NCBI RefSeq assembly: GCF_018326285.1
Contig: NZ_AP023362.1
Location: forward strand, 930,001 to 994,000
Origin: Mycolicibacterium sp. TY81
Lineage (GTDB): Bacteria > Actinomycetota > Actinomycetes > Mycobacteriales > Mycobacteriaceae
Reading direction: 5' to 3'
DNA: 64,000 nt
Below are positions 1 to 64,000 of this stretch, piece after piece. The notes under the pieces were generated by a model that was not told the DNA's origin, searched no databases, and worked only from the letters and a program-made list of their open reading frames with translations. The position numbers and the translations under genes are program-made. Position 1 is the first letter of the stretch, and the number at the start of each line of letters is the position of its first letter.

Positions 1-692
1 GGGCACGGGAAGTCACGTCCACCGAGATGTGGGAGTGCCTCAACACGACCTACAACGCCCTCTCTGAGCGCGAGCGGGCCGCCAGAAGGCTTGGGCCGCA
101 CGAGTTCCTGAGCTTCGTGGAAGGCCGCGCCGCGATGTTCGCGGGCCTGGCCGACTCGACGCTGTCGCGCGACGACGGCTACCGCTTCATGATGCTGGGC
201 CGGGCGATCGAGCGCGTCGACATGACGGTGCGCCTGCTGCTGGCCCGCGTCGGTGACAGTGCGTCGTCGCCGGCGTGGGTGACGGTGCTGCGCTCGGCCG
301 GTGCCCACGACACCTACCTGCGCACCTACCGCGGGGTGCTCGACGCCGGGCGGGTCGTCGAATTCATGTTGCTGGACAGGCTGTTTCCGCGGTCGGTGTT
401 CTATTCGCTGCGGCTGGCCGAGCGGCATCTCGACGAGCTGCACAACCGGCCGCACGACCGCATCGGCGCCACCGGTGAGGCCCAGCGACTCCTCGGCCGC
501 GCGCGCAGTGAGCTGGAGTTCCTGCAGCCGGGCCTGCTGCTGGACTCGCTGGAGGATCGCCTGGCGGGCTTGCAGCGCAGCTGCCGGGAAATCGGAGAAG
601 CGTTGGCGCTGGAGTACTTTCACGCGGCGCCGTGGGTCGCCTGGACGGACGCGGGCCACGCGGTGTCGGTTATCGAAGAAGGTGAGATCTGA
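1..692 (+). CDS. Alpha-E domain protein, 3' part (5' end outside window)
   Basis: This is the C-terminal part of an alpha-E (DUF403-type) helical protein. The frame is open from base 3 and reads AREVTSTE before the Met at 27, so the true start lies upstream. Family members are about 320 residues and roughly 230 are present here. Visible family signatures are the MWECLNTTYN segment, FVEGRAAMFAGLADST, and RFMMLGRAIERVDMTVRLLL. Alpha-E proteins travel with circularly permuted ATP-grasp ligases and transglutaminase-like proteins in a putative peptide-synthesis or modification set. The transglutaminase follows after a single base, so the two are almost certainly co-transcribed. Biochemical function is not established. 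The M. tuberculosis counterpart is probably Rv2410c (from memory of gene order). Confidence 0.85.
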   Translation, partial: AREVTSTEMWECLNTTYNALSERERAARRLGPHEFLSFVEGRAAMFAGLADSTLSRDDGYRFMMLGRAIERVDMTVRLLLARVGDSASSPAWVTVLRSAGAHDTYLRTYRGVLDAGRVVEFMLLDRLFPRSVFYSLRLAERHLDELHNRPHDRIGATGEAQRLLGRARSELEFLQPGLLLDSLEDRLAGLQRSCREIGEALALEYFHAAPWVAWTDAGHAVSVIEEGEI

Positions 693-693
693 T

Positions 694-1533
694 ATGTGGC
701 GGCTCAGAGTTGTCCATGCCACCGGGTATGCCTACAAGTCGGCGGTGACGGCGTCGTTCAACGAGGCCAGGTTGACGCCGCGCTCGGACTCGCGGCAGAA
801 CGTCGTCCTCAACCGTGTCGAGACGACGCCGGCCACCCGGTCGTACCGGTACATCGACTACTGGGGCACCGCGGTGACGGCCTTCGATCTGCATGCGCCG
901 CACACCGAGTTGGAGGTGACGTCGTCCTCGGTCGTCGAGACCGACAAGGGCGAGATGCCCGCGGAACTGGTCACCTGGGACGACCTGGCGGGTGCCGGCG
1001 TGCGCGACCGGTTCGACGAACTGCTCGTCCCGACCGGCTACACGCCGGTCAGCAAGCGGCTGCAGCGCGTCGGCCAGCGGATCATGAAGTACTACGACCC
1101 GCAGGAAGCCGTGATCGCCGCGGCGAACTGGGTCAACACCGAACTCGACTACGTGCCCGGCACCACCGGGGTGCACTCGTCCGGGCTGGATGCGCTGCGC
1201 GAAGGCAAGGGCGTCTGTCAGGACTTCGCGCACCTGACGCTGATCTTGTTGCGCAGCATGGGGATTCCGGCCCGGTACGTGTCCGGCTATCTGCACCCGC
1301 AGCGCCGGGCCGAGGTCGGTGACACCATCGAAGGCCAGAGCCACGCCTGGGTGCAGGCCTGGACCGGTGGCTGGTGGGACTACGACCCGACCAACGACGT
1401 CGAGATCAACGAGCAGTACGTGACGGTCGCGGTGGGGCGGGACTATTCGGACGTCACCCCGCTGAAGGGCATCTACTCGGGCGAGGGCTCCACCGACCTG
1501 GATGTGGTGGTGGAAATCACCCGGCTCGCTTGA
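694..1533 (+). CDS. Transglutaminase-like cysteine protease family protein
   Basis: A 279-residue protein with a bacterial transglutaminase-like N-terminal region (residues 1-100) and a papain-fold transglutaminase core. The catalytic triad is readable: Cys175 in GVCQDFAHL, His217 in SHAWVQAW and Asp231 in WWDYDPTND. The ATG at 694 lies one base after the alpha-E stop and is preceded by GAAGGTGAGAT, which suits translational coupling. A longer reading of the same frame starting at 301 would lie inside the alpha-E gene and is not credible. Such proteins accompany alpha-E and ATP-grasp partners in actinobacteria and may process or crosslink peptides (known association, substrate unknown). Likely orthologue Rv2409c. 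Confidence 0.88.
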   Translation: MWRLRVVHATGYAYKSAVTASFNEARLTPRSDSRQNVVLNRVETTPATRSYRYIDYWGTAVTAFDLHAPHTELEVTSSSVVETDKGEMPAELVTWDDLAGAGVRDRFDELLVPTGYTPVSKRLQRVGQRIMKYYDPQEAVIAAANWVNTELDYVPGTTGVHSSGLDALREGKGVCQDFAHLTLILLRSMGIPARYVSGYLHPQRRAEVGDTIEGQSHAWVQAWTGGWWDYDPTNDVEINEQYVTVAVGRDYSDVTPLKGIYSGEGSTDLDVVVEITRLA

Positions 1534-1600
1534 CTTTCGCCGCGCACTCTCCGCCGCCGACTACCATGGATGTGAGGTGGATCACGATCGGAGGCGGGCG

Positions 1601-2032
1601 ATGCGGATCGCGGACGTACTGAGCAACAAGGGTGCGGCGGTAGCGACCATCGCCCCCGAGACCACGGTGTCGCAACTACTGGCCAGCCTCGCCGCGCTGA
1701 ACATCGGTGCCATGGTGGTCGTCGGGGACGACGGATTGGCCGGCATCGTGTCCGAGCGCGACGTCGTGCGCGAGCTGCACAAGCGCGGCGGTGGCCTACT
1801 GGGCCAGCCGGTTTCGGAGATCATGACGACGGTCCTGGCGACCTGCACGCCGCGGGACACCGTCGACCATCTCGTGGTGCTGATGACCCAGAACCGGGTG
1901 CGGCACGTGCCCGTCCTCGACGACGGCCGGCTGGCCGGCATCGTCAGCATCGGCGACGTGGTCAAGACCCGGATGGAAGAGCTCGAGACCGAGCAGCAGC
2001 ACCTGCAGGACTACATCACCCAGGGCGGTTAA
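1601..2032 (+). CDS. Two-CBS-domain protein
   Basis: A 143-residue protein made of a tandem CBS pair (Bateman module). CBS1 is about residues 8-60, ending in GIVSERDVVREL, and CBS2 about 72-125, ending in GIVSIGDVVKTRMEE. A short acidic helix closes the protein. The start at 1601 is chosen because GGAGGCGGGCG directly precedes ATG and the protein then begins at the usual MRIADVLSNKG. CBS pairs bind adenine nucleotides, but no enzyme domain is attached and the ligand cannot be read. Matches the Rv2406c position next to Rv2405/lepA in M. tuberculosis. Confidence 0.87.
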   Translation: MRIADVLSNKGAAVATIAPETTVSQLLASLAALNIGAMVVVGDDGLAGIVSERDVVRELHKRGGGLLGQPVSEIMTTVLATCTPRDTVDHLVVLMTQNRVRHVPVLDDGRLAGIVSIGDVVKTRMEELETEQQHLQDYITQGG

Positions 2033-2075
2033 TCTCCCGCGAGCCGGCCTGGGGGCACCTCCCGCTTGCGGGGGA

Positions 2076-2095
2076 GTTTGTACCGCGACACGCCG
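2076..2095 (+). repeat. 20-bp inverted repeat, copy A (left of GNAT gene)
   Basis: The core GTTTGTACCGCGACACGCCG is identical to the reverse complement of 2858-2877 on the other side of the GNAT gene. Weaker similarity extends both ways: TCCCGC about 15 bases upstream, and GCGTGCA followed by a GGGCC(G/A)CTC block downstream. The full element is therefore roughly 60 bp (about 2060-2125). Seen directly; function unknown. Confidence 0.7.
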
Positions 2096-2193
2096 GTATC
2101 CGCGTGCAATTTTGGGCCGCTCGTCGGCTGCGAACGGGCGCAGACTGCACGGAGATCCGGGCGGGGCGTAGCAGTTCACGGCAAGCTGGCGGC

Positions 2194-2802
2194 ATGCGTG
2201 AAATTCAGACCCGGCCGGCCACTCGTTCCGACATCGGTGGCTTGTCGCACACCCTTGCCCGCGCGTTCGCCGACGACCCGGTGATGAAGTGGATGCTGCC
2301 CGACGCTGGGCTGCGCCGGCGCCGGCTGCCGCGCCTGTTCACGGCGCTCACCAAGCACCACCATCTGGGCAACGGCGGGGTCGAGATCGCCTCGTCGGCC
2401 GACGGCATCGGAGGCGCGGCGTTGTGGGATCCCCCGGGCAAGTGGCAGCAGACGCGCGGCGCCGAGCTGCGGGCGGTGCCCATGATGCTGCTGACGTTCG
2501 GCACCGCGGTGCTGCGCGGCCAGGCAGCCGCGGAGTTGATGAAGAAGCACCACCCGGAGGAGCCGCATTGGTACCTCGCGGTGATCGGCAGCGACCCGAC
2601 GGTGCGCGGTGGCGGGTTCGGACAAGCGCTGATGCGGTCGCGGCTGGATCGCGTCGACGCGGAACACGCCCCGGCCTATCTGGAGTCGAGCAACCCGGTG
2701 AACGTGCCCTACTACGAGCGGTTCGGTTTCGAGGTCACCGGTGAGATGGTGCTGCCGAACGGTGGACCGAGCCTGATTCCGATGTGGCGGCAGCCGCGGT
2801 AG
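2194..2802 (+). CDS. GNAT family N-acetyltransferase
   Basis: A 202-residue single GNAT domain. The N-terminal motif RPATRSDIGGLSHTLARAFADDP is typical. The acetyl-CoA pyrophosphate loop is in the IGSDPTVRGGGFGQALM segment (residues about 129-146). The C-terminal NVPYYERFGFEVTGE block is the usual closing strand. ATG 2194 is chosen over an in-frame start at 2104 because the domain begins right after it; the Shine-Dalgarno is weak (AAGCTGGCGGC). Substrate cannot be predicted. The gene stands alone between the CBS gene and a convergent PemK-like gene and is bracketed by an inverted 20-bp repeat. Confidence 0.83.
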   Translation: MREIQTRPATRSDIGGLSHTLARAFADDPVMKWMLPDAGLRRRRLPRLFTALTKHHHLGNGGVEIASSADGIGGAALWDPPGKWQQTRGAELRAVPMMLLTFGTAVLRGQAAAELMKKHHPEEPHWYLAVIGSDPTVRGGGFGQALMRSRLDRVDAEHAPAYLESSNPVNVPYYERFGFEVTGEMVLPNGGPSLIPMWRQPR

Positions 2803-2811
2803 GTGCGTTCA

Positions 2812-2830
2812 ACGCCCGCTCGTCGGGCGT
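2812..2830 (+). terminator. Hairpin downstream of GNAT gene
   Basis: ACGCCCG, a 5-base loop and CGGGCGT form a 7-bp stem just after the GNAT stop and before the convergent gene. There is no U-tract, as is common in mycobacterial intrinsic terminators. Confidence 0.4.
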
Positions 2831-2857
2831 GAGTGGCCCCTGAATGCACGCAAAAAG

Positions 2858-2877
2858 CGGCGTGTCGCGGTACAAAC
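2858..2877 (-). repeat. 20-bp inverted repeat, copy B (right of GNAT gene)
   Basis: CGGCGTGTCGCGGTACAAAC is the exact reverse complement of 2076-2095. The extended similarity runs from about 2829 to 2892. It lies between the GNAT gene and the stop of the PemK-like gene. Confidence 0.7.
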
Positions 2878-2900
2878 ACGGCCGCTCGCGGGAAGTGGGC

Positions 2901-3515
2901 CTAGCGCCAGGAGTAGCTGGCGCGGAGGCGGGCGGCGATGATCTCGAACTTCTCGCGCTCGAGGATCGCGCCTTCGCGGCGGATGCCTTCCTCCGGGACG
3001 TCGAGCACGCGGTCGAGGCGAACCCAGCTGGCGCGTCCCTCGTAGTCCCAGCTGCCCGATCCGATGCCCACCCAGTCGGGGTCGCCCTGGTGGCGGTCCT
3101 GGCTCGACAACATCAGCCCCAGCAAGGTGTTGCGATCGCGGCCGACGACCAGCACCGGGCGGTCCTGGCCGCGTGTCGGGTCGTCCTCGTAGACGACCCA
3201 GGTCCAGACGATCTCGCCCGGGTCGGCCTGGCCGTCCAGGTCAGGTGAGTAGACGATGCGACGGGCGCGGTGTGCGGTGGGGACGATGTTCTCGGTGACC
3301 GGGCGGCCGGCGGTGATGGCCGCCTGCTGCTCCGCCGGAACCGCGCCGAGCGCCGTCAGGCCCACTTCGATGCCGAACCGGATGCCCTGCTGAATGGTCC
3401 GGGACAGCCCGTCAGGCTGCTGCAAGGTGCGGATGAGCTTGGGCGCGTCGTTGAACACCAGTTGTTCCGCCAGACGCTGGAACGTCCTCCACTGCGACGC
3501 CATGCCATCGAGCAT
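2901..3515 (-). CDS. PemK/MazF-like protein (Rv2405-like)
   Basis: A protein of 204 residues (200 if the second Met, at 3503, is used). The first 75 residues are an alpha-helical region (FQRLAEQLVFNDAPKLIRTL). The C-terminal 125 residues resemble a MazF/PemK SH3-like barrel: IVYSPDLDG, DPGEIVWTWVVYEDD, RPVLVVGRD, then WVRLDRVLDV. In toxins of this class the barrel binds and cuts RNA. No antitoxin gene is adjacent and the N-terminal extension is unusual for a toxin, so activity is uncertain. It is divergent from lepA across about 100 bp; the same arrangement occurs at Rv2405/Rv2404c in M. tuberculosis. Neither start has a convincing ribosome site. Confidence 0.7.
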   Translation of the reverse strand: MLDGMASQWRTFQRLAEQLVFNDAPKLIRTLQQPDGLSRTIQQGIRFGIEVGLTALGAVPAEQQAAITAGRPVTENIVPTAHRARRIVYSPDLDGQADPGEIVWTWVVYEDDPTRGQDRPVLVVGRDRNTLLGLMLSSQDRHQGDPDWVGIGSGSWDYEGRASWVRLDRVLDVPEEGIRREGAILEREKFEIIAARLRASYSWR

Positions 3516-3615
3516 AGGGGAGTTTCCGGGCCGCGATTTAGTCGCCGGGGTCCTCGCTAGATACCCTGGTAGCCGCGCGTGATACGCGCAGACCCATCGT
3601 CACCAGGAGATTCCC

Positions 3616-5457
3616 ATCAGCAGTTTCGCCGACAAGACGTTCACTGCGCCGGCGCAGATTCGGAACTTCTGCATCATCGCCCATATCGACCACGGCAAGT
3701 CCACCCTGGCCGACCGCATGCTGCAGCTCACCGGCGTCGTCGACGACCGGTCGATGCGCGCGCAGTACCTGGACCGCATGGACATCGAGCGTGAGCGCGG
3801 CATCACGATCAAGGCGCAGAACGTCCGGCTGCCCTGGAAGGTCGGTGACGAGGAGTTCGTCCTGCACCTGATCGACACCCCGGGCCACGTCGACTTCACC
3901 TACGAGGTGTCGCGCGCGCTGGAGGCCTGTGAGGGCGCCGTGCTGCTGGTCGACGCCGCGCAGGGCATCGAGGCGCAGACCCTGGCCAACCTGTACCTGG
4001 CGCTGGACCGCGACCTGACGATCATCCCGGTGCTCAACAAGATCGACCTGCCGGCCGCCGACCCGGACCGCTACGCGGGTGAGATCGCGCACATCATCGG
4101 CTGTGAGCCGTCCGACGTGCTGCGGGTGTCGGGCAAGACCGGTGAAGGCGTCAAGGAGCTGCTCGACGCCGTCGTCCGCCAGATCCCGGCACCGACCGGC
4201 GACCCGGATGCCCCGACCCGCGCGATGATCTTCGACTCGGTCTACGACATCTACCGCGGCGTGGTGACCTACGTCCGGGTGGTGGACGGCAAGATCGTCC
4301 CGCGCGAGAAGATCGCGATGATGTCGACCGGAGCGACGCACGAACTGCTCGAGGTCGGCATCGTGTCGCCCGAGCCCAAGGCCTCCGAGGGCCTCGGCGT
4401 CGGCGAGGTGGGTTACCTCATCACCGGTGTGAAGGACGTCCGTCAGTCCAAGGTCGGTGACACCGTGACCACGGCCCGCAAGGGCGCCACCGACGCGCTG
4501 ACGGGCTACCGCGAGCCCAAGCCGATGGTCTACTCGGGCCTGTACCCCGTCGACGGGTCGGACTACCCGAACCTGCGCGACGCCCTCGACAAGCTCCAGC
4601 TCAACGACGCCGCGCTGACCTACGAGCCGGAAACCTCTGTGGCCCTTGGCTTCGGCTTCCGCTGCGGCTTCCTGGGCCTGCTGCACATGGAGATCACCCG
4701 GGAGCGCCTCGAGCGCGAGTTCAACCTGGACCTGATCTCCACCTCGCCCAACGTGGTCTACCGGGTGATCAAGGACGACAACACCGAGATGGTCGTCACC
4801 AACCCGTCGGACTGGCCGGAAGGCAAGGTGCGCAGCGTCTTCGAGCCGGTCGTGAAGACGACGGTGATCGCGCCCAGCGAGTTCATCGGCACCATCATGG
4901 AGCTCTGTCAGTCCCGCCGCGGTGAACTGCAGGGCATGGACTACCTGTCCCCGGAGCGCGTCGAGCTGCGCTACACCATGCCGCTCGGCGAGATCATCTT
5001 CGACTTCTTCGACTCGCTGAAGTCCCGCACGCGCGGCTACGCGTCGCTGGATTACGAAGAGGCCGGCGAGCAGGAAGCCGATCTGGTGAAGGTCGACATC
5101 CTGCTGCAGGGCGAGGCCGTCGACGCGTTCAGTGCCATCGTGCACAAGGATTCGGCGTCGGCGTACGGCAACAAGATGACGACCAAGCTCAAGGAGCTGA
5201 TCCCGCGTCAGCAGTTCGAGGTCCCGGTGCAGGCCGCGATCGGCTCGAGAATCATTGCGCGCGAGAACATCCGGGCCATCCGCAAGGACGTGCTCTCCAA
5301 GTGCTACGGCGGTGACATCACCCGTAAGCGCAAGCTGCTCGAGAAGCAGAAGGAGGGCAAGAAGCGCATGAAAACCATTGGCCGGGTTGAGGTTCCGCAG
5401 GAGGCCTTCGTGGCCGCGCTGTCGACCGACGCGGCGAGCGACAAGCCCAAGAAGTAG
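3616..5457 (+). CDS. lepA: Elongation factor 4 (LepA), with non-canonical start codon
   Basis: Ribosome back-translocating GTPase EF4. G1 is AHIDHGKS (residues 22-29), the switch region includes [12 protein letters not shown]3 is DTPGH and G4 is NKID. The elongation factor domains follow and the LepA-specific C-terminal domain runs to [16 protein letters not shown]. The frame has no ATG, GTG or TTG between the upstream stop at 3580 and Met at 3718, yet the P-loop lies before 3718, so the start must be non-standard. ATC at 3616 sits 6 nt after AGGAG; ATT at 3610 is the alternative. Length is then 613 residues, normal for LepA. It is divergent from the PemK-like gene and followed by a perfect palindrome. 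Confidence 0.93.
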
Positions 5458-5458
5458 G

Positions 5459-5507
5459 GATTTGTGCACGATTTTCCGCGGTCACCGCGGAAAATCGTGC
5501 ACAAATC
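5459..5507. repeat. Perfect 24-bp inverted repeat after lepA (terminator-like)
   Basis: Left arm 5459-5482 and right arm 5484-5507 are exact reverse complements around a single C. The arms carry GATTTGTGCACG at the outside and TTTTCCGCGG at the centre. A near-identical element sits at 18980-19028. It directly follows the lepA stop and probably ends its transcript, but recurrence suggests a dispersed repeat. Confidence 0.75.
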
Positions 5508-5594
5508 GCCTCTGACGCCTGCGGATTTGTTCCCATCGCATCGTTCTGAGCGCAAACCTGGGTGCCGGGCGCCTCGAGTCGTAGCTTGCACGGT

Positions 5595-6917
5595 GTGTCG
5601 AAAGAACTTCACCTTCTAGCGTTCGGCAACACTCGATCCGCCGGACCGTGGCGGCACCCCGATGCAGACAACAGCACCGCGGGTGTGCGGCGCCGCCTCA
5701 TCAAACACGCGCAGACGGCGGAAGCGGGCACCTTCGACGCACTGTTCTTCGCCGACGGGCTGAACTACGGGCCGCCGGCCACCTGGGCCTACAAGATTCC
5801 CGAGGATTTCGAACCGCTCACCGCGACGGCCGCGCTGTCGTCGGTGACCGACCACATCGGTCTGGTGGTCACCGGCTCGGCGACGCTGCAGCATCCTTTC
5901 CACCTGGCGCGGCAGCTGCTTTCGCTCGATCACCTCAGCGGCGGGCGAGCCGGATGGAATCTGGTGACCAGTTTCGCTCGCGCGGCGGCGGACAATTTCA
6001 GCGCGCGGGGCGTCGTCGATCACGACGAGCGCTACGCGATCGCCGAAGAGGCGCTCGACGTGGTCCGCAAACTCTGGGACGGGTGGGGCGAGGACACGAT
6101 CATCGAGGACCGGGCCGCCGGAGTCTTCCACGATGTCAACACGATTCGTACGGCAAACCATCACGGCAAGTACTTCGATGTGACGGGCCCGCTGGGTGCG
6201 TCGCGCTCCGCGCAGGGCCAGCCGGTGATCTTCCAGGCCGGAGCGTCGACCACCGGTAGGACTTTCGCCGCCCAGCACGCCGAGGTCATCTTCACCAGCC
6301 ACGGCAATCGCGAACGGGCACAAGAGTTCTATCGGCAAATCCACCAGGAGGCCCGGCGTCTCGGCCGCGCCACACCGCCGCTGATCACCCCGTCGTTCCG
6401 CTACGTCATCGGCTCGACCGAGGACGAGGCGCGCCGCGCCGAACGGGACGAGTACGAGTACTTCAGCCCCGAATATCAGGCGGCCTGGCTGCTCGAGGTG
6501 GAGGTCGACGTCGTCGGCGCCGATCTCGACGGACCCGTGCCCGACTCGGCATTTCCCGAATCCACGCAGACGCACCAGACCGCGCTGGCCGGATATCGCG
6601 CGCTGGCCGCGGAAAGCCCGACCGTGCGGGACTTCCTGTATCGCACCGTCAACGGCTGGGGCGCCGGCGTCGTCGGCACCCCGGAACGCATAGCCGACGA
6701 ACTCGAGGAGTGGTTCACCCAAGGCGCCGCAGACGGTTTCGTCCTTCGCGACTCCGGATTGCCCGGCCAGGCCGAGTTGTTCGTCGATCAGGTGGTTCCG
6801 GTGCTGCGCAAGCGCGGCCTGTTCCGCCACGAATACGCGGGCACGACGTTGCGATCGCATCTCGGGCTGGAGGTCCCCGCTCGCGCCTCGTCTTTCGCTG
6901 AGCCAGGTGCCCGATGA
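5595..6917 (+). CDS. LLM-class flavin-dependent monooxygenase (NtaA/SnaA/DszA type), first copy
   Basis: A 440-residue member of the bacterial luciferase-like group that uses reduced FMN from a partner reductase. Family features are the start ELHLLAFGN, the DALFFADGLNYG strand, the SLDHLSGGRAGWNLVTS block, the DERYAIAEEALDVVRKLWDGW helix and PVIFQAGASTTGRTFAAQHAE. This subgroup includes enzymes acting on nitrilotriacetate, dibenzothiophene sulfone and dimethyl sulfide; the substrate is not readable. GTG 5595 is chosen because the family pattern begins immediately after it; another GTG lies at 5562. The stop overlaps the next start as ATGA, so it heads a co-translated run. Confidence 0.85.
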   Translation: MSKELHLLAFGNTRSAGPWRHPDADNSTAGVRRRLIKHAQTAEAGTFDALFFADGLNYGPPATWAYKIPEDFEPLTATAALSSVTDHIGLVVTGSATLQHPFHLARQLLSLDHLSGGRAGWNLVTSFARAAADNFSARGVVDHDERYAIAEEALDVVRKLWDGWGEDTIIEDRAAGVFHDVNTIRTANHHGKYFDVTGPLGASRSAQGQPVIFQAGASTTGRTFAAQHAEVIFTSHGNRERAQEFYRQIHQEARRLGRATPPLITPSFRYVIGSTEDEARRAERDEYEYFSPEYQAAWLLEVEVDVVGADLDGPVPDSAFPESTQTHQTALAGYRALAAESPTVRDFLYRTVNGWGAGVVGTPERIADELEEWFTQGAADGFVLRDSGLPGQAELFVDQVVPVLRKRGLFRHEYAGTTLRSHLGLEVPARASSFAEPGAR

Positions 6918-8296
6918 CGGAGCCCTTCGTCCTCGCCGGTTTCACCATGTCGACGGTGTCGCACGGCAACTTCGGCATGTGGCGTCACCCGCAGGACCAG
7001 ACCTCCCGGTACACCGACCTCCGGTACTGGGTGGAACTCGCGCAGCTCTTGGAGGCCGGCGGCTTCGATCTGCTCTTCATCGCCGACGCGGTCGGCCAGC
7101 TCGACGTCTTCGGTGGCAGCGCGCAGGCGGCGCTCACCGGCGCGGTGCAGACACCGGTCACCGACCCGCTGCTCGCCGTCTCCGCGATGGCGGCCGCCAC
7201 CGAGCATCTCGGCTTCGGCATCACGGTGTCCACCACGTACGAGAGTCCATATCTGCTGGCGCGCAAGTTCAGTACGCTCGACCACCTCACCGGTGGGCGG
7301 ATCGGGTGGAACATCGTCACGTCGCTGCTGGACAGCGCCGCCCGCAACATCATCGCGCGCGACCGGCAGATTCCGCACGATGAGCGGTACGCGATGGCGC
7401 AAGAGTTCCTCGAAGTCACCTACAAGCTGTGGGAAGGGTCCTGGGAACCCGACGCGGTACTGCGCGACCGCGACCGTGGCGTCTACACCGACGCCGACAA
7501 GGTGCACCCCATCGGGCATCACGGCCGCTACTTCAGCGTGCCGGGTGCGCATCTGGTCGAACCGTCCCCGCAACGCACTCCCGTGTTGTTCCAGGCCGGA
7601 ACATCGACGGCGGGAAGGGAATTCGCGGCGCGCAATGCCGAATTGGTGTTCGCCAGCGATCCCCGTCCGGAGGTGTTGCGCGCCAACATCGCCGACATCC
7701 GGCGTCGCGCAGTGCAATACGGGCGGCGTCCGGACGCCATCAAGTTTCTGACCTCGGTCGAGATCGTCACCGACAGCACCGATGCCGCCGCACAGGCGAA
7801 GGCCGACGAACTGGCGCGTTACCACGATCTCGAAGCCGGTCTGGTGCTGTTGTCGGCGCTGTCGGGTGTCGACTGGTCCGGCTACGGGGTGGACCGGCCG
7901 ATCGAACAGTTCGACACCGACGCGAGCCGGTCGATCCTGGCCGCCGTGGCCGATCCCGATGCGCGCCAGCGTCTTACGTTGCGTGACTATGCCGGTGGGC
8001 TCGGCGGCTTCGGGGGCGCGTTGTTCGTCGGCTCCGGCCGCACCGTCGCCGACGACCTGGAAAGTTACGCGGAGCGCGCGGGCGTCGACGGCTTCAACAT
8101 CTCGTATCACATCACACCGGGCAGCTTCGTCGATGTCGCCGAACACCTGATCCCCGAGCTGCGCCGGCGCGGGCGAGCGCGGGAGGCCGGTTCTTCGGAG
8201 ACGTTGCGACAGCGAATTTTCGGCGGCGCGTCTGCACTGCTGCCCGACGATCATCCCGGTACCGCGTTCCGGCATCAAAGAATCGCGTCGATTTGA
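6914..8296 (+). CDS. LLM-class flavin-dependent monooxygenase (NtaA/SnaA/DszA/DmoA type), second copy
   Basis: A 460-residue paralogue of the preceding enzyme, with the same landmarks: FDLLFIADAVG, STLDHLTGGRIGWNIVTSLLDSAA, DERYAMAQEFLEVTYKLWEGSW, and PVLFQAGTSTAGREFAARNAE. Length and motifs fit the DszA/DmoA/NtaA branch, two-component FMNH2-dependent monooxygenases. ATG 6914 overlaps the previous stop (ATGA). No flavin reductase is encoded in the window, so the FMNH2 source is elsewhere. With a permease and an SfnB/DszC-like protein downstream, oxidation of an imported organosulfur or chelator-like compound is a reasonable inference. Confidence 0.85.
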   Translation: MTEPFVLAGFTMSTVSHGNFGMWRHPQDQTSRYTDLRYWVELAQLLEAGGFDLLFIADAVGQLDVFGGSAQAALTGAVQTPVTDPLLAVSAMAAATEHLGFGITVSTTYESPYLLARKFSTLDHLTGGRIGWNIVTSLLDSAARNIIARDRQIPHDERYAMAQEFLEVTYKLWEGSWEPDAVLRDRDRGVYTDADKVHPIGHHGRYFSVPGAHLVEPSPQRTPVLFQAGTSTAGREFAARNAELVFASDPRPEVLRANIADIRRRAVQYGRRPDAIKFLTSVEIVTDSTDAAAQAKADELARYHDLEAGLVLLSALSGVDWSGYGVDRPIEQFDTDASRSILAAVADPDARQRLTLRDYAGGLGGFGGALFVGSGRTVADDLESYAERAGVDGFNISYHITPGSFVDVAEHLIPELRRRGRAREAGSSETLRQRIFGGASALLPDDHPGTAFRHQRIASI

Positions 8297-8337
8297 TCGC
8301 TGCCGTATCGACCGTGACTGGAGGAAAGTGAATATCA

Positions 8338-8359
8338 CGGTAATAGATCGGTAAATACC
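8338..8359 (+). promoter_or_regulatory. Tandem CGGTAAT/CGGTAAA direct repeats before the permease gene
   Basis: CGGTAATAGAT and CGGTAAATACC lie head to tail with an 11-base period (one helical turn) about 60 bases before the permease start. The spacing suits a regulator site, but none is identified. Much of the 110-bp gap is AT-richer than its surroundings. Confidence 0.25.
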
Positions 8360-8406
8360 TGTGCGGCAAAGCATTACGCGATACGCAGGGTGGAAAGGCA
8401 GGCAAC

Positions 8407-9954
8407 GTGTCCGCACCGAATCGCGTGGAACTGGCCGGTCGCGCACTGGCCTCCGCGCAAGGTCATGGGTTACAGAACGACGCGCTGGGATTCTGGGGGG
8501 TCTTCGCGCAGGGGCTGGCGGCCGCCGCACCCAGTGTGGCGCTGGCGTCGGTGCCCTTTTCGCTTTTCGTGGCCGCCGGTAACGGAGCGACCTGGGCGGT
8601 GCTCGTCGGCTTGGCCATCACCGTGCTGATCGCCACCACCATCAGCTTCCAGGCCCGGCGCACCGTGTCGTCGGGCTCGCTGGGCACCTACACCGGTAAC
8701 GGGCTGGGCCCGGGATTCGCCTACGCCGCAGGTTTCAGCCTGTTGATCGGATACATCGGTTTCGCCACCACCGGCACCCTGGGCGGCGTCGTCTACCTCG
8801 ACTCGTTCCTGGAATCCATCGGATTGGGTTCGCAGGCAACGTGGTTCCGGCTGCTGCTGGTGGTGATCATCGTCGGCGTCGCGACGTACCTGCCGTTCCG
8901 CGGTGCGTCCATCGCAGCCAAGTACGAGCTGGTCTTCGAGCTGATCGCCATCGCGTCGATTCTGGTGATCATCGTCGCCTCGTATGTCGGCTATGGATTC
9001 CGCGTCGATTGGGAGCAGTGGAACCCGGCACACCTGGGCAGCAGTACCACTTTCATTGCCGCGGTATCGGCCGTCGGTTCATACGCCGGCTTCGAGAGTG
9101 TCGCCTCGCTCGGCGCGGAAGCCAAAGACGCACACCGCAATATCGCCCGCTCCCTGCTGCGGGTGGTTTTACTGCTGGGTGTGCTCTACGTCGTGTCGAC
9201 CTATCCGCAGATCCTGCACTTCAACTCGATCGACGGTGACAAGGCGATCCTGCCGCAGCTCGCGGACTCCACCGGCGTGCACTGGGTGAACCAGGTCGTC
9301 AGCGCAACCGTGGCGATCGCGTTCATCGTGTTCGTCACCGCTGTGACCACCGCCGCGGCACGGTCGCTGTTCACCTTCGCCCACGAGGGTGCGCTGCCGG
9401 CCGCGTTGACCAAGGTGCATCCCAAGTACAAGACGCCGTGGGTCGGCATCGCCTTCATCGGCGTGCTGTCCTTCGTCTTCTCGGTGGTGGCCACCGTGAG
9501 TTCGGCCGGCCGCGTGGTGTTCGACGTCTACGGCGCTTTCGTGGCCAATTGGGGATTCCTCGTCAGCTACCTGCTGGTCGTCGTCGCAACGCCCATCTGG
9601 CTGTACAAGATTCGGGCCCTCACCCCGGTGCGGCTGGCCGTGTCCGTGGCCGCGACGCTGGCCATCGGGTACGTCATCTTCAGCAATTTCTATCCGGCAC
9701 CGAAGTTCCCGTTCAACATCCTGCCGCTCATCTATGCGGGCATCCTGCTGGCGGGGCTGGCCTGGTACTGGTATCTCAAGCGCACCCGGCCTGAGGTGGC
9801 CCGTCGGATCGGCAGCATTCAGACCCTGTCCGAATCCGAGCAGCAGCGGCTGATCGACGAAGGCATCCTCGAAGTGCTCGATCACCGGGCCGAGCAGACG
9901 AGTGCCGATGACGATCGTGAGCCGGACCGCGACAAGGAGCCGGTGGCCCCATGA
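8407..9954 (+). CDS. APC-superfamily amino acid permease
   Basis: A 515-residue integral membrane protein with about 12 hydrophobic segments and the APC layout: GFWGVFAQGLAAAAPSVAL in TM1, an unwound glycine-rich stretch, FESVASLGAEAKDAHRNIARSL after TM6, and a hydrophilic C-terminal tail (SEQQRLIDEGILEVLDHRAEQTS). The likely role is proton-coupled uptake of an amino acid or related amine; specificity is not readable. GTG 8407 follows AAGGCAGGCAAC. It sits 110 bp after the second LLM gene and overlaps the GNAT gene (ATGA), so it may supply substrate to the flanking enzymes. Confidence 0.88.
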   Translation: MSAPNRVELAGRALASAQGHGLQNDALGFWGVFAQGLAAAAPSVALASVPFSLFVAAGNGATWAVLVGLAITVLIATTISFQARRTVSSGSLGTYTGNGLGPGFAYAAGFSLLIGYIGFATTGTLGGVVYLDSFLESIGLGSQATWFRLLLVVIIVGVATYLPFRGASIAAKYELVFELIAIASILVIIVASYVGYGFRVDWEQWNPAHLGSSTTFIAAVSAVGSYAGFESVASLGAEAKDAHRNIARSLLRVVLLLGVLYVVSTYPQILHFNSIDGDKAILPQLADSTGVHWVNQVVSATVAIAFIVFVTAVTTAAARSLFTFAHEGALPAALTKVHPKYKTPWVGIAFIGVLSFVFSVVATVSSAGRVVFDVYGAFVANWGFLVSYLLVVVATPIWLYKIRALTPVRLAVSVAATLAIGYVIFSNFYPAPKFPFNILPLIYAGILLAGLAWYWYLKRTRPEVARRIGSIQTLSESEQQRLIDEGILEVLDHRAEQTSADDDREPDRDKEPVAP

Positions 9955-10946
9955 CAGTGGAAGCAGAACGCCGCGTGACAAGCTGGACGGTGACACCTGC
10001 GACGCCGATCGACCATCCACAGATCGCCGATTTCCTGGCCACCACTGTCGGTATCGGGGGACGCAAGTTCGCGGCTGATTCCCGTGATATCGCCGAACAA
10101 TTCGACGACGCCCTACCCGACGCGCTGCTGGTGGTGCACGACGAAGCGCAGCGCGTCCGGGGCTACGCGGCATTGCACGAGCCGCACGGGCTGGCCCCGG
10201 AGTTCCTGGCGGACTTCGTCTTCGACCCGGCGACCGCGGACGACGTCGTCGACGCGACTGTCGTGGCGGTAGTCGCCCGGTTCCAACGGGAAGCCGCCGT
10301 GATCCCGAAAGCGTTCCTGCGCAGTTTCATCGGGCCCACGCAGCAGATCGCCCTCGACGCCCTCATCCGACTCGGCGCCACGGAGGAAGGCCGCTTCATT
10401 CGGACCCGCAAGTCCCTGGAAGACGAGGACGCCGAGGACCTGCAGGCCCTGACGCTGTCCGGACTCACGTTGCTGAGCTGGCCGGAGGTGATCGAGCGGG
10501 GTCTCACCGAACAGGTGCGCAGTCTGCAGTTCGACACGTTCCTCGAACACTTCGGCAACATGTCCAAGTCGCCGGAGAGCTTCGCCCACCACATCGAGAG
10601 TCGTGCTTTCACACCGGATTTCAGCAACGCGGTGGTGAACGAAGCGGGCGAGGTGGTCGGGTACGTGCTGGGCTCGACCTACACCCACCTGACCGGCGAC
10701 GCCGAGGAGCGCAGCGCGCACACCGACTACATCGGCGTACGCGCAGACGAACGCAAGCGCGGGATCGGTGAATTCCTGCTGCGCAAGATCTGGCTGGCGG
10801 CGCTGCGCCGCGGCCTGTCGATCGCGTCGCTGGGCACCGATATCAACAATGCGAGCAAGGCGCACCTGCTGTATGCCCGACTGGGATACGTCGCGGTCGA
10901 ACACCAGTCCGCGTACCGCATCGACTCGGAAGGATCCGCCAAATGA
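9951..10946 (+). CDS. Tandem GNAT-domain acetyltransferase
   Basis: A 331-residue protein that appears to hold two GNAT folds, as in mycothiol synthase-like proteins. A degenerate N-terminal domain covers about residues 10-150 (VRGYAALHEPHG). A better conserved C-terminal one covers 180-325, with the acetyl-CoA loop in DYIGVRADERKRGIGEFLLRKIW and the closing strand AHLLYARLGYVAVEHQSAYRI. It is linked by ATGA overlaps to the permease before it and the flavoenzyme after it, so the three are translationally coupled. Substrate unknown; acetylation of the imported amine is one possibility (inference). Confidence 0.8.
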   Translation: MTVEAERRVTSWTVTPATPIDHPQIADFLATTVGIGGRKFAADSRDIAEQFDDALPDALLVVHDEAQRVRGYAALHEPHGLAPEFLADFVFDPATADDVVDATVVAVVARFQREAAVIPKAFLRSFIGPTQQIALDALIRLGATEEGRFIRTRKSLEDEDAEDLQALTLSGLTLLSWPEVIERGLTEQVRSLQFDTFLEHFGNMSKSPESFAHHIESRAFTPDFSNAVVNEAGEVVGYVLGSTYTHLTGDAEERSAHTDYIGVRADERKRGIGEFLLRKIWLAALRRGLSIASLGTDINNASKAHLLYARLGYVAVEHQSAYRIDSEGSAK

Positions 10947-12163
10947 GCTCCACCGCAAACTATCTGCAGACTCCGACCGCCGATCTCGACGACCTACGGG
11001 CGCACTTCGCGCCGGTGTTCGCCAAGATCGCCGAGGCGAATCTGGACCGCGAACGCACGCGGACGTTTCCGCACGAGCAGGTGAGCCTGCTCAATGAAGC
11101 GGGGTTCGGCACGCTGCGAATCCCGGTGGAGCGCGGCGGTTTCGGCGCCTCACTGCAGCAGGTGTTCCTGCTGCTCGCCGACCTCGGGGAGGCCGATGCC
11201 AACGTCGCGCACATCTGGCGCAACCATCTGGCCTTCGTCGAGGACCGGCTGAACGCACCGGTATCCGATACCAATGACATCTGGATCAACCGGTTCCGGG
11301 CCGGTGAATTCGTCGGTGGTGGCTGGACGGAGGCCAACAACGTCACGCTCGCCAACCTGGTCTCGACCGTCACCACCGAGGGAGACCACTACCGGGTGAC
11401 GGGCACGAAATTCTATGCCACGGGCAGTCTTTACGCGGACTGGCTCGATGTGCTCGGCCGCGGTGACGACGGCGAACTGCTCACCGCACTGGTGCGCGCC
11501 GACGGTCCCGGGGTCACCCTGGTCGACGACTGGGACGGCTTCGGCCAGCGCACCACGGCCAGCGGGACCGCCCGCTATGAGCGGGTGCGGGCCGAACGCG
11601 GCGATGTGTTTCCGGCCGCCGAACGGTTCGCCTATCAGGGCCACTTCTACCAGATCGCGATGTTGTCGGTACTGACCGGAATCACGCGGGCCGCGCTGCG
11701 CGACGGCTCGGCGGCTCTGCTCGGTCGTAAGCGCAACTACCCACAGGGCCTGACCGAGGTGCCAGCTCAGGACGCGCAGCTTCTGGCCGTCATCGGTGAG
11801 GTGTCCGCCGACGCGTTCGCGGCGGAAGCCGCACTTGCCAAGGCCGGCGAGGCGCTGGACCGCATCGCCGGAGACGACGACGGCGCGCGGCGGCGGCTGA
11901 TCGCGGCCGAGGTGGCGGTGTCCCAGGCGCAGCTGGTGATCATCGCGGCCGCCCTGCGCGCCACCACGACGATCTTCGACGCGCTCGGTGCGTCCGGGGT
12001 GTCCGAAGTGCGTGGCCTGGACCGGCATTGGCGCAACGCCCGCACACTGGCCTCGCACAACCCGCGGGTGTACAAGGCGCGCATCCTCGGCGATCACCTG
12101 ATCAACGGCACCGACCCGGTACCCGACTTCGCCGCGCTCGGGCGTGGGGGACAAGGCAATTAG
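10943..12163 (+). CDS. Acyl-CoA dehydrogenase-fold flavoenzyme (SfnB/DszC-like)
   Basis: A 406-residue protein with the acyl-CoA dehydrogenase architecture: N-terminal helical domain (EAGFGTLRIPVERGGFGAS), central beta domain (GGGWTEANNV, VTGTKFYATGSLYADWLDV) and C-terminal four-helix domain. The usual dehydrogenase base segment is not obvious. The general look is that of the SfnB/DszC/IsoB branch, which oxidises or desulfonates small compounds with FMN rather than dehydrogenating acyl-CoA. The ATG overlaps the GNAT stop (ATGA), making it the last gene of the coupled run. It ends 19 bp from a convergent methyltransferase. Confidence 0.82.
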   Translation: MSSTANYLQTPTADLDDLRAHFAPVFAKIAEANLDRERTRTFPHEQVSLLNEAGFGTLRIPVERGGFGASLQQVFLLLADLGEADANVAHIWRNHLAFVEDRLNAPVSDTNDIWINRFRAGEFVGGGWTEANNVTLANLVSTVTTEGDHYRVTGTKFYATGSLYADWLDVLGRGDDGELLTALVRADGPGVTLVDDWDGFGQRTTASGTARYERVRAERGDVFPAAERFAYQGHFYQIAMLSVLTGITRAALRDGSAALLGRKRNYPQGLTEVPAQDAQLLAVIGEVSADAFAAEAALAKAGEALDRIAGDDDGARRRLIAAEVAVSQAQLVIIAAALRATTTIFDALGASGVSEVRGLDRHWRNARTLASHNPRVYKARILGDHLINGTDPVPDFAALGRGGQGN

Positions 12164-12182
12164 GCGGCCCGCCGCGGTCGGG

Positions 12183-12944
12183 TCAGACCGCGTGACGCGG
12201 TCCTGCTGCGCGATGGTGCGGGTGTAGTCCCGGGATCATCATCGGCACCTCGGCGCGGTAGTCCTGGTACGGGGCTCCGAGGCCGGCGACCAGGTCGTGC
12301 TCCTCGAGCTGGATCGCGATCAGGATGTACCCGGTGGTGGCGAGCGAGAACAGCAGATGTCCCGCCGTCATCGTCGGGGTGGCCCAGAACGCGATGATGA
12401 AGCCGACCATGATCGGGTGCCGCACCACGCGGTAGAACATCGTGGTCCGGAAAGGCAAGTCGCGGTAGGGTTCTCCGCGCCACGCGAGATACACCTGGCG
12501 CAGCCCGAACAGATCGACGTGGCTGATCATGAACGTCGACATCAGCACGATCGCCCAGCCCACCCAGAACAGCGTGAGCAGCACGTAGCGCCCGGCCGGT
12601 GCGGTGACGTGCCAGACGACCTGTGGCATGGTCCGCCATTGCCAGTACAGCAAGCCCAGCAGCAGGCTCGACATCAGCACGTAGGTGCTGCGCTCGATGG
12701 CCTGCGGCACGACGCGCGTCCACATCCGTTTGAACGCCGGCCGGGCCATCACGCTGTGTTGCACCGCGAACAGCCCGAGCAGGATCAGGTTGACCACGAC
12801 GGCCTCGCCGATCGACGCGGTGATGCCGTGGTCGACGGTGCGGGGTACCACCACGTTGCCCACGAAGCCGACGGCGTAGAGGAACGAGGCCAGGAACACC
12901 GCGTAACACAGCACGCCGTAACCAAGTGTCAGATAGCGCTTCAT
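12183..12944 (-). CDS. mddA: Methanethiol S-methyltransferase-like membrane protein (MddA/NnrU family)
   Basis: A 253-residue polytopic protein of the isoprenylcysteine carboxyl methyltransferase/NnrU superfamily with about five to six hydrophobic segments. The C-terminal signature FYRVVRHPIMVGFIIAFWATP followed by LEEHDLVAGLGAPYQDYRAEVPMMIPG is the SAM-binding region of this superfamily. The N-terminus MKRYLTLGYGVLCYAVFLAS matches proteins annotated as MddA, which methylates methanethiol to dimethyl sulfide. The ATG at 12944 is chosen because it follows GGAGGACAGG. It faces the LLM/SfnB-like run; a link through volatile sulfur compounds is inference. Confidence 0.72.
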   Translation of the reverse strand: MKRYLTLGYGVLCYAVFLASFLYAVGFVGNVVVPRTVDHGITASIGEAVVVNLILLGLFAVQHSVMARPAFKRMWTRVVPQAIERSTYVLMSSLLLGLLYWQWRTMPQVVWHVTAPAGRYVLLTLFWVGWAIVLMSTFMISHVDLFGLRQVYLAWRGEPYRDLPFRTTMFYRVVRHPIMVGFIIAFWATPTMTAGHLLFSLATTGYILIAIQLEEHDLVAGLGAPYQDYRAEVPMMIPGLHPHHRAAGPRHAV

Positions 12945-13155
12945 CCTGTCCTCCGATTCTCGGAATGATCCGGTGACGACGTCCGCACCGGTCGACTCGC
13001 ACGCAGCGTCGGGGACGGCCCTAGGCGCGGCCTGGATGTCGGGAACGATTGGGCCCAACGAGAGGGGAGGGGCCGGCAGACCGCCGGTCCGTGACGTCAC
13101 ACCTGGTGCCGCAGCCCCTGGTCACTCTTCCAATATATTCCTGGCCGGAGATACG

Positions 13156-13195
13156 CGAAAACCCCCAGTTTTCCGCGGAATACTGGGGGTTTTCG
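13156..13195. terminator. 14-bp inverted repeat after the cysteine desulfurase gene
   Basis: CGAAAACCCCCAGT (13156-13169) pairs exactly with ACTGGGGGTTTTCG (13182-13195) around a 12-base loop containing TTTCCGCGGA, the same core seen in the 5459 and 18980 palindromes. It lies just beyond the stop of the minus-strand desulfurase gene and is well placed to terminate it. Confidence 0.6.
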
Positions 13196-13211
13196 GGTCT
13201 GCTCGTGAGGG

Positions 13212-15033
13212 TTAGGGCGAGCCCTCCGCGATGCGGCGGACCGCATCGATGAACACGTCGATCTCCTCGAACGTGTTGTAGAACGCGAACGACGGACGCA
13301 CCGTCGCCTCGAGTCCCAGGCGCCGCAGGATGGGCTGGGCGCAGTGGTGCCCGGCCCGCACCGCGATACCTTCGGCGTTGAGCGCCTTGCCGACCTCGAG
13401 CGGCTCGTGCCCGGCCAGCACGAAGGACAGCACGCTGGCCTTCTCGTCGGCCGTGCCGACCAGCCGCACTCCCGGAATGGCCGCCAACCGCGGGGTGGCG
13501 TATTCCAGCAGAGCGTGCTCGTAGGCCGCAATCCGTTCGATACCAACACGTTCCACGTACCGGATCGCCTCACCCAGTCCCACCGCGTCCGCGATGTTGC
13601 CGGTGCCGGCCTCGAACTTGTTGGGCGGTCCCTGGAACACCGAACGCTCCAGCGTCACGTCGGCGATCATGTTGCCGCCGCCCTGCCACGGCGGGGTTTC
13701 GGCAAGCACGTCCTCGCGGCCGTACAGCACGCCGATGCCCGTCGGCCCGTAGATCTTGTGCCCGGAGAACACGAAGAAATCGGCGCCGAGTTCGGCCACG
13801 TCGATCGGGACGTGCGGGATGGACTGCGCCCCGTCGATCAGCACCCTGGCCCCGTAGCGGTGACCCAGCTCGACGATCGTCTTGACCGGCGTCACCGTGC
13901 CCAGCGCATTCGAAACCTGCGTGGCAGCAACCAGTTTCGTCCGCGGACCCAGCAGGTCCTCGAACTCGCTGAGCAGCAGATTGCCGGCGTCGTCGACCGG
14001 GGCGACCTTGATGACCGCGCCCGTCTGCTTCGCGATCAGCTGCCACGGAACGATGTTGGCATGATGCTCCAGGTGGGTGATGACGATCTCGTCACCCGGG
14101 CCCAGGTGCTTGCCACCCCACGAGTACGCCACCAGGTTGATGGCCTCGGTCGTGCCGCGGACGAAGATGATCTCTTCGGTCTTCGACGCGCCGATGAACC
14201 GCCGGACCGCCCTCGCGGGCATCCTCGTAGGCATCCGTGGCCCGTGCCGCCAGTTCATGCGCGGCCCGGTGGATGTTCGAGTTCTCGTGGGCGTAGAAGT
14301 ACGCCAGCCGGTCGATGACCGACTGCGGCTTCTGCGTCGTGGCCGCGTTGTCGAACCAGATCAGCGGCTTGCCGTTGACCGTCTCCTTGAGGATCGGGAA
14401 GTCGGCCCGGATCGCGTTGACGTCGAAGACCTCGTGGTCGTCCGGCACCACCGGAACCGGTTCGGCAGCAACGGATTCCGTGGGTGACTGCAGGAAGTAG
14501 TAACTCCCGGCATCCTCCGACGGCGGCGGAGCGCCCGTCCAGTTCAGCTCCGGCACTGCCGGGACGGTGCCCGGCCAGGTCGGCGCGGAGCCGCGCGGCG
14601 CGACAGGGGCGCTCGGCGGCGCAGCCAGCACCCCCGGCACCGTCGGGACCAGACCCGACGGCACCGCGAACGCCTCCAGCCCGCCGAACGGCGCGACCGG
14701 GCTCACCGCGTTACCCCGCGGTGCGACCGGCGCCGTGCCCGGCGGAATGCCTTCCGGCCCAGGCGAAGTCGGTGCCGGCGCGAACAGCTCCGGCACCGAT
14801 ACGAACTCGCCCGGCGTGCCCGGGTGCGCCAGACCGGCCGCGGTGGCGGCCGCCGACGTCCCGGTGGTCGCATCCCGGGCCACCCCGCGCGGCGCCACCT
14901 GTGTGGTCACCGGCGGGCTGTCCGGACCGGGGCGAAGGCTGGTGGCGTAGATCTGGCTGGCCAGTGCCGAGAGTTGGGCCTCGCTCAGTGCCGTTTGTTC
15001 GCTCCCGCTCAGTGGCAGATCACTTGTACTCAT
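13212..15033 (-). pseudogene. Encapsulin cargo cysteine desulfurase (SufS-like), frameshifted
   Basis: A PLP enzyme that removes sulfur from cysteine, here with a 200-residue low-complexity N-terminal extension typical of family 2A encapsulin cargo. The extension has a short helix ([18 protein letters not shown], residues 16-33), three VAPRG repeats (46-50, 103-107, 144-148), then Pro/Ala-rich linker. The catalytic fold starts at [11 protein letters not shown]; the PLP lysine is in FSGHKIYGP and the active Cys in RAGHHCAQP. Near residue 274 a GGG (CCC at 14210-14212) replaces the expected GG, shifting the frame between DAYEDARE and AVRRFIGAS. Without the extra base the product is 606 residues. 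The start (ATG 15033) overlaps the encapsulin stop by 14 bp. A sequencing error is possible. Confidence 0.85.
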
Positions 15034-15943
15034 GGAAGTGGTCCACTCCGACGTCCTCGAGGACCGCCAGCGCATCGTCGGTGAGAACCGCCAGCGACGA
15101 GTACAGCGTGACCAGGTAGGACGCGATGGCCGACCGGTTGATGCCGGTGAAGCGGACCGACAGGCCCGGGGCCTGCTCGCCGACCAGACCCGGCTGGAAC
15201 AGGCCGACCACGCCCTGACGCTCCTCGCCGGTGCGGACCAGGATGAACTTGGTTTTGCCGTCCACGACGGGCACCTTGTCCGACGGGATGATCGGGATGC
15301 CGCGCCAGGTGATGAACTGGGCGCCGAACAGGCTGACGACTGGTGGCGGCACGCCGCGGCGGGTCGCTTCCCGGCCGAACGCCGCCACACCCAGCGGGTT
15401 GGTCAGGAAGAAGGCGGGGGTCTTCCACACTTTGGTGATCAGGGAGTCCAGATCGTCGGGCGTGGGGGTGCCGCGCAGCGTCTGGATGGTCTGCTCGGGC
15501 GTGACCTGCGACAGCAACCCGTACTCCGGGTTGTTGATCAGCTCGGACTCCTGGCGTTCCTTGATGGTCTCGATGGTCAGGCGCAGCTGCTGGGCGACCT
15601 GGTCATGTGGGCTGGAGTAAAGGTCCGATACCCGGGTGTGGACGTCGAGCAGCGTCGAGATGGACCGCAGCGTGTACTCGCGCGGGCTGGTCTCGTAGTC
15701 GACGTAGGTCTCGGGCAGCGGATCCTCGGTACCCGAACCCTGCTCGGCAGCGATGGCGACCTGTTCGGGGTTCACCACGCGGTTGACGCGGTAGATACCC
15801 GCCTCGACCGGTACCCAGCTCAGCAGGTGCAGCAGGAATCGCGGGGTGATGGTCGACAGTTGTGGAACTGTCTTGGTGGCATTGGCTAGCTGCCTTGCGG
15901 CGAGATCGCCGAGGGCCTGCGATTCGTTCTGCGCAGACGTCAT
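15020..15943 (-). CDS. Family 2A encapsulin shell protein (SrpI/MMP-I-like)
   Basis: A 307-residue HK97-fold nanocompartment shell protein. The N-terminal arm ([20 protein letters not shown]) precedes the sequence [22 protein letters not shown], the [25 protein letters not shown] stretch, [23 protein letters not shown], the [17 protein letters not shown] strand pair and a C-terminal [21 protein letters not shown]. These match the group that includes cyanobacterial SrpI and mycobacterial major membrane protein I. The ATG at 15943 follows GTCGGAGGTAG. The gene precedes and overlaps the cysteine desulfurase cargo gene, the defining two-gene arrangement of family 2A. It appears intact even though the cargo gene is frameshifted. 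Confidence 0.92.
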
Positions 15944-15985
15944 GGGGGGCTACCTCCGACGGGTTGTGGTGGGGATGCGGCGGCC

Positions 15986-15991
15986 ACGATA
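15986..15991 (-). promoter_or_regulatory. Possible -10 element of the encapsulin operon
   Basis: TATCGT on the minus strand matches the mycobacterial TANNNT -10 pattern and lies about 45 bases upstream of the encapsulin ATG. No clear -35 is visible. It is within 60 bases of the putative left end of the insertion sequence. Confidence 0.3.
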
Positions 15992-16049
15992 CGGCTTTGC
16001 GGGGGTCTCCACAGGGTTAGCGCGCAGCGTGGTTGAAACCCGTGGCTAA

Positions 16050-17499
16050 GTCCCCTGGGGTGGTGGGAATTCGGGGACGGGGCTGAGGTGGGCGGAGATG
16101 TTCAGGCCGTGTCGGTGCCGGTGTTGGGGTGGGCCATCGCGTAGTGGTCAGTGAGTTACGTACCAAAGTGACTCACCGAAGGAAACCGCGCGATGACCCT
16201 TGACCATTCTGCCCTGCTCGCTCAGCTCGATGCACTGAAGTCCGCTGACTCGGGTGCGGTGTTCGCCGAGTTGATCCGTTCCGGGTTGCAGCAGCTCATC
16301 GAGGCCGAGGCCACCGCGGCGATCGGCGCGGGCCGTTACGAACGCAGCGACGGCCGCACGGTGCACCGCAACGGGCACCGCCCCAAGACCGTCTCCACGA
16401 CCGCCGGGGACATCGAGGTGCAGATCCCCAAGCTACGGGCGGGATCGTTCTTCCCGTCGCTGCTGGAACCCCGCCGGCGTATCGACAAGGCGCTGCACGC
16501 GGTCATCATGGAGGCCTACGTGCACGGGGGTGTCCACCCGCAGCGTCGATGACCTGGTGACGGCGATGGGCGTGCAGACCGGGGTGTCCAAGTCGGAGGT
16601 GTCGCGGATCTGCGCCGGCCTGGACCGCGAGATCACAGCGTTTCGGGAACGCTCGCTGACCCACACCAGCTTCCCCTACGTGTTCTGCGATGCCACCTTC
16701 TGCAAGGTCCGCGTGGGGGGCGCACGTGGTCTCCCAGGCCCTGGTGGTCGCGACCGGCGTGTCGATCGACGGCACCCGTGAGGTGCTGGGCACCGCGGTC
16801 GGTGACAGCGAGTCGTTCGAGTTCTGGCGCGAGTTCCTCGCCTCGCTTAAGGCGCGCGGCCTATCGGGGGTGCACCTGGTCATCTCCGATGCGCACGCTG
16901 GGTTGAAAGTCGCTGTGGCACAGCAGTTCACGAACTCATCGTGGCAGCGGTGCCGGGTGCATTTCATGCGGAACCTGCATACCGCGGTATCGGCCAAACA
17001 CGCCCCGGCGGTTACCGCGGCGGTCAAGACCATCTTCGCTCACACCGAACCCGACGAGGTCGCCGCGCAGTGGGACCGGGTCGCCGACACCCTGGCCGCG
17101 TCGTTCCCGAAGGTGGCCGCGATGATGGGCGAGGCCAAGACCGACGTGTTGGCGTTCACTGCGTTCCCGAAGGCGCATTGGCAGAAGATCTGGTCGAATA
17201 ATCCGATAGAGCGTCTGAATAAAGAGATCAAGCGTCGGGCCGATGTCGTGGAGATCTTCCCCAATCCGGCGGCGTTCCTTCGCCTGGCCACCGCGGTGGT
17301 CATCGAATCCCACGACGAGTGGCAGGTCACCCGCCGCTACCTCTCCGATGTCTCCATGGACGAACTACGCGCCGTGATCGCCGCCAAACACGCCGCGGCA
17401 GCACTTGCCAAACAACACCAAATCGCCTAGCGTTCACCATGACTCGTTGATCACAACGCGTGAACCACGCCAGATCCGAAGTCCACCACTCCCCGGGAC
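16050..17499 (+). mobile_element. IS256-family insertion sequence, degenerate
   Basis: About 1.45 kb containing one broken IS256-type transposase gene. Candidate imperfect terminal inverted repeats are the left GTCCCCTGGGGTGGTGGGAA (from 16050) and the right end read inward GTCCCGGGGAGTGGTGGACT (ending at 17499); they share GTCCC, GGGG, GTGG and then TTCGG. No 8-bp target duplication is recognisable (GTGGCTAA against GCTATCAA), so the exact ends are uncertain. It lies between the encapsulin operon and the poly-Cys leader. Confidence 0.65.
16193..17430 (+). pseudogene. IS256-family (mutator-type) transposase, two frameshifts
   Basis: Three overlapping frames together rebuild a transposase of about 410 residues. 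Frame one (16193 to about 16530) gives the N-terminal helical region and GRYERSDGRTVHRNGHRPK. Frame two (to about 16715) holds VSTRSVDDLVTAMG and the first catalytic Asp in FCDATFCKVRV. Frame three gives the second Asp in VISDAHAGL and the Glu in NNPIERLNKEIKRR. The breaks fall in GGGGG near 16526-16530 and GGGGGG near 16715-16720; each has one G more than the family reading requires. All three DDE residues survive, so the copy is either recently dead or affected by homopolymer miscalls. Start ATG 16193 follows CGAAGGAAA. Confidence 0.85.
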
Positions 17500-17569
17500 G
17501 CTATCAAACCCGTTTGCCGTGACGAATTCGGCCGTGGCTTTTCTGCGTGAGTGCCGTATGGTAGGCGGC

Positions 17570-17638
17570 GTGACCCACGACGGAGAACTGCGCATGCCCA
17601 TGCGGCGCTGCTTCGTCGTGCCGTGTTGTTGTTGTTGA
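17570..17638 (+). CDS. Poly-cysteine leader peptide (probable cysteine attenuator)
   Basis: A short reading frame ending MPMRRCFVVPCCCC then TGA, with four consecutive TGT codons. Two starts are possible. GTG at 17570 lies 7 nt after TATGGT (17557-17562), the exact spacing of a leaderless mycobacterial transcript, giving 22 residues. ATG at 17594 has GGAGA 8 nt upstream, giving 14 residues. Poly-Cys upstream ORFs of this kind are reported in mycobacteria as cysteine-responsive attenuators of downstream genes. The next gene starts 93 bases after the stop. The repeated Cys codons at the very end are what a ribosome-stalling sensor of Cys-tRNA needs. Confidence 0.78.
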   Translation: MTHDGELRMPMRRCFVVPCCCC

Positions 17639-17731
17639 TTTTCTGACGCCGACCCTCTGCGTTCTGCCCGCCCATCTTCTGGCGGTGCACGTAAACGCGC
17701 TGTTCACAGCCTCCAGGAAAGCAACACCGCA

Positions 17732-18973
17732 ATGCCCTCCTCCTCTCTGCTCGCCCCCACCCGCACTGCCGTCACGGTCCGCCGGACCGTGCGCCGGGAC
17801 GCCGAGATCACCCGGATGACCCGCTACCGCGGCGGCACCTATTCGCCGACCGTCGATACCGTGGTGTTCACCGACGGAACGACGGCGCGCACCGACCTGA
17901 TCCGGCTGAACCCGAACATCGACGCGTACTCGCTGGACTTCCTCGGCGTGGCCCCCACCCGGCCGTCCCAGTACCGGCCGGCGAACTGGTCGGCGGTCCC
18001 CAACGTGGCAGCGCGTGCCTTCGAGGCCGAGGTCGACTGGATCATCCGCAACTCGTACCCCACCCTGGGTACGGTCGAGCTGAGCCGCCGGGTACGCGGG
18101 GCGGGCCACCTGAGCGGTGACGCCCACCTGGCCGAGCACGAGGCCATCGCCGCGACGCAGGCCGCGATCTGGCATTTCACCAACGGCCTGCGCCTGGACA
18201 ACCGTCCCCTCAACGTGCCGGTCGCGATCACCACGGAACCAGGTGCCATCACCTTCGAATTCGACGGCGAACCCCAATTGGGCAGCTACACAGTCGAATT
18301 GACGAGCGACGCCGCCGTCTCGCTGGTGCTGCAGAAATCGGTCGACGGGACGTCATGGCGCGAAGTGGCCGCATCGGGACTCAACGTCGGGGCGGGCTAC
18401 GGGCGTCACCGCCGGGGCATCGGGGTCGGTGCCACCGCGTCGGACAGCCGCCCGGGCCGTCAACACCGCGGGTACCGCTTCTACCGTCTGCAGATTCTCG
18501 CCGACAACGGGGCGTTCGTCGACATCGAAGACGTGCGCTTCACGCTCCATGGGTCCGGCCACTACCGCAACGCCGAACGCGTTGTCGCGCTGTACAACTA
18601 CCTCGTGGCCGGTGCCGAGGCGGCACGGAGCCTGACGGTGGTGCCGCGGCTCACCGCCGACCGCGCAGTGGTCGCCGATGTGGTGGGACCCTTCCGGTTC
18701 GAGGCCACCGACGCCGCGACGCTCGCCGCCGCCGGCGGCACCCTCGTCGACGCGGCCGGGGGGTCGATCTCCGCCCCGGTCGCCCCCGGCAGCGACGTCT
18801 ACCTGCGGCCAGCACCACAGGTTCGGCGGGTGACCATCACCGCGAGTGTGCCTGCGGCACAGAACGGTTTCGGCGGCCGCGTCATCACCGGGGTGGCGCA
18901 CGACAGCAGCCTGACGCCCGTCGCACTCGCGGTGCCGACCCCGACCGTCATCGACTTCGAACTCACCTTCTAG
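17732..18973 (+). CDS. TQXA (thioester)-domain-like protein lacking cysteine
   Basis: A 413-residue protein whose first 160 residues resemble the TQXA/thioester domain of Gram-positive surface adhesins: the conserved AATQAAIWHFTNG is at residues 141-153. In the family a Cys in an AYC(I/L)D motif bonds to the TQ glutamine; here the motif is AYSLDF with Ser67, and there is no cysteine in the whole protein. No signal peptide or sortase motif is visible, although the N-terminus has basic VRRTVRR. The C-terminal part is beta-rich. ATG 17732 follows AGGAAAG at 10 nt. It lies behind a poly-Cys leader, so expression should rise when cysteine is scarce (inference). Function unknown. Confidence 0.72.
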   Translation: MPSSSLLAPTRTAVTVRRTVRRDAEITRMTRYRGGTYSPTVDTVVFTDGTTARTDLIRLNPNIDAYSLDFLGVAPTRPSQYRPANWSAVPNVAARAFEAEVDWIIRNSYPTLGTVELSRRVRGAGHLSGDAHLAEHEAIAATQAAIWHFTNGLRLDNRPLNVPVAITTEPGAITFEFDGEPQLGSYTVELTSDAAVSLVLQKSVDGTSWREVAASGLNVGAGYGRHRRGIGVGATASDSRPGRQHRGYRFYRLQILADNGAFVDIEDVRFTLHGSGHYRNAERVVALYNYLVAGAEAARSLTVVPRLTADRAVVADVVGPFRFEATDAATLAAAGGTLVDAAGGSISAPVAPGSDVYLRPAPQVRRVTITASVPAAQNGFGGRVITGVAHDSSLTPVALAVPTPTVIDFELTF

Positions 18974-18979
18974 CCGCGG

Positions 18980-19028
18980 GATTTGTGCACGTTTTTCCGC
19001 GGCCACCGCGGAAAAACGTGCACAAATC
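18980..19028. repeat. 23-bp inverted repeat between convergent genes (second copy of the 5459 element)
   Basis: Arms 18980-19002 and 19006-19028 are exact reverse complements around CCA. The sequence matches the element after lepA except for a few central bases (GTTTTTCCGCGG in place of GATTTTCCGCGG). It sits between the stops of the TQXA gene and the convergent trehalase gene, so it can act as a bidirectional terminator. Confidence 0.75.
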
Positions 19029-19033
19029 GCTCA

Positions 19034-21070
19034 CTACATCGGCGCGTTCGCGGGCTGGAACACCCCGCTGCTGTCGGCTTCCTCTTCGGCGCGGATGACG
19101 TGCACGACGGCGTTGATCAACGCCAGGTGCGTGAACGCCTGCGGGAAGTTGCCCAGGTGCCGGCCGGTGCGCGGTTCGATCTCCTCGGCGTACAGGTGCA
19201 GCGGGCTGGCGAACGACAGCAGTTTCTCGCAGAGGTGCCGGGCCCGGCTCACCTCGCCGATCTCGACCAGCGCAGACACCAGCCAGAACGAGCAGATCGT
19301 GAAAGTGCCTTCCTCGCCGGACAATCCGTCGTCGGTCTCCTCGGTGCGGTAGCGCAGTACCAGCCCTTCCTCGGTGAGCTCTTCGGCGATGGCCATCACC
19401 GTCGCGCGCACCCGCGGGTCGTCGGCCGGCAGGAACCGGGTGAGGATCGCCAGCAGCAGTGAGGCATCGAGCGCGTCGTCGCCGTACCGCTGGGTCAGCA
19501 CGCCGCGCTTGTCGACACCGTGGGCCAGGACGTCGGCCTTGATCTCGTCGGCGATCGCACGCCACTGCTGCGCGTACGACTTTTCGCCTTGCAGCTCAGC
19601 GAGTTTCGAGCCGCGATCCAATGCCACCCAGCACATGATCTTGCTGGAGGTGAAGTGCTGCGGCTCGCCGCGCACCTCCCAGATGCCGCGGTCGGGTTCC
19701 TTCCAGTGCTTGATCGCTTCTTCCACTTGATTTTTCAGCACCGGCCACAGCATCTCGGGAATCTGCTCACGGGATTTGGCGTGCAGGTACACCGAATCGA
19801 GCATGGTGCCCCAGATGTCGTGCTGCATCTGGTTGTAGGCGCCGTTGCCGATCCGGACCGGCCGCGAATAGTCGTAGCCGGACAGGTGGTGCAGTTCTTC
19901 CTCGACCAGGCTGCGTTCGCCGCCGACGCCGTACATCACCTGAAGGGGATGGCGCTCACCGTTGTTGGCGCCGGACACGTCGGCGATGAACGAGAAGAAG
20001 TCGTCGGCCTCACGGTCCAGCCCCAGGGTGTACAGACCCCACAGCGCGAACGTGGAGTCCCGGATCCACGAGTACCGGTAATCCCAGTTCCGTTCGCCGT
20101 GAGGGGTTTCCGGCAGCGACGTGGTGCTCGCGGCCAGCAGCGCGCCGGTCGGGGAGTACGTCAGGCCCTTCAGCGTCAGCGCGCTGCGCTGCAGGTACGA
20201 CCGCCACGGATGGTCCGGGAAGTCGCCGACGTTGATCCACTGCCGCCAGGCCTCGCTGGTCTTCCACATCTTGTCGGAGGCCTCGTCGAAGGTCTGCGGC
20301 GACGGGTGCTTGGACCACGACAGCGCGACGAAAACCTTGTCACCCTCGGTCAGCCGCGTCCGGGCCCGCGCTTCGTGGCCCTCCAGACCGATCCGCAGGT
20401 TCGTGGTCAGCCGCAGGGTCGGGTGCGCCTCCGGGTTCTTGCCCGCCCGCGCGATCGCCTCGCCGTAGGCCGCGGCCGAGTACTCCCACGTCGCGCTCTC
20501 TCGGTGGTAGTCGAACGACGGCTCGCAGCTCATGACGAACTCGACGGTGCCGCTGACGCAGCGGACGGTGCGCAGCAGGATGTGCTCGGCGTCCCAGTCC
20601 ATCGGGGTGCGACGGTGTGTGCGGGACCGGGTCTCGATGTCGTGCCACGGCCCCATCACGAGGGCGTCGCGCACGATGGCCCAGCCGGTGTGCGTCTGCC
20701 AGGTGGTCTCCAGGATGAGCGAGCCCGGCAGGTACCGCCGCGCCGACGGCACCGTCACCCCGTAGGGCGCCAGGCGGAAGTGGCCGGCACCGCGGTCCAG
20801 GATCGAGCCGAAGACGCTGGGGGAGTCCGGCCGCGGCACGCACATCCACTCCACGGAGCCCGCGGACGAGATCAGGCAGGTGTTCTCGCAGTCGGAGAGG
20901 AAGGCGTAATCCGCGATGGGTGGAAACGGCGTGCGGACCGCCGTCGAGATCGCACCGCCAGTCAGTGAATCGTCGCCCGCTGCGGCGAGGTGAGGAATCC
21001 CGTGGCCGTTCGCCAGGATGTGGCCTGGGTCGCTGGATTGGCCCGACTTGTCCGTTTGTGGCAGCACCAT
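19034..21070 (-). CDS. GH15 family alpha,alpha-trehalase
   Basis: A 678-residue glycoside hydrolase family 15 protein (glucoamylase-like alpha/alpha barrel). The N-terminal beta domain begins at PPIADYAFLSDCENTCLISSAGSVEWMC. Barrel motifs include GERNWDYRYSWIRDSTFALW with the catalytic acid region, KSREQIPEMLWPV, GIWEVRGEPQHFTSSKIMCWVALDRG, and EEGTFTICSFWLVSALVEIG. Mycobacterial GH15 enzymes of this size are trehalases that split trehalose to two glucoses, so trehalase is preferred over glucoamylase. ATG 21070 is chosen because the conserved domain begins about 40 residues later; longer in-frame readings have no support. Orthologue position: Rv2402. Confidence 0.87.
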   Translation of the reverse strand: MVLPQTDKSGQSSDPGHILANGHGIPHLAAAGDDSLTGGAISTAVRTPFPPIADYAFLSDCENTCLISSAGSVEWMCVPRPDSPSVFGSILDRGAGHFRLAPYGVTVPSARRYLPGSLILETTWQTHTGWAIVRDALVMGPWHDIETRSRTHRRTPMDWDAEHILLRTVRCVSGTVEFVMSCEPSFDYHRESATWEYSAAAYGEAIARAGKNPEAHPTLRLTTNLRIGLEGHEARARTRLTEGDKVFVALSWSKHPSPQTFDEASDKMWKTSEAWRQWINVGDFPDHPWRSYLQRSALTLKGLTYSPTGALLAASTTSLPETPHGERNWDYRYSWIRDSTFALWGLYTLGLDREADDFFSFIADVSGANNGERHPLQVMYGVGGERSLVEEELHHLSGYDYSRPVRIGNGAYNQMQHDIWGTMLDSVYLHAKSREQIPEMLWPVLKNQVEEAIKHWKEPDRGIWEVRGEPQHFTSSKIMCWVALDRGSKLAELQGEKSYAQQWRAIADEIKADVLAHGVDKRGVLTQRYGDDALDASLLLAILTRFLPADDPRVRATVMAIAEELTEEGLVLRYRTEETDDGLSGEEGTFTICSFWLVSALVEIGEVSRARHLCEKLLSFASPLHLYAEEIEPRTGRHLGNFPQAFTHLALINAVVHVIRAEEEADSSGVFQPANAPM

Positions 21071-21181
21071 TCGCACATCATCGACTGCATCTGCGGTTGC
21101 CGTCCACCGAAAGCCCCGACGGGGCCTGCCGGATTCGACCCAGCGCGATTCGAAAGGGCACACACCGTAGGCTGAGAATCG

Positions 21182-21376
21182 ATGAACGGCATTCTGAATT
21201 GGTGGGACGGCGTCGAGCTGTGGCTGTCCGGCCTGTCGTTCGTGGTGCAGACGATCATCGTGATGCCCGTGGTGCTGGCGCTCGCATACGGCCTGGCAGT
21301 GGTGCTCGACGTGGCGCTGGGCTACTCCATCACGCTGCTGCACCGGGCCCGCCACGTCGAGGAGGACGCGCTGTGA
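21182..21376 (+). CDS. Small membrane protein (Rv2401A-like)
   Basis: A 64-residue protein with one long hydrophobic span (LSFVVQTIIVMPVVLALAYGLAVVLDVALGY, which may cross once or form a hairpin) and a charged tail HRARHVEEDAL. It is divergent from the trehalase gene and overlaps the next small gene by four bases (GTGA). The position and size match the conserved membrane protein Rv2401A of M. tuberculosis. Function unknown. Confidence 0.72.
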   Translation: MNGILNWWDGVELWLSGLSFVVQTIIVMPVVLALAYGLAVVLDVALGYSITLLHRARHVEEDAL

Positions 21377-21459
21377 ACGGACTGCCGCAGTCACGAGTGA
21401 CGCTGATCCTGGTGCTGCTGGTGGTGCTCGTCATCGTCACGTGGCTGCTGACTCGCTGA
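21373..21459 (+). CDS. Very small single-pass membrane protein
   Basis: A 28-residue peptide, MNGLPQSRVTLILVLL followed by a hydrophobic helix ending TWLLTR. The GTG start overlaps the stop of the preceding small membrane gene (GTGA), so it is translationally coupled. The whole length beyond residue 9 is one transmembrane helix. No family recognised; the coupling and clean hydrophobic design are the reasons to believe it is expressed. Confidence 0.5.
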   Translation: MNGLPQSRVTLILVLLVVLVIVTWLLTR

Positions 21460-21497
21460 GCAGTGGCTACGAGCCGGCCTCTGATATTCTTCCGGCC

Positions 21498-21590
21498 ATG
21501 CACGCAGCGTCCGGCACAACCGAGGGCCACATCCTGGCCCTCATTGCCGTGGGTACCCGCGCTGTTGCTGACGTCGCCTGTTGTCGCTGA
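21498..21590 (+). CDS. Leaderless Cys-Cys leader peptide upstream of subI
   Basis: A 30-residue upstream ORF starting MHAASGTTEG and ending VADVACCR then TGA. TATTCT (21485-21490) lies exactly 7 nt before the ATG, so the transcript should begin at the ATG itself. The stop is 119 bases before subI. The two adjacent Cys codons just before the stop fit the cysteine-attenuator design known for mycobacterial sulfur operons, which would raise sulfate-transporter expression when Cys-tRNA is short. A shorter start at the internal GTG (21549) is possible. Confidence 0.7.
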   Translation: MHAASGTTEGHILALIAVGTRAVADVACCR

Positions 21591-21709
21591 CCCCGTTTCC
21601 GTCCGCGGTTTCCGGGATCGGCGTCGGCTTCTGCTATGCCCACGTGCTGATCGATCACCTTGCCGTGTGACGGGTAGTCCATCCGTAAACCAGCAAGGAA
21701 GGCCCATCA

Positions 21710-22750
21710 ATGCACAAGATCATCAAGAACTGGCGGCCCGCCACCGCGGTCGCTGCCGTCGTGGCCAGCACGACAGTGCTCGCCGCATGCGGTGGCGGAG
21801 CGAGTGACGTCGCCGGCGGTGGCGGTGCACAGTCGGGCGCCAACACCACCCTGACCCTGGTGGCCTACGCCGTGCCGGAGCCCGGTTGGAGCAAGATCAT
21901 CCCGGCGTTCGCTGCCACCCCTGAGGGCAAGGGCGTCGCCGTGACCACGTCGTACGGCGCATCGGGCGACCAGTCGCGCAAGGTCGAGTCCGGTGCTCCC
22001 GCCGACATCGTCAACTTCTCGGTGGAGCCCGACGTCACCCGCCTGGTTAAGGCCGGCAAGGTCAGCAAGGACTGGAACGCCGACGCCACGAAGGGCATCC
22101 CATTCGGTTCGGTGGTGTCGCTGGTCGTGCGCAAGGGCAACCCCAAGGGCATCAAGGACTGGGACGACCTGCTCAAGCCGGGCGTCGAGGTCGTCACGCC
22201 CAGCCCGCTGAGCTCGGGTTCGGCCAAGTGGAACCTGCTGGCGCCGTACGCCGTGAAGAGCAACGGCGGCAAGGACGCCCAGGCGGGTATCGACTTCGTG
22301 CGGCAGCTGGTCGTCGAGCACATCAAGACCCGTCCGGGTTCGGGCCGCGAGGCCACCGATCTGTTCCTGCACGGCACCGGTGACGTGCTGATCAGCTACG
22401 AGAACGAAGCCATCAACGTCGAGCGTCAGGGCAAGGACGTCGAGCACATCAACCCGCCGCAGACCTTCAAGATCGAGAACCCGGTGGCGGTCGTGACCTC
22501 GGGCCCGCACCAGGACAAGGCCAACGCGCTGAAGAACTTCCTCTACACCGCGGACGGCCAGAAGCTGTGGGCGCAGGCCGGGTTCCGTCCGGTCGATCCG
22601 GCCGTGACCGCTGAGTTCGCCAAGGACTTCCCGACGCCGGAGAAGCTGTGGACCATCGCTGACCTGGGTGGATGGAAGACCGTCGATCCGGCGTTGTTCG
22701 ACAAGGAAAATGGCAGCATCACCAAGATCTACAAGCAGGCCACTGGATGA
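21710..22750 (+). CDS. subI: Sulfate-binding lipoprotein SubI
   Basis: The extracytoplasmic sulfate/thiosulfate-binding component of the CysTWA transporter, 346 residues. The signal peptide ends in a lipobox, VLAAC, with Cys27 as the lipidated residue. The mature protein has the sulfate-binding pattern TLVAYAVPEPGWSKIIPAF, SYGASGDQSRKVESGAPADIVNFS, and VVTPSPLSSGSAKWNLLAPYA. ATG follows AAGGAAGG at a good distance. Its stop overlaps the cysT start (ATGA). It is first in the subI-cysT-cysW-cysA operon, and a Cys-rich leader precedes it. Confidence 0.95.
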   Translation: MHKIIKNWRPATAVAAVVASTTVLAACGGGASDVAGGGGAQSGANTTLTLVAYAVPEPGWSKIIPAFAATPEGKGVAVTTSYGASGDQSRKVESGAPADIVNFSVEPDVTRLVKAGKVSKDWNADATKGIPFGSVVSLVVRKGNPKGIKDWDDLLKPGVEVVTPSPLSSGSAKWNLLAPYAVKSNGGKDAQAGIDFVRQLVVEHIKTRPGSGREATDLFLHGTGDVLISYENEAINVERQGKDVEHINPPQTFKIENPVAVVTSGPHQDKANALKNFLYTADGQKLWAQAGFRPVDPAVTAEFAKDFPTPEKLWTIADLGGWKTVDPALFDKENGSITKIYKQATG

Positions 22751-23625
22751 CGAGCACTGTTCAGTTCGACGGCGTCCCGGCCCGGCCCGAGTCCAATGGT
22801 GACTCGGCCGGGCCGGGCCCTGGCGTGAGGAACGCATTGGGCACGACGTCGTTGCGCGTGGGAGCGGCGAGCATCTGGCTGTCCGTCATCGTGCTGCTGC
22901 CGCTGGCCGCGATCCTGGTCCAATCCGCTCGCGGCGGCTGGGGATACTTCTGGTCGGCGGTGACGTCCAACTCGGCCATCGCGTCCTTCCGGGTGACGCT
23001 GGAGGTCTCCGCGGCCGTCGCGCTCATCAACCTCGTCTTCGGGCTGTTGGTGGCGTGGGTGCTGACCCGGGACGACTTCGTCGGCAAGCGGCTTGTGGAC
23101 GCCGTCATCGACCTGCCGTTCGCGCTGCCCACGATCGTGGCCAGCCTCGTGATGCTCGCGCTCTACGGTCCGGCCAGCCCGGTGAACCTGCATCTGCAGC
23201 ACACCAAGTGGGGCATCGGCGTCGCGTTGCTGTTCGTCACGCTGCCGTTCGTGGTGCGGTCGGTGCAGCCGGTCCTGCTCGAACTCGACCAGGAGACCGA
23301 AGAGGCGGCCGCGTCGCTCGGCGCCAACAACTTCGTCATCTTCACCAAGGTGGTGCTGCCGGCGTTGCTCCCGTCATTGCTGTCGGGCGCCGGTCTGGCC
23401 TTCTCCCGCGCCATCGGCGAGTTCGGTTCGGTGGTGCTGATCGGCGGCGCGGTGCCCGGCGAGACCGAGGTGTCGTCGCAGTGGATCCGCACCCTGATCG
23501 AGAACGACGACCGTACCGGTGCGGCCGCTATCTCGATTGTGCTGCTGGTGATCTCGTTCGTCGTGCTGTTCGTGTTGCGAGTCATCGGGTCGCGGGCGGC
23601 CAAGCGTCAGGAGTTGGCCGCATGA
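22747..23625 (+). CDS. cysT: Sulfate ABC transporter permease CysT
   Basis: A 292-residue inner membrane permease with about six transmembrane helices and the EAA loop EEAAASLGANNFVIFTKVVLPAL that contacts CysA. The cytosolic N-terminus of about 35 residues is Pro/Gly-rich and variable. The DLPFALPTIVASLVML segment is typical of the CysT/CysW family. The start at 22747 is fixed by the ATGA overlap with subI. It forms the heteromeric channel with CysW. The gap of 31 bp to cysW includes a short in-frame ATG-to-TGA stretch, probably only coupling. Confidence 0.94.
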   Translation: MTSTVQFDGVPARPESNGDSAGPGPGVRNALGTTSLRVGAASIWLSVIVLLPLAAILVQSARGGWGYFWSAVTSNSAIASFRVTLEVSAAVALINLVFGLLVAWVLTRDDFVGKRLVDAVIDLPFALPTIVASLVMLALYGPASPVNLHLQHTKWGIGVALLFVTLPFVVRSVQPVLLELDQETEEAAASLGANNFVIFTKVVLPALLPSLLSGAGLAFSRAIGEFGSVVLIGGAVPGETEVSSQWIRTLIENDDRTGAAAISIVLLVISFVVLFVLRVIGSRAAKRQELAA

Positions 23626-23656
23626 CGGCCGGCGAGGAGCCGAAGGCGGATCGCGC

Positions 23657-24469
23657 ATGACCTTGTCACCGGTGGTTCGCTACCTGGCCCGGTACGTGGC
23701 GCTGGCCTACATCACGGTGCTCGTCATCGTGCCCGTCGGCCTGATCCTGTGGCGGACGTTCCAACCCGGCCTCGGCGAGTTCTTCACCCAGATCACTACG
23801 CCGGCAGCCATTTCCGCGCTGCAGCTCTCGCTGCTCGTCGTCGCCATCGTGGTGCCGCTCAACGTGCTGTTCGGCGTGCCGACCGCACTGGTGTTGGCCC
23901 GCAACCGGTTCCGCGGCAAGAGCGTCCTGCAGGCCGTGATCGACCTGCCGTTCGCGGTGTCGCCCGTCGTGGTCGGTGTGGCCCTGATCCTGCTGTGGGG
24001 CTCGGCCGGACTGCTCGGCTTCGTCGAGCACAGTTGGGGATTCAAGATCATCTTCGGCTTCCCCGGCATCGTGCTCGCCAGCATCTTCGTCACGGTTCCC
24101 TTCGTGATCCGCGAAGTCGAACCGGTGCTGCACGAGCTCGGCACCGACCAGGAAGAGGCGGCCTCCACCCTGGGTGCGCAGTGGTGGCAGACGTTCTGGC
24201 GGATCACGCTGCCGTCCATCCGCTGGGGCCTGACCTACGGCGTCGTGCTGACCGTCGCGCGCACGCTGGGGGAGTACGGCGCCGTCATCATGGTGTCCTC
24301 CAACCTGCCCGGCCAATCCCAGACCCTGACCCTGCTGGTGTCCGACCGGTACAGCCGCGGCGCCGAATACGGCGCCTACGCCATGTCGACAGTGCTGATG
24401 GCCGTCGCGGTGATCGTGCTGATCGTGCAGGTAATCCTCGACGCCCGGCGTGCCCGGGCGGCACAATAG
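23657..24469 (+). CDS. cysW: Sulfate ABC transporter permease CysW
   Basis: A 270-residue permease, partner of CysT, with six predicted helices and the EAA loop EEAASTLGAQWWQTFWRITLPSI. The DLPFAVSPVVVGVALILLWG segment is characteristic. ATG 23657 follows GGAGCCGAAGGCGGATCGCGC. It is 23 bp before cysA and in the same operon. Confidence 0.94.
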   Translation: MTLSPVVRYLARYVALAYITVLVIVPVGLILWRTFQPGLGEFFTQITTPAAISALQLSLLVVAIVVPLNVLFGVPTALVLARNRFRGKSVLQAVIDLPFAVSPVVVGVALILLWGSAGLLGFVEHSWGFKIIFGFPGIVLASIFVTVPFVIREVEPVLHELGTDQEEAASTLGAQWWQTFWRITLPSIRWGLTYGVVLTVARTLGEYGAVIMVSSNLPGQSQTLTLLVSDRYSRGAEYGAYAMSTVLMAVAVIVLIVQVILDARRARAAQ

Positions 24470-24492
24470 CTTTTCGATAGGAAGAACCGATC

Positions 24493-25554
24493 ATGAGTGA
24501 CGAGCAGAAGCAGGGCAGCCCGCCCGCCATCACGGTGCGCGGTGCCAACAAGCACTACGGCGACTTCGCGGCCCTCGACAACGTCGACTTCGACGTACCC
24601 GAGGGCTCGCTGACCGCGCTGCTGGGCCCCAGTGGGTCGGGTAAGTCCACGCTGTTGCGGGCCATCGCCGGCCTCGACACCCCGGACACCGGCACGATCA
24701 CCATCAAGGGCAACGACGTCACCGGGGTGCCGCCGCAGCGGCGCGGCATCGGTTTCGTCTTCCAGCACTATGCAGCGTTCAAACACCTCACCGTCCGCGA
24801 GAACGTCGCGTTCGGGCTGAAGATCCGCAAGAAGCCGAAGGCCGAGGTCAAGGCCAAGGTCGATGATCTGCTGGAAGTGGTGGGGCTCAGCGGTTTCCAG
24901 ACGCGCTACCCCAGCCAGCTCTCCGGCGGTCAGCGTCAGCGCATGGCGCTGGCCCGCGCCCTCGCGGTCGACCCGCAGGTGCTACTCCTCGACGAGCCGT
25001 TCGGCGCCCTCGACGCCAAGGTCCGCGACGACCTGCGCAGCTGGCTGCGCCGCCTGCACGACGAGGTGCACGTGACCACCGTGCTCGTCACGCACGACCA
25101 GGCCGAGGCGCTCGACGTCGCCGACCGGATCGCGGTGCTGAACAAGGGCCGCATCGAACAGGTCGGGTCGCCGACCGAGGTCTACGACAGCCCGGCCAAC
25201 CCGTTCGTGATGTCGTTCCTGGGCGCGGTGTCGACGCTGAACGGGACGCTGGTGCGGCCCCACGACATCCGCGTGGGCCGCAACCCCGACATGGCCATCT
25301 CCCAGGCCGACGGCGACGTGGCGGCTACCGGAGTGCTGCGGGCCAAGGTCGACCGCGTGGTCGTCCTCGGCTTCGAGGTGCGCGTCGAGCTGACAACCGC
25401 GGCCGACCACACGCCGTTCACCGCCCAGATCACGCGCGGTGACGCCGAAGCGCTGCAGCTCATCGAGGGCGACACCGTGTACGTCCGGGCCACCCGCATC
25501 CCGCCGATCGCGGGGCAGACGCAAGAGGTCGAGGCGGTCCTCGCCGGGGCCTGA
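24493..25554 (+). CDS. cysA: Sulfate ABC transporter ATPase CysA
   Basis: A 353-residue cytoplasmic ATPase driving sulfate uptake. Walker A is GPSGSGKST (residues 40-48), the signature [16 protein letters not shown], Walker [13 protein letters not shown] and the switch His is in [10 protein letters not shown]. The C-terminal third is the regulatory TOBE-like domain of the CysA/MalK type ([11 protein letters not shown] through FEVRVELTT). ATG 24493 follows AGGAAGAA. It ends the operon and is followed by a strong hairpin. Confidence 0.95.
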
Positions 25555-25574
25555 GCCACGAGGGATCACGCACC

Positions 25575-25607
25575 GCGGCCGCGCAACCAGACTGGTTGCG
25601 CGGCCGC
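25575..25607 (+). terminator. Strong hairpin terminator after cysA
   Basis: GCGGCCGCGCAACCA (25575-25589) pairs exactly with TGGTTGCGCGGCCGC (25593-25607) over a 3-base loop, followed by AGTGTTTT. A 15-bp GC-rich stem with a short T-run is a good intrinsic terminator for the sulfate operon and could also serve the convergent cysE. Confidence 0.8.
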
Positions 25608-25640
25608 AGTGTTTTCGTGTTGACCCGGTGGCCGGGTGCG

Positions 25641-26237
25641 TCAGATGTACATCGCGGGGTCGATGTAGGTCGTCGGGTCGACGGCGGGTTCGCGCTGTTT
25701 CTCGGTGCGCGGGCGCACGATCGCCGGAATGCCGGTGGCGATGGAGTCCGCCGGAACATCGTGTGTCACAACGGCATTCGCGCCGATCGCCGAATCGTCG
25801 CCGATGAGGATGGGGCCGAGTACCTTGGCGCCGGCGCCGACGGTCACCCGGTTGCCGATGGTGGGGTGGCGCTTGCCCTTGTTGAGGCTGCGACCGCCCA
25901 GTGTCACGCCGTGGTAGAGCATGACGTCGTCGCCGATCTCGGTGGTCTCACCGATCACCACGCCCATGCCGTGGTCGATGAAGAACCGCCGGCCGATGGT
26001 GGCCCCCGGGTGAATCTCGATGCCGGTGAGGAATCGGGTCACCTGTGCCAATACCCGCGCCGGCCCGCGCCAGGCCGGCCGCGCCCACAGCCGGTGGGCC
26101 AGGCGGTGCGACCAGATGGCATGCAGGCCCGAGTACACCAGGGCGTTCTCGACGTCCCCGCGTCCTGCCGGGTCGTGGCTGCGAGCGTTGTCCAGGTCCT
26201 CGCGGAGGGTCGAAAGAGCCCCGGCGAACAGCGTCAT
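25641..26237 (-). CDS. cysE: Serine O-acetyltransferase (EpsC/CysE)
   Basis: A 198-residue enzyme that acetylates serine with acetyl-CoA, the first step of cysteine synthesis. The N-terminal helices precede the left-handed beta helix of hexapeptide repeats: [61 protein letters not shown]. The C-terminal tail ends in DPAMYI; a terminal Ile is the residue that inserts into CysK in the cysteine synthase complex. ATG 26237 has a weak purine-rich site (GGGAAAAGAAAC). It lies 34 bp downstream of cysK on the same strand, so the two form a unit. Confidence 0.92.
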
Positions 26238-26271
26238 TTTTGTTTCTTTTCCCGTCGCTTCGCTCGCCCGG

Positions 26272-27207
26272 TCAGTCCCGGATGTGCTCGTACAGCGCCG
26301 TGGAGACGTACCGCTCGCCGAAGTCGGGGACGATGACGACGATGAGCTTGCCGGCGTTCTCGGGGCGCTTGGCCAGCTGCAGCGCTGCCCAGACGTTGGC
26401 ACCCGCAGAGATGCCGCCGAGGATGCCCTCGTCGGTGCCCAGCGCCCGCGCGACCTCGATGGCGTCCGGGAAGGCCACGTCGATGATCTCGTCGTACACG
26501 GCGCGGTCCAGCACCTCGGGGACGAAGTTCGCGCCGAGGCCCTGAATCTTGTGCGGGCCGGCCTGGCCGCCGGTGAGGATGGGGGAGTCGACGGGTTCGA
26601 CACCGACGATCTTGACGTCGGGCTTGCGGGACTTGAGGACATGCCCGACACCGGTGAGCGTGCCGCCGGTGCCAATGCCTGCGACGAAGATGTCGACCTC
26701 ACCATCGGTGTCGGCCCAGACCTCCTCGGCCGTGGTCTTCTCGTGGATCGCCGGGTTGGCCGGATTGGCGAACTGATCGGCGGCGACGGAGTTCGGGGTC
26801 TCGGCAAGGATCTGCTTGGCCTTGGCGACCGCGCCGGCCATGCCTTCGGAGCCCGGCGTCAGCACGATCTCGGCGCCGTAGGCACGCAGCATGACGCGCC
26901 GCTCCAGGGACATGGTCTCCGGCATCGTCAGGATGACCTTGTAGCCACGGGCCGCGCCCACCAGTGCCAGCGCGATGCCCGTGTTGCCGCTCGTGGCCTC
27001 CACGATGGTGCCACCGGGCTTGAGTTCACCGGACTGCTCCGCGGCGTCGACGATCGCCACACCGATGCGGTCCTTCACGCTGTTCGCCGGGTTGTAGAAC
27101 TCCAGCTTTGCCACAACCTGTGCACCAGCGCCCTCGGTCAACCGGTTGAGCCGGACCAACGGCGTGCGTCCGACCAGTTCGGTGACATTGGCGTAGATCT
27201 TGCCCAT
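26272..27207 (-). CDS. cysK: Cysteine synthase A (O-acetylserine sulfhydrylase)
   Basis: A 311-residue PLP enzyme forming cysteine from O-acetylserine and sulfide. The PLP lysine is in [11 protein letters not shown], the substrate loop [11 protein letters not shown] and the phosphate-binding loop [10 protein letters not shown]. The C-terminal [17 protein letters not shown] is the usual end. ATG 27207 follows GAGAGGTCACC. An in-frame extension to 27312 exists but adds unconserved residues. First gene of cysK-cysE, 150 bp from the end of kup. No cysteine-rich leader was seen ahead of it. Confidence 0.95.
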
Positions 27208-27357
27208 CGGTGACCTCTCGTCGGCGCTAGCTTGGTGAAATTGTGATGCCCGCGCAGGCACCTGCCGAATCTGCTGAATGGCGGGTGTCCCGTCAAGGGT
27301 TTCGTTCATCACAAAATCTATCTGTTTGCGACAACGCTTCAGCCCGGGGTGGGTATT

Positions 27358-29274
27358 TCACACCTCGATGCGCGATCCCAGGATCACCGTGCGGTCGAGA
27401 GGCAGCCGGAAGTAGGCCGCGGCGTCGGATGTGATGTAGGACGTACCGATGAAAAGCCTTGTGCGCCACGGGGCCATCGACGGCTTCTTGCCCATCACCA
27501 GATCGACCTTCGACAGGAAATAGGTCGCGCCCGCCAGATCCAGCGGCCCCTCGGTACGGGTCGAGTCGAGCAGCGCCAGCGCGGCGGGCACGTCGGGCCG
27601 GTCCATGTATCCGTAGGTGGCGGTGACGTGGATGATGCCGTCGTCGCGGTAGCCCAGGTCGTCGACCGCCAGCCGGGCGCCGTCGGTGACCCGCGGCACC
27701 GTCGCGGTCTCGAGAGACAACACCACCACGTGCTCGTGCAGCATCCGGTTGTACTTCACGTTGGCGCGCATGGCGAGCGGCGCGGTCTCGATGCCGCGGT
27801 TGAGGAACACCGCGGTGCCCGGTACCCGGGTCAGCGGGGGATCGCTGGCGACGATCGATTCCACGAACTGCCGCAGCGGGCCTTCGACGGCGTCACGGGC
27901 CCGCGTCACCACCGCGCGGCCGTCCTGCCACGTCGTCATCACGGTGAACGCGATCAACCCGATCAGCAACGGCAGCCAGGCGCCATGGACCAGCTTGGTG
28001 AGGTTGGCGGCGAGGAACAGCAGGTCCACGGTGAGCAGCGGGGCCCCGATTGCGATGACGGACCACCGGGGCCAGTTCCACCTGGCGCGGGCGATGTTGA
28101 GGAACAGCAGCGTGGTGATGGTCATGGTCCCGGTGACCGCCATGCCGTACGCGTAGCCCAGCGCCGCGGAGCTGCGGAAGGCGAAGACCAGGGTCAGCAC
28201 CGCGATCAGCAGCATGCTGTTGATCCACGGCACGTAGATCTGGCCCATCGTGGACGCCGACGTGTGCAGGATCCGCAGCCGCGGCAGATAGCCGAGGTGT
28301 GCGGCCTGGGCCGCGACGGAGAACGCCCCGGTGATGACGGCTTGCGACGCGATCACGGTTGCCGCGGTGGCGAGCAGGACCATCGGCAGCCGGCCCCATT
28401 CGGGCGTCAGCAGGAAGAACGGGGCGTCGTGGACGTTCGGGTTCTGCAGCAGCAGCGCGCCCTGCCCGAAGTAGCTCAACATGCAGGCCGGGAACACCAG
28501 CAGCAGCCAGGCGACGGTGATCGGTTTGCGGCCGAAATGCCCCATGTCGGCGTACAGGGCCTCGGCGCCCGTCACCGACAGCACCACGGCGGCCAGCGCG
28601 AAGAACGCGATGTGGAAATGCCCCGCCATGAAGCCCAGCGCGTACAGCGGATTCAGGGCGCGCAGGATCTCGGGCTCCCTGATGATGCCGCCGACGCCGC
28701 AGGCGCCGATCACCGTGAACCACACGATCATCACCGGACCGAAGAACTTGCCGACGACCGCGGTGCCCCGGTGCTGCACGCTGAACAACGCGATGATGAT
28801 CACCGCGGTGATGGGCACCACCCAGTCGGCAAGGCCCGGGTCGATGGTCTTCGAGCCTTCGACGGCCGACAGCACCGAGATGGCCGGGGTGATCATCGAG
28901 TCGCCGAAAAACAGTGCGGCACCGAGGATTCCGAGCGCGGCGAGGAAGGCCGCGGTGCGCCTGCCGAGCTTGTTCGACGACTGCTTCACCAGGGTGATCA
29001 GCGCCATGACGCCACCCTCGCCGTCGTTGTCGGCGCGCATCACCAAGCTGACGTAGGTGATGGTGACGATCAGCATCACCGACCAGAACACCAGAGAGAC
29101 GACGCCATAGATGTTGTCGTGGCTGATCGGCACCGGATGCGGGTCATCGGGATTGAACAGCGTCTGCATCGTGTAGATCGGGCTGGTGCCGATGTCGCCG
29201 AAGACGACGCCCAGTGCACTGATGGCCAGGCCCGCTCCCAGCCCCTTGCGACCGGTGTCGGGGTGTGTGCCCAC
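27358..29274 (-). CDS. kup: KUP-family potassium uptake permease
   Basis: A potassium/proton symporter of 638 residues with 12 predicted membrane helices and a C-terminal soluble domain of about 180 residues. The signature GVVFGDIGTSPIYTMQTLF is near the N-terminus. Further family blocks are DNDGEGGVMALITL, FFGDSMITPAISVLSAVEG, TGAEALYADMGHFG and LLLQNPNVHDAPFFLL. GTG 29274 is chosen because GAAGGAGAC precedes it; the in-frame extension to 29397 adds 41 residues with no family similarity. It stands between cysK and the che1 operon; there is no obvious link with sulfur metabolism. Confidence 0.92.
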   Translation of the reverse strand: MGTHPDTGRKGLGAGLAISALGVVFGDIGTSPIYTMQTLFNPDDPHPVPISHDNIYGVVSLVFWSVMLIVTITYVSLVMRADNDGEGGVMALITLVKQSSNKLGRRTAAFLAALGILGAALFFGDSMITPAISVLSAVEGSKTIDPGLADWVVPITAVIIIALFSVQHRGTAVVGKFFGPVMIVWFTVIGACGVGGIIREPEILRALNPLYALGFMAGHFHIAFFALAAVVLSVTGAEALYADMGHFGRKPITVAWLLLVFPACMLSYFGQGALLLQNPNVHDAPFFLLTPEWGRLPMVLLATAATVIASQAVITGAFSVAAQAAHLGYLPRLRILHTSASTMGQIYVPWINSMLLIAVLTLVFAFRSSAALGYAYGMAVTGTMTITTLLFLNIARARWNWPRWSVIAIGAPLLTVDLLFLAANLTKLVHGAWLPLLIGLIAFTVMTTWQDGRAVVTRARDAVEGPLRQFVESIVASDPPLTRVPGTAVFLNRGIETAPLAMRANVKYNRMLHEHVVVLSLETATVPRVTDGARLAVDDLGYRDDGIIHVTATYGYMDRPDVPAALALLDSTRTEGPLDLAGATYFLSKVDLVMGKKPSMAPWRTRLFIGTSYITSDAAAYFRLPLDRTVILGSRIEV

Positions 29275-29345
29275 GCGCGGCGTCTCCTTCGTCCGGATCG
29301 TTGACCAACCGTCCGGATCGTAGGCGACGTAGCCGTGCAGTGTTG

Positions 29346-29456
29346 TCAGGTTCGAACTGCGCCCGACGGCGGGTTGCGCCGGTTGACGCGCCGGCACACC
29401 AGCAGCACCGTCGCCGGCAGCGCCATCATCGACAGCAGTTGCAGCAGCTCAGACAT
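29346..29456 (-). CDS. Possible small membrane peptide upstream of kup
   Basis: A 36-residue frame, MSELLQLLSMMALPATVLLV followed by a basic tail CRRVNRRNPPSGAVRT. One hydrophobic helix is present and the direction matches kup, 71 bp away. There is no clear ribosome site and no family is recognised, so it may not be a gene. The rest of 29275-29570 shows nothing else. Confidence 0.25.
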   Translation of the reverse strand: MSELLQLLSMMALPATVLLVCRRVNRRNPPSGAVRT

Positions 29457-29570
29457 CGGTGGTCCCGGAAATTCGCATGAGGCCGAGTCAACCGGCGCCG
29501 TCGGCGCGGCGCCACGATCTATACGCAATCCATACGGCGCCGGCCGCGGTCTTGCCGGGATTCAGACGAG

Positions 29571-30272
29571 TTACGCGGCGCGTGGAATCGCGGCGACCTC
29601 GTCGAAGCGGTCCAGTACGGTCTCGGCGACGAGCCGGTGTGCGCCCAGCGGCTGGGCCATGGCGATGTGTTGTGCCGCAGCGAATTCGGCGACGCGATCG
29701 GTGATCGTGCCGTGCGCCAGGAACCAAGGCGCGATGACCAGACGCGTCGCACCCTGCTCCCGCAACAGCTCGGCGGCTTCGGCCAGGTTGGCGTGCGGGC
29801 CGGTGGCGAACGCCGTCGTGGCGTGCCAGTGGGTGCCCGCGGCGAGCCCGGGGGCCACGGTGGCGGTGCGTGCGTTGGCGGCCGCCGACGACGACCCGAC
29901 AGCCGTCACCAGGACGCCGACGCTCGAGTCCAGCCGGGACACCCCGCAGTGTGTCAGCCGCTGGCTCAGCACGTGGATCAGCCGGTCGTCCTCGCCGAGC
30001 ACTGGCGCTTGCCGGACCGCCGGACCGGCGTCGGCGATCATCGCGGGGATGTCGACGCGCGCGTGATAGGCGTCGGCCAGCAGCAGTGGCACCACGACGC
30101 CGTCGGTGGGCGAGTCGGCCAGCACGTCCCGCAGATTCGGCGAATTCTGTTCGCAGAACGCCACTTTGACGTCGACGCCGCGCCGTAGGGCGGCCACGGT
30201 GCGGGCCACCTCACGGGCGTTCGCCGCAGACCGCGGATCGGCACTGCCGTGCGCGGTGAGGATCAGTTGCAC
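29571..30272 (-). CDS. che1: Sirohydrochlorin ferrochelatase (CbiX/Che1-like)
   Basis: A 233-residue protein with two CbiX-type halves that inserts iron into sirohydrochlorin to give siroheme, the cofactor of SirA. The first half starts QLILTAHGSADPRS with the metal-binding His; the second has ATRLVIAPWFLAHGTITDRV with a second His. Other blocks are CEQNSPNLRDVL and VVPLLLADAYHARVDIPAMI. GTG 30272 is chosen because the conserved start follows at once. It is 37 bp after cysH on the same strand, matching sirA-cysH-che1 of other mycobacteria. Confidence 0.88.
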   Translation of the reverse strand: MQLILTAHGSADPRSAANAREVARTVAALRRGVDVKVAFCEQNSPNLRDVLADSPTDGVVVPLLLADAYHARVDIPAMIADAGPAVRQAPVLGEDDRLIHVLSQRLTHCGVSRLDSSVGVLVTAVGSSSAAANARTATVAPGLAAGTHWHATTAFATGPHANLAEAAELLREQGATRLVIAPWFLAHGTITDRVAEFAAAQHIAMAQPLGAHRLVAETVLDRFDEVAAIPRAA

Positions 30273-30309
30273 GGGTTCCTTCCCGTCGCTGCGCTCGCCC
30301 AGGGCGAAC

Positions 30310-31023
30310 TCAGGACGCGTGCAGACCGCACTCGGTCTTGGCCAGGCCGGCCCAGCGACCACTGCGGGGATCGGCGCCCTCGGCCGGCTTCTGGGTGCAC
30401 GGTGCGCAGCCGATGGACGGATAGCCCTCGTCCACAAGCGGATTCACCAGAATGCCGTTGGCTTCGATGTACGCCTGCATGTCGTCATCGCTCCACGCGG
30501 CGATCGGGTTGATCTTCACCAGACCGAACGCCTCGTCGAAACTGATCAGCGGAGCGTTGGCGCGCGTCGGCGCCTCGACGCGGCGGATGCCCGTCACCCA
30601 CGCCGAGTAGCCCTTGAGCGCCTTCGACAGCGGCTGCACCTTGCGCAGGTTGCAGCACTGCGCCGCATCACGCGCGAACAGGTCCTTGCCGAGGAGCTGG
30701 TCCTGCTCGGCGACGGTGTGCTCGGGCGTCACGTTCACCACGTGCACGCCGTAGACGGCCTCGACGGCGTCCCGGGTGCCGATGGTCTCGGCGAAGTGGT
30801 AGCCGGTGTCCAGGAACAGGACATCGACGCCGGGACGGACCTTCGCGGCCATCTCGACGAGCACCGCGTCCTGCATGTTGGACGCCACGACATACCGGCC
30901 GGCGAAGTTCTCGTCGACCCAGCGCAGCAGTTCCTCAGCAGTGGCGTCGGCCAGTTCGGCAGCGCCGCGCGCGGCAAGTTCCCGTAGCTCGGTTTCAGTC
31001 ATGGCTGTGTTCACCAAGGTCAC
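30310..31023 (-). CDS. cysH: Adenosine 5'-phosphosulfate reductase
   Basis: A 237-residue iron-sulfur enzyme reducing APS to sulfite with thioredoxin. The assimilatory APS reductase signature is complete: CCNLRK and SIGCAPCTQ supply the four [4Fe-4S] ligands that separate APS from PAPS reductases, and the C-terminal catalytic Cys is in KTECGLH. The nucleotide-binding part includes DVLFLDTGYHFAET. GTG 31023 overlaps the sirA stop (GTGA), so the two are co-translated; an internal ATG at 31002 is the alternative start. Confidence 0.94.
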   Translation of the reverse strand: MTLVNTAMTETELRELAARGAAELADATAEELLRWVDENFAGRYVVASNMQDAVLVEMAAKVRPGVDVLFLDTGYHFAETIGTRDAVEAVYGVHVVNVTPEHTVAEQDQLLGKDLFARDAAQCCNLRKVQPLSKALKGYSAWVTGIRRVEAPTRANAPLISFDEAFGLVKINPIAAWSDDDMQAYIEANGILVNPLVDEGYPSIGCAPCTQKPAEGADPRSGRWAGLAKTECGLHAS

Positions 31024-32684
31024 CTCAAGTCAGCTTCGTCGGCCCGAACGGCCCACTGGGCAAAACGCTCTCCGGCCTCGCGTTGTTTCACGAAGTTGCG
31101 CACGACACGGTCGATGTAGTCACCGAGCTCGGTGGCCAGCACCTTGTGCTGACGCAGCTTGCGCCCGAAACCGCTGTCCAGGCCCAGGCTGCCGCCCAGG
31201 TGCACCTGGAAGCCCTCCTCGGGACCGTTGCCGTCGTCGATCATCTGGCCCTTGAAGCCGATGTCGGCGATCTGGATACGGGCGCACGAGTTCGGGCAGC
31301 CGTTGAGGTTGATGGTGACCGGCACGTCGAGCTGCGAGTTCAGGTCGGCGAGCCGCTGCTCGAGCTCGGGGACCAGCGACTGCGCCCGGACCCGGGTCTC
31401 GGCGAACGACAGCTTGCAGTACTCGATACCGGTGCAGGCCATCAGGTTCTTGCGCCAGTGCGACGGCCGGGTCTGCAGGCCCAGCGCGTCCAGGCCGGCG
31501 ATCAGTTCCTCGACCTTGTCGTCGGGCACGTCGAGGATGATCAGCTTCTGGTACGGGGTGAGGCGGATCCGGTCGGAGCCGGCGGCCTCGGCCAGGTCGG
31601 CGACCTTGGTCAGGATGGTGCCCGACGAGCGGCCGGCGATGGCCGCGACGCCGACGGCGTTCAGGCCGTTCTTCAGCTTCTGCACGCCGACGTGGTCGAT
31701 GGTGTGCGGCACCTGCTCGGGCGCCGGGCCGTCGATGAGCTTGCGGCCGAGGTATTCGGTCTCGAGAACTTCCCGGAACTTCTCCACGCCCCAGTCCTTG
31801 ATCAGGAACTTAAGGCGGGCCTTGGAGCGCAGCCGGCGGTAGCCGTAGTCGCGGAAGACCTTGGTGATGCCCTCCCAGACTTCGGGCACCTCGGCCAGCG
31901 GCACCCACGCGCCGAGGCGCTGCGCAAGCATCGGGTTGGTGGACAGGCCGCCGCCGACCCAGACGTCCAAGCCGGGGCCGTGCTCGGGGTGGTTGACGCC
32001 GATGAAGGCGATGTCGTTGATCTCGTGGGCGACGTCCTGCAGACCCGAGATGGCGGTCTTGTACTTGCGCGGCAGGTTCGAGAACTCCGGGTTGCCGACG
32101 TAGCGGCGCACGATCTCGTCGACGGCCCAGCTCGGGTCGAGCACCTCGGTGAGGGACTCACCGGACAGCGGGCCACCGAGCACGACGCGCGGGCAGTCGC
32201 CGCACGCCTCGGTCGTCTGCAGGCCGACCGATTCGAGGCGACGCCAGATCTCCGGCACGTCCTCGACGCGGATCCAGTGGTACTGGATGTTCTCGCGGTC
32301 GGTGATGTCGGCGCTGTCGCGGGCGAACTCGACCGAGATTTCGCCGATGGTCCGCAGCGCGGCGCTGGTCAGGGCCCCGCCGTCGCAGCGCACCCGCATC
32401 ATGAAGTAGGGCGCCTCGAGCAGGTCGGCGTTGTCGTCGCCGGTGTAGGTGCCGTCGTAGCCCTGCTCGCGCTGCGTGTACAGACCCATCCAGCGGTAGC
32501 GTCCGCGCAGATCGTCCTTGCTGATCGACTCGAAGCCCTGCTTGGAGTGGACGTCGATGATGCGCTGCCGCACGTTGAGCGCGTCGTCCTCCTGCTTGAA
32601 CACCTCGTTGGGGTTCAGCGGTTCACGATTGCCCAGCGCCCACTGGCCTTCGTCGCGGGTCTTGGCGGGTTTTGCTGTTGTCAC
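31020..32684 (-). CDS. sirA: Ferredoxin-dependent sulfite reductase
   Basis: A 554-residue siroheme/[4Fe-4S] enzyme reducing sulfite to sulfide. The cluster ligands are CTGIEYC (C-x5-C) and GCPNSC (C-x3-C) in the C-terminal half. Two repeats of the sulfite/nitrite reductase ferredoxin-like and catalytic domains are visible, with TEACGDCPRVV and GLSTNPML in between. GTG 32684 is preceded by GAAGGAAAC and gives the usual length. Also annotated nirA in older genomes. A Cys-rich leader peptide is encoded 122 bp upstream, pointing to attenuation by cysteine supply. Confidence 0.94.
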   Translation of the reverse strand: MTTAKPAKTRDEGQWALGNREPLNPNEVFKQEDDALNVRQRIIDVHSKQGFESISKDDLRGRYRWMGLYTQREQGYDGTYTGDDNADLLEAPYFMMRVRCDGGALTSAALRTIGEISVEFARDSADITDRENIQYHWIRVEDVPEIWRRLESVGLQTTEACGDCPRVVLGGPLSGESLTEVLDPSWAVDEIVRRYVGNPEFSNLPRKYKTAISGLQDVAHEINDIAFIGVNHPEHGPGLDVWVGGGLSTNPMLAQRLGAWVPLAEVPEVWEGITKVFRDYGYRRLRSKARLKFLIKDWGVEKFREVLETEYLGRKLIDGPAPEQVPHTIDHVGVQKLKNGLNAVGVAAIAGRSSGTILTKVADLAEAAGSDRIRLTPYQKLIILDVPDDKVEELIAGLDALGLQTRPSHWRKNLMACTGIEYCKLSFAETRVRAQSLVPELEQRLADLNSQLDVPVTINLNGCPNSCARIQIADIGFKGQMIDDGNGPEEGFQVHLGGSLGLDSGFGRKLRQHKVLATELGDYIDRVVRNFVKQREAGERFAQWAVRADEADLR

Positions 32685-32806
32685 TGGGTGGTTTCCTTCG
32701 CGCAAGAGCTGGCGTTGGATCACGCGTACGCCGGGGGCTGTCCGGCACTGCCGATCCTGTGCCGGCTGAAAGATTCTGGTGGCAGAACTAGGGCATCAAG
32801 GCAGCA

Positions 32807-32860
32807 TCAAGGCAGACAGCAACAGCTGCATACACGCTTGAAGTCGACATGCCGCCGCAT
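32807..32860 (-). CDS. Cys-rich leader peptide upstream of sirA
   Basis: A 17-residue upstream ORF, MRRHVDFKRVCSCCCLP then TGA, on the sirA strand with its stop 122 bases before the sirA GTG. Four Cys codons in five positions (C-S-C-C-C) make it a probable cysteine attenuator. A peptide of the form MRRHVD-x-RVCSCCC is, to my knowledge, a recurrent mycobacterial leader before sulfur genes. No TANNNT element stands at the leaderless distance, so the start of transcription is not clear. Nothing else is seen in 32685-33001. Confidence 0.72.
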   Translation of the reverse strand: MRRHVDFKRVCSCCCLP

Positions 32861-33001
32861 TACCAATGCGGAACCGAGGGCGCGGTTGAGGCTGGCGGAC
32901 ACCCGGCCATTCTGCCACGAACAGGACATTCGGCCTAACCGGGCCAGGTTCGGAATCATCGCGAGCAAAACCTTGCTCGCCGCGGTGGGACACTGGTTGC
33001 C

Positions 33002-34144
33002 ATGACCGACGCCCATACCAGCGCTACCGGGCCGTTCGGCATCTATATCCACGTCCCGTTCTGCGCGACCCGCTGCGGCTACTGCGACTTCAACACCTAC
33101 ACCGCCAGTGAGCTGGGCGGAGCCAGCCCCGAGGGCTGGCTGACGGCGCTGCGCACCGAGCTGGCGATGGCCGGCGCCCAGGTCGACCTGCCGGTCGACA
33201 CGGTGTTCGTCGGCGGTGGCACGCCGTCGCTGCTGGGTGGCTCCGGCCTGCGGGCCGTGCTCGACGCGGTGCGGGACAACTTCCGGCTCGGTCCCGGCGC
33301 CGAGGTGACGACCGAGTCCAACCCGGAGTCGACGTCGCCCGAGTTCTTCGCCGAGTTGCTGGACGCCGGCTACACGCGGGTTTCCCTCGGCATGCAGTCG
33401 ACGGCGCCGCACGTGCTGGCGGCACTCGACCGCACCCACTCGGCCGGCCGCGCCCCGGCGGCGGCGCGGGAGGCGCTGGCGGCCGGGTTCGCGCACGTCA
33501 ACCTCGACCTCATCTACGGGACGCCGGGGGAGTCCGACGACGATCTGCGCCGGTCCGCGGATGCGGCCATCGAGGCCGGTGTCGACCACGTCTCGGCGTA
33601 CGCGCTGATCGTCGAGGACGGCACCGCGCTGGCCCGCAAGGTGCGGCGCGGCGAGATCCCCGCACCCGACGACGACGTGCTCGCAACCCGCTACGAGCTG
33701 CTGGATACGCACCTGAGCCAGGCCGGGCTGGACTGGTACGAGGTGTCGAACTGGAGCCGTCCGGGCGGCGAGTGCCGGCACAACCTCGGCTACTGGGACG
33801 GCGGCCAGTGGTGGGGCGCCGGGCCGGGTGCGCACGGTTTCGTCGGCGCCCGGCGCTGGTGGAATGTCAAGCACCCCAACGCTTATGCCGAGGCCCTCGC
33901 CGCGGGCAGGCTGCCGGTCGCGGACTTCGAGGAGCTGGACGACGCCACCCGGCACGTCGAGGACGTCATGTTGCGGTTGCGGCTGCGCAGCGGTCTGCCG
34001 GTCGCCGTGCTCACCGCGGCCGAGCGGGACCGGGCCGAAGGTGCGGTGGCCGACGGTCTCGTGGCGGTCACCGACGACCGTCTGGTGCTGACGGAGTCCG
34101 GCCGGCTGCTGGCCGACGCCGTGGTGCGCACGGTCCTGGACTGA
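33002..34144 (+). CDS. hemW: Radical SAM heme chaperone HemW
   Basis: A 380-residue radical SAM protein. The cluster motif is CATRCGYCDF (Cys21, Cys25, Cys28); the residue after the last Cys-Asp is Phe, as in HemW, whereas coproporphyrinogen dehydrogenase HemN has a fourth Cys. The HNLGYWDGGQWWGAGPGAHGF block is the HemW-specific signature. HemW inserts heme into respiratory enzymes; older mycobacterial genomes call this gene hemN (Rv2388c). It stands alone between divergent sirA and the iron-regulated ABC pair. Confidence 0.9.
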   Translation: MTDAHTSATGPFGIYIHVPFCATRCGYCDFNTYTASELGGASPEGWLTALRTELAMAGAQVDLPVDTVFVGGGTPSLLGGSGLRAVLDAVRDNFRLGPGAEVTTESNPESTSPEFFAELLDAGYTRVSLGMQSTAPHVLAALDRTHSAGRAPAAAREALAAGFAHVNLDLIYGTPGESDDDLRRSADAAIEAGVDHVSAYALIVEDGTALARKVRRGEIPAPDDDVLATRYELLDTHLSQAGLDWYEVSNWSRPGGECRHNLGYWDGGQWWGAGPGAHGFVGARRWWNVKHPNAYAEALAAGRLPVADFEELDDATRHVEDVMLRLRLRSGLPVAVLTAAERDRAEGAVADGLVAVTDDRLVLTESGRLLADAVVRTVLD

Positions 34145-34195
34145 ACCACTGGACTGAACCCAGCGGGCGGGTTCTCGCATCCCACAGCCAGTCGC

Positions 34196-34214
34196 TATGG
34201 TTAGGCAAACCTTA
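34196..34214 (+). promoter_or_regulatory. IdeR-like iron box before the ABC transporter pair
   Basis: TATGGTTAGGCAAACCTTA matches the IdeR/DtxR consensus TWAGGTWAGSCTWACCTWA at 17 of 19 positions. It lies 26 bases before the first ABC gene and just after hemW, so iron-loaded IdeR would repress the transporter. Confidence 0.8.
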
Positions 34215-34239
34215 GTCTACGGGTGGAGTGGGTATTCCG

Positions 34240-36042
34240 ATGACCGACGCAGAACCGTCGCCGCGTGCGCAGCTCAAACAGGCGAAGCTCGCGGCAGCGC
34301 AGGACCGCGCGGCGCTCAAGGAGCTGCTGGCGCCCGTGCGCGGCCGCACCGCGCTGGCCCAATTGCTGCAGCTGATCGCGGCGGCCGCGACGGTGGTGCC
34401 GTTCATCGGCATCGTCGAGCTGGGCCGGTATCTGCTGGCGAGCGGCCCGATCGAGGCGGCCCGGGTGTGGACGATCGTCGCGGTCTTCATCGGCGGCGGC
34501 CTCGGCCTGCGCACCCTCGCCGGCGGCCTGGCGCTGACGCTCACCCACCACGCCGACGTCCAGCTGCAGGGCGAGCTGCGCCGCCGGTTGGTGACCACGC
34601 TGGGACGGTTGCCGCTGGGCTGGTTCGGTGCGACGTCCTCCGGCGAGGTACGCAAGGCCGTCCAGCACGACGTCGGCGAGCTGCACCACCTGGTGGCCCA
34701 CGCCGCGGTCGAGAAGACCGGCGCACTCGCCACACCGGCATTCGGCCTGGCGTACTGCTGGTACCTGGACTGGCGGCTGGGGCTGCTGGCCATCGGCACG
34801 ATTCCGATCTACCTCGTCGTCTACAGCGTCCTGATGCGCGGCGCGATGGCCCGCATGGCCCAGATGAACGAGGGCATCGCCCAGATCAGCGCCACCATCG
34901 TCGAGTTCATCGCCGGGGTCTCGGTGGTCAAGACCTTCGGGGAAACCGGCAAGGCGCACAAGCGATTTGCCGACGCCGCCGACGAGTTCAACGACGGCTT
35001 CGCCGGATTCGTGGGACCCATGGTGCGGCTGCGCGCGGTGTCGTCGGTGTTCGTCGAAGCGCCGGTGGTGCTGCTGGTGAACCTCGCCGGCGGCCTGTGG
35101 TTCATCCGCAACGGCTGGGTGACGCCGATCGAGGTCCTGGGGTCGACGCTCGTCGCCGTCACCATCCCCACCGCCGTGCTGGCCGTCGGGTACTCCGCCG
35201 CCGCGAGCCGCCAGGCCGTCGCCGCAGCCGGCCGGCTGACGGCGTTGCTGACCGCCCCCGAGTTGCCGATCGCCCAGAACCCGCAAGTGCCGCAGGATAA
35301 TTCGGTCAGCTTCTCGGGCGTCGAATTCTCGTACGACGGCACCAACACGGTGCTGCACGACATCTCGCTCGACCTGCCCGCCGGCAGCATCACCGCGCTG
35401 GTCGGCCCGTCGGGCAGCGGCAAGTCGACGCTTGCGACGCTCGTCCCGCGCTTTCACGACGTCACCGGTGGCGAGGTGCGCATCGGCGGCGTGGACGTCC
35501 GTCAGATCGACCCCGCGGTGCTGTACCGGCACGTTGGTTTCGTCCTGCAGGACGTGCAGCTGCTGGGCATGAGTGTGGCCGACAACATCCGCCTGGGCCG
35601 TGCCGATGCCGACGACGATGCGGTGTACGCCGCCGCGCGCGCCGCACACATCCACGACCGGATCCTGGCGCTGCCCAAGGGGTATGACTCGGTGGTCGGG
35701 GAGGACGCGCACTTCTCCGGTGGCGAGGCGCAGCGCATCAGCATCGCCCGCGCGCTGCTCGCCGACACCCCGATCCTGGTGCTCGACGAGGCCACGGCAT
35801 TCGCCGACCCCGACTCCGAGGCGCAGATTCAGGCCGCGCTGTCGACCCTGATCGAGGGCCGCACAGTGCTGGTGATCGCCCACCGGTTGGGGTCGATCGT
35901 CGGCGCCGACAACATCGTCGTCCTGCGGGACGGGCGCATCATCGAACAGGGGCGCCACGACGAATTGCTCTCCCGGGAAGGTGTTTTCGCGCGCATGTGG
36001 CAGACGTACACGGCCACCGGTGAATTGGAGGCGGTGCGATGA
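34240..36042 (+). CDS. Siderophore ABC transporter, fused permease-ATPase (IrtA/YbtP-like)
   Basis: A 600-residue half transporter: six membrane helices (about 25-310) then an ATPase with Walker [10 protein letters not shown], signature FSGGEAQR and Walker B ILVLDEATAFADPDSEAQ. The F in the signature differs from the common LSGGQ. It resembles the ABC part of IrtA but has no N-terminal FAD-binding siderophore-interaction domain, so it is nearer in layout to YbtP/IrtB. ATG 34240 is favoured; GTG 34228 is possible. The ATGA overlap with the next gene, an IdeR box upstream and its position beside mbtI make carboxymycobactin/mycobactin import or export likely. Confidence 0.82.
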   Translation: MTDAEPSPRAQLKQAKLAAAQDRAALKELLAPVRGRTALAQLLQLIAAAATVVPFIGIVELGRYLLASGPIEAARVWTIVAVFIGGGLGLRTLAGGLALTLTHHADVQLQGELRRRLVTTLGRLPLGWFGATSSGEVRKAVQHDVGELHHLVAHAAVEKTGALATPAFGLAYCWYLDWRLGLLAIGTIPIYLVVYSVLMRGAMARMAQMNEGIAQISATIVEFIAGVSVVKTFGETGKAHKRFADAADEFNDGFAGFVGPMVRLRAVSSVFVEAPVVLLVNLAGGLWFIRNGWVTPIEVLGSTLVAVTIPTAVLAVGYSAAASRQAVAAAGRLTALLTAPELPIAQNPQVPQDNSVSFSGVEFSYDGTNTVLHDISLDLPAGSITALVGPSGSGKSTLATLVPRFHDVTGGEVRIGGVDVRQIDPAVLYRHVGFVLQDVQLLGMSVADNIRLGRADADDDAVYAAARAAHIHDRILALPKGYDSVVGEDAHFSGGEAQRISIARALLADTPILVLDEATAFADPDSEAQIQAALSTLIEGRTVLVIAHRLGSIVGADNIVVLRDGRIIEQGRHDELLSREGVFARMWQTYTATGELEAVR

Positions 36043-37799
36043 CGATGATCAACGGGTTCCTGCGGATACTCGGCCCCGAGCGTGGCCGCATGTACAGCTT
36101 CCTGGCCTGGGCCGTCGCGTACGGCCTGCTGCACGGTCTTTCGATGACGCTGCTGGTGCCGATCTCGCTGGCTTTGTTCGACGGTGACTTCGGTGCGGCG
36201 GGCCGCTGGCTCGTCGTCCTGGCGGCGGTGGTGCTGCTCAGCGCCGTCGCCCACTACGTGCAGGCCGCGCAGTCGATGCGGATGGCCCTGACCACGATGC
36301 GGCTGCTGCACCACCGGCTCGGCGACCACATGGTCACCCTGCCGCTGGGCTGGTTCACCCGCGAGCGGGTCGGCCAGGTGTCCCAGATCGCGGTCAAGGG
36401 CACGACTTTCGTCGGCACGAGCAGCGCGCACCTGGTGACGCCGCTGGTGGTCAACACCACCAGTGCACTGACCGTCGTCGTCGGGCTGTTCGTCTTCGAC
36501 TGGCGCATCGGCGTCGCGGCCCTGGCGGGTGGGGTGGTCCTCATCCTGGCCACCCGGGCGTCCGCCGCGTTGATCGCGTCGGCCGAGGCGCGCACGCATG
36601 CCGCCGAGATCGAGGTGAACTCCCGTGTCATCGAATTCGCGCGCTGCCAGCCGGTGCTGCGCGCGTTCGGGCGGACCGGGGCCGAATTCGATCCGCTGAC
36701 CGGGGCGCTGGCCGAGCAGGAGCGGGTCGGCAAACGGGCGCTGTGGGCCTCGGTGGCCGGCATGATGCTGAGCGGCGTCGGCGTGCAGGCGGTGCTCGGC
36801 GGACTCATCACGGTGGGCGTCTGGCTGGCCGTCGGCGGCGAGATCAACCCGGTGACGCTGGTGGCCATCCTCGGGCTGGCGGCGCGCTTCACCTCGCCGC
36901 TGTCGGAACTGGCCGAATACGGCTCCGCGATGCGGATGGCCGGTGCGGAGCTGGATCGGATCACGTCGGTGCTCGACACGCCGGCGCTCCCGGAACCGGC
37001 TGCACCGCAATCGGTTACGACGCCCGGGCAGGTTGAACTGGACGGTGTCGCCTTCAGTTATCCGGGGCGCCGCGTGCTCGAGGACGTCAGCTTCGTCGCG
37101 GCGCCCGGCACCATGACGGCGCTGGTCGGCCCGTCTGGCTCGGGCAAGACCACCATCACCCGCCTGCTGGCGCGCTTCTACGACGTCGACGCCGGCGTGG
37201 TCCGCGTCGGTGGCGTCGATGTCCGGGACCAGAGCACCGCGGAGCTGATGGCCCAGCTGTCCCTGGTGTTCCAGGACGTGTACCTGTTCGACGACACGCT
37301 CTGGGAGAACGTGCGGATCGGGGCACCGGCCGCGTCCGACGACGACATCCGGGAAGCGGCCCGCACCGCCGGCCTGCAGTCCGTCGTGGACCGGCTGCCG
37401 GCCGGTTGGCAGACGCGGGTCGGCGAGGGCGGTTCGGCGCTGTCCGGCGGTGAACGTCAGCGTGTCTCGATCGCGCGGGCATTGCTGAAAAACGCTCCGG
37501 TGGTGCTGTTCGACGAGGCCACCAGCGCGCTGGACCCCGAGAACGAACGCCACGTCGCCGCGTCCATCCGCGAACTGGCGGATCGCAGCACCGTCATCGT
37601 GATCGCGCACAAGCTGTCGACGGTCACGGCCGCCGACAACATCGTCGTGCTGTCCGATCGCGGCACGGTGGACGACATTGGCACGCATGACCAGCTGATG
37701 GCGCGCGGTGGCCGCTACGCCGACTTCTGGGCGCAGCGGACGTCGGCCAGTGGGTGGACCGTCGCGACGCGGGAGGCGAAAGCCGGCGCTGGGTCCTGA
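36039..37799 (+). CDS. Siderophore ABC transporter, fused permease-ATPase (IrtB/YbtQ-like)
   Basis: A 586-residue half transporter, the partner of the previous gene (ATGA overlap). Six membrane helices precede an ATPase with GPSGSGKTT, LSGGERQRVSIARALL and VVLFDEATSALDPENE. Features such as LPLGWFTRERVGQVSQIAVKG match IrtB/YbtQ proteins. The pair would form a heterodimer with one canonical and one divergent signature. Iron control is expected from the shared promoter. It ends about 30 bp before the mbtI iron box. Confidence 0.83.
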   Translation: MTMINGFLRILGPERGRMYSFLAWAVAYGLLHGLSMTLLVPISLALFDGDFGAAGRWLVVLAAVVLLSAVAHYVQAAQSMRMALTTMRLLHHRLGDHMVTLPLGWFTRERVGQVSQIAVKGTTFVGTSSAHLVTPLVVNTTSALTVVVGLFVFDWRIGVAALAGGVVLILATRASAALIASAEARTHAAEIEVNSRVIEFARCQPVLRAFGRTGAEFDPLTGALAEQERVGKRALWASVAGMMLSGVGVQAVLGGLITVGVWLAVGGEINPVTLVAILGLAARFTSPLSELAEYGSAMRMAGAELDRITSVLDTPALPEPAAPQSVTTPGQVELDGVAFSYPGRRVLEDVSFVAAPGTMTALVGPSGSGKTTITRLLARFYDVDAGVVRVGGVDVRDQSTAELMAQLSLVFQDVYLFDDTLWENVRIGAPAASDDDIREAARTAGLQSVVDRLPAGWQTRVGEGGSALSGGERQRVSIARALLKNAPVVLFDEATSALDPENERHVAASIRELADRSTVIVIAHKLSTVTAADNIVVLSDRGTVDDIGTHDQLMARGGRYADFWAQRTSASGWTVATREAKAGAGS

Positions 37800-37827
37800 A
37801 TCACAGGGGCGGGCAGTGTTTTTTGGG

Positions 37828-39195
<1,368 letters not shown>

Positions 39196-39196
39196 G

Positions 39197-39685
39197 CTAG
39201 AAGTCCAGGCCGGCCGGGGCGTCGGCGGGCGGTTCGCCGCCGGCGTCGGTGAACGCGTGGAGCGCGCGGACCAACCCCATGCGCTCACGGGCCGGCATGA
39301 CCTCGACGATCCGGGCGATCTCGGCACGGCGGCGGGCGGTCACGGTGTCCACGACGGCGCGTCCCCGGCGGGTCAGCTCCACGACGATCTCGCGGCGGGA
39401 ACCGGGGTTCGGGTGCCGGTCGATCAGACCGGCCGTGACCAGGCGCTCGGTCATCCGGCCGATCGTCGAGGGCTGTACGTCGAGCTGACCGGCAAGTGTC
39501 GTCAGATTGCTCGTGCCGTGTGCCGCCAGGATCGCCAGGACTCGGAGCTGGGGGATGGTCAGCATGTCGTCGACGGCCGCAACGGAGCGGGCCGTGATGT
39601 CCAGGAGCAGGCGCGATGCGGTCACGAGAGCGTCGGCGATGGTGTCGACCGACGGCTCGGCGGCGGTTCTCGGTTGGGCGGACAC
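39197..39685 (-). CDS. MarR-family transcriptional regulator
   Basis: A 162-residue winged-helix regulator. DNA-binding elements are TIPQLRVLAILAAHG, TLAGQLDVQPSTIGRMTERLVTAGLIDR and the wing HPNPGSRREIVVELT. It is divergent from the secreted protein gene at 39777, with a short inverted repeat between them that could be its own operator. Start ATG 39685 follows GAGGAGGAACCGCG. Ligand unknown; its place inside the mycobactin locus is suggestive but does not prove an iron link. Confidence 0.85.
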   Translation of the reverse strand: MSAQPRTAAEPSVDTIADALVTASRLLLDITARSVAAVDDMLTIPQLRVLAILAAHGTSNLTTLAGQLDVQPSTIGRMTERLVTAGLIDRHPNPGSRREIVVELTRRGRAVVDTVTARRRAEIARIVEVMPARERMGLVRALHAFTDAGGEPPADAPAGLDF

Positions 39686-39715
39686 CGCGGTTCCTCCTCG
39701 TGGGGTAGAGATAAT

Positions 39716-39730
39716 TTACCAGCTCGCTAA
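39716..39730. promoter_or_regulatory. Candidate MarR operator
   Basis: TTACCAGCTCGCTAA is an imperfect palindrome (TTAnC-n5-GnTAA) in an AT-rich patch between the divergent marR and 39777 genes. It is 31 bases from the MarR start, as expected of an autoregulatory site. Confidence 0.35.
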
Positions 39731-39776
39731 TTTTGAAGCCGTTACCAAACGGTGACCTGCGGGGTATGGTGCACCG

Positions 39777-40490
39777 GTGGACAAGGCCGGATTAGCTACC
39801 GCGACGCGCGCCAGGCGCCGCTGGTCGGTGGCTCTGGCGGCGCTCGTCATGCCGGCTGCGGCGTTCGTCACCGCCGGCACCGCGACCCAGGCCGTCACCA
39901 CCGCCGCTGACGTGGATGTCTGCTGCGCGCAGGTGGTCCTGGCCGAGCGGGCCGCTTCCCATCCGGGTTCGCTGATCGTCGCCGAGGCCGCCGAGAGTTC
40001 GCGCGCCATGGTGCGCACCATGGCTTTGCCGGTGGGCGTCGCCGCCGAACGCGGCCTGCAGGTCGACACCATCCTCGCCGAACGCGCGGTCAGCGCGACG
40101 TTCCCGGAGATTCACACCATGACCGGGGTCCGGCCGGACGCGCTGCGCTGGCATCCCGAAGGCCTGGCGCTCGACGTGATGGTGCCCGACTACGGGTCGT
40201 CGGCAGGCAAGGCGCTCGGGGACCGCATCCTGCGGTACGTGCTGGCCAACGCGCAGAAGTTCGATCTGAACCATGTGATCTGGCGGCAGGCCATCTACTT
40301 CCCGGACGGCACCGCCCACCGGATGCCGGACTACGGCGGGCCCGACGCCAATCACTACACACACGTGCACATCTCGACCAACGGCGGCGGCTACCCCACG
40401 GGCAACGAGTCCTACGTCTTGTCCGCTTCCGGGCCGACGTTGGTCAAGGGTTCATCGACGCCGACCGTGACGTTCGTCAGCGCGCACTGA
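39777..40490 (+). CDS. Secreted protein with M15-like metallopeptidase motifs
   Basis: A 237-residue exported protein. Basic RARRRW followed by a hydrophobic stretch (SVALAALVMPAAAFV) forms a signal peptide. The C-terminal half has His126-x6-Asp133 in WHPEGLALDV and His196-x-His198 in HYTHVHIS, the spacing used for zinc by M15/LAS peptidases that cut peptidoglycan stems. Related mycobacterial proteins carry uninformative 'glycoside hydrolase' or ARB_07466-type labels. GTG 39777 lies 6 nt after TATGGT, so the message is probably leaderless. Divergent from the MarR gene. Enzyme activity is inference. Confidence 0.65.
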   Translation: MDKAGLATATRARRRWSVALAALVMPAAAFVTAGTATQAVTTAADVDVCCAQVVLAERAASHPGSLIVAEAAESSRAMVRTMALPVGVAAERGLQVDTILAERAVSATFPEIHTMTGVRPDALRWHPEGLALDVMVPDYGSSAGKALGDRILRYVLANAQKFDLNHVIWRQAIYFPDGTAHRMPDYGGPDANHYTHVHISTNGGGYPTGNESYVLSASGPTLVKGSSTPTVTFVSAH

Positions 40491-41773
40491 GTTCGACCCG
40501 CACTGAGTCGGGCCCCGGTGAGCGCACCGATGAAGAGCGCCAACAACATCCAGCCCGCGCTCGTGCCCAGCCCGTTCTTGGCCATCAGCAGCAGCGCCAC
40601 CCCGGCCACGCAGACCAGCACACCGGCCGCGGTCGACGCGCGACCCGTCGCCCGCACGCGCGCGTCCCACCAGCGCAGCGGGTTGTGCTCGAGCGGGGAC
40701 AGCAGCAGGAACATGACCGTCATCACCACGGCGAAGACCAGCGCGCGGATCGCGATGTTGCGCCAGAAGTACGGGGCCGCCGGGTCGTACGCGTCCAGGC
40801 CCACGGCATGCAGGCTGAACGTCGCGATGGCGATGGCCGCGATGTGCCACAGGTACAACGTCATCGCCCCGCTGTTGCCCACCACGATCAGGTACCAGAT
40901 GCGGGGACGCCCGGCCCACCGGCGGACCGCACCGGCGCAGGCGATGAACAGACTGGACATCCAGACGCATTGCAGGGCAAGCAGCAGCGTCGGCGGGGTG
41001 ACGTTCGACATCCGTTCGGTGCCGGTGACCACCAGTGACACGTCGTAGGGCCCGTACCTGGCAACCAGCACCTGGACGGCCAGGGTGCCGGCGGCGACGG
41101 CCAGCGCCGTCCTCGGTGCGATGAGCCGGTGCGCGTACGCCGCGCCGATGACCATCGGAATCAGCCAGACCACAATCAGATTCGCCGCGCCGGCTTCCAG
41201 CATGTGCGTGCTGATCCGGGCCCAGTCGCCGAGCGCCGCAGCCGCCATGAGGGCCGCGACGACCAGTGCGGCCGACCGCGCCGAGCGCAAGCGCGCCAAG
41301 GCGGGGACGAACGCCAGCACGATCAGATAGGTGCCGAGGAACCACAGCAGTGCGACGGCCTCGTTGCCCAGGGCCGCCGCGGACTCGGCACCCATGGTGA
41401 ATCGCACCACGATCAGGGCGACGGTCCAGGCGCCCAGGTACCACAGCGCCGGCCGGCAGAGGCGTTGCGCCCGGGTGAAAAGCCAGGTGCCCCAGGGTGT
41501 CCCGTCGCGCCAGCTGTGAATACCCGCCGCGGCTCCGGCGAAGAAGAACAACGGCATGACCTGGAGCACCCAGGTGGCCGGCTGCAGGCTGGGTACTGCG
41601 CCCAGGGTGTTGCCGATCTGGACGCCGTCGGCGGTGATGGTGGCCAGCAGCAACGCGCAGTGACCGAACATCACGACCAGCAGCGCACCGAGGCGCGCCA
41701 CGTCGATGCTGCGGTCGCGGTCGGGCGCGGTGCCGTCGATCACGGCGTGGAAGTCGGGCAACAATCTCGGCAT
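40412..41773 (-). CDS. Acyltransferase 3-family membrane protein
   Basis: A 453-residue integral membrane protein with 10-12 hydrophobic segments. The N-terminal RDRSIDVARLGALLVVMFGH is the acyltransferase-3 (OafA/NodX-type) signature with its conserved Arg and His; LFFFAGAAAGIHSW and MTLYLWHIAAI further support it. These enzymes O-acylate sugars or lipids at the membrane. ATG 41773 precedes the domain start. Its last 79 bases overlap the 3' end of the convergent secreted-protein gene, so the C-terminal 25 residues are unlikely to be conserved. Substrate unknown. Confidence 0.82.
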   Translation of the reverse strand: MPRLLPDFHAVIDGTAPDRDRSIDVARLGALLVVMFGHCALLLATITADGVQIGNTLGAVPSLQPATWVLQVMPLFFFAGAAAGIHSWRDGTPWGTWLFTRAQRLCRPALWYLGAWTVALIVVRFTMGAESAAALGNEAVALLWFLGTYLIVLAFVPALARLRSARSAALVVAALMAAAALGDWARISTHMLEAGAANLIVVWLIPMVIGAAYAHRLIAPRTALAVAAGTLAVQVLVARYGPYDVSLVVTGTERMSNVTPPTLLLALQCVWMSSLFIACAGAVRRWAGRPRIWYLIVVGNSGAMTLYLWHIAAIAIATFSLHAVGLDAYDPAAPYFWRNIAIRALVFAVVMTVMFLLLSPLEHNPLRWWDARVRATGRASTAAGVLVCVAGVALLLMAKNGLGTSAGWMLLALFIGALTGARLSAGRTQCALTNVTVGVDEPLTNVGPEADKT

Positions 41774-41816
41774 GAGCTGATGATGCCCGAGCGCCGGGCG
41801 GCGCGGATGAGTGTGA

Positions 41817-42482
41817 CTACTCAGACCCGCCCGCGACCACCGCGACGTCGGCGGCACCGTCATGCTGCCCGACGAACCGGCGAATGCGGGCCACCGCGAA
41901 CACGATGCACAGCACCACGAGCGTGGGGCCGGTCGCGACGATGACGAACTGCGAGATGTCGACCGGGTAGTTGAAGATCATGTACAGCGCGAAGACGGGA
42001 TAGAAACCGCAGAGGAGCCCGAGCCCGACGCACAGCTGCGTGTGCAGCCGGTGCCAGTCCTGGATGCTCTGCTCGGTCCAGCCGCGTTCGGGCAGGGCCG
42101 GCTCGGCGAGCGCGGGGGAGATGACGCCGGCCATCTTCTTCGAATTCGGTTTGCGCAGCAGCCCGCTGATGGCGAACGACCACACCAGCAGCGACATGGG
42201 GACGAGCTCGAGGGCCTGCACGATGCGCGGGTTCTTGGTGGTCAGCGCGATGATCAGCGAGCACGCGGCGCCGACGATCACCACGACGTTCGCGGGCTCG
42301 ACCTTGCGCTTGCGCACCATGGTCAGGACCCCCTGCGCGGCGGCGGTGATGATCGCCCCGACCAGCGCCAGATACGGCTCGAAGTCGAACACACGCAGCA
42401 CGTAGTACGCGATCAGCGGTGGAATGGTGTTGATCGCCGTGTTGACGATGTACTCGCGCAGGGTCTTCGGGGTATCGGACAT
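41817..42482 (-). CDS. VC0807-like/DUF conserved membrane protein
   Basis: A 221-residue protein with about six hydrophobic helices (NTAINTIPPLIAYYVLRVF, VGAIITAAAQGVLTMV, ANVVVIVGAACSLIIALTT, LVPMSLLVWSFAISGLL, VGLGLLCGFYPVFALYMIF, FVIVATGPTLVVLCIVFAV). This pattern resembles VC0807-type integral membrane proteins. No catalytic motif is visible. ATG 42482 has AGGAGCCAGCTTCC upstream. It lies between the acyltransferase and mbtA on the same strand and is separated from mbtA by a terminator-like repeat. Confidence 0.65.
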   Translation of the reverse strand: MSDTPKTLREYIVNTAINTIPPLIAYYVLRVFDFEPYLALVGAIITAAAQGVLTMVRKRKVEPANVVVIVGAACSLIIALTTKNPRIVQALELVPMSLLVWSFAISGLLRKPNSKKMAGVISPALAEPALPERGWTEQSIQDWHRLHTQLCVGLGLLCGFYPVFALYMIFNYPVDISQFVIVATGPTLVVLCIVFAVARIRRFVGQHDGAADVAVVAGGSE

Positions 42483-42513
42483 GGAAGCTGGCTCCTAGCG
42501 GGGGTTGGCTTAT

Positions 42514-42578
42514 CTCGCGAGCAGACGTAAAACTGTCGATATCTGGCGAAATTCGACAGTTTTGAGTCTGCTCGCGAG
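42514..42578. terminator. Two-part inverted repeat between mbtA and the VC0807-like gene
   Basis: CTCGCGAGCAGAC (42514-42526) pairs with GTCTGCTCGCGAG (42566-42578), and AAACTGTCGA (42530-42539) with TCGACAGTTT (42553-42562), giving an interrupted 23-bp stem. It follows the mbtA stop on the minus strand. The GTCTGCTCG motif also occurs next to the 13156 hairpin (GTCTGCTCGTGAGG), suggesting a shared element family. Confidence 0.65.
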
Positions 42579-42589
42579 GGATTTCATGG

Positions 42590-44239
42590 TCAGGCGGATG
42601 TGGCGGCCGCGATGGCCCGGCTGATGGCCTTCTTGTCGACCTTGCCGACGGCCGTCACCGGCAGCGATGGCTGTGCGATCAGGGTGTCGGGCCGGCTGTG
42701 TACCGCAACGCCGCGGTCGTCGAGGTAGCTGTTGAGATCACTGAGGCTGACGGCGGGACCGCTGAAAACAACCACCGCGCATATCTTTTCGCCCAGATAG
42801 GGGTCCGGCAGCGGGACGGCGGCCGCGGCCCGGATCGACGGGTGCGTGAGCAGGTGTTCCTCGAGATCGAGCGCCGAGATCGTCTCCCCGCCCCGGTGGA
42901 TGACGTCCTTGATGCGTCCGGTGACCTCGAGGTAGCCGTCGGCCCTGCGGCGCACGCGATCCCCGCTGCGGTAGAAGCCATCGGGGCTGAATGACCGCTC
43001 GTTGTCGGACGGGGCCCGGTAGTAGCCGTTCAGGGTGTACGGCCCACGCACCAGCAGCTCACCCTCGCCGCCGACCGGCACGTCGGCGCCCTCGTCGTCG
43101 ACGATGCGCAGCTCGTCGTCCGGGCACAGCGGTGCCCCTTGGGTGTGGTCCAGCAGTTCGGGATCATCGCCGGGACGGGTGTAGTTGATCAGCCCCTCGG
43201 CCATGCCGAAAACCTGCTGCAGGCCGGGCGTCAGCGCGGCGCGCGCGGCCGCCGCGTCCGGTGCGGACAGTTTGGCGCCGCCGACCTGGAGCAGTCGCAA
43301 GGTGGTGGGGCGCTGCGGTTCCCAATCGCAGGCCTGCGTCCACAGGGTGGCCAGGGCGGGCACCAGAGCGCAGACGGTGACGCGGTGCCGGGCAATGGTG
43401 GCGAACGCGGACTCCGGGCTGGGATCGGTGGTGAAGACCGTGGTGGCGCCGACGGACATGGCACCCAGCATCCCCGGGCACGACAGCGGGAAGTTGTGCG
43501 CAGCCGGCAGCACCGTCAGATAGACGTCGTCACCGGTCATTTCGCACACCGCGGCGCTGGCGGTGGCGTTGTAGTAGTAGTCGTCGTGGGTGCGGGGGAT
43601 CAGCTTCGGTGCCCCGGTGGTGCCGCCGGAGACCAACAGCAGAGCGGGTTCCGCGGTGTCGATGGCCGGCGCGGCTGCCGGCGCGTGGCCGAAAAGGGAA
43701 GTCCAGCTGGTGAATTCGCCGGCATCGCCGCTGACGACCACGTGTCGCAGGCGCGGGTGCTCGGCAACCAGCTCGCGCGCCATGTCGCGATAGTCGAAGC
43801 CGCCGAACCGGTCGGCGATGACGAGCGCGACAGCGCCGCTCACCGTCGCGAAATGACCGAGTTCGGCGCGCCGATGAGCGGGCAGGCACATGACGGGCAC
43901 CGCACCCGCGCGCAGCAGTCCGAACAGGGCGATGGCGAAGTCCGTGGTGTTGGGCATTTGCAGCAGTACCCGGTCGCCGGTTTCGATGCCGAGAGCGGCG
44001 AAGCCGGCGGCGGCTTCGGCGGCCAGCCGATCGAGTTCGGCAAACGTGTGCGACCCGGATGAGTCGACGACGGCGACGCGGTCCGGCCACTGTCGCGCGG
44101 CGTCGGACAACAAGCTGTCCAGCGGTTTACCTGCCCAATGGCCCGCCTCGCGGTAACGCTCTGCGCGATCGTGCGGAAACGGAACGAATCCATTCAGCAA
44201 ATGCTGGTCGGCCTCGGTGGAGACAGTGGTGCGCGTCAC
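42590..44239 (-). CDS. mbtA: Salicyl-AMP ligase MbtA
   Basis: A 549-residue ANL-superfamily adenylate-forming enzyme that activates salicylate and loads it on the MbtB aryl carrier domain. Signatures are LLLVSGGTTGAPKLIPRTHDDY (P-loop), QQVFGMAEGLINYTR, YRSGDRVRRRADGYLEVTGRIKDVIHRGGE (hinge) and TAVGKVDKKAI with the catalytic lysine. AAHNFPLSCPG corresponds to the aryl-acid pocket of the DhbE/MbtA group. It is divergent from mbtB over tandem iron boxes. Start GTG 44239. Confidence 0.95.
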   Translation of the reverse strand: MTRTTVSTEADQHLLNGFVPFPHDRAERYREAGHWAGKPLDSLLSDAARQWPDRVAVVDSSGSHTFAELDRLAAEAAAGFAALGIETGDRVLLQMPNTTDFAIALFGLLRAGAVPVMCLPAHRRAELGHFATVSGAVALVIADRFGGFDYRDMARELVAEHPRLRHVVVSGDAGEFTSWTSLFGHAPAAAPAIDTAEPALLLVSGGTTGAPKLIPRTHDDYYYNATASAAVCEMTGDDVYLTVLPAAHNFPLSCPGMLGAMSVGATTVFTTDPSPESAFATIARHRVTVCALVPALATLWTQACDWEPQRPTTLRLLQVGGAKLSAPDAAAARAALTPGLQQVFGMAEGLINYTRPGDDPELLDHTQGAPLCPDDELRIVDDEGADVPVGGEGELLVRGPYTLNGYYRAPSDNERSFSPDGFYRSGDRVRRRADGYLEVTGRIKDVIHRGGETISALDLEEHLLTHPSIRAAAAVPLPDPYLGEKICAVVVFSGPAVSLSDLNSYLDDRGVAVHSRPDTLIAQPSLPVTAVGKVDKKAISRAIAAATSA

Positions 44240-44277
44240 GGCGGATCCCTCGGGGTAGGCATGGAGGTAGCGGCAAT

Positions 44278-44296
44278 ATAGGGTAGCCTAATCAAA
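44278..44296. promoter_or_regulatory. IdeR-like box 1 in the mbtA/mbtB divergent promoter
   Basis: ATAGGGTAGCCTAATCAAA matches the IdeR consensus at 15 of 19 positions with the central TAGCCTA intact. It is 39 bases before the mbtA start. Confidence 0.7.
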
Positions 44297-44297
44297 A

Positions 44298-44316
44298 TTA
44301 GGACAGCCTGTCTTTA
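44298..44316. promoter_or_regulatory. IdeR-like box 2 in the mbtA/mbtB divergent promoter
   Basis: TTAGGACAGCCTGTCTTTA matches the consensus at 14 of 19 positions and is a good palindrome in itself (GGACAG...CTGTC). It is one base after box 1 and 20 bases before mbtB. Confidence 0.6.
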
Positions 44317-44335
44317 ACGTGTTCGGGAGGGTTTT

Positions 44336-47300
44336 GTGGGCGTCGTGGCAGTGAATTCGCAGGCCATCCGCGAGGAGGTTGCCGAACTGCTGGGTGCCCG
44401 TGCCGACACCCTCGACCCGGGCGCCGACCTGATCAGCCAGGGCCTGGATTCCATCCGCATGATGTCCCTCGCCGGACGCTGGCGGAAGCAGGGCATCGAC
44501 ATCGACTTCGCCGCACTGGCCGCCGAGCCGACCATCGCGGCCTGGTCCGAACTGCTGTCCGCGGCGGGCGGCCTGCAGCGCGCCGAAACCTCGGCATCGC
44601 AGGATGATTCGGAACACGACCAGCCGTTCGGCCTGGCCCCGATGCAGCACGCCATGTGGATCGGGCGCGAAGACGACCAGCAATTGGGTGGCGTCGCCGG
44701 GCACCTCTATGTCGAATTCGACGGCCACGGCGTCGATGCCGAGCGACTGACCGCCGCCGCAACGGCTTTGGCGGCGCGGCACCCCATGCTGCGCGTACAG
44801 TTCCTCGCCGACGGCACGCAGCGCATCAAGGCGCTCGACGGCGACTTCCCGGTGACGGTCACCGACCTGCGGGACCTGCCGGCGGACCAGATTGCCGAGC
44901 AGCTGGCCGCCACCCAGCGCCGCAAGGCGCACCAGCAGTTGACCGACCAGGTCTTCGAACTGACCCTGACCCTGCTCCCGGACGGCAAGACCCGCCTGCA
45001 CGTCGACCTGGACATGCAGGCCGCCGACGCCATGAGCTACCGCACCCTGATGACCGATCTCGCGGCCCTGTACCGCGGTGTCGAGCTGGCTCCGCTGGCC
45101 TACACGTACCGCGAATACCGCGTGGCCACAACGCAATCGGCGCAAGAACCCAATCCCCGCGCCGACGCGGATCGGCAGTGGTGGGGCGAGCGGCTCCCAG
45201 AACTGCCCGACCCGCCACGCCTGCCGCTGGTTCCGGTTGCCGAGCAGAACGACCCGCGGCACACCACGCGGCGCTGGCACTGGCTGGCCCCCGACGTGCG
45301 GGACGCACTGTATGCCGCGGCCCGCAGGCGCGGCATCACGCCCGCGATGGCCCTGGCCGCGTCCTTCTCCGATGCCCTGGCCTGCTGGTCGGCCGGACAG
45401 CGCTTCCTGCTGAACGTGCCGCTGTTCGGGCGCGAACAGCGGCACGCCGACGTCGACCGCCTGGTGGGTGACTTCACGTCGTCGCTGCTGCTCGACGTCG
45501 ACCTGACCGACGCGGCCACCGCGACGGCGCGCTGCGGCGTCCTGCAGGACGCATTCCGCAGCGCCGCAGCGCACTCCGAGTACTCCGGGCTCGAGGTGCT
45601 GCGCGACCTGAGCCGGCACCGCGGCACCCAGGTGCTGGCACCCGTGGTCTTCACCAGCGCCCTCGGCCTCGGCGAACTGTTCGGCTCGGCCGTGCTCGAG
45701 ACGTTCGGTACGCCCGGGTGGATCAATTCGCAAGGGCCGCAGGTGATGCTGGACGCCCAGGTCACCGAGTTCAACGGCGGCGTCCTGGTCAACTGGGATG
45801 TGCGCGAGGACGCGTTCCCCGACGGCGTCATCGACGCCATGTTCGCCCGGCACATCGCCGAGCTCGAACGGCTGGCCGGCGACGACGCCGCATGGGAGGC
45901 ACCCACCCCGGAGCCCTTGTCGGCGGCGCAGCGCGCGGTCCGTGACGCGGCCAACAGCCGCACCGCGGCGCCCAGCGGCGCGGCGCTGCACACCGGCTTC
46001 TTCGCCTCGGCAGCAGCCCGCCCCGACGCCACCGCCATGATCGGCGAGTCCCGGCAGTGGACGTATGCCGAACTGGCCGAGGAGGTTTCGGCCGTCGCGT
46101 CCGCGCTGCAGATCGCCGGTATCGTGCCGGGGGACACCGTGGCCGTCCTCGGACCCAAGGGCGCCGAACAGATCATCGCGCTGCTGGCCATCCTCGCCGC
46201 CGGCGCGGTCTACCTGCCGATCGGCGTGGACCAGCCCGCCGACCGCACCGAGAAGATCCTGGCCACCGGCGGCGTCCGGATGGCGCTCTACTGCGGTGAC
46301 CTGGCACCGTCGTGGAAACCGTCGCTCACCGTGACGGAGGCATTGCGGATCGGCCGTCGCGCCGAGGGACCGTTCGTCCCGGCCGCCACCGATCCGCACG
46401 AACTGGCCTACGTGCTGTTCACCTCCGGCTCCACCGGTGAGCCCAAGGGCGTCGAGGTCACCCACGACGCGGCGATGAACACCGCGGAATTCCTGTACGG
46501 GCACTTCGACATCGGACCGGCCGACCGCTGCCTCGCGCTGGCCACCCTCGAGTGTGACCTGTCGGTGCTCGACATGTTCGCCACGCTCGCGACGGGCGGC
46601 AGCATCGTCGTCGTCGACGAGCCGTACCGGCGCGACCCGGACCGCTGGGCCGCCCTCATCGCCCAGCACGGCGTGACGGTGCTCAACTTCCTGCCGGGCT
46701 GGCTGGAGATGCTCGTGGAGGTCGGTGCGGGGCGTCTGGACACCGTCCGGGTGGTGCTCACCGGTGGCGACTGGGTCCGGACCGCCATGGTCCGGCACCT
46801 GCAGGCGCAGGCGCCCGGTGTCCGCGTCGCGGGCCTCGGCGGAGCCACCGAAACCGCCATTCACGCAACGATTTTCGAGGCCGGCAAGTTGCCGGACACC
46901 TGGTCGGCGGTGCCCTACGGCGTGCCGTTCACCAACAACGCGTGCCGCGTGGTCAACGAGTCGGGCCAGGACTGCCCCGACTGGGTGGCCGGCGAACTGT
47001 GGTTCGCCGGACGCGGCATCGCCTCGGGCTACCGCGGCCGGGCCGATCTGACCGCCGACCGCTTCGTGCGCTACGCGGGCCGAACCTGGTACCGCTCAGG
47101 GGATCTGGCGCGCTACCGGCCGGACGGCATCCTGGAGTTCGTCGGGCGTGCCGACCACCGCGTGAAGATCAGCGGCTACCGCATCGAGCTCGGTGACGTC
47201 GAGGCCGCACTGCAGCGGGTTCCGGGCGTGCGTGCCGCGGTGGCCGGAGTGGTCTCCGGCGGGGAGCGTGGACATGACGTGCTGGCGGCCCTCGTCTCGG

Positions 47301-47824
47301 TCGACGACGCGGAGCTGACCGCCGAGCGCATCTCCGCGGCCGTTGCCGAACTCGTACCGCCGCACATGATCCCGCGGCAGCTGCAGGTGGTTGCGGCGAT
47401 TCCGTTCACCGTCGGCGGCAAGACCGACCGCCGGGCCGCGGCCGGTCAGCTCGCGGCACTGGTCCAGGCGGCCGACGGCGCCGGACGGGCGCAGCCGGAG
47501 ACGATGCTGGAGCGCGCCCTGGTGGCGATCGTCTCCGAGCTGGTCGCAGTCGATGCGGGTGTCGAGGACGACTTCTTCGAGCTCGGCGGTGATTCGGTTC
47601 TGGCGACCGCCACCGTCGCGCGGATCCGGAAGTGGCTGGATACCCCGACCGTGGGCGTGCCGGACATCTTCGCCGCCCGGACGGTGCGGGCGCTGGCGCA
47701 GCGGCTGACCGGCCGCGAGAACGGCAGCGACCGACTGGAAATGGTCGCCGAGCTCTACCTGGAGATTTCCGAGATGAACCACGACGACGTGCTCACCGCG
47801 CTGGACCCGGCGGCCGTCTCATGA
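44336..47824 (+). CDS. mbtB: Phenyloxazoline synthase MbtB (ArCP-Cy-A-PCP NRPS)
   Basis: A 1162-residue synthetase joining salicylate to serine and cyclising the oxazoline. The aryl carrier domain occupies residues 1-85 (serine in QGLDSIRM). The Cy domain, about 100-510, has the cyclisation motif D-x4-D-x2-S in LDMQAADAMSY. The A domain, about 540-1010, has VLFTSGSTGEPKG and YRSGDLARYRPDG. The PCP is about 1050-1130 (ELGGDSVLA). M. tuberculosis MbtB is longer, with a C-terminal thioesterase; here that domain is a separate gene overlapping by ATGA. GTG 44336 follows GGGAGGG closely; other GTGs lie a few codons downstream. Confidence 0.94.
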   Translation: MGVVAVNSQAIREEVAELLGARADTLDPGADLISQGLDSIRMMSLAGRWRKQGIDIDFAALAAEPTIAAWSELLSAAGGLQRAETSASQDDSEHDQPFGLAPMQHAMWIGREDDQQLGGVAGHLYVEFDGHGVDAERLTAAATALAARHPMLRVQFLADGTQRIKALDGDFPVTVTDLRDLPADQIAEQLAATQRRKAHQQLTDQVFELTLTLLPDGKTRLHVDLDMQAADAMSYRTLMTDLAALYRGVELAPLAYTYREYRVATTQSAQEPNPRADADRQWWGERLPELPDPPRLPLVPVAEQNDPRHTTRRWHWLAPDVRDALYAAARRRGITPAMALAASFSDALACWSAGQRFLLNVPLFGREQRHADVDRLVGDFTSSLLLDVDLTDAATATARCGVLQDAFRSAAAHSEYSGLEVLRDLSRHRGTQVLAPVVFTSALGLGELFGSAVLETFGTPGWINSQGPQVMLDAQVTEFNGGVLVNWDVREDAFPDGVIDAMFARHIAELERLAGDDAAWEAPTPEPLSAAQRAVRDAANSRTAAPSGAALHTGFFASAAARPDATAMIGESRQWTYAELAEEVSAVASALQIAGIVPGDTVAVLGPKGAEQIIALLAILAAGAVYLPIGVDQPADRTEKILATGGVRMALYCGDLAPSWKPSLTVTEALRIGRRAEGPFVPAATDPHELAYVLFTSGSTGEPKGVEVTHDAAMNTAEFLYGHFDIGPADRCLALATLECDLSVLDMFATLATGGSIVVVDEPYRRDPDRWAALIAQHGVTVLNFLPGWLEMLVEVGAGRLDTVRVVLTGGDWVRTAMVRHLQAQAPGVRVAGLGGATETAIHATIFEAGKLPDTWSAVPYGVPFTNNACRVVNESGQDCPDWVAGELWFAGRGIASGYRGRADLTADRFVRYAGRTWYRSGDLARYRPDGILEFVGRADHRVKISGYRIELGDVEAALQRVPGVRAAVAGVVSGGERGHDVLAALVSVDDAELTAERISAAVAELVPPHMIPRQLQVVAAIPFTVGGKTDRRAAAGQLAALVQAADGAGRAQPETMLERALVAIVSELVAVDAGVEDDFFELGGDSVLATATVARIRKWLDTPTVGVPDIFAARTVRALAQRLTGRENGSDRLEMVAELYLEISEMNHDDVLTALDPAAVS

Positions 47825-48579
47825 CCGACGTGCATACCGGCTCCGCGACCGAGCCGAAAAGCGCCTTCGCGCCCTGGATCAAGCACTACGCGGGCTCCGG
47901 CGACGCCGGAGCGGTCGTGATCTTCCCGCATGCCGGCGGGGCCGCGGTCGCCTACCGGGACCTGGCCACCGCCTTGTCGGGCAAGGGGATCGACGCGTAT
48001 GTCGTCCAGTACCCGCGCCGCGCCGACCGGCTGGCGCATCCGGCGCACCCGACCGTCGAGCAGCTGGCCGCCGACCTGTACGCCGCGGGCGACTGGCCGG
48101 GCCTCGGCCCGCTGCGACTCGTCGGGCACTGCATGGGTGCGGTGGTGGCCTTCGAATTCGCACGCGTGGCGGAACAGAGCGGCGCCACCGTGCACAGCCT
48201 GTGGGCGTCGGCCGGCCAGGCGCCGTGCGATGTGGTCGACGCGCCGCCGCTGCCGACCGGCCCGCGCGAAATGCTCGCCGAGATGGTCGATCTCGGAGGT
48301 ACCGACCCCCGGCTGCTCGCCGACGTGGATTTCGTCGAGATGCTGCTGATGGCGGTGGGGGCCGACTACGAAGCCCTCAACAGGTACGTGGGCGGCGGCC
48401 GCATCGCTGCCGACATCCACGCTCTCGGCGGGCGCGACGACCATCGCATCGACCGGGACATGCTGCGCCGCTGGGAGAACCACACGTCGGGCGCCTTCAC
48501 CCTGGCCGAGTTCGACGGCGGCCACTTCTACCTCAACGACCAGCTGGACGCGATCGCGGAAGTGATCAGTGCGCGCTGA
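47821..48579 (+). CDS. mbtT: Free-standing thioesterase of mycobactin synthesis (Cys nucleophile)
   Basis: A 252-residue alpha/beta hydrolase of the NRPS type II thioesterase group. The oxyanion region is VIFPHAGGAAVAYRDLA and the catalytic His is in FDGGHFYLND. The nucleophile elbow reads GHCMGA, so Cys104 stands where most such enzymes have Ser. It is fused to MbtB in M. tuberculosis and separate here. ATG 47821 overlaps the mbtB stop; its own stop runs past the mbtC start by 11 bp. The likely role is editing of misprimed carriers or release on the MbtB module. Confidence 0.85.
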   Translation: MTDVHTGSATEPKSAFAPWIKHYAGSGDAGAVVIFPHAGGAAVAYRDLATALSGKGIDAYVVQYPRRADRLAHPAHPTVEQLAADLYAAGDWPGLGPLRLVGHCMGAVVAFEFARVAEQSGATVHSLWASAGQAPCDVVDAPPLPTGPREMLAEMVDLGGTDPRLLADVDFVEMLLMAVGADYEALNRYVGGGRIAADIHALGGRDDHRIDRDMLRRWENHTSGAFTLAEFDGGHFYLNDQLDAIAEVISAR

Positions 48580-49900
48580 ATCGATGGGCGCCGACTCGGC
48601 AACGGACGATCCGGTGGTCATCGTCGGGATGGCGGTCGAGGCCCCCGGCGATGTGGACGACGCGGACAGCTATTGGCAGCTGCTGTCTGCCGGGCGAGAG
48701 GCGCTCGGCGCGTTCCCCGAGGACCGCGGCTGGGCCGTGCGCGACCTGCTCGCGGGCTCGCGCCGCGACGGGTTCAAGCGCATCCACAACCGTGGCGGAT
48801 TCCTGACCGGCGCAGCGCTTTTCGACCCCTCGTTCTTCGGCATCTCGCCGCGCGAGGCGGTGGCGATGGACCCGCAGCAGCGCGTCGCGCTGCGCGTGAC
48901 ATGGCGGGCGCTGGAGAACGCCGGCATCAACCCCGATGATCTGGCCGGGCACGACGTCGGCTGCTACATCGGCGCCTCGGGCACCGGATACGGCCCCGAT
49001 CTCGCCGAATACTCCGACCTGAGTGGGCATCTGATCACCGGGACGTCGCTGGGCGTGATCTCCGGACGAATCGGTTACCTGCTGGGCCTCGACGGCCCGG
49101 CGCTGACGATCGACACGTCGTGCTCGTCGGCGCTGACCGCGTTCCACACCGCGGTGCAGGCACTGCGCTCGGGTGACTGCAGCATGGCGCTCGCCGGCGG
49201 GGTGTGCGTGATGGGGTCGCCGGGATACTTCGTCGAATTCGCCAAACAGCACGCCCTCTCCGACGACGGGCACTGCCGGCCGTACAGCGCGCAGGCCAGC
49301 GGCACCGTCTGGGCCGAAGGCGCCGGCATGTTCGTGCTGGCACGAAAGTCGGTGGCGCAGCGGAGCGGTCACCGCGTGCTCGCGGAGGTCCGGGCCAGCT
49401 GCCTCAACCAGGACGGCCGCAGCACCGGCCTGACCGCGCCGAGCGGGCCGGCGCAGGCGCGGCTGTTCGCCCGCGCGCTCGATCTAGCCGGTGCCCGGCC
49501 CGACCAGATCGGGATGATCGAAGGCCACGGCACCGGAACCAAACTCGGGGACCGCACCGAATTGAACTCGCTGGCGCAGACCTACGGTGCCACCGCACCC
49601 GGCCGGGGCGCGGTCCTCGGTTCGGTGAAATCCAACGTCGGACACAGCCAGGCCGCCGCCGGTGCGCTGGGACTGGCCAAGGTCCTCGTGTCGGCCGAGC
49701 ACGCCACCATCCCGGCAAGCCTGCACACCGCGCAGGCCAGCGCCGAAATCGACTGGAGCGCACAGGGATTACGGCTCGCGACCGACCACACCCCATGGCC
49801 CGCCGTCGGTGGTGAGCGCCTTGCCGCGGTCTCGGCGTTCGGCATGAGCGGCACCAACGCGCACGTCGTCGTCGCGATGCCGGAGGGATTGGTGGCGTGA
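48569..49900 (+). CDS. mbtC: Ketosynthase MbtC
   Basis: A 443-residue type I polyketide ketosynthase acting in trans with MbtD to add the beta-hydroxybutyrate-type unit of mycobactin. The catalytic triad is intact: Cys in DTSCSSAL (about residue 184), His in EGHGTGTK and His in KSNVGHSQAAAG. FGMSGTNAHVV closes the domain. GTG 48569 overlaps the thioesterase gene; an ATG at 48584 is an alternative. The stop overlaps mbtD (GTGA). Confidence 0.94.
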   Translation: MRAESMGADSATDDPVVIVGMAVEAPGDVDDADSYWQLLSAGREALGAFPEDRGWAVRDLLAGSRRDGFKRIHNRGGFLTGAALFDPSFFGISPREAVAMDPQQRVALRVTWRALENAGINPDDLAGHDVGCYIGASGTGYGPDLAEYSDLSGHLITGTSLGVISGRIGYLLGLDGPALTIDTSCSSALTAFHTAVQALRSGDCSMALAGGVCVMGSPGYFVEFAKQHALSDDGHCRPYSAQASGTVWAEGAGMFVLARKSVAQRSGHRVLAEVRASCLNQDGRSTGLTAPSGPAQARLFARALDLAGARPDQIGMIEGHGTGTKLGDRTELNSLAQTYGATAPGRGAVLGSVKSNVGHSQAAAGALGLAKVLVSAEHATIPASLHTAQASAEIDWSAQGLRLATDHTPWPAVGGERLAAVSAFGMSGTNAHVVVAMPEGLVA

Positions 49901-52806
49901 TGAGCCTTTCGCACTTTCCCGACGGCCGCGTCCCCGTCCTGCTCAGCGCGCACACCGAGGAGCTGCTGGCCGCTGAGGCGACCGGCGTCGCCGACTACCT
50001 GGACCGGCATGGTGCCGTGGGCCTGGGCGCGGTGGCCGCGATGCTGCTGCGGCTGCGCCGTCGCCGGCGGTTCCGGGCCGTGGTCCGGGCCCATGACGCC
50101 GCCGAGTTGGCCGCCGCACTGCGGGCACTGGCGGCGGGGGAGGAGCATCCCCTGGTGGCCGTCTCCGCGCGGACCACAGCGCCCCGGACGGCCTTCGTGT
50201 TCCCGGGTAACGGCGGCCAGTGGCCGTCGATGGGCACCGATGCATACCGGCAGCTGCCGGTGTACCGCGCCGCGGCCGACCGCTGCGCCGCCGCATTCGT
50301 CGCCGCGGGCATCGACTCGCCGCTGGCCTTCCTGGTCGACCCGGGCGACCGCGAGTGGACGCAAATTCACAGTCAGAGCGCGCAGTTCACGCACGCCGTC
50401 GGTCTCACGGCGGTGTGGCGGGCACTGGGCATCGAGCCCGACGTCACGCTGGGGCACAGCCTCGGTGAGATCGCCGCGGCGTATGTCGCCGGGGCCATCA
50501 CACTGGACGAGGCCGTCGCCGTCGTCATCGCCCGGGCCGGGGCACTCGACAGCCTGGCCGGTGAATTCGGCGCCGCGAGCCTGGGGATGAGCGTCGACGA
50601 AGCGCAGCAGGTGGTTTCGGACGCCGCCGGGTGGATGGAACTGTCCGTGGTCAACTCGTCGGCATCGGTCGTGGTGTCCGGCGAGCGCACCGCCGTCGCC
50701 GACCTGGTGTCCGACCTGCAATCGCGCGGCCGCTTCGCGCGCGTCATCGCCATGAGCTTCCCGGCGCACACCAGTGCCCTGGATCCGCTGCGCGCACAAC
50801 TGCTTTCCGGCGTGCCGAAGACACAGTTCGGTGCCGGCGCGGTGCCGTTCATCGGATCGGTGACCGGCGCGGCAGTCGAGGCGGGCACCGAATTCGGTGA
50901 GTACTGGTACCAGAACCTGCGGAACACCGTGCGGTTCGACCGGGCCGCCGCCGCAGCGCGGGACAGTGGCGTCGAGGCCTTCGTCGAGATGTCGGCGCAC
51001 CCGGCGCTGCTGCACGCGCTCGCCGATACCGATGCGCCGCTGACAGTCGGCTCGGGACGCCGCGACGAGGCGCTGCCCGACGTGCTGTCCGACAACATCG
51101 CCACGGTGGCCGTGTCCGACCCCGATTACGACTGGGCCGGGCACATCGAGCCGTATCAACCCCTGCTGCGCGGATTTCCGCATGCCCCCATGGCGGCGAT
51201 GCACCTCTGGGCGACTCCCGAACCGCTGCCGCCGGTGGCCGGCCTGACGGTCGGTGCCGAGCAGTGGCTGCCCCAGCCGGACGAGACCGTGCCGCTGATC
51301 ATCCGGCGCGCTGCCGTGGTCGAACTGGCGGGACCGCGCGGCGAGCTCGCCGACCAGCTGCGCGACGGCGTGCGGGCCAACCTCGGCACGGTGCTGGTCG
51401 AGCCCGTCGACGCCGATCTGCTCATCGTCGTCGCACCGATGCTCGACCACCCCGACGCCGAAGCGGCGGCCACCGACCTCGCCGAGCTGATCGGCGGCGG
51501 GCTGTGTGACTACCCGAATGCCATTGGGCCGCAATGCGCCGACGTGTGGCTGGTCACCGTCGGCGGCCAGCACGTGCGCGACGACGAGCCGGTGGCGCTG
51601 CCGGCCCAGGCGGCCCTCGCCGCCATGCACCGCAGCATCGGCTTCGACCATCCGGACCAGTCCTTCCGGCACCTCGACCTGGCATCCTGGGAACTCGACG
51701 CACCGGCGGCCACCGCCGTCATCGAGACCATGCTGGGCACCGGAACCGAAGTGGCGCTGCGTGATTCGCAGCAGTACCGCCGCGGTCTGCAAGCCCTGCC
51801 GGACGCCGACGCACCGCCGCCCGGGCTCCTCGACAACGTGGTGATCACCGGCGGCAACGGCGCCGTCGGGCTGCATTTCGCGCGGACCCTCGCCGCCGCG
51901 GGCGCCCGCCGCATCGTGCTGGTGAGCCGCAGCGGCACCGGCGCGCAGCAACTGGCCGGCCTCGACGGCACCGACGTGGTGTCGGTGCAGTGCGACATCA
52001 CGTCGCCCGAACAGCTTTCGGCCGCCGCGGCCGCCCACGGCGGTGACGGTGCGACGCTCGTGGTCCATGCAGCCGGTGCGGCGGTGTTCGGCACCGAGGT
52101 CGGTGCGGACGAATTCATCACCACCGCGGCCGCGAAGGTCGGCGGTCTGGCCCGGCTGGCCGAGTACTGGCCGCTGCGTCCGGACGCCCGAATCCTGGTG
52201 TGCTCGTCCGTGTCCGGACTGTGGGGCGGGCTCGGTCATGTCGCGTACGCGGCCGTCAACCGCATGCAGGACGTGCTGGCCGGGCAGTTCCGCGCCAAGG
52301 GTCTCGACTGTGTCGCCGTGCGGTGGGGACTGTGGCCGGGTGCCGGTATCGTCGGGGCCGACGAAGTGGCGCGCATCGAGCGCGCCGGACTGCGGGAGAT
52401 GGATCCCGACATCGCGATCGAGGCGGCTCTCGGAACCCAGGCGCCCGCACCGCTGATCTTCAGCGCGGACGCCGAGCGGCTGGCGACGCTGCTCGGCGCT
52501 GCGCCACTGGCCGCGGAACCCGCTGCACTGCAGCATGTTCCGGCGACCCTCGGAGCCGGTGCCGACGCCGCGGACGTCGTCCGGCACGAACTTTCGGCAG
52601 TGCTCAAACTGGGCGACCCCGCTGCCATCGACCTGACCGCGGCCCTGTTCGACCTGGGCCTGGATTCGCTGCTGGCACTGGACCTGCGCAAGCGACTGCG
52701 CCGGGGCACCGGCCGATCCGTGCCGCTGGCCGGGCTGCTCAGCGGCATCACCGGTATCGAACTGGTGGATTTGCTAACCGACAGAACAGAAAAGGTGGAG
52801 AGCTAG
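49897..52806 (+). CDS. mbtD: Polyketide synthase MbtD (AT-KR-ACP)
   Basis: A 969-residue polyketide synthase lacking its own ketosynthase. The acyltransferase is about residues 85-400, with FVFPGNGGQWPSMG and the nucleophile in GHSLGEIAAAY (about 188). The ketoreductase is about 550-850, with the NADPH loop TGGNGAVGLHFARTLAAAGA and catalytic Tyr in HVAYAAVN. The acyl carrier is about 885-960 (LFDLGLDSLLALD). With MbtC it supplies the reduced ketide between the two lysines. GTG 49897 is coupled to mbtC. Confidence 0.94.
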   Translation: MMSLSHFPDGRVPVLLSAHTEELLAAEATGVADYLDRHGAVGLGAVAAMLLRLRRRRRFRAVVRAHDAAELAAALRALAAGEEHPLVAVSARTTAPRTAFVFPGNGGQWPSMGTDAYRQLPVYRAAADRCAAAFVAAGIDSPLAFLVDPGDREWTQIHSQSAQFTHAVGLTAVWRALGIEPDVTLGHSLGEIAAAYVAGAITLDEAVAVVIARAGALDSLAGEFGAASLGMSVDEAQQVVSDAAGWMELSVVNSSASVVVSGERTAVADLVSDLQSRGRFARVIAMSFPAHTSALDPLRAQLLSGVPKTQFGAGAVPFIGSVTGAAVEAGTEFGEYWYQNLRNTVRFDRAAAAARDSGVEAFVEMSAHPALLHALADTDAPLTVGSGRRDEALPDVLSDNIATVAVSDPDYDWAGHIEPYQPLLRGFPHAPMAAMHLWATPEPLPPVAGLTVGAEQWLPQPDETVPLIIRRAAVVELAGPRGELADQLRDGVRANLGTVLVEPVDADLLIVVAPMLDHPDAEAAATDLAELIGGGLCDYPNAIGPQCADVWLVTVGGQHVRDDEPVALPAQAALAAMHRSIGFDHPDQSFRHLDLASWELDAPAATAVIETMLGTGTEVALRDSQQYRRGLQALPDADAPPPGLLDNVVITGGNGAVGLHFARTLAAAGARRIVLVSRSGTGAQQLAGLDGTDVVSVQCDITSPEQLSAAAAAHGGDGATLVVHAAGAAVFGTEVGADEFITTAAAKVGGLARLAEYWPLRPDARILVCSSVSGLWGGLGHVAYAAVNRMQDVLAGQFRAKGLDCVAVRWGLWPGAGIVGADEVARIERAGLREMDPDIAIEAALGTQAPAPLIFSADAERLATLLGAAPLAAEPAALQHVPATLGAGADAADVVRHELSAVLKLGDPAAIDLTAALFDLGLDSLLALDLRKRLRRGTGRSVPLAGLLSGITGIELVDLLTDRTEKVES

Positions 52807-52807
52807 C

Positions 52808-57897
<5,090 letters not shown>

Positions 57898-57901
<4 letters not shown>

Positions 57902-60900
57902 CAACGGTGCAGCCGGCGCCGGTCATCGAGGACGTCCTGGCGCTCAGCCCGCTGCAGCAGGGGCTGTACTCGATGGCGCAACTCGATCAGGCGGACGACC
58001 CGTATCTGATCGCGATGTCCGCCGACATCGACGGCGACGTGGATGCGGCGCTGCTGCGGGACTGCGCGGCCGCATTGCTGGTGCGTCACCCCAACCTGCG
58101 GGCCAGCTTCGTGCAGGCCGGAGCCCGCACGGTGCAGGTGATCCCGAGTGCGGTCGACCTGCCGTGGCGGCAGCTGACCGCCGCGTCGCCCGATGCCGCC
58201 GATGACCTCGAAGCGCAGGAACGGCGCCGGCCCTTCAGCCTGGAGCGCGGCCCGGCGATCCGGTTCCTGCTCATCGAAATGCCGCAGCAGCGTTGGCGTT
58301 TCGCGGTCGTCGCGCACCACATCGTCATCGACGGGTGGTCGCTGCCGTTGTTCGTCGGTGAACTGCTCGCGCTGTATGCCGCCGGCGGCGACATCTCCGT
58401 GCTGCCTGCCGCGCCACGCCCGTACCGCGACTACATCGGCTGGCTCGCGGCCCGTGACCCCGAGGCCAGCCGCGGGCTGTGGCGGCAACACCTGGCCGGG
58501 CTCGACGGCCCCACGATGCTGGCTCCGGCCCTCGGCTCCGGTGAACTCGGCGACGACCTGCCGCACACCACCGAGATCAAGGCACCCCGAGACGAGACGC
58601 ACCGTCTGGTCGAGGCCGCGCGGGCCCGCGGTGTCACGCTCAACACCCTCACCCAGATGGCCTGGGCGGCAATCCTGTCGGTGCTCACTGACCGCCGCGA
58701 CGTCGTCTTCGGCGTCACGGTCTCGGGCCGGCCGGGCGAGCTCGCCGGCGTCGAGACCATGGTCGGTCTCTTCATCAACACCGTGCCGCTGCGAGTTCGC
58801 CTGGACCCGCAGCGCCGCGTCGGCGAGCAGTGCCTGGCCCTGCAGCGGGACGCCGCCGAGCTGCGCGAGCACAGCTACCTGTCGCACACCGAACTGCGCT
58901 CGCTCGGCGGTGTCGGCGAACTGTTCGACAGCCTCCTGGTCTATGAGAACTTCCCGCCGGGCGGCCTCGTCGGCAGTGGCGAATTCGACGTCCGCGGAGC
59001 CACATTCCGGCCCCGGGCACTGCAGAGCCTGGCGCACTTCCCGGTCACTGTCGCAGCGCACCTGACCGATGGCGAACTGACCGTCCTGGTCGAGACGAAA
59101 GACGGTGCCACCGGGCTCGTGCCACCGGAGAGCCTCGGCCGGCAGGTGCTCGCGGTGATGCAGCGCCTCGTCGACGGTTGGGACCGCCCGTTGCGCGACG
59201 TCGGTATCCATCTCGCCGCGCCCACGGTGGCAGCACATCCCGCCAGTACCGAAACCGGTGGCATCCATGAGAAGTTCACCACTACCGCGCGCAGCAAGCC
59301 GGGTTCGGTGGCACTGAGCTATGACGGCGGCGCGCTGACCTTCCGCGGTCTCGACGAGGCGTCCGACCGCGTCGCCACCGAACTGCGGCGCCGCGGCGTC
59401 GAGACCGAGACGCCGGTGCCGGTGCTGTTGCGCCGGGGACCCGACTACGTGGTGGCGATGCTCGGCGTGCTCAAGGCCGGTGGGTTGGTCGTGCCGCTGG
59501 ATCCGTCGATGCCCGCCGACCGGATCGAGGAGATCCTCGGCCAGACCAATGCGTCGGTGGTCGTGGACGACGCCCTGCTGGCGGCTGCGGGCAACCACCC
59601 CGCCGGCGAATTCACGCCGCTGCCAATACATCCCGGCCAGGGCGCCTACATCGTGTTCACGTCGGGTACCACCGGCAAGCCCAAGGGCGTCATCGGTACC
59701 CATGACGCGGTGCTGGCCTATGCCGCAGACCATGCCGCCCGGGTGCTGCGGCCCGCGGTGGCGAAAGCCGGTCGGCCACTTCGGGTTGCGCACGCCTGGT
59801 CGTTCACGTTCGACGCGGCCTGGCAGCCGCTGGCCGCGCTGCTGGACGGCCACGGTCTGCACATCGTCGGTGACGAGGTGCAGCGTGATGCCGAGGCACT
59901 GGTGGCGACCATCGGGCAGTACGGCGTCGACCTGATCGACACCACACCGTCGATGTTCACGCAGCTGCAGGCCGAAGGTCTCCTGACGACGGTGCCGCTG
60001 ACCGCGCTGGCGCTGGGCGGCGAAGCCGTCGACCCGAACGCGTGGGCGGCCATCCGCAACGAGTGCGACCGCACCGGCATGTCGGCCTACAACTGTTACG
60101 GCCCAACCGAAACCACGGTCGAAGCCGTCGTGGCCGCATTCACCGAGCACGGCACCCCCTCGATCGGGCACCCGACCACAGCGACGCGCGCCTACGTCCT
60201 CGACGCCTGGCTGCGCCCGGTGCCGGACGGCGTCACCGGTGAGCTCTACCTGGCCGGTGGACAGCTCACGCGCGGCTATCTGGGCCGCGCCGCCGAGACC
60301 GCCGCGCGATTCGTCGCCGACCCATTCGTGGCCGGCGCGCGGATGTACCGCACCGGCGACGTGGTGCGCCGCGACCCCGGCACCGGTGGCCTGCAATTCC
60401 AGGGGCGGTCCGACGATCAGGTGAAGATTCGCGGATTCCGGGTGGAACCCGGTGAGGTCGCCGCGGTCCTGCACGCGCACCCGGGTGTGCGGCATGCGCA
60501 CGTCACCGTCCGGCGGCACGGCAGCGGGCCGCGGTTGGTCGCGTACGTCGCCGGGGCGGCAGGGGCCACCGAGTTGCGGCGCATGCTGGCGGCCCGGCTG
60601 CCCAGATACCTGGTGCCGCACCACATCATCGCCGTGGACGAGATTCCGCTGACGGTCAACGGCAAAGTGGACGACGCGGCACTGGCCGCGATCGATGCTG
60701 CCGCCGGCACCGGGCAGGCGGCGGCGCCGGCGACCGCAACGGAACTGGCCGTGGCCGAGTTGTTCGCCGACGTGCTGGAGGTGGCCGATCCGGCCGGACT
60801 CGACGTCACCGCCGATTTCCTCGATCTGGGGCTCGACAGCATCGTCGCGCTGTCGGTGGTCCAGGCCGCGCGCCGCCGCGGCCTGGCGCTGCGTGCGCGG

Positions 60901-62259
60901 ATGATGCTGGACTGCAGCAGCATTCGCGAACTGGCCGACGAACTGGACGCCGAGGACGAATTGGCCGCGACGGCGGTCGAGGAGGCGGGCCCGGTACCCG
61001 TGCTGCCCAACGTGCATTGGCTGTATCAGTACGGCGACGGCCGCCGCCTGGCCCAGACCCAGGCGGTGCGGCTACCGGATGCCATCACCGCCGAGCACCT
61101 GACCACGTTGCTGCACAGCGTCATTGCCGCGCACCCGGCCCTGCGAAGCCGCTTGGACCGGGCCACCATGACTCTGGTCGACCATCCGGTGGGCGACGTC
61201 CTGTCCGAGGTCACCGTCGACGGTGACGTCGTGGCCGCGGTGGCCGAGCAGACCGATCTCGCGGTCGAACGCCTCGATCCCGAGCAGGGGCGCCTGCTGC
61301 AGGCGGTGCTGCTGAACACCACGTCCAGCGGCAAGGTGCTGGTCCTCAGTGCTCACGTGCTGGCTGTCGACCCGGCATCCTGGCGAATTGTGCTCGGCGA
61401 GTTGGAGAATGGCTGGCACGCGCTGGCCTCCGGTGCCCGGCCCGCAGTCATCCGCGAGCACACCAGCTACCGGGCCTGGTCACGGCTGGTCGCCGAACGG
61501 GCGCAGCGCCTCGACACCGTGGACTTCTGGGAGGCACAGGTCGCCGGCCCGGATCCCGCGCTCGGCCGTCGCCGCGTGCAGCCCGAGACCGACTGTGCCG
61601 CAGACGTGGTGGTCGCCATGTCGATCATCGACACCGACCTGACGGCGCGCGTACTGGGGGCCGGCCGGCCGGTCACCGATCTGCTGGCCGCGGCGACCGC
61701 GCGCACCATCACCCGGTGGCGGCAGCGTCGCGGCCAGGACACCCCGGCGCCGCTGGTGGCGCTGGAGACCCATGGCCGCGCGGACACCGTCGTCGCCGGT
61801 GCTGACGTCGACACCGGCGACACCGTCGGACTGTTCAGCGCCATCTACCCGGTGCGTATCAGTTCCGAAGCGCCACAACAGGTCAGCGCCGAGATCGCCG
61901 CGGTCCCCGGCCACGGCATCGACTTCGGGCTGCTGCGGTATCTGCGCGCGGACACCGCGGAGCGGTTGGCGGCCTACCCGGAACCACAGGTGCTGCTGAA
62001 CTATCTGGGCCGGGTACACCTCGGGGCGAGTGGGGCCGCACTGCAGCTCGACGGTGCGCTCCTGGCCGGTGCGTCACCGGTGCCCGAACCGAACTACGCG
62101 GTGCACCACGACCTGACCCTCCTGGCGGGAATCATCGACCATGACGGCACCGCGGCGCTCGGTGTCCAATGGCGCACGGTGCCAGACATTTTCAGCGCAG
62201 ACGACATTGCCGAATTGCAACAGCTGTGGGAATCACAGCTCAGGGAAGTGATGAAATGA
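57898..62259 (+). CDS. mbtF: Nonribosomal peptide synthetase MbtF (C-A-PCP-E-like)
   Basis: A 1453-residue synthetase adding the second lysine-derived residue that becomes the cyclic hydroxamate. Domains: condensation (about 10-430; HHIVIDGWS near 140), adenylation (about 455-930; [13 protein letters not shown] near 584), carrier (LGLDSIVAL near 977) and a C-terminal domain of about 430 residues with epimerase-type blocks [17 protein letters not shown] and LLNYLGR. Its active-site motif is [11 protein letters not shown] rather than HHxxxDG. GTG 57898 is chosen since GGAG precedes it by five bases; the upstream GTG 57874 lies within mbtE. ATGA overlap with mbtG. Confidence 0.93.
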
Positions 62260-63548
62260 CCGACACCCGAAATACCCTGGCCGTCATCGGCGCCGGCGCC
62301 AAGGCGGTCGCCGTGGCCGCCAAGGCCGCCGAGCTGCGGGCCATGGGCGTGGACGCGCCCGACGTCATCGCGGTGGAGCGCCTGGGCGTCGGCGCCAACT
62401 GGCAGGCCGCAGGCGGCTGGACCGACGGCCGGCACCGGCTGGGCACCGGCCCGGAAAAAGACGTCGGCTTCCCGTACCGGTCGGCGCTCGTGCCGCGCCG
62501 CAACGTCGAACTCGACGAACGGATGATGCGGCACAGCTGGCAGTCGTACCTGATCTCGACGGGACAGTTCGCCGAGTGGATCGACCGCGGCCGGCCCGCA
62601 CCCACCCACCGGCGCTGGAGCCAGTACCTGGCGTGGGTCGCGGAAAGCGTTGCCATGCAGGTGGTCACGGGTGAGGTCACGAAGCTGTCGGTCGACGGCG
62701 ACCAGTGGGTGCTGCACTGCCGCGATCAGCAGGTGCGCGCCGACGGCGTGATGATCACCGGGCCGGGACAGGCCGAGCGGTCCATCCTGCCGGGGCATCC
62801 GCGGGTGCTGTCGATCGCTCAGTTCTGGCACCGCGTCGCCCAGGACGAGCGCATCAACGCCGAGCGGGTCGCCGTCATCGGCGGTGGGGAAACCGCCGCC
62901 ACCATGCTCGACGAGCTGTTCTCGCACCGGGTTTCGACCATCACGGTGATCTCCCCGGGTGTCACGCTGTTCACCCGCGGCGAGGGCTACTTCGAGAACA
63001 CCCTGTTCTCCGACCCCACGGGCTGGGCCGGGCTCAGCATCTCCGAGCGCCGAGATGCCATGGCCCGCACCGACCGTGGCGTGTTCTCCGCCCGCGTCCA
63101 GGACTCACTGCTGGCCGACGACCGCATCCGGCACCTGCGCGGCCGCGTCGCCCATGCCGTGCCCCGCGAAGACCGGATCCGGTTGACCCTGCAGACCGAA
63201 CGCGACTCCGGCTGCCTGGAGACGGTGCACGGCTTCGACCTGGTGATCGACGGTTCCGGCGCCGATTCGATGTGGTTCGCCCCGCTGTTGAGCCAGGACG
63301 CGTTGGACGTGCTGGAGCTCGGTATCGGTGCGCCGCTGTCGGCCGACTCCCTGCAGCGTTCCATCGGCTACGACCTCGCCGTCAGCGGCGTCACACCGAA
63401 GTTGTTCCTGCCCAGCCTGTCCTGGCTCACGCAGGGCCCCGGATTCCCCAACCTCAGCTGCCTCGGTCTGCTCAGCGACCGCGTGCTGGGGGCCGAATAT
63501 GCCACACCATCCGTGAGGAGAAGCGATGAGCAGCAATCCGTTCGATGA
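62256..63548 (+). CDS. mbtG: L-lysine N6-monooxygenase MbtG
   Basis: A 430-residue flavin N-hydroxylating monooxygenase that makes the hydroxamate groups of mycobactin. The FAD loop is [20 protein letters not shown] at the N-terminus and the NADPH loop [17 protein letters not shown]. The [23 protein letters not shown] and [25 protein letters not shown] blocks are family-specific. The first loop reads GAGAKA instead of GxGxxG, as is usual for MbtG. ATG 62256 overlaps the mbtF stop; the 3' end overlaps mbtH by 23 bp. Confidence 0.94.
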
Positions 63549-63738
63549 CGAGAACGGCGCGTTCTACGTCCTGATCAACGACGAAGAGCAGCACAGCCTG
63601 TGGCCGGTGTTCGCCGACGTGCCCGCCGGCTGGCGGGTCGTGTTCGGTGAGAGCACGCGCGCCGACTGCCTGGCCTACGTCGAAGAGACCTGGACCGACA
63701 TCCGGCCGAAGACGCTGCGGGAGACCCTGGCCGGCTGA
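63526..63738 (+). CDS. mbtH: MbtH adenylation-domain partner
   Basis: A 70-residue MbtH-like protein, the founding family member type, which binds NRPS adenylation domains and keeps them soluble and active. The signature [36 protein letters not shown] and WTDIRPKTLRE is complete, including the conserved tryptophans. The ATG is preceded by GTGAGGAGAAGCG inside the end of mbtG. Last gene of the mbtB-H run. Confidence 0.96.
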   Translation: MSSNPFDDENGAFYVLINDEEQHSLWPVFADVPAGWRVVFGESTRADCLAYVEETWTDIRPKTLRETLAG

Positions 63739-63786
63739 GCCCGGGTAAAGTCGCGGAAGCCAGAGCTGACCAGGGGGAGTGCAGCA

Positions 63787-64000
63787 ATGACGTATCCGGA
63801 TCCGCGATATCCGCAGCAACCGCCGCCGGGGCCGTATCCCGCACCACCGGGCCACCCGCAGTCCTACGGCTACCCACAGCCACCGCCCGAGCCGAAGAGC
63901 AATGGCAACTCCGCGGGCTGGCACGCCGCGAGCATCGCGATGGCCACGTTGTTCCGTGGCACCTACCGGCTGGGTGGCGACGCCCGCAGTCGCGTCGTCA
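63787..64000 (+). CDS. Proline-rich protein, 5' part (continues beyond window)
   Basis: The ATG at 63787 follows AGGGGGAGTGCAGCA. The visible 71 residues begin with a proline/tyrosine/glutamine-rich segment (PRYPQQPPPGPYPAPPGHP) and continue into GWHAASIAMATLFRGTYRLGG. The low-complexity start resembles many mycobacterial membrane-associated proteins that carry a cytosolic Pro-rich tail. Too little is present to assign a family. It starts 49 bp after mbtH and may or may not share its transcript. Confidence 0.6.
   Translation, partial: MTYPDPRYPQQPPPGPYPAPPGHPQSYGYPQPPPEPKSNGNSAGWHAASIAMATLFRGTYRLGGDARSRVV

Follow-up and report, generated by a model that had tools for sequence, protein, structure and literature searches.

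The DNA analysed here, referred to as the window, is a stretch of 64,000 nucleotides from Mycolicibacterium sp. TY81 (NZ_AP023362.1, positions 930,001 to 994,000). It carries a gene for a 413-residue protein with a thioester domain (TED), the fold also called TQXA, and the gene is preceded by a short upstream open reading frame (uORF) ending in a run of Cys codons (Table 1). The gene is divergent to genes for a family 2A encapsulin shell and a cysteine desulfurase. Its protein matches the TED profile PF08341 (E value 2.6e-12; 47.5 bits, cut-off 22) and the TQXA profile TIGR03934 (2.8e-17; 62.4 bits, cut-off 30.4), in both cases above the curated cut-offs, and the TED fold is recognizable. There is no Cys codon, as a sequence-only reading of this DNA had stated. 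Besides the start Met, the protein contains one other Met. Elsewhere the window encodes two NtaA/DmoA-type monooxygenases, an amino-acid permease, an SfnB-like protein, a methanethiol S-methyltransferase and a sulfate ABC transporter.

The desulfurase gene, which starts at 15033, occupies two frames that were set by comparison with a close relative (L033). In close relatives such as this one it is a single ORF, and the frame change in the window reflects either a sequencing error or decay. The transposase insertion sits between the shell gene and the leader.

Table 1. Features of the locus, with positions counted from the first nucleotide of the window
Feature	Coordinates	Strand	Remarks
Cysteine desulfurase cargo gene	13212..15033	-	Two frames, change near 14211; NF041166, Aminotran_5
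Family 2A encapsulin shell (SrpI-like)	15020..15943	-	PF19307, E value 3.2e-96; NF041162; 0 Cys, start Met only
Inserted DNA (about 1.47 kb) with a Mutator-family transposase split over two ORFs	16041..17505	.	Absent from the 4 close relatives compared
-10-like box TATGGT	17557..17562	+	7 nt 5′ of the uORF start
Leaderless-type poly-Cys uORF, VTHDGELRMPMRRCFVVPCCCC	17570..17638	+	22 codons plus TGA; poly-Cys uORF in 89/89 homologues
TTTTCTG, proposed anti-Shine-Dalgarno motif	17639..17645	+	Directly 3′ of the uORF stop; [CT]CTG in 77/89
CCAGGAAAG, Shine-Dalgarno sequence of the 413-residue gene	17713..17721	+	Proposed pairing partner of the TTTTCTG motif
413-residue pseudo-thioester-domain protein	17732..18973	+	TED/TQXA fold, no Cys
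Ser67 codon at the thioester-Cys site	17930..17932	+	Ser in 89/89; Cys in 41/41 canonical proteins examined
TQAAIW helix motif, residues 142-147	18155..18172	+	TQAAIW 85, TQAAVW 4 (n = 89)
Inserted jelly roll (F5/8C, CBM32-like), residues about 160-276	18209..18559	+
Residues 393-395, site of the canonical bond-forming Gln	18908..18916	+	No Gln in the window protein

Homologues and canonical controls

Matches to the protein were found in 95 of 248 mycobacterial genomes searched. We fetched 90 of the 94 other matching genomes, and 88 intact homologues together with the window protein form the set of 89 used below; fragment matches (G044, G057, G070 and G139) and two decayed or partial copies (L120 and L121) were left out. 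Homologue starts are the script's choice nearest the query start, and for some (L044-L046) the true start is probably further upstream. Across the order, TIGR03934 matches occur in 89 of 348 genomes, comprising 12 mycobacteria and 77 others. The canonical control consists of 42 loci from these 77 non-mycobacterial genomes, 41 of which were readable (L202 gave none).

A conserved poly-Cys uORF of leaderless type

The sequence-only reading had described a leaderless-type uORF that ends in four Cys codons and a stop 93 bases before the gene, and this is what is found: the frame runs from GTG at 17570 to TGA at 17638, encodes VTHDGELRMPMRRCFVVPCCCC with its C-terminal CCCC-stop, and is separated by 93 bases from the ATG at 17732. 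The position of the TATGGT box fits a leaderless start, such that the transcript can begin at the uORF itself; scanning under strict sigma-70 criteria gave no promoter. A TANNNT box precedes the uORF start in all 89 leaders, with a gap of 6 nt in 46 loci and 7 nt in 43, against a background of 218 out of 35,340 ATG or GTG codons across the same loci.

A uORF with at least three Cys among its last six codons lies within 350 nt upstream of every one of the 89 homologues. Such a frame occurs in 25 of 6,163 control windows from these loci, and none of the 41 canonical TQXA genes has one. The conserved poly-Cys uORFs that the earlier reading proposed to look for are thus present throughout, and also occur in two additional genomes of a later sample. 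The uORF stop is TGA in 89/89 and lies 86-146 nt 5′ of the assigned, script-set gene start. No poly-Cys uORF was seen at the end of the intergenic region that faces the shell gene (0/86). In the organism's own genome, the pattern TGY-TGY-TGY-TGA, which misses interrupted Cys runs, occurs at 27 sites, among which only the uORF at 17570 has a leaderless-type start; a search with the exact leader motif gave two further sites, with 1 and 2 mismatches. With a Cys-run uORF whose start could serve as the mRNA 5′ end, the leader would belong among the leaderless poly-Cys attenuators.

In Mycobacterium smegmatis, poly-Cys leaderless ORFs are reported to be cysteine-responsive attenuators (Canestrari et al. 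2020, via PMC9094748, PMC9031893 and PMC13236596). The leader described here has the same short leaderless ORF with terminal Cys codons as these elements (see also Shell et al. 2015, PMC4633059). The attenuator loci named in the available text of these sources are cysA2, Rv0485/Msmeg_0932 and nirA, whereas the downstream protein here has no known sulfur function. A leader before the genes MAP2122 of M. avium and ML0840 of M. leprae was reported in 2005 (Seliverstov et al., PMC1262725), which described both genes as hypothetical and without other reliable homologues. By name, length and place this is the same gene, although the portions of that report available to us mention no domain, encapsulin link or anti-Shine-Dalgarno motif. 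ML0840 has 434 residues and is included among leprosy T-cell antigens (PMC3040138); the M. leprae TN locus (L097) likewise encodes a 434-residue protein, and because length and leader agree, we infer that ML0840 is a homologue. For MAB_0219, a TQXA gene of M. abscessus and presumably another family member, a preceding uORF appeared among ribosome-protected ORFs in 2016 (PMC4974804). The leader is therefore partly in print already.

A proposed anti-Shine-Dalgarno motif follows the uORF stop

The motif [CT]CTG occurs at most 9 nt past the uORF stop in 77 of 89 leaders (CCTG in 41, TCTG in 36) and is absent from 12, including an entire clade of eight and L099. Using Shine-Dalgarno sequences that were picked in the homologues with a 16S tail, we obtained a mean duplex energy of -7.30 kcal/mol between motif and Shine-Dalgarno sequence, compared with -4.15 kcal/mol for shuffled motifs (0/300 as low) and -6.23 kcal/mol for motifs permuted among loci (0/300). 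Other leader segments, slid along against the Shine-Dalgarno sequence, gave weaker values of -3.68 to -5.13 kcal/mol. We also considered whether the Cys run itself pairs with positions -30 to -1, but 22 of 200 shuffled sequences were as low, and this candidate was dropped in favour of the post-stop motif.

The paired letters vary together to some extent: TCTG accompanies CAGA in 23 loci and CCTG accompanies CAGG in 32, with 4 crossed combinations and 30 of the 89 loci outside these classes. On the tree this switch is mostly one deep split, L111 being the only clear second double change, and in two loci (L056 and L087) the pair contains an A-C mismatch. Thus, predicted pairing of the motif with the Shine-Dalgarno sequence is well supported, and covariation only modestly so.

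The placement of this motif after the uORF stop suggests translational attenuation. The leader might instead act by transcription termination, either Rho-dependent or intrinsic, without masking the Shine-Dalgarno sequence. Rho has been proposed for cys leaders (PMC1262725), and a single hairpin resembling a terminator falls within the uORF (17601-17620), where 0.3 would be expected by chance. However, the available text of the same source reports no conserved hairpins in mycobacterial cys leaders, and the post-stop motif pairs with the Shine-Dalgarno sequence better than every control, so we regard termination as rather improbable. Given the leader in 89/89 homologues, the anti-Shine-Dalgarno motif in 77/89 and the published precedent, synthesis of the protein is likely to be under cysteine control. 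To this extent the earlier proposal of a protein made under cysteine starvation stands; its companion claim, that cysteine had been purged, is weak (see below).

Loss of both thioester partners

The sequence-only reading had placed a serine where the thioester Cys should be. Indeed, Ser67 sits in the context YSLD, and its canonical equivalents read [YF]C in 41/41. That reading also took TQAAIW for the glutamine motif of the domain. The motif is present, but its Gln is not the one that forms the bond, since the bond-forming Gln of TEDs is the distal Gln and not that of TQxA (PMC4450167, PMC6194298, as far as their available text goes). In the column of the distal residue (residue 393), Gln is found in only 6 of 89 homologues, with 4 more at residue 392, a count that depends on the alignment, compared with 41/41 canonical proteins. 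Tyr66, Ser67, Gln143 and Thr395 are invariant in 89/89. With Cys replaced by Ser throughout and Gln so rarely kept in the bond column, both thioester partners are gone, and on the aligned sequences the covalent chemistry is lost, as had been proposed from the first of these changes. A homologue with a normal Cys and no leader, which would have spoken against that proposal, was found in 0 of 89 cases, and this combination occurs only in canonical relatives outside the genus.

Loss of both partners makes an ester bond unlikely as well. Such a Ser-Gln or Ser-Glu ester, with Ser as a sulfur-sparing nucleophile, would account for the invariance of Ser (89/89), and both residue pairs are viable in another adhesin fold (PMC12679949, in the portion available). 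However, a hydroxyl residue is retained at the Cys site whereas the bond Gln, kept by all canonical proteins examined, is not, and we consider this alternative very improbable.

In common with class I and II TEDs (PF08341; available text of PMC4450167 and PMC6194298), the window protein has the fold, the [YFL]-x-hydrophobic-hydrophilic site and the TQxxxW helix. It differs from them in its lost bond residues, in the absence of detected export signals and in a jelly roll after the TQXA helix. Consistent with an insertion, the spacing from TQ to GRV is 228-241 in 75 of 89 homologues (8 unmeasured) and 125-147 in 37 of 41 canonical proteins. A sequence-profile search of solved structures returned one weak match (E value 0.88). 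Foldseek gave CBM32/discoidin and other chains, with no TED among the 50 matches listed, and VIA-align over Foldseek's candidates did show TEDs.

By hydropathy alone, no N-terminal secretion signal was seen in the homologues: over the first 60 residues none (0/89) rises above KD 1.5, and the median is 0.47 and the maximum 1.35, compared with a canonical minimum of 1.56. An L[PA]xTG sorting signal is found in the last 60 residues of 0/89 homologues and of 39/41 canonical proteins, one of the two exceptions being a cut-off sequence. C-terminal hydropathy overlaps the canonical range in 10/89, which have a stretch above KD 1.8. We refer to the protein as a pseudo-TED.

Cysteine content

Whereas Ser67 is shared by all homologues, absence of Cys is not: the 89 proteins average 1.07 Cys, and those without any number 41, comprising 32/34 of one clade, 7/47 of the largest and 2/8 of a third. 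Canonical TED regions (median 275 residues) contain 0.37% Cys and 0.50% Met, or about one Cys, so losing that Cys leaves a nearly Cys-free domain; the set of 89 contains 0.25% Cys and 0.59% Met. Among other window genes chosen by GC3, 9 of 30 are Cys-free, mostly in neighbouring sulfur genes. Given these clade counts, the canonical Cys level and the other Cys-free genes, the lack of Cys in the window protein needs no special purge. In the largest clade, 27 of 47 proteins have a Cys in the last ten residues (for example L060, L065, L075 and L093).

The explanation originally given for this make-up was selection for sulfur economy in a protein synthesized during starvation. It accords with the nearly complete absence of Cys from one clade, and with a mycobacterial shell that has 0 Cys in 81/86 and its start Met only in 84/86, compared with 3 and 4 Cys in two non-mycobacterial shell relatives. 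It also accords with a run of nearly sulfur-free window genes at 5562-12163. Yet canonical TED regions are equally Met-poor and hold about one Cys, and 40 of 47 proteins of the largest clade do contain Cys. This canonical control weakens a sulfur-sparing purge as the main cause, and we think it a doubtful one. The low-sulfur make-up is more striking in the shell than in the pseudo-TED.

The run at 5562-12163 comprises the two NtaA/DmoA-type monooxygenases (451 residues with 0 Cys and 0 internal Met; 460 residues with 0 and 4), the amino-acid permease (515 residues, 0 Cys, 0 internal Met), a GNAT protein (331 residues, 0 Cys, 1 internal Met) and the SfnB-like protein (406 residues, 0 Cys, 1 internal Met).

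Linkage to a family 2A encapsulin

The encapsulin and desulfurase genes had gone unnoticed in the sequence-only reading, as had the lack of detected export signals, the loss of the other bond residue and the jelly-roll insertion. An encapsulin match is present in 90 of 248 mycobacterial genomes, and all 90 also match the pseudo-TED. The five genomes with a protein match and no encapsulin have the protein in pieces only. Encapsulin matches are partial in 5 of the 90 (G076, G089, G105, G184 and G240): in G089 both genes are present as decayed copies, and in G240, G105 and G076 an intact protein lies next to a fragmentary or split shell. In G184 and G240, the first 35-37 encapsulin residues match at two or three places and the rest is absent; the intact pseudo-TED of G240 adjoins one of these N-terminal matches.

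The two genes are divergent neighbours in 88 of 88 cases compared, with 276-511 nt between matches, and rough ORF calling detected the desulfurase cluster at 77 of 91 loci. Clustering of neighbours by longest ORFs yielded antisense ORFs that are probably spurious, and a protein search was used in its place. In the sample of the order, TQXA matches and encapsulin matches pick out an identical set of 12 mycobacteria, 10 of which were already in the first sample. Three non-mycobacterial genomes (G276, G323 and G566) score above the 2A encapsulin cut-off, and none of them has a TIGR03934 match. The 2A loci examined in two of these three genomes have shell and desulfurase, without a pseudo-TED or a leaderless poly-Cys uORF. 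This genomic linkage is what would be expected of a component of the family 2A encapsulin system, and a functional tie between pseudo-TED and encapsulin is probable from gene content and order.

The shell and cargo genes are those of the family 2A encapsulin with cysteine desulfurase described previously (PMC8049743, PMC8346489). The accessory genes given in the available text of these papers are a serine acetyltransferase and a rhodanese, and the words 'thioester' and 'TQXA' do not occur in their main texts. In a search of literature lying largely outside subscription papers, we found neither a dead TED of this kind nor its link to an encapsulin described.

The protein could also be an exported, non-covalent adhesin that leaves the cell by an unusual route, with the encapsulin merely a co-regulated sulfur gene next door. 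TEDs function as surface adhesins, the jelly roll inserted here is CBM32-like, a few homologues have the hydrophobic C-terminal stretch noted above, and ML0840 is a listed T-cell antigen; in M. avium subsp. paratuberculosis, moreover, shell and desulfurase were enriched as an envelope complex (PMC8049743, in the part available). However, N-terminal hydropathy stays below the canonical minimum in every homologue, the L[PA]xTG tail is absent from all, and the protein and the shell almost always occur together. We judge export improbable.

Proposed mechanism and implications

We lean towards a model, built from sequence comparisons, in which a cysteine-responsive attenuator governs a non-covalent, apparently intracellular pseudo-TED of the family 2A encapsulin/desulfurase system. 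The mRNA would begin at the uORF, a step for which the sequence evidence is strong. When cysteinyl-tRNA is ample, the uORF would be finished and the motif would pair with the Shine-Dalgarno sequence, as the conserved pairing suggests, so that little protein is made. When cysteinyl-tRNA is scarce, the ribosome would stall on the Cys run and cover the motif, leaving the Shine-Dalgarno sequence free and allowing the protein to be made. The pseudo-TED, having lost its bond residues and gained a jelly roll of sugar-binding type, might then bind the shell or the desulfurase, and the compartment might shift from cysteine consumption to sparing or releasing sulfur.

These parts differ in strength. The attenuator and the dead TED are claims we hold with considerable confidence, whereas the particular role of the pseudo-TED as a brake or release on the compartment is tentative. 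The fullest reading, in which a thioester adhesin domain has been disarmed, has become cytosolic and now serves as a cysteine-gated third component of a sulfur compartment, also in leprosy bacilli, seems to us evenly balanced. Open copies of the gene in M. leprae and M. lepromatosis (L097 and L104) suggest that it has been kept there despite heavy gene decay.

A protein matched in all 90 mycobacterial genomes with a shell match, and a leader that would read cysteinyl-tRNA, make the fate of the sulfur freed by the cysteine-desulfurase encapsulin, treated as open in the available text of PMC8049743, testable by removal of one gene. If the model is correct, it would provide a TED fold that works without covalent chemistry, and in leprosy bacilli it would set a pseudo-TED beside the dominant 35-kDa antigen.
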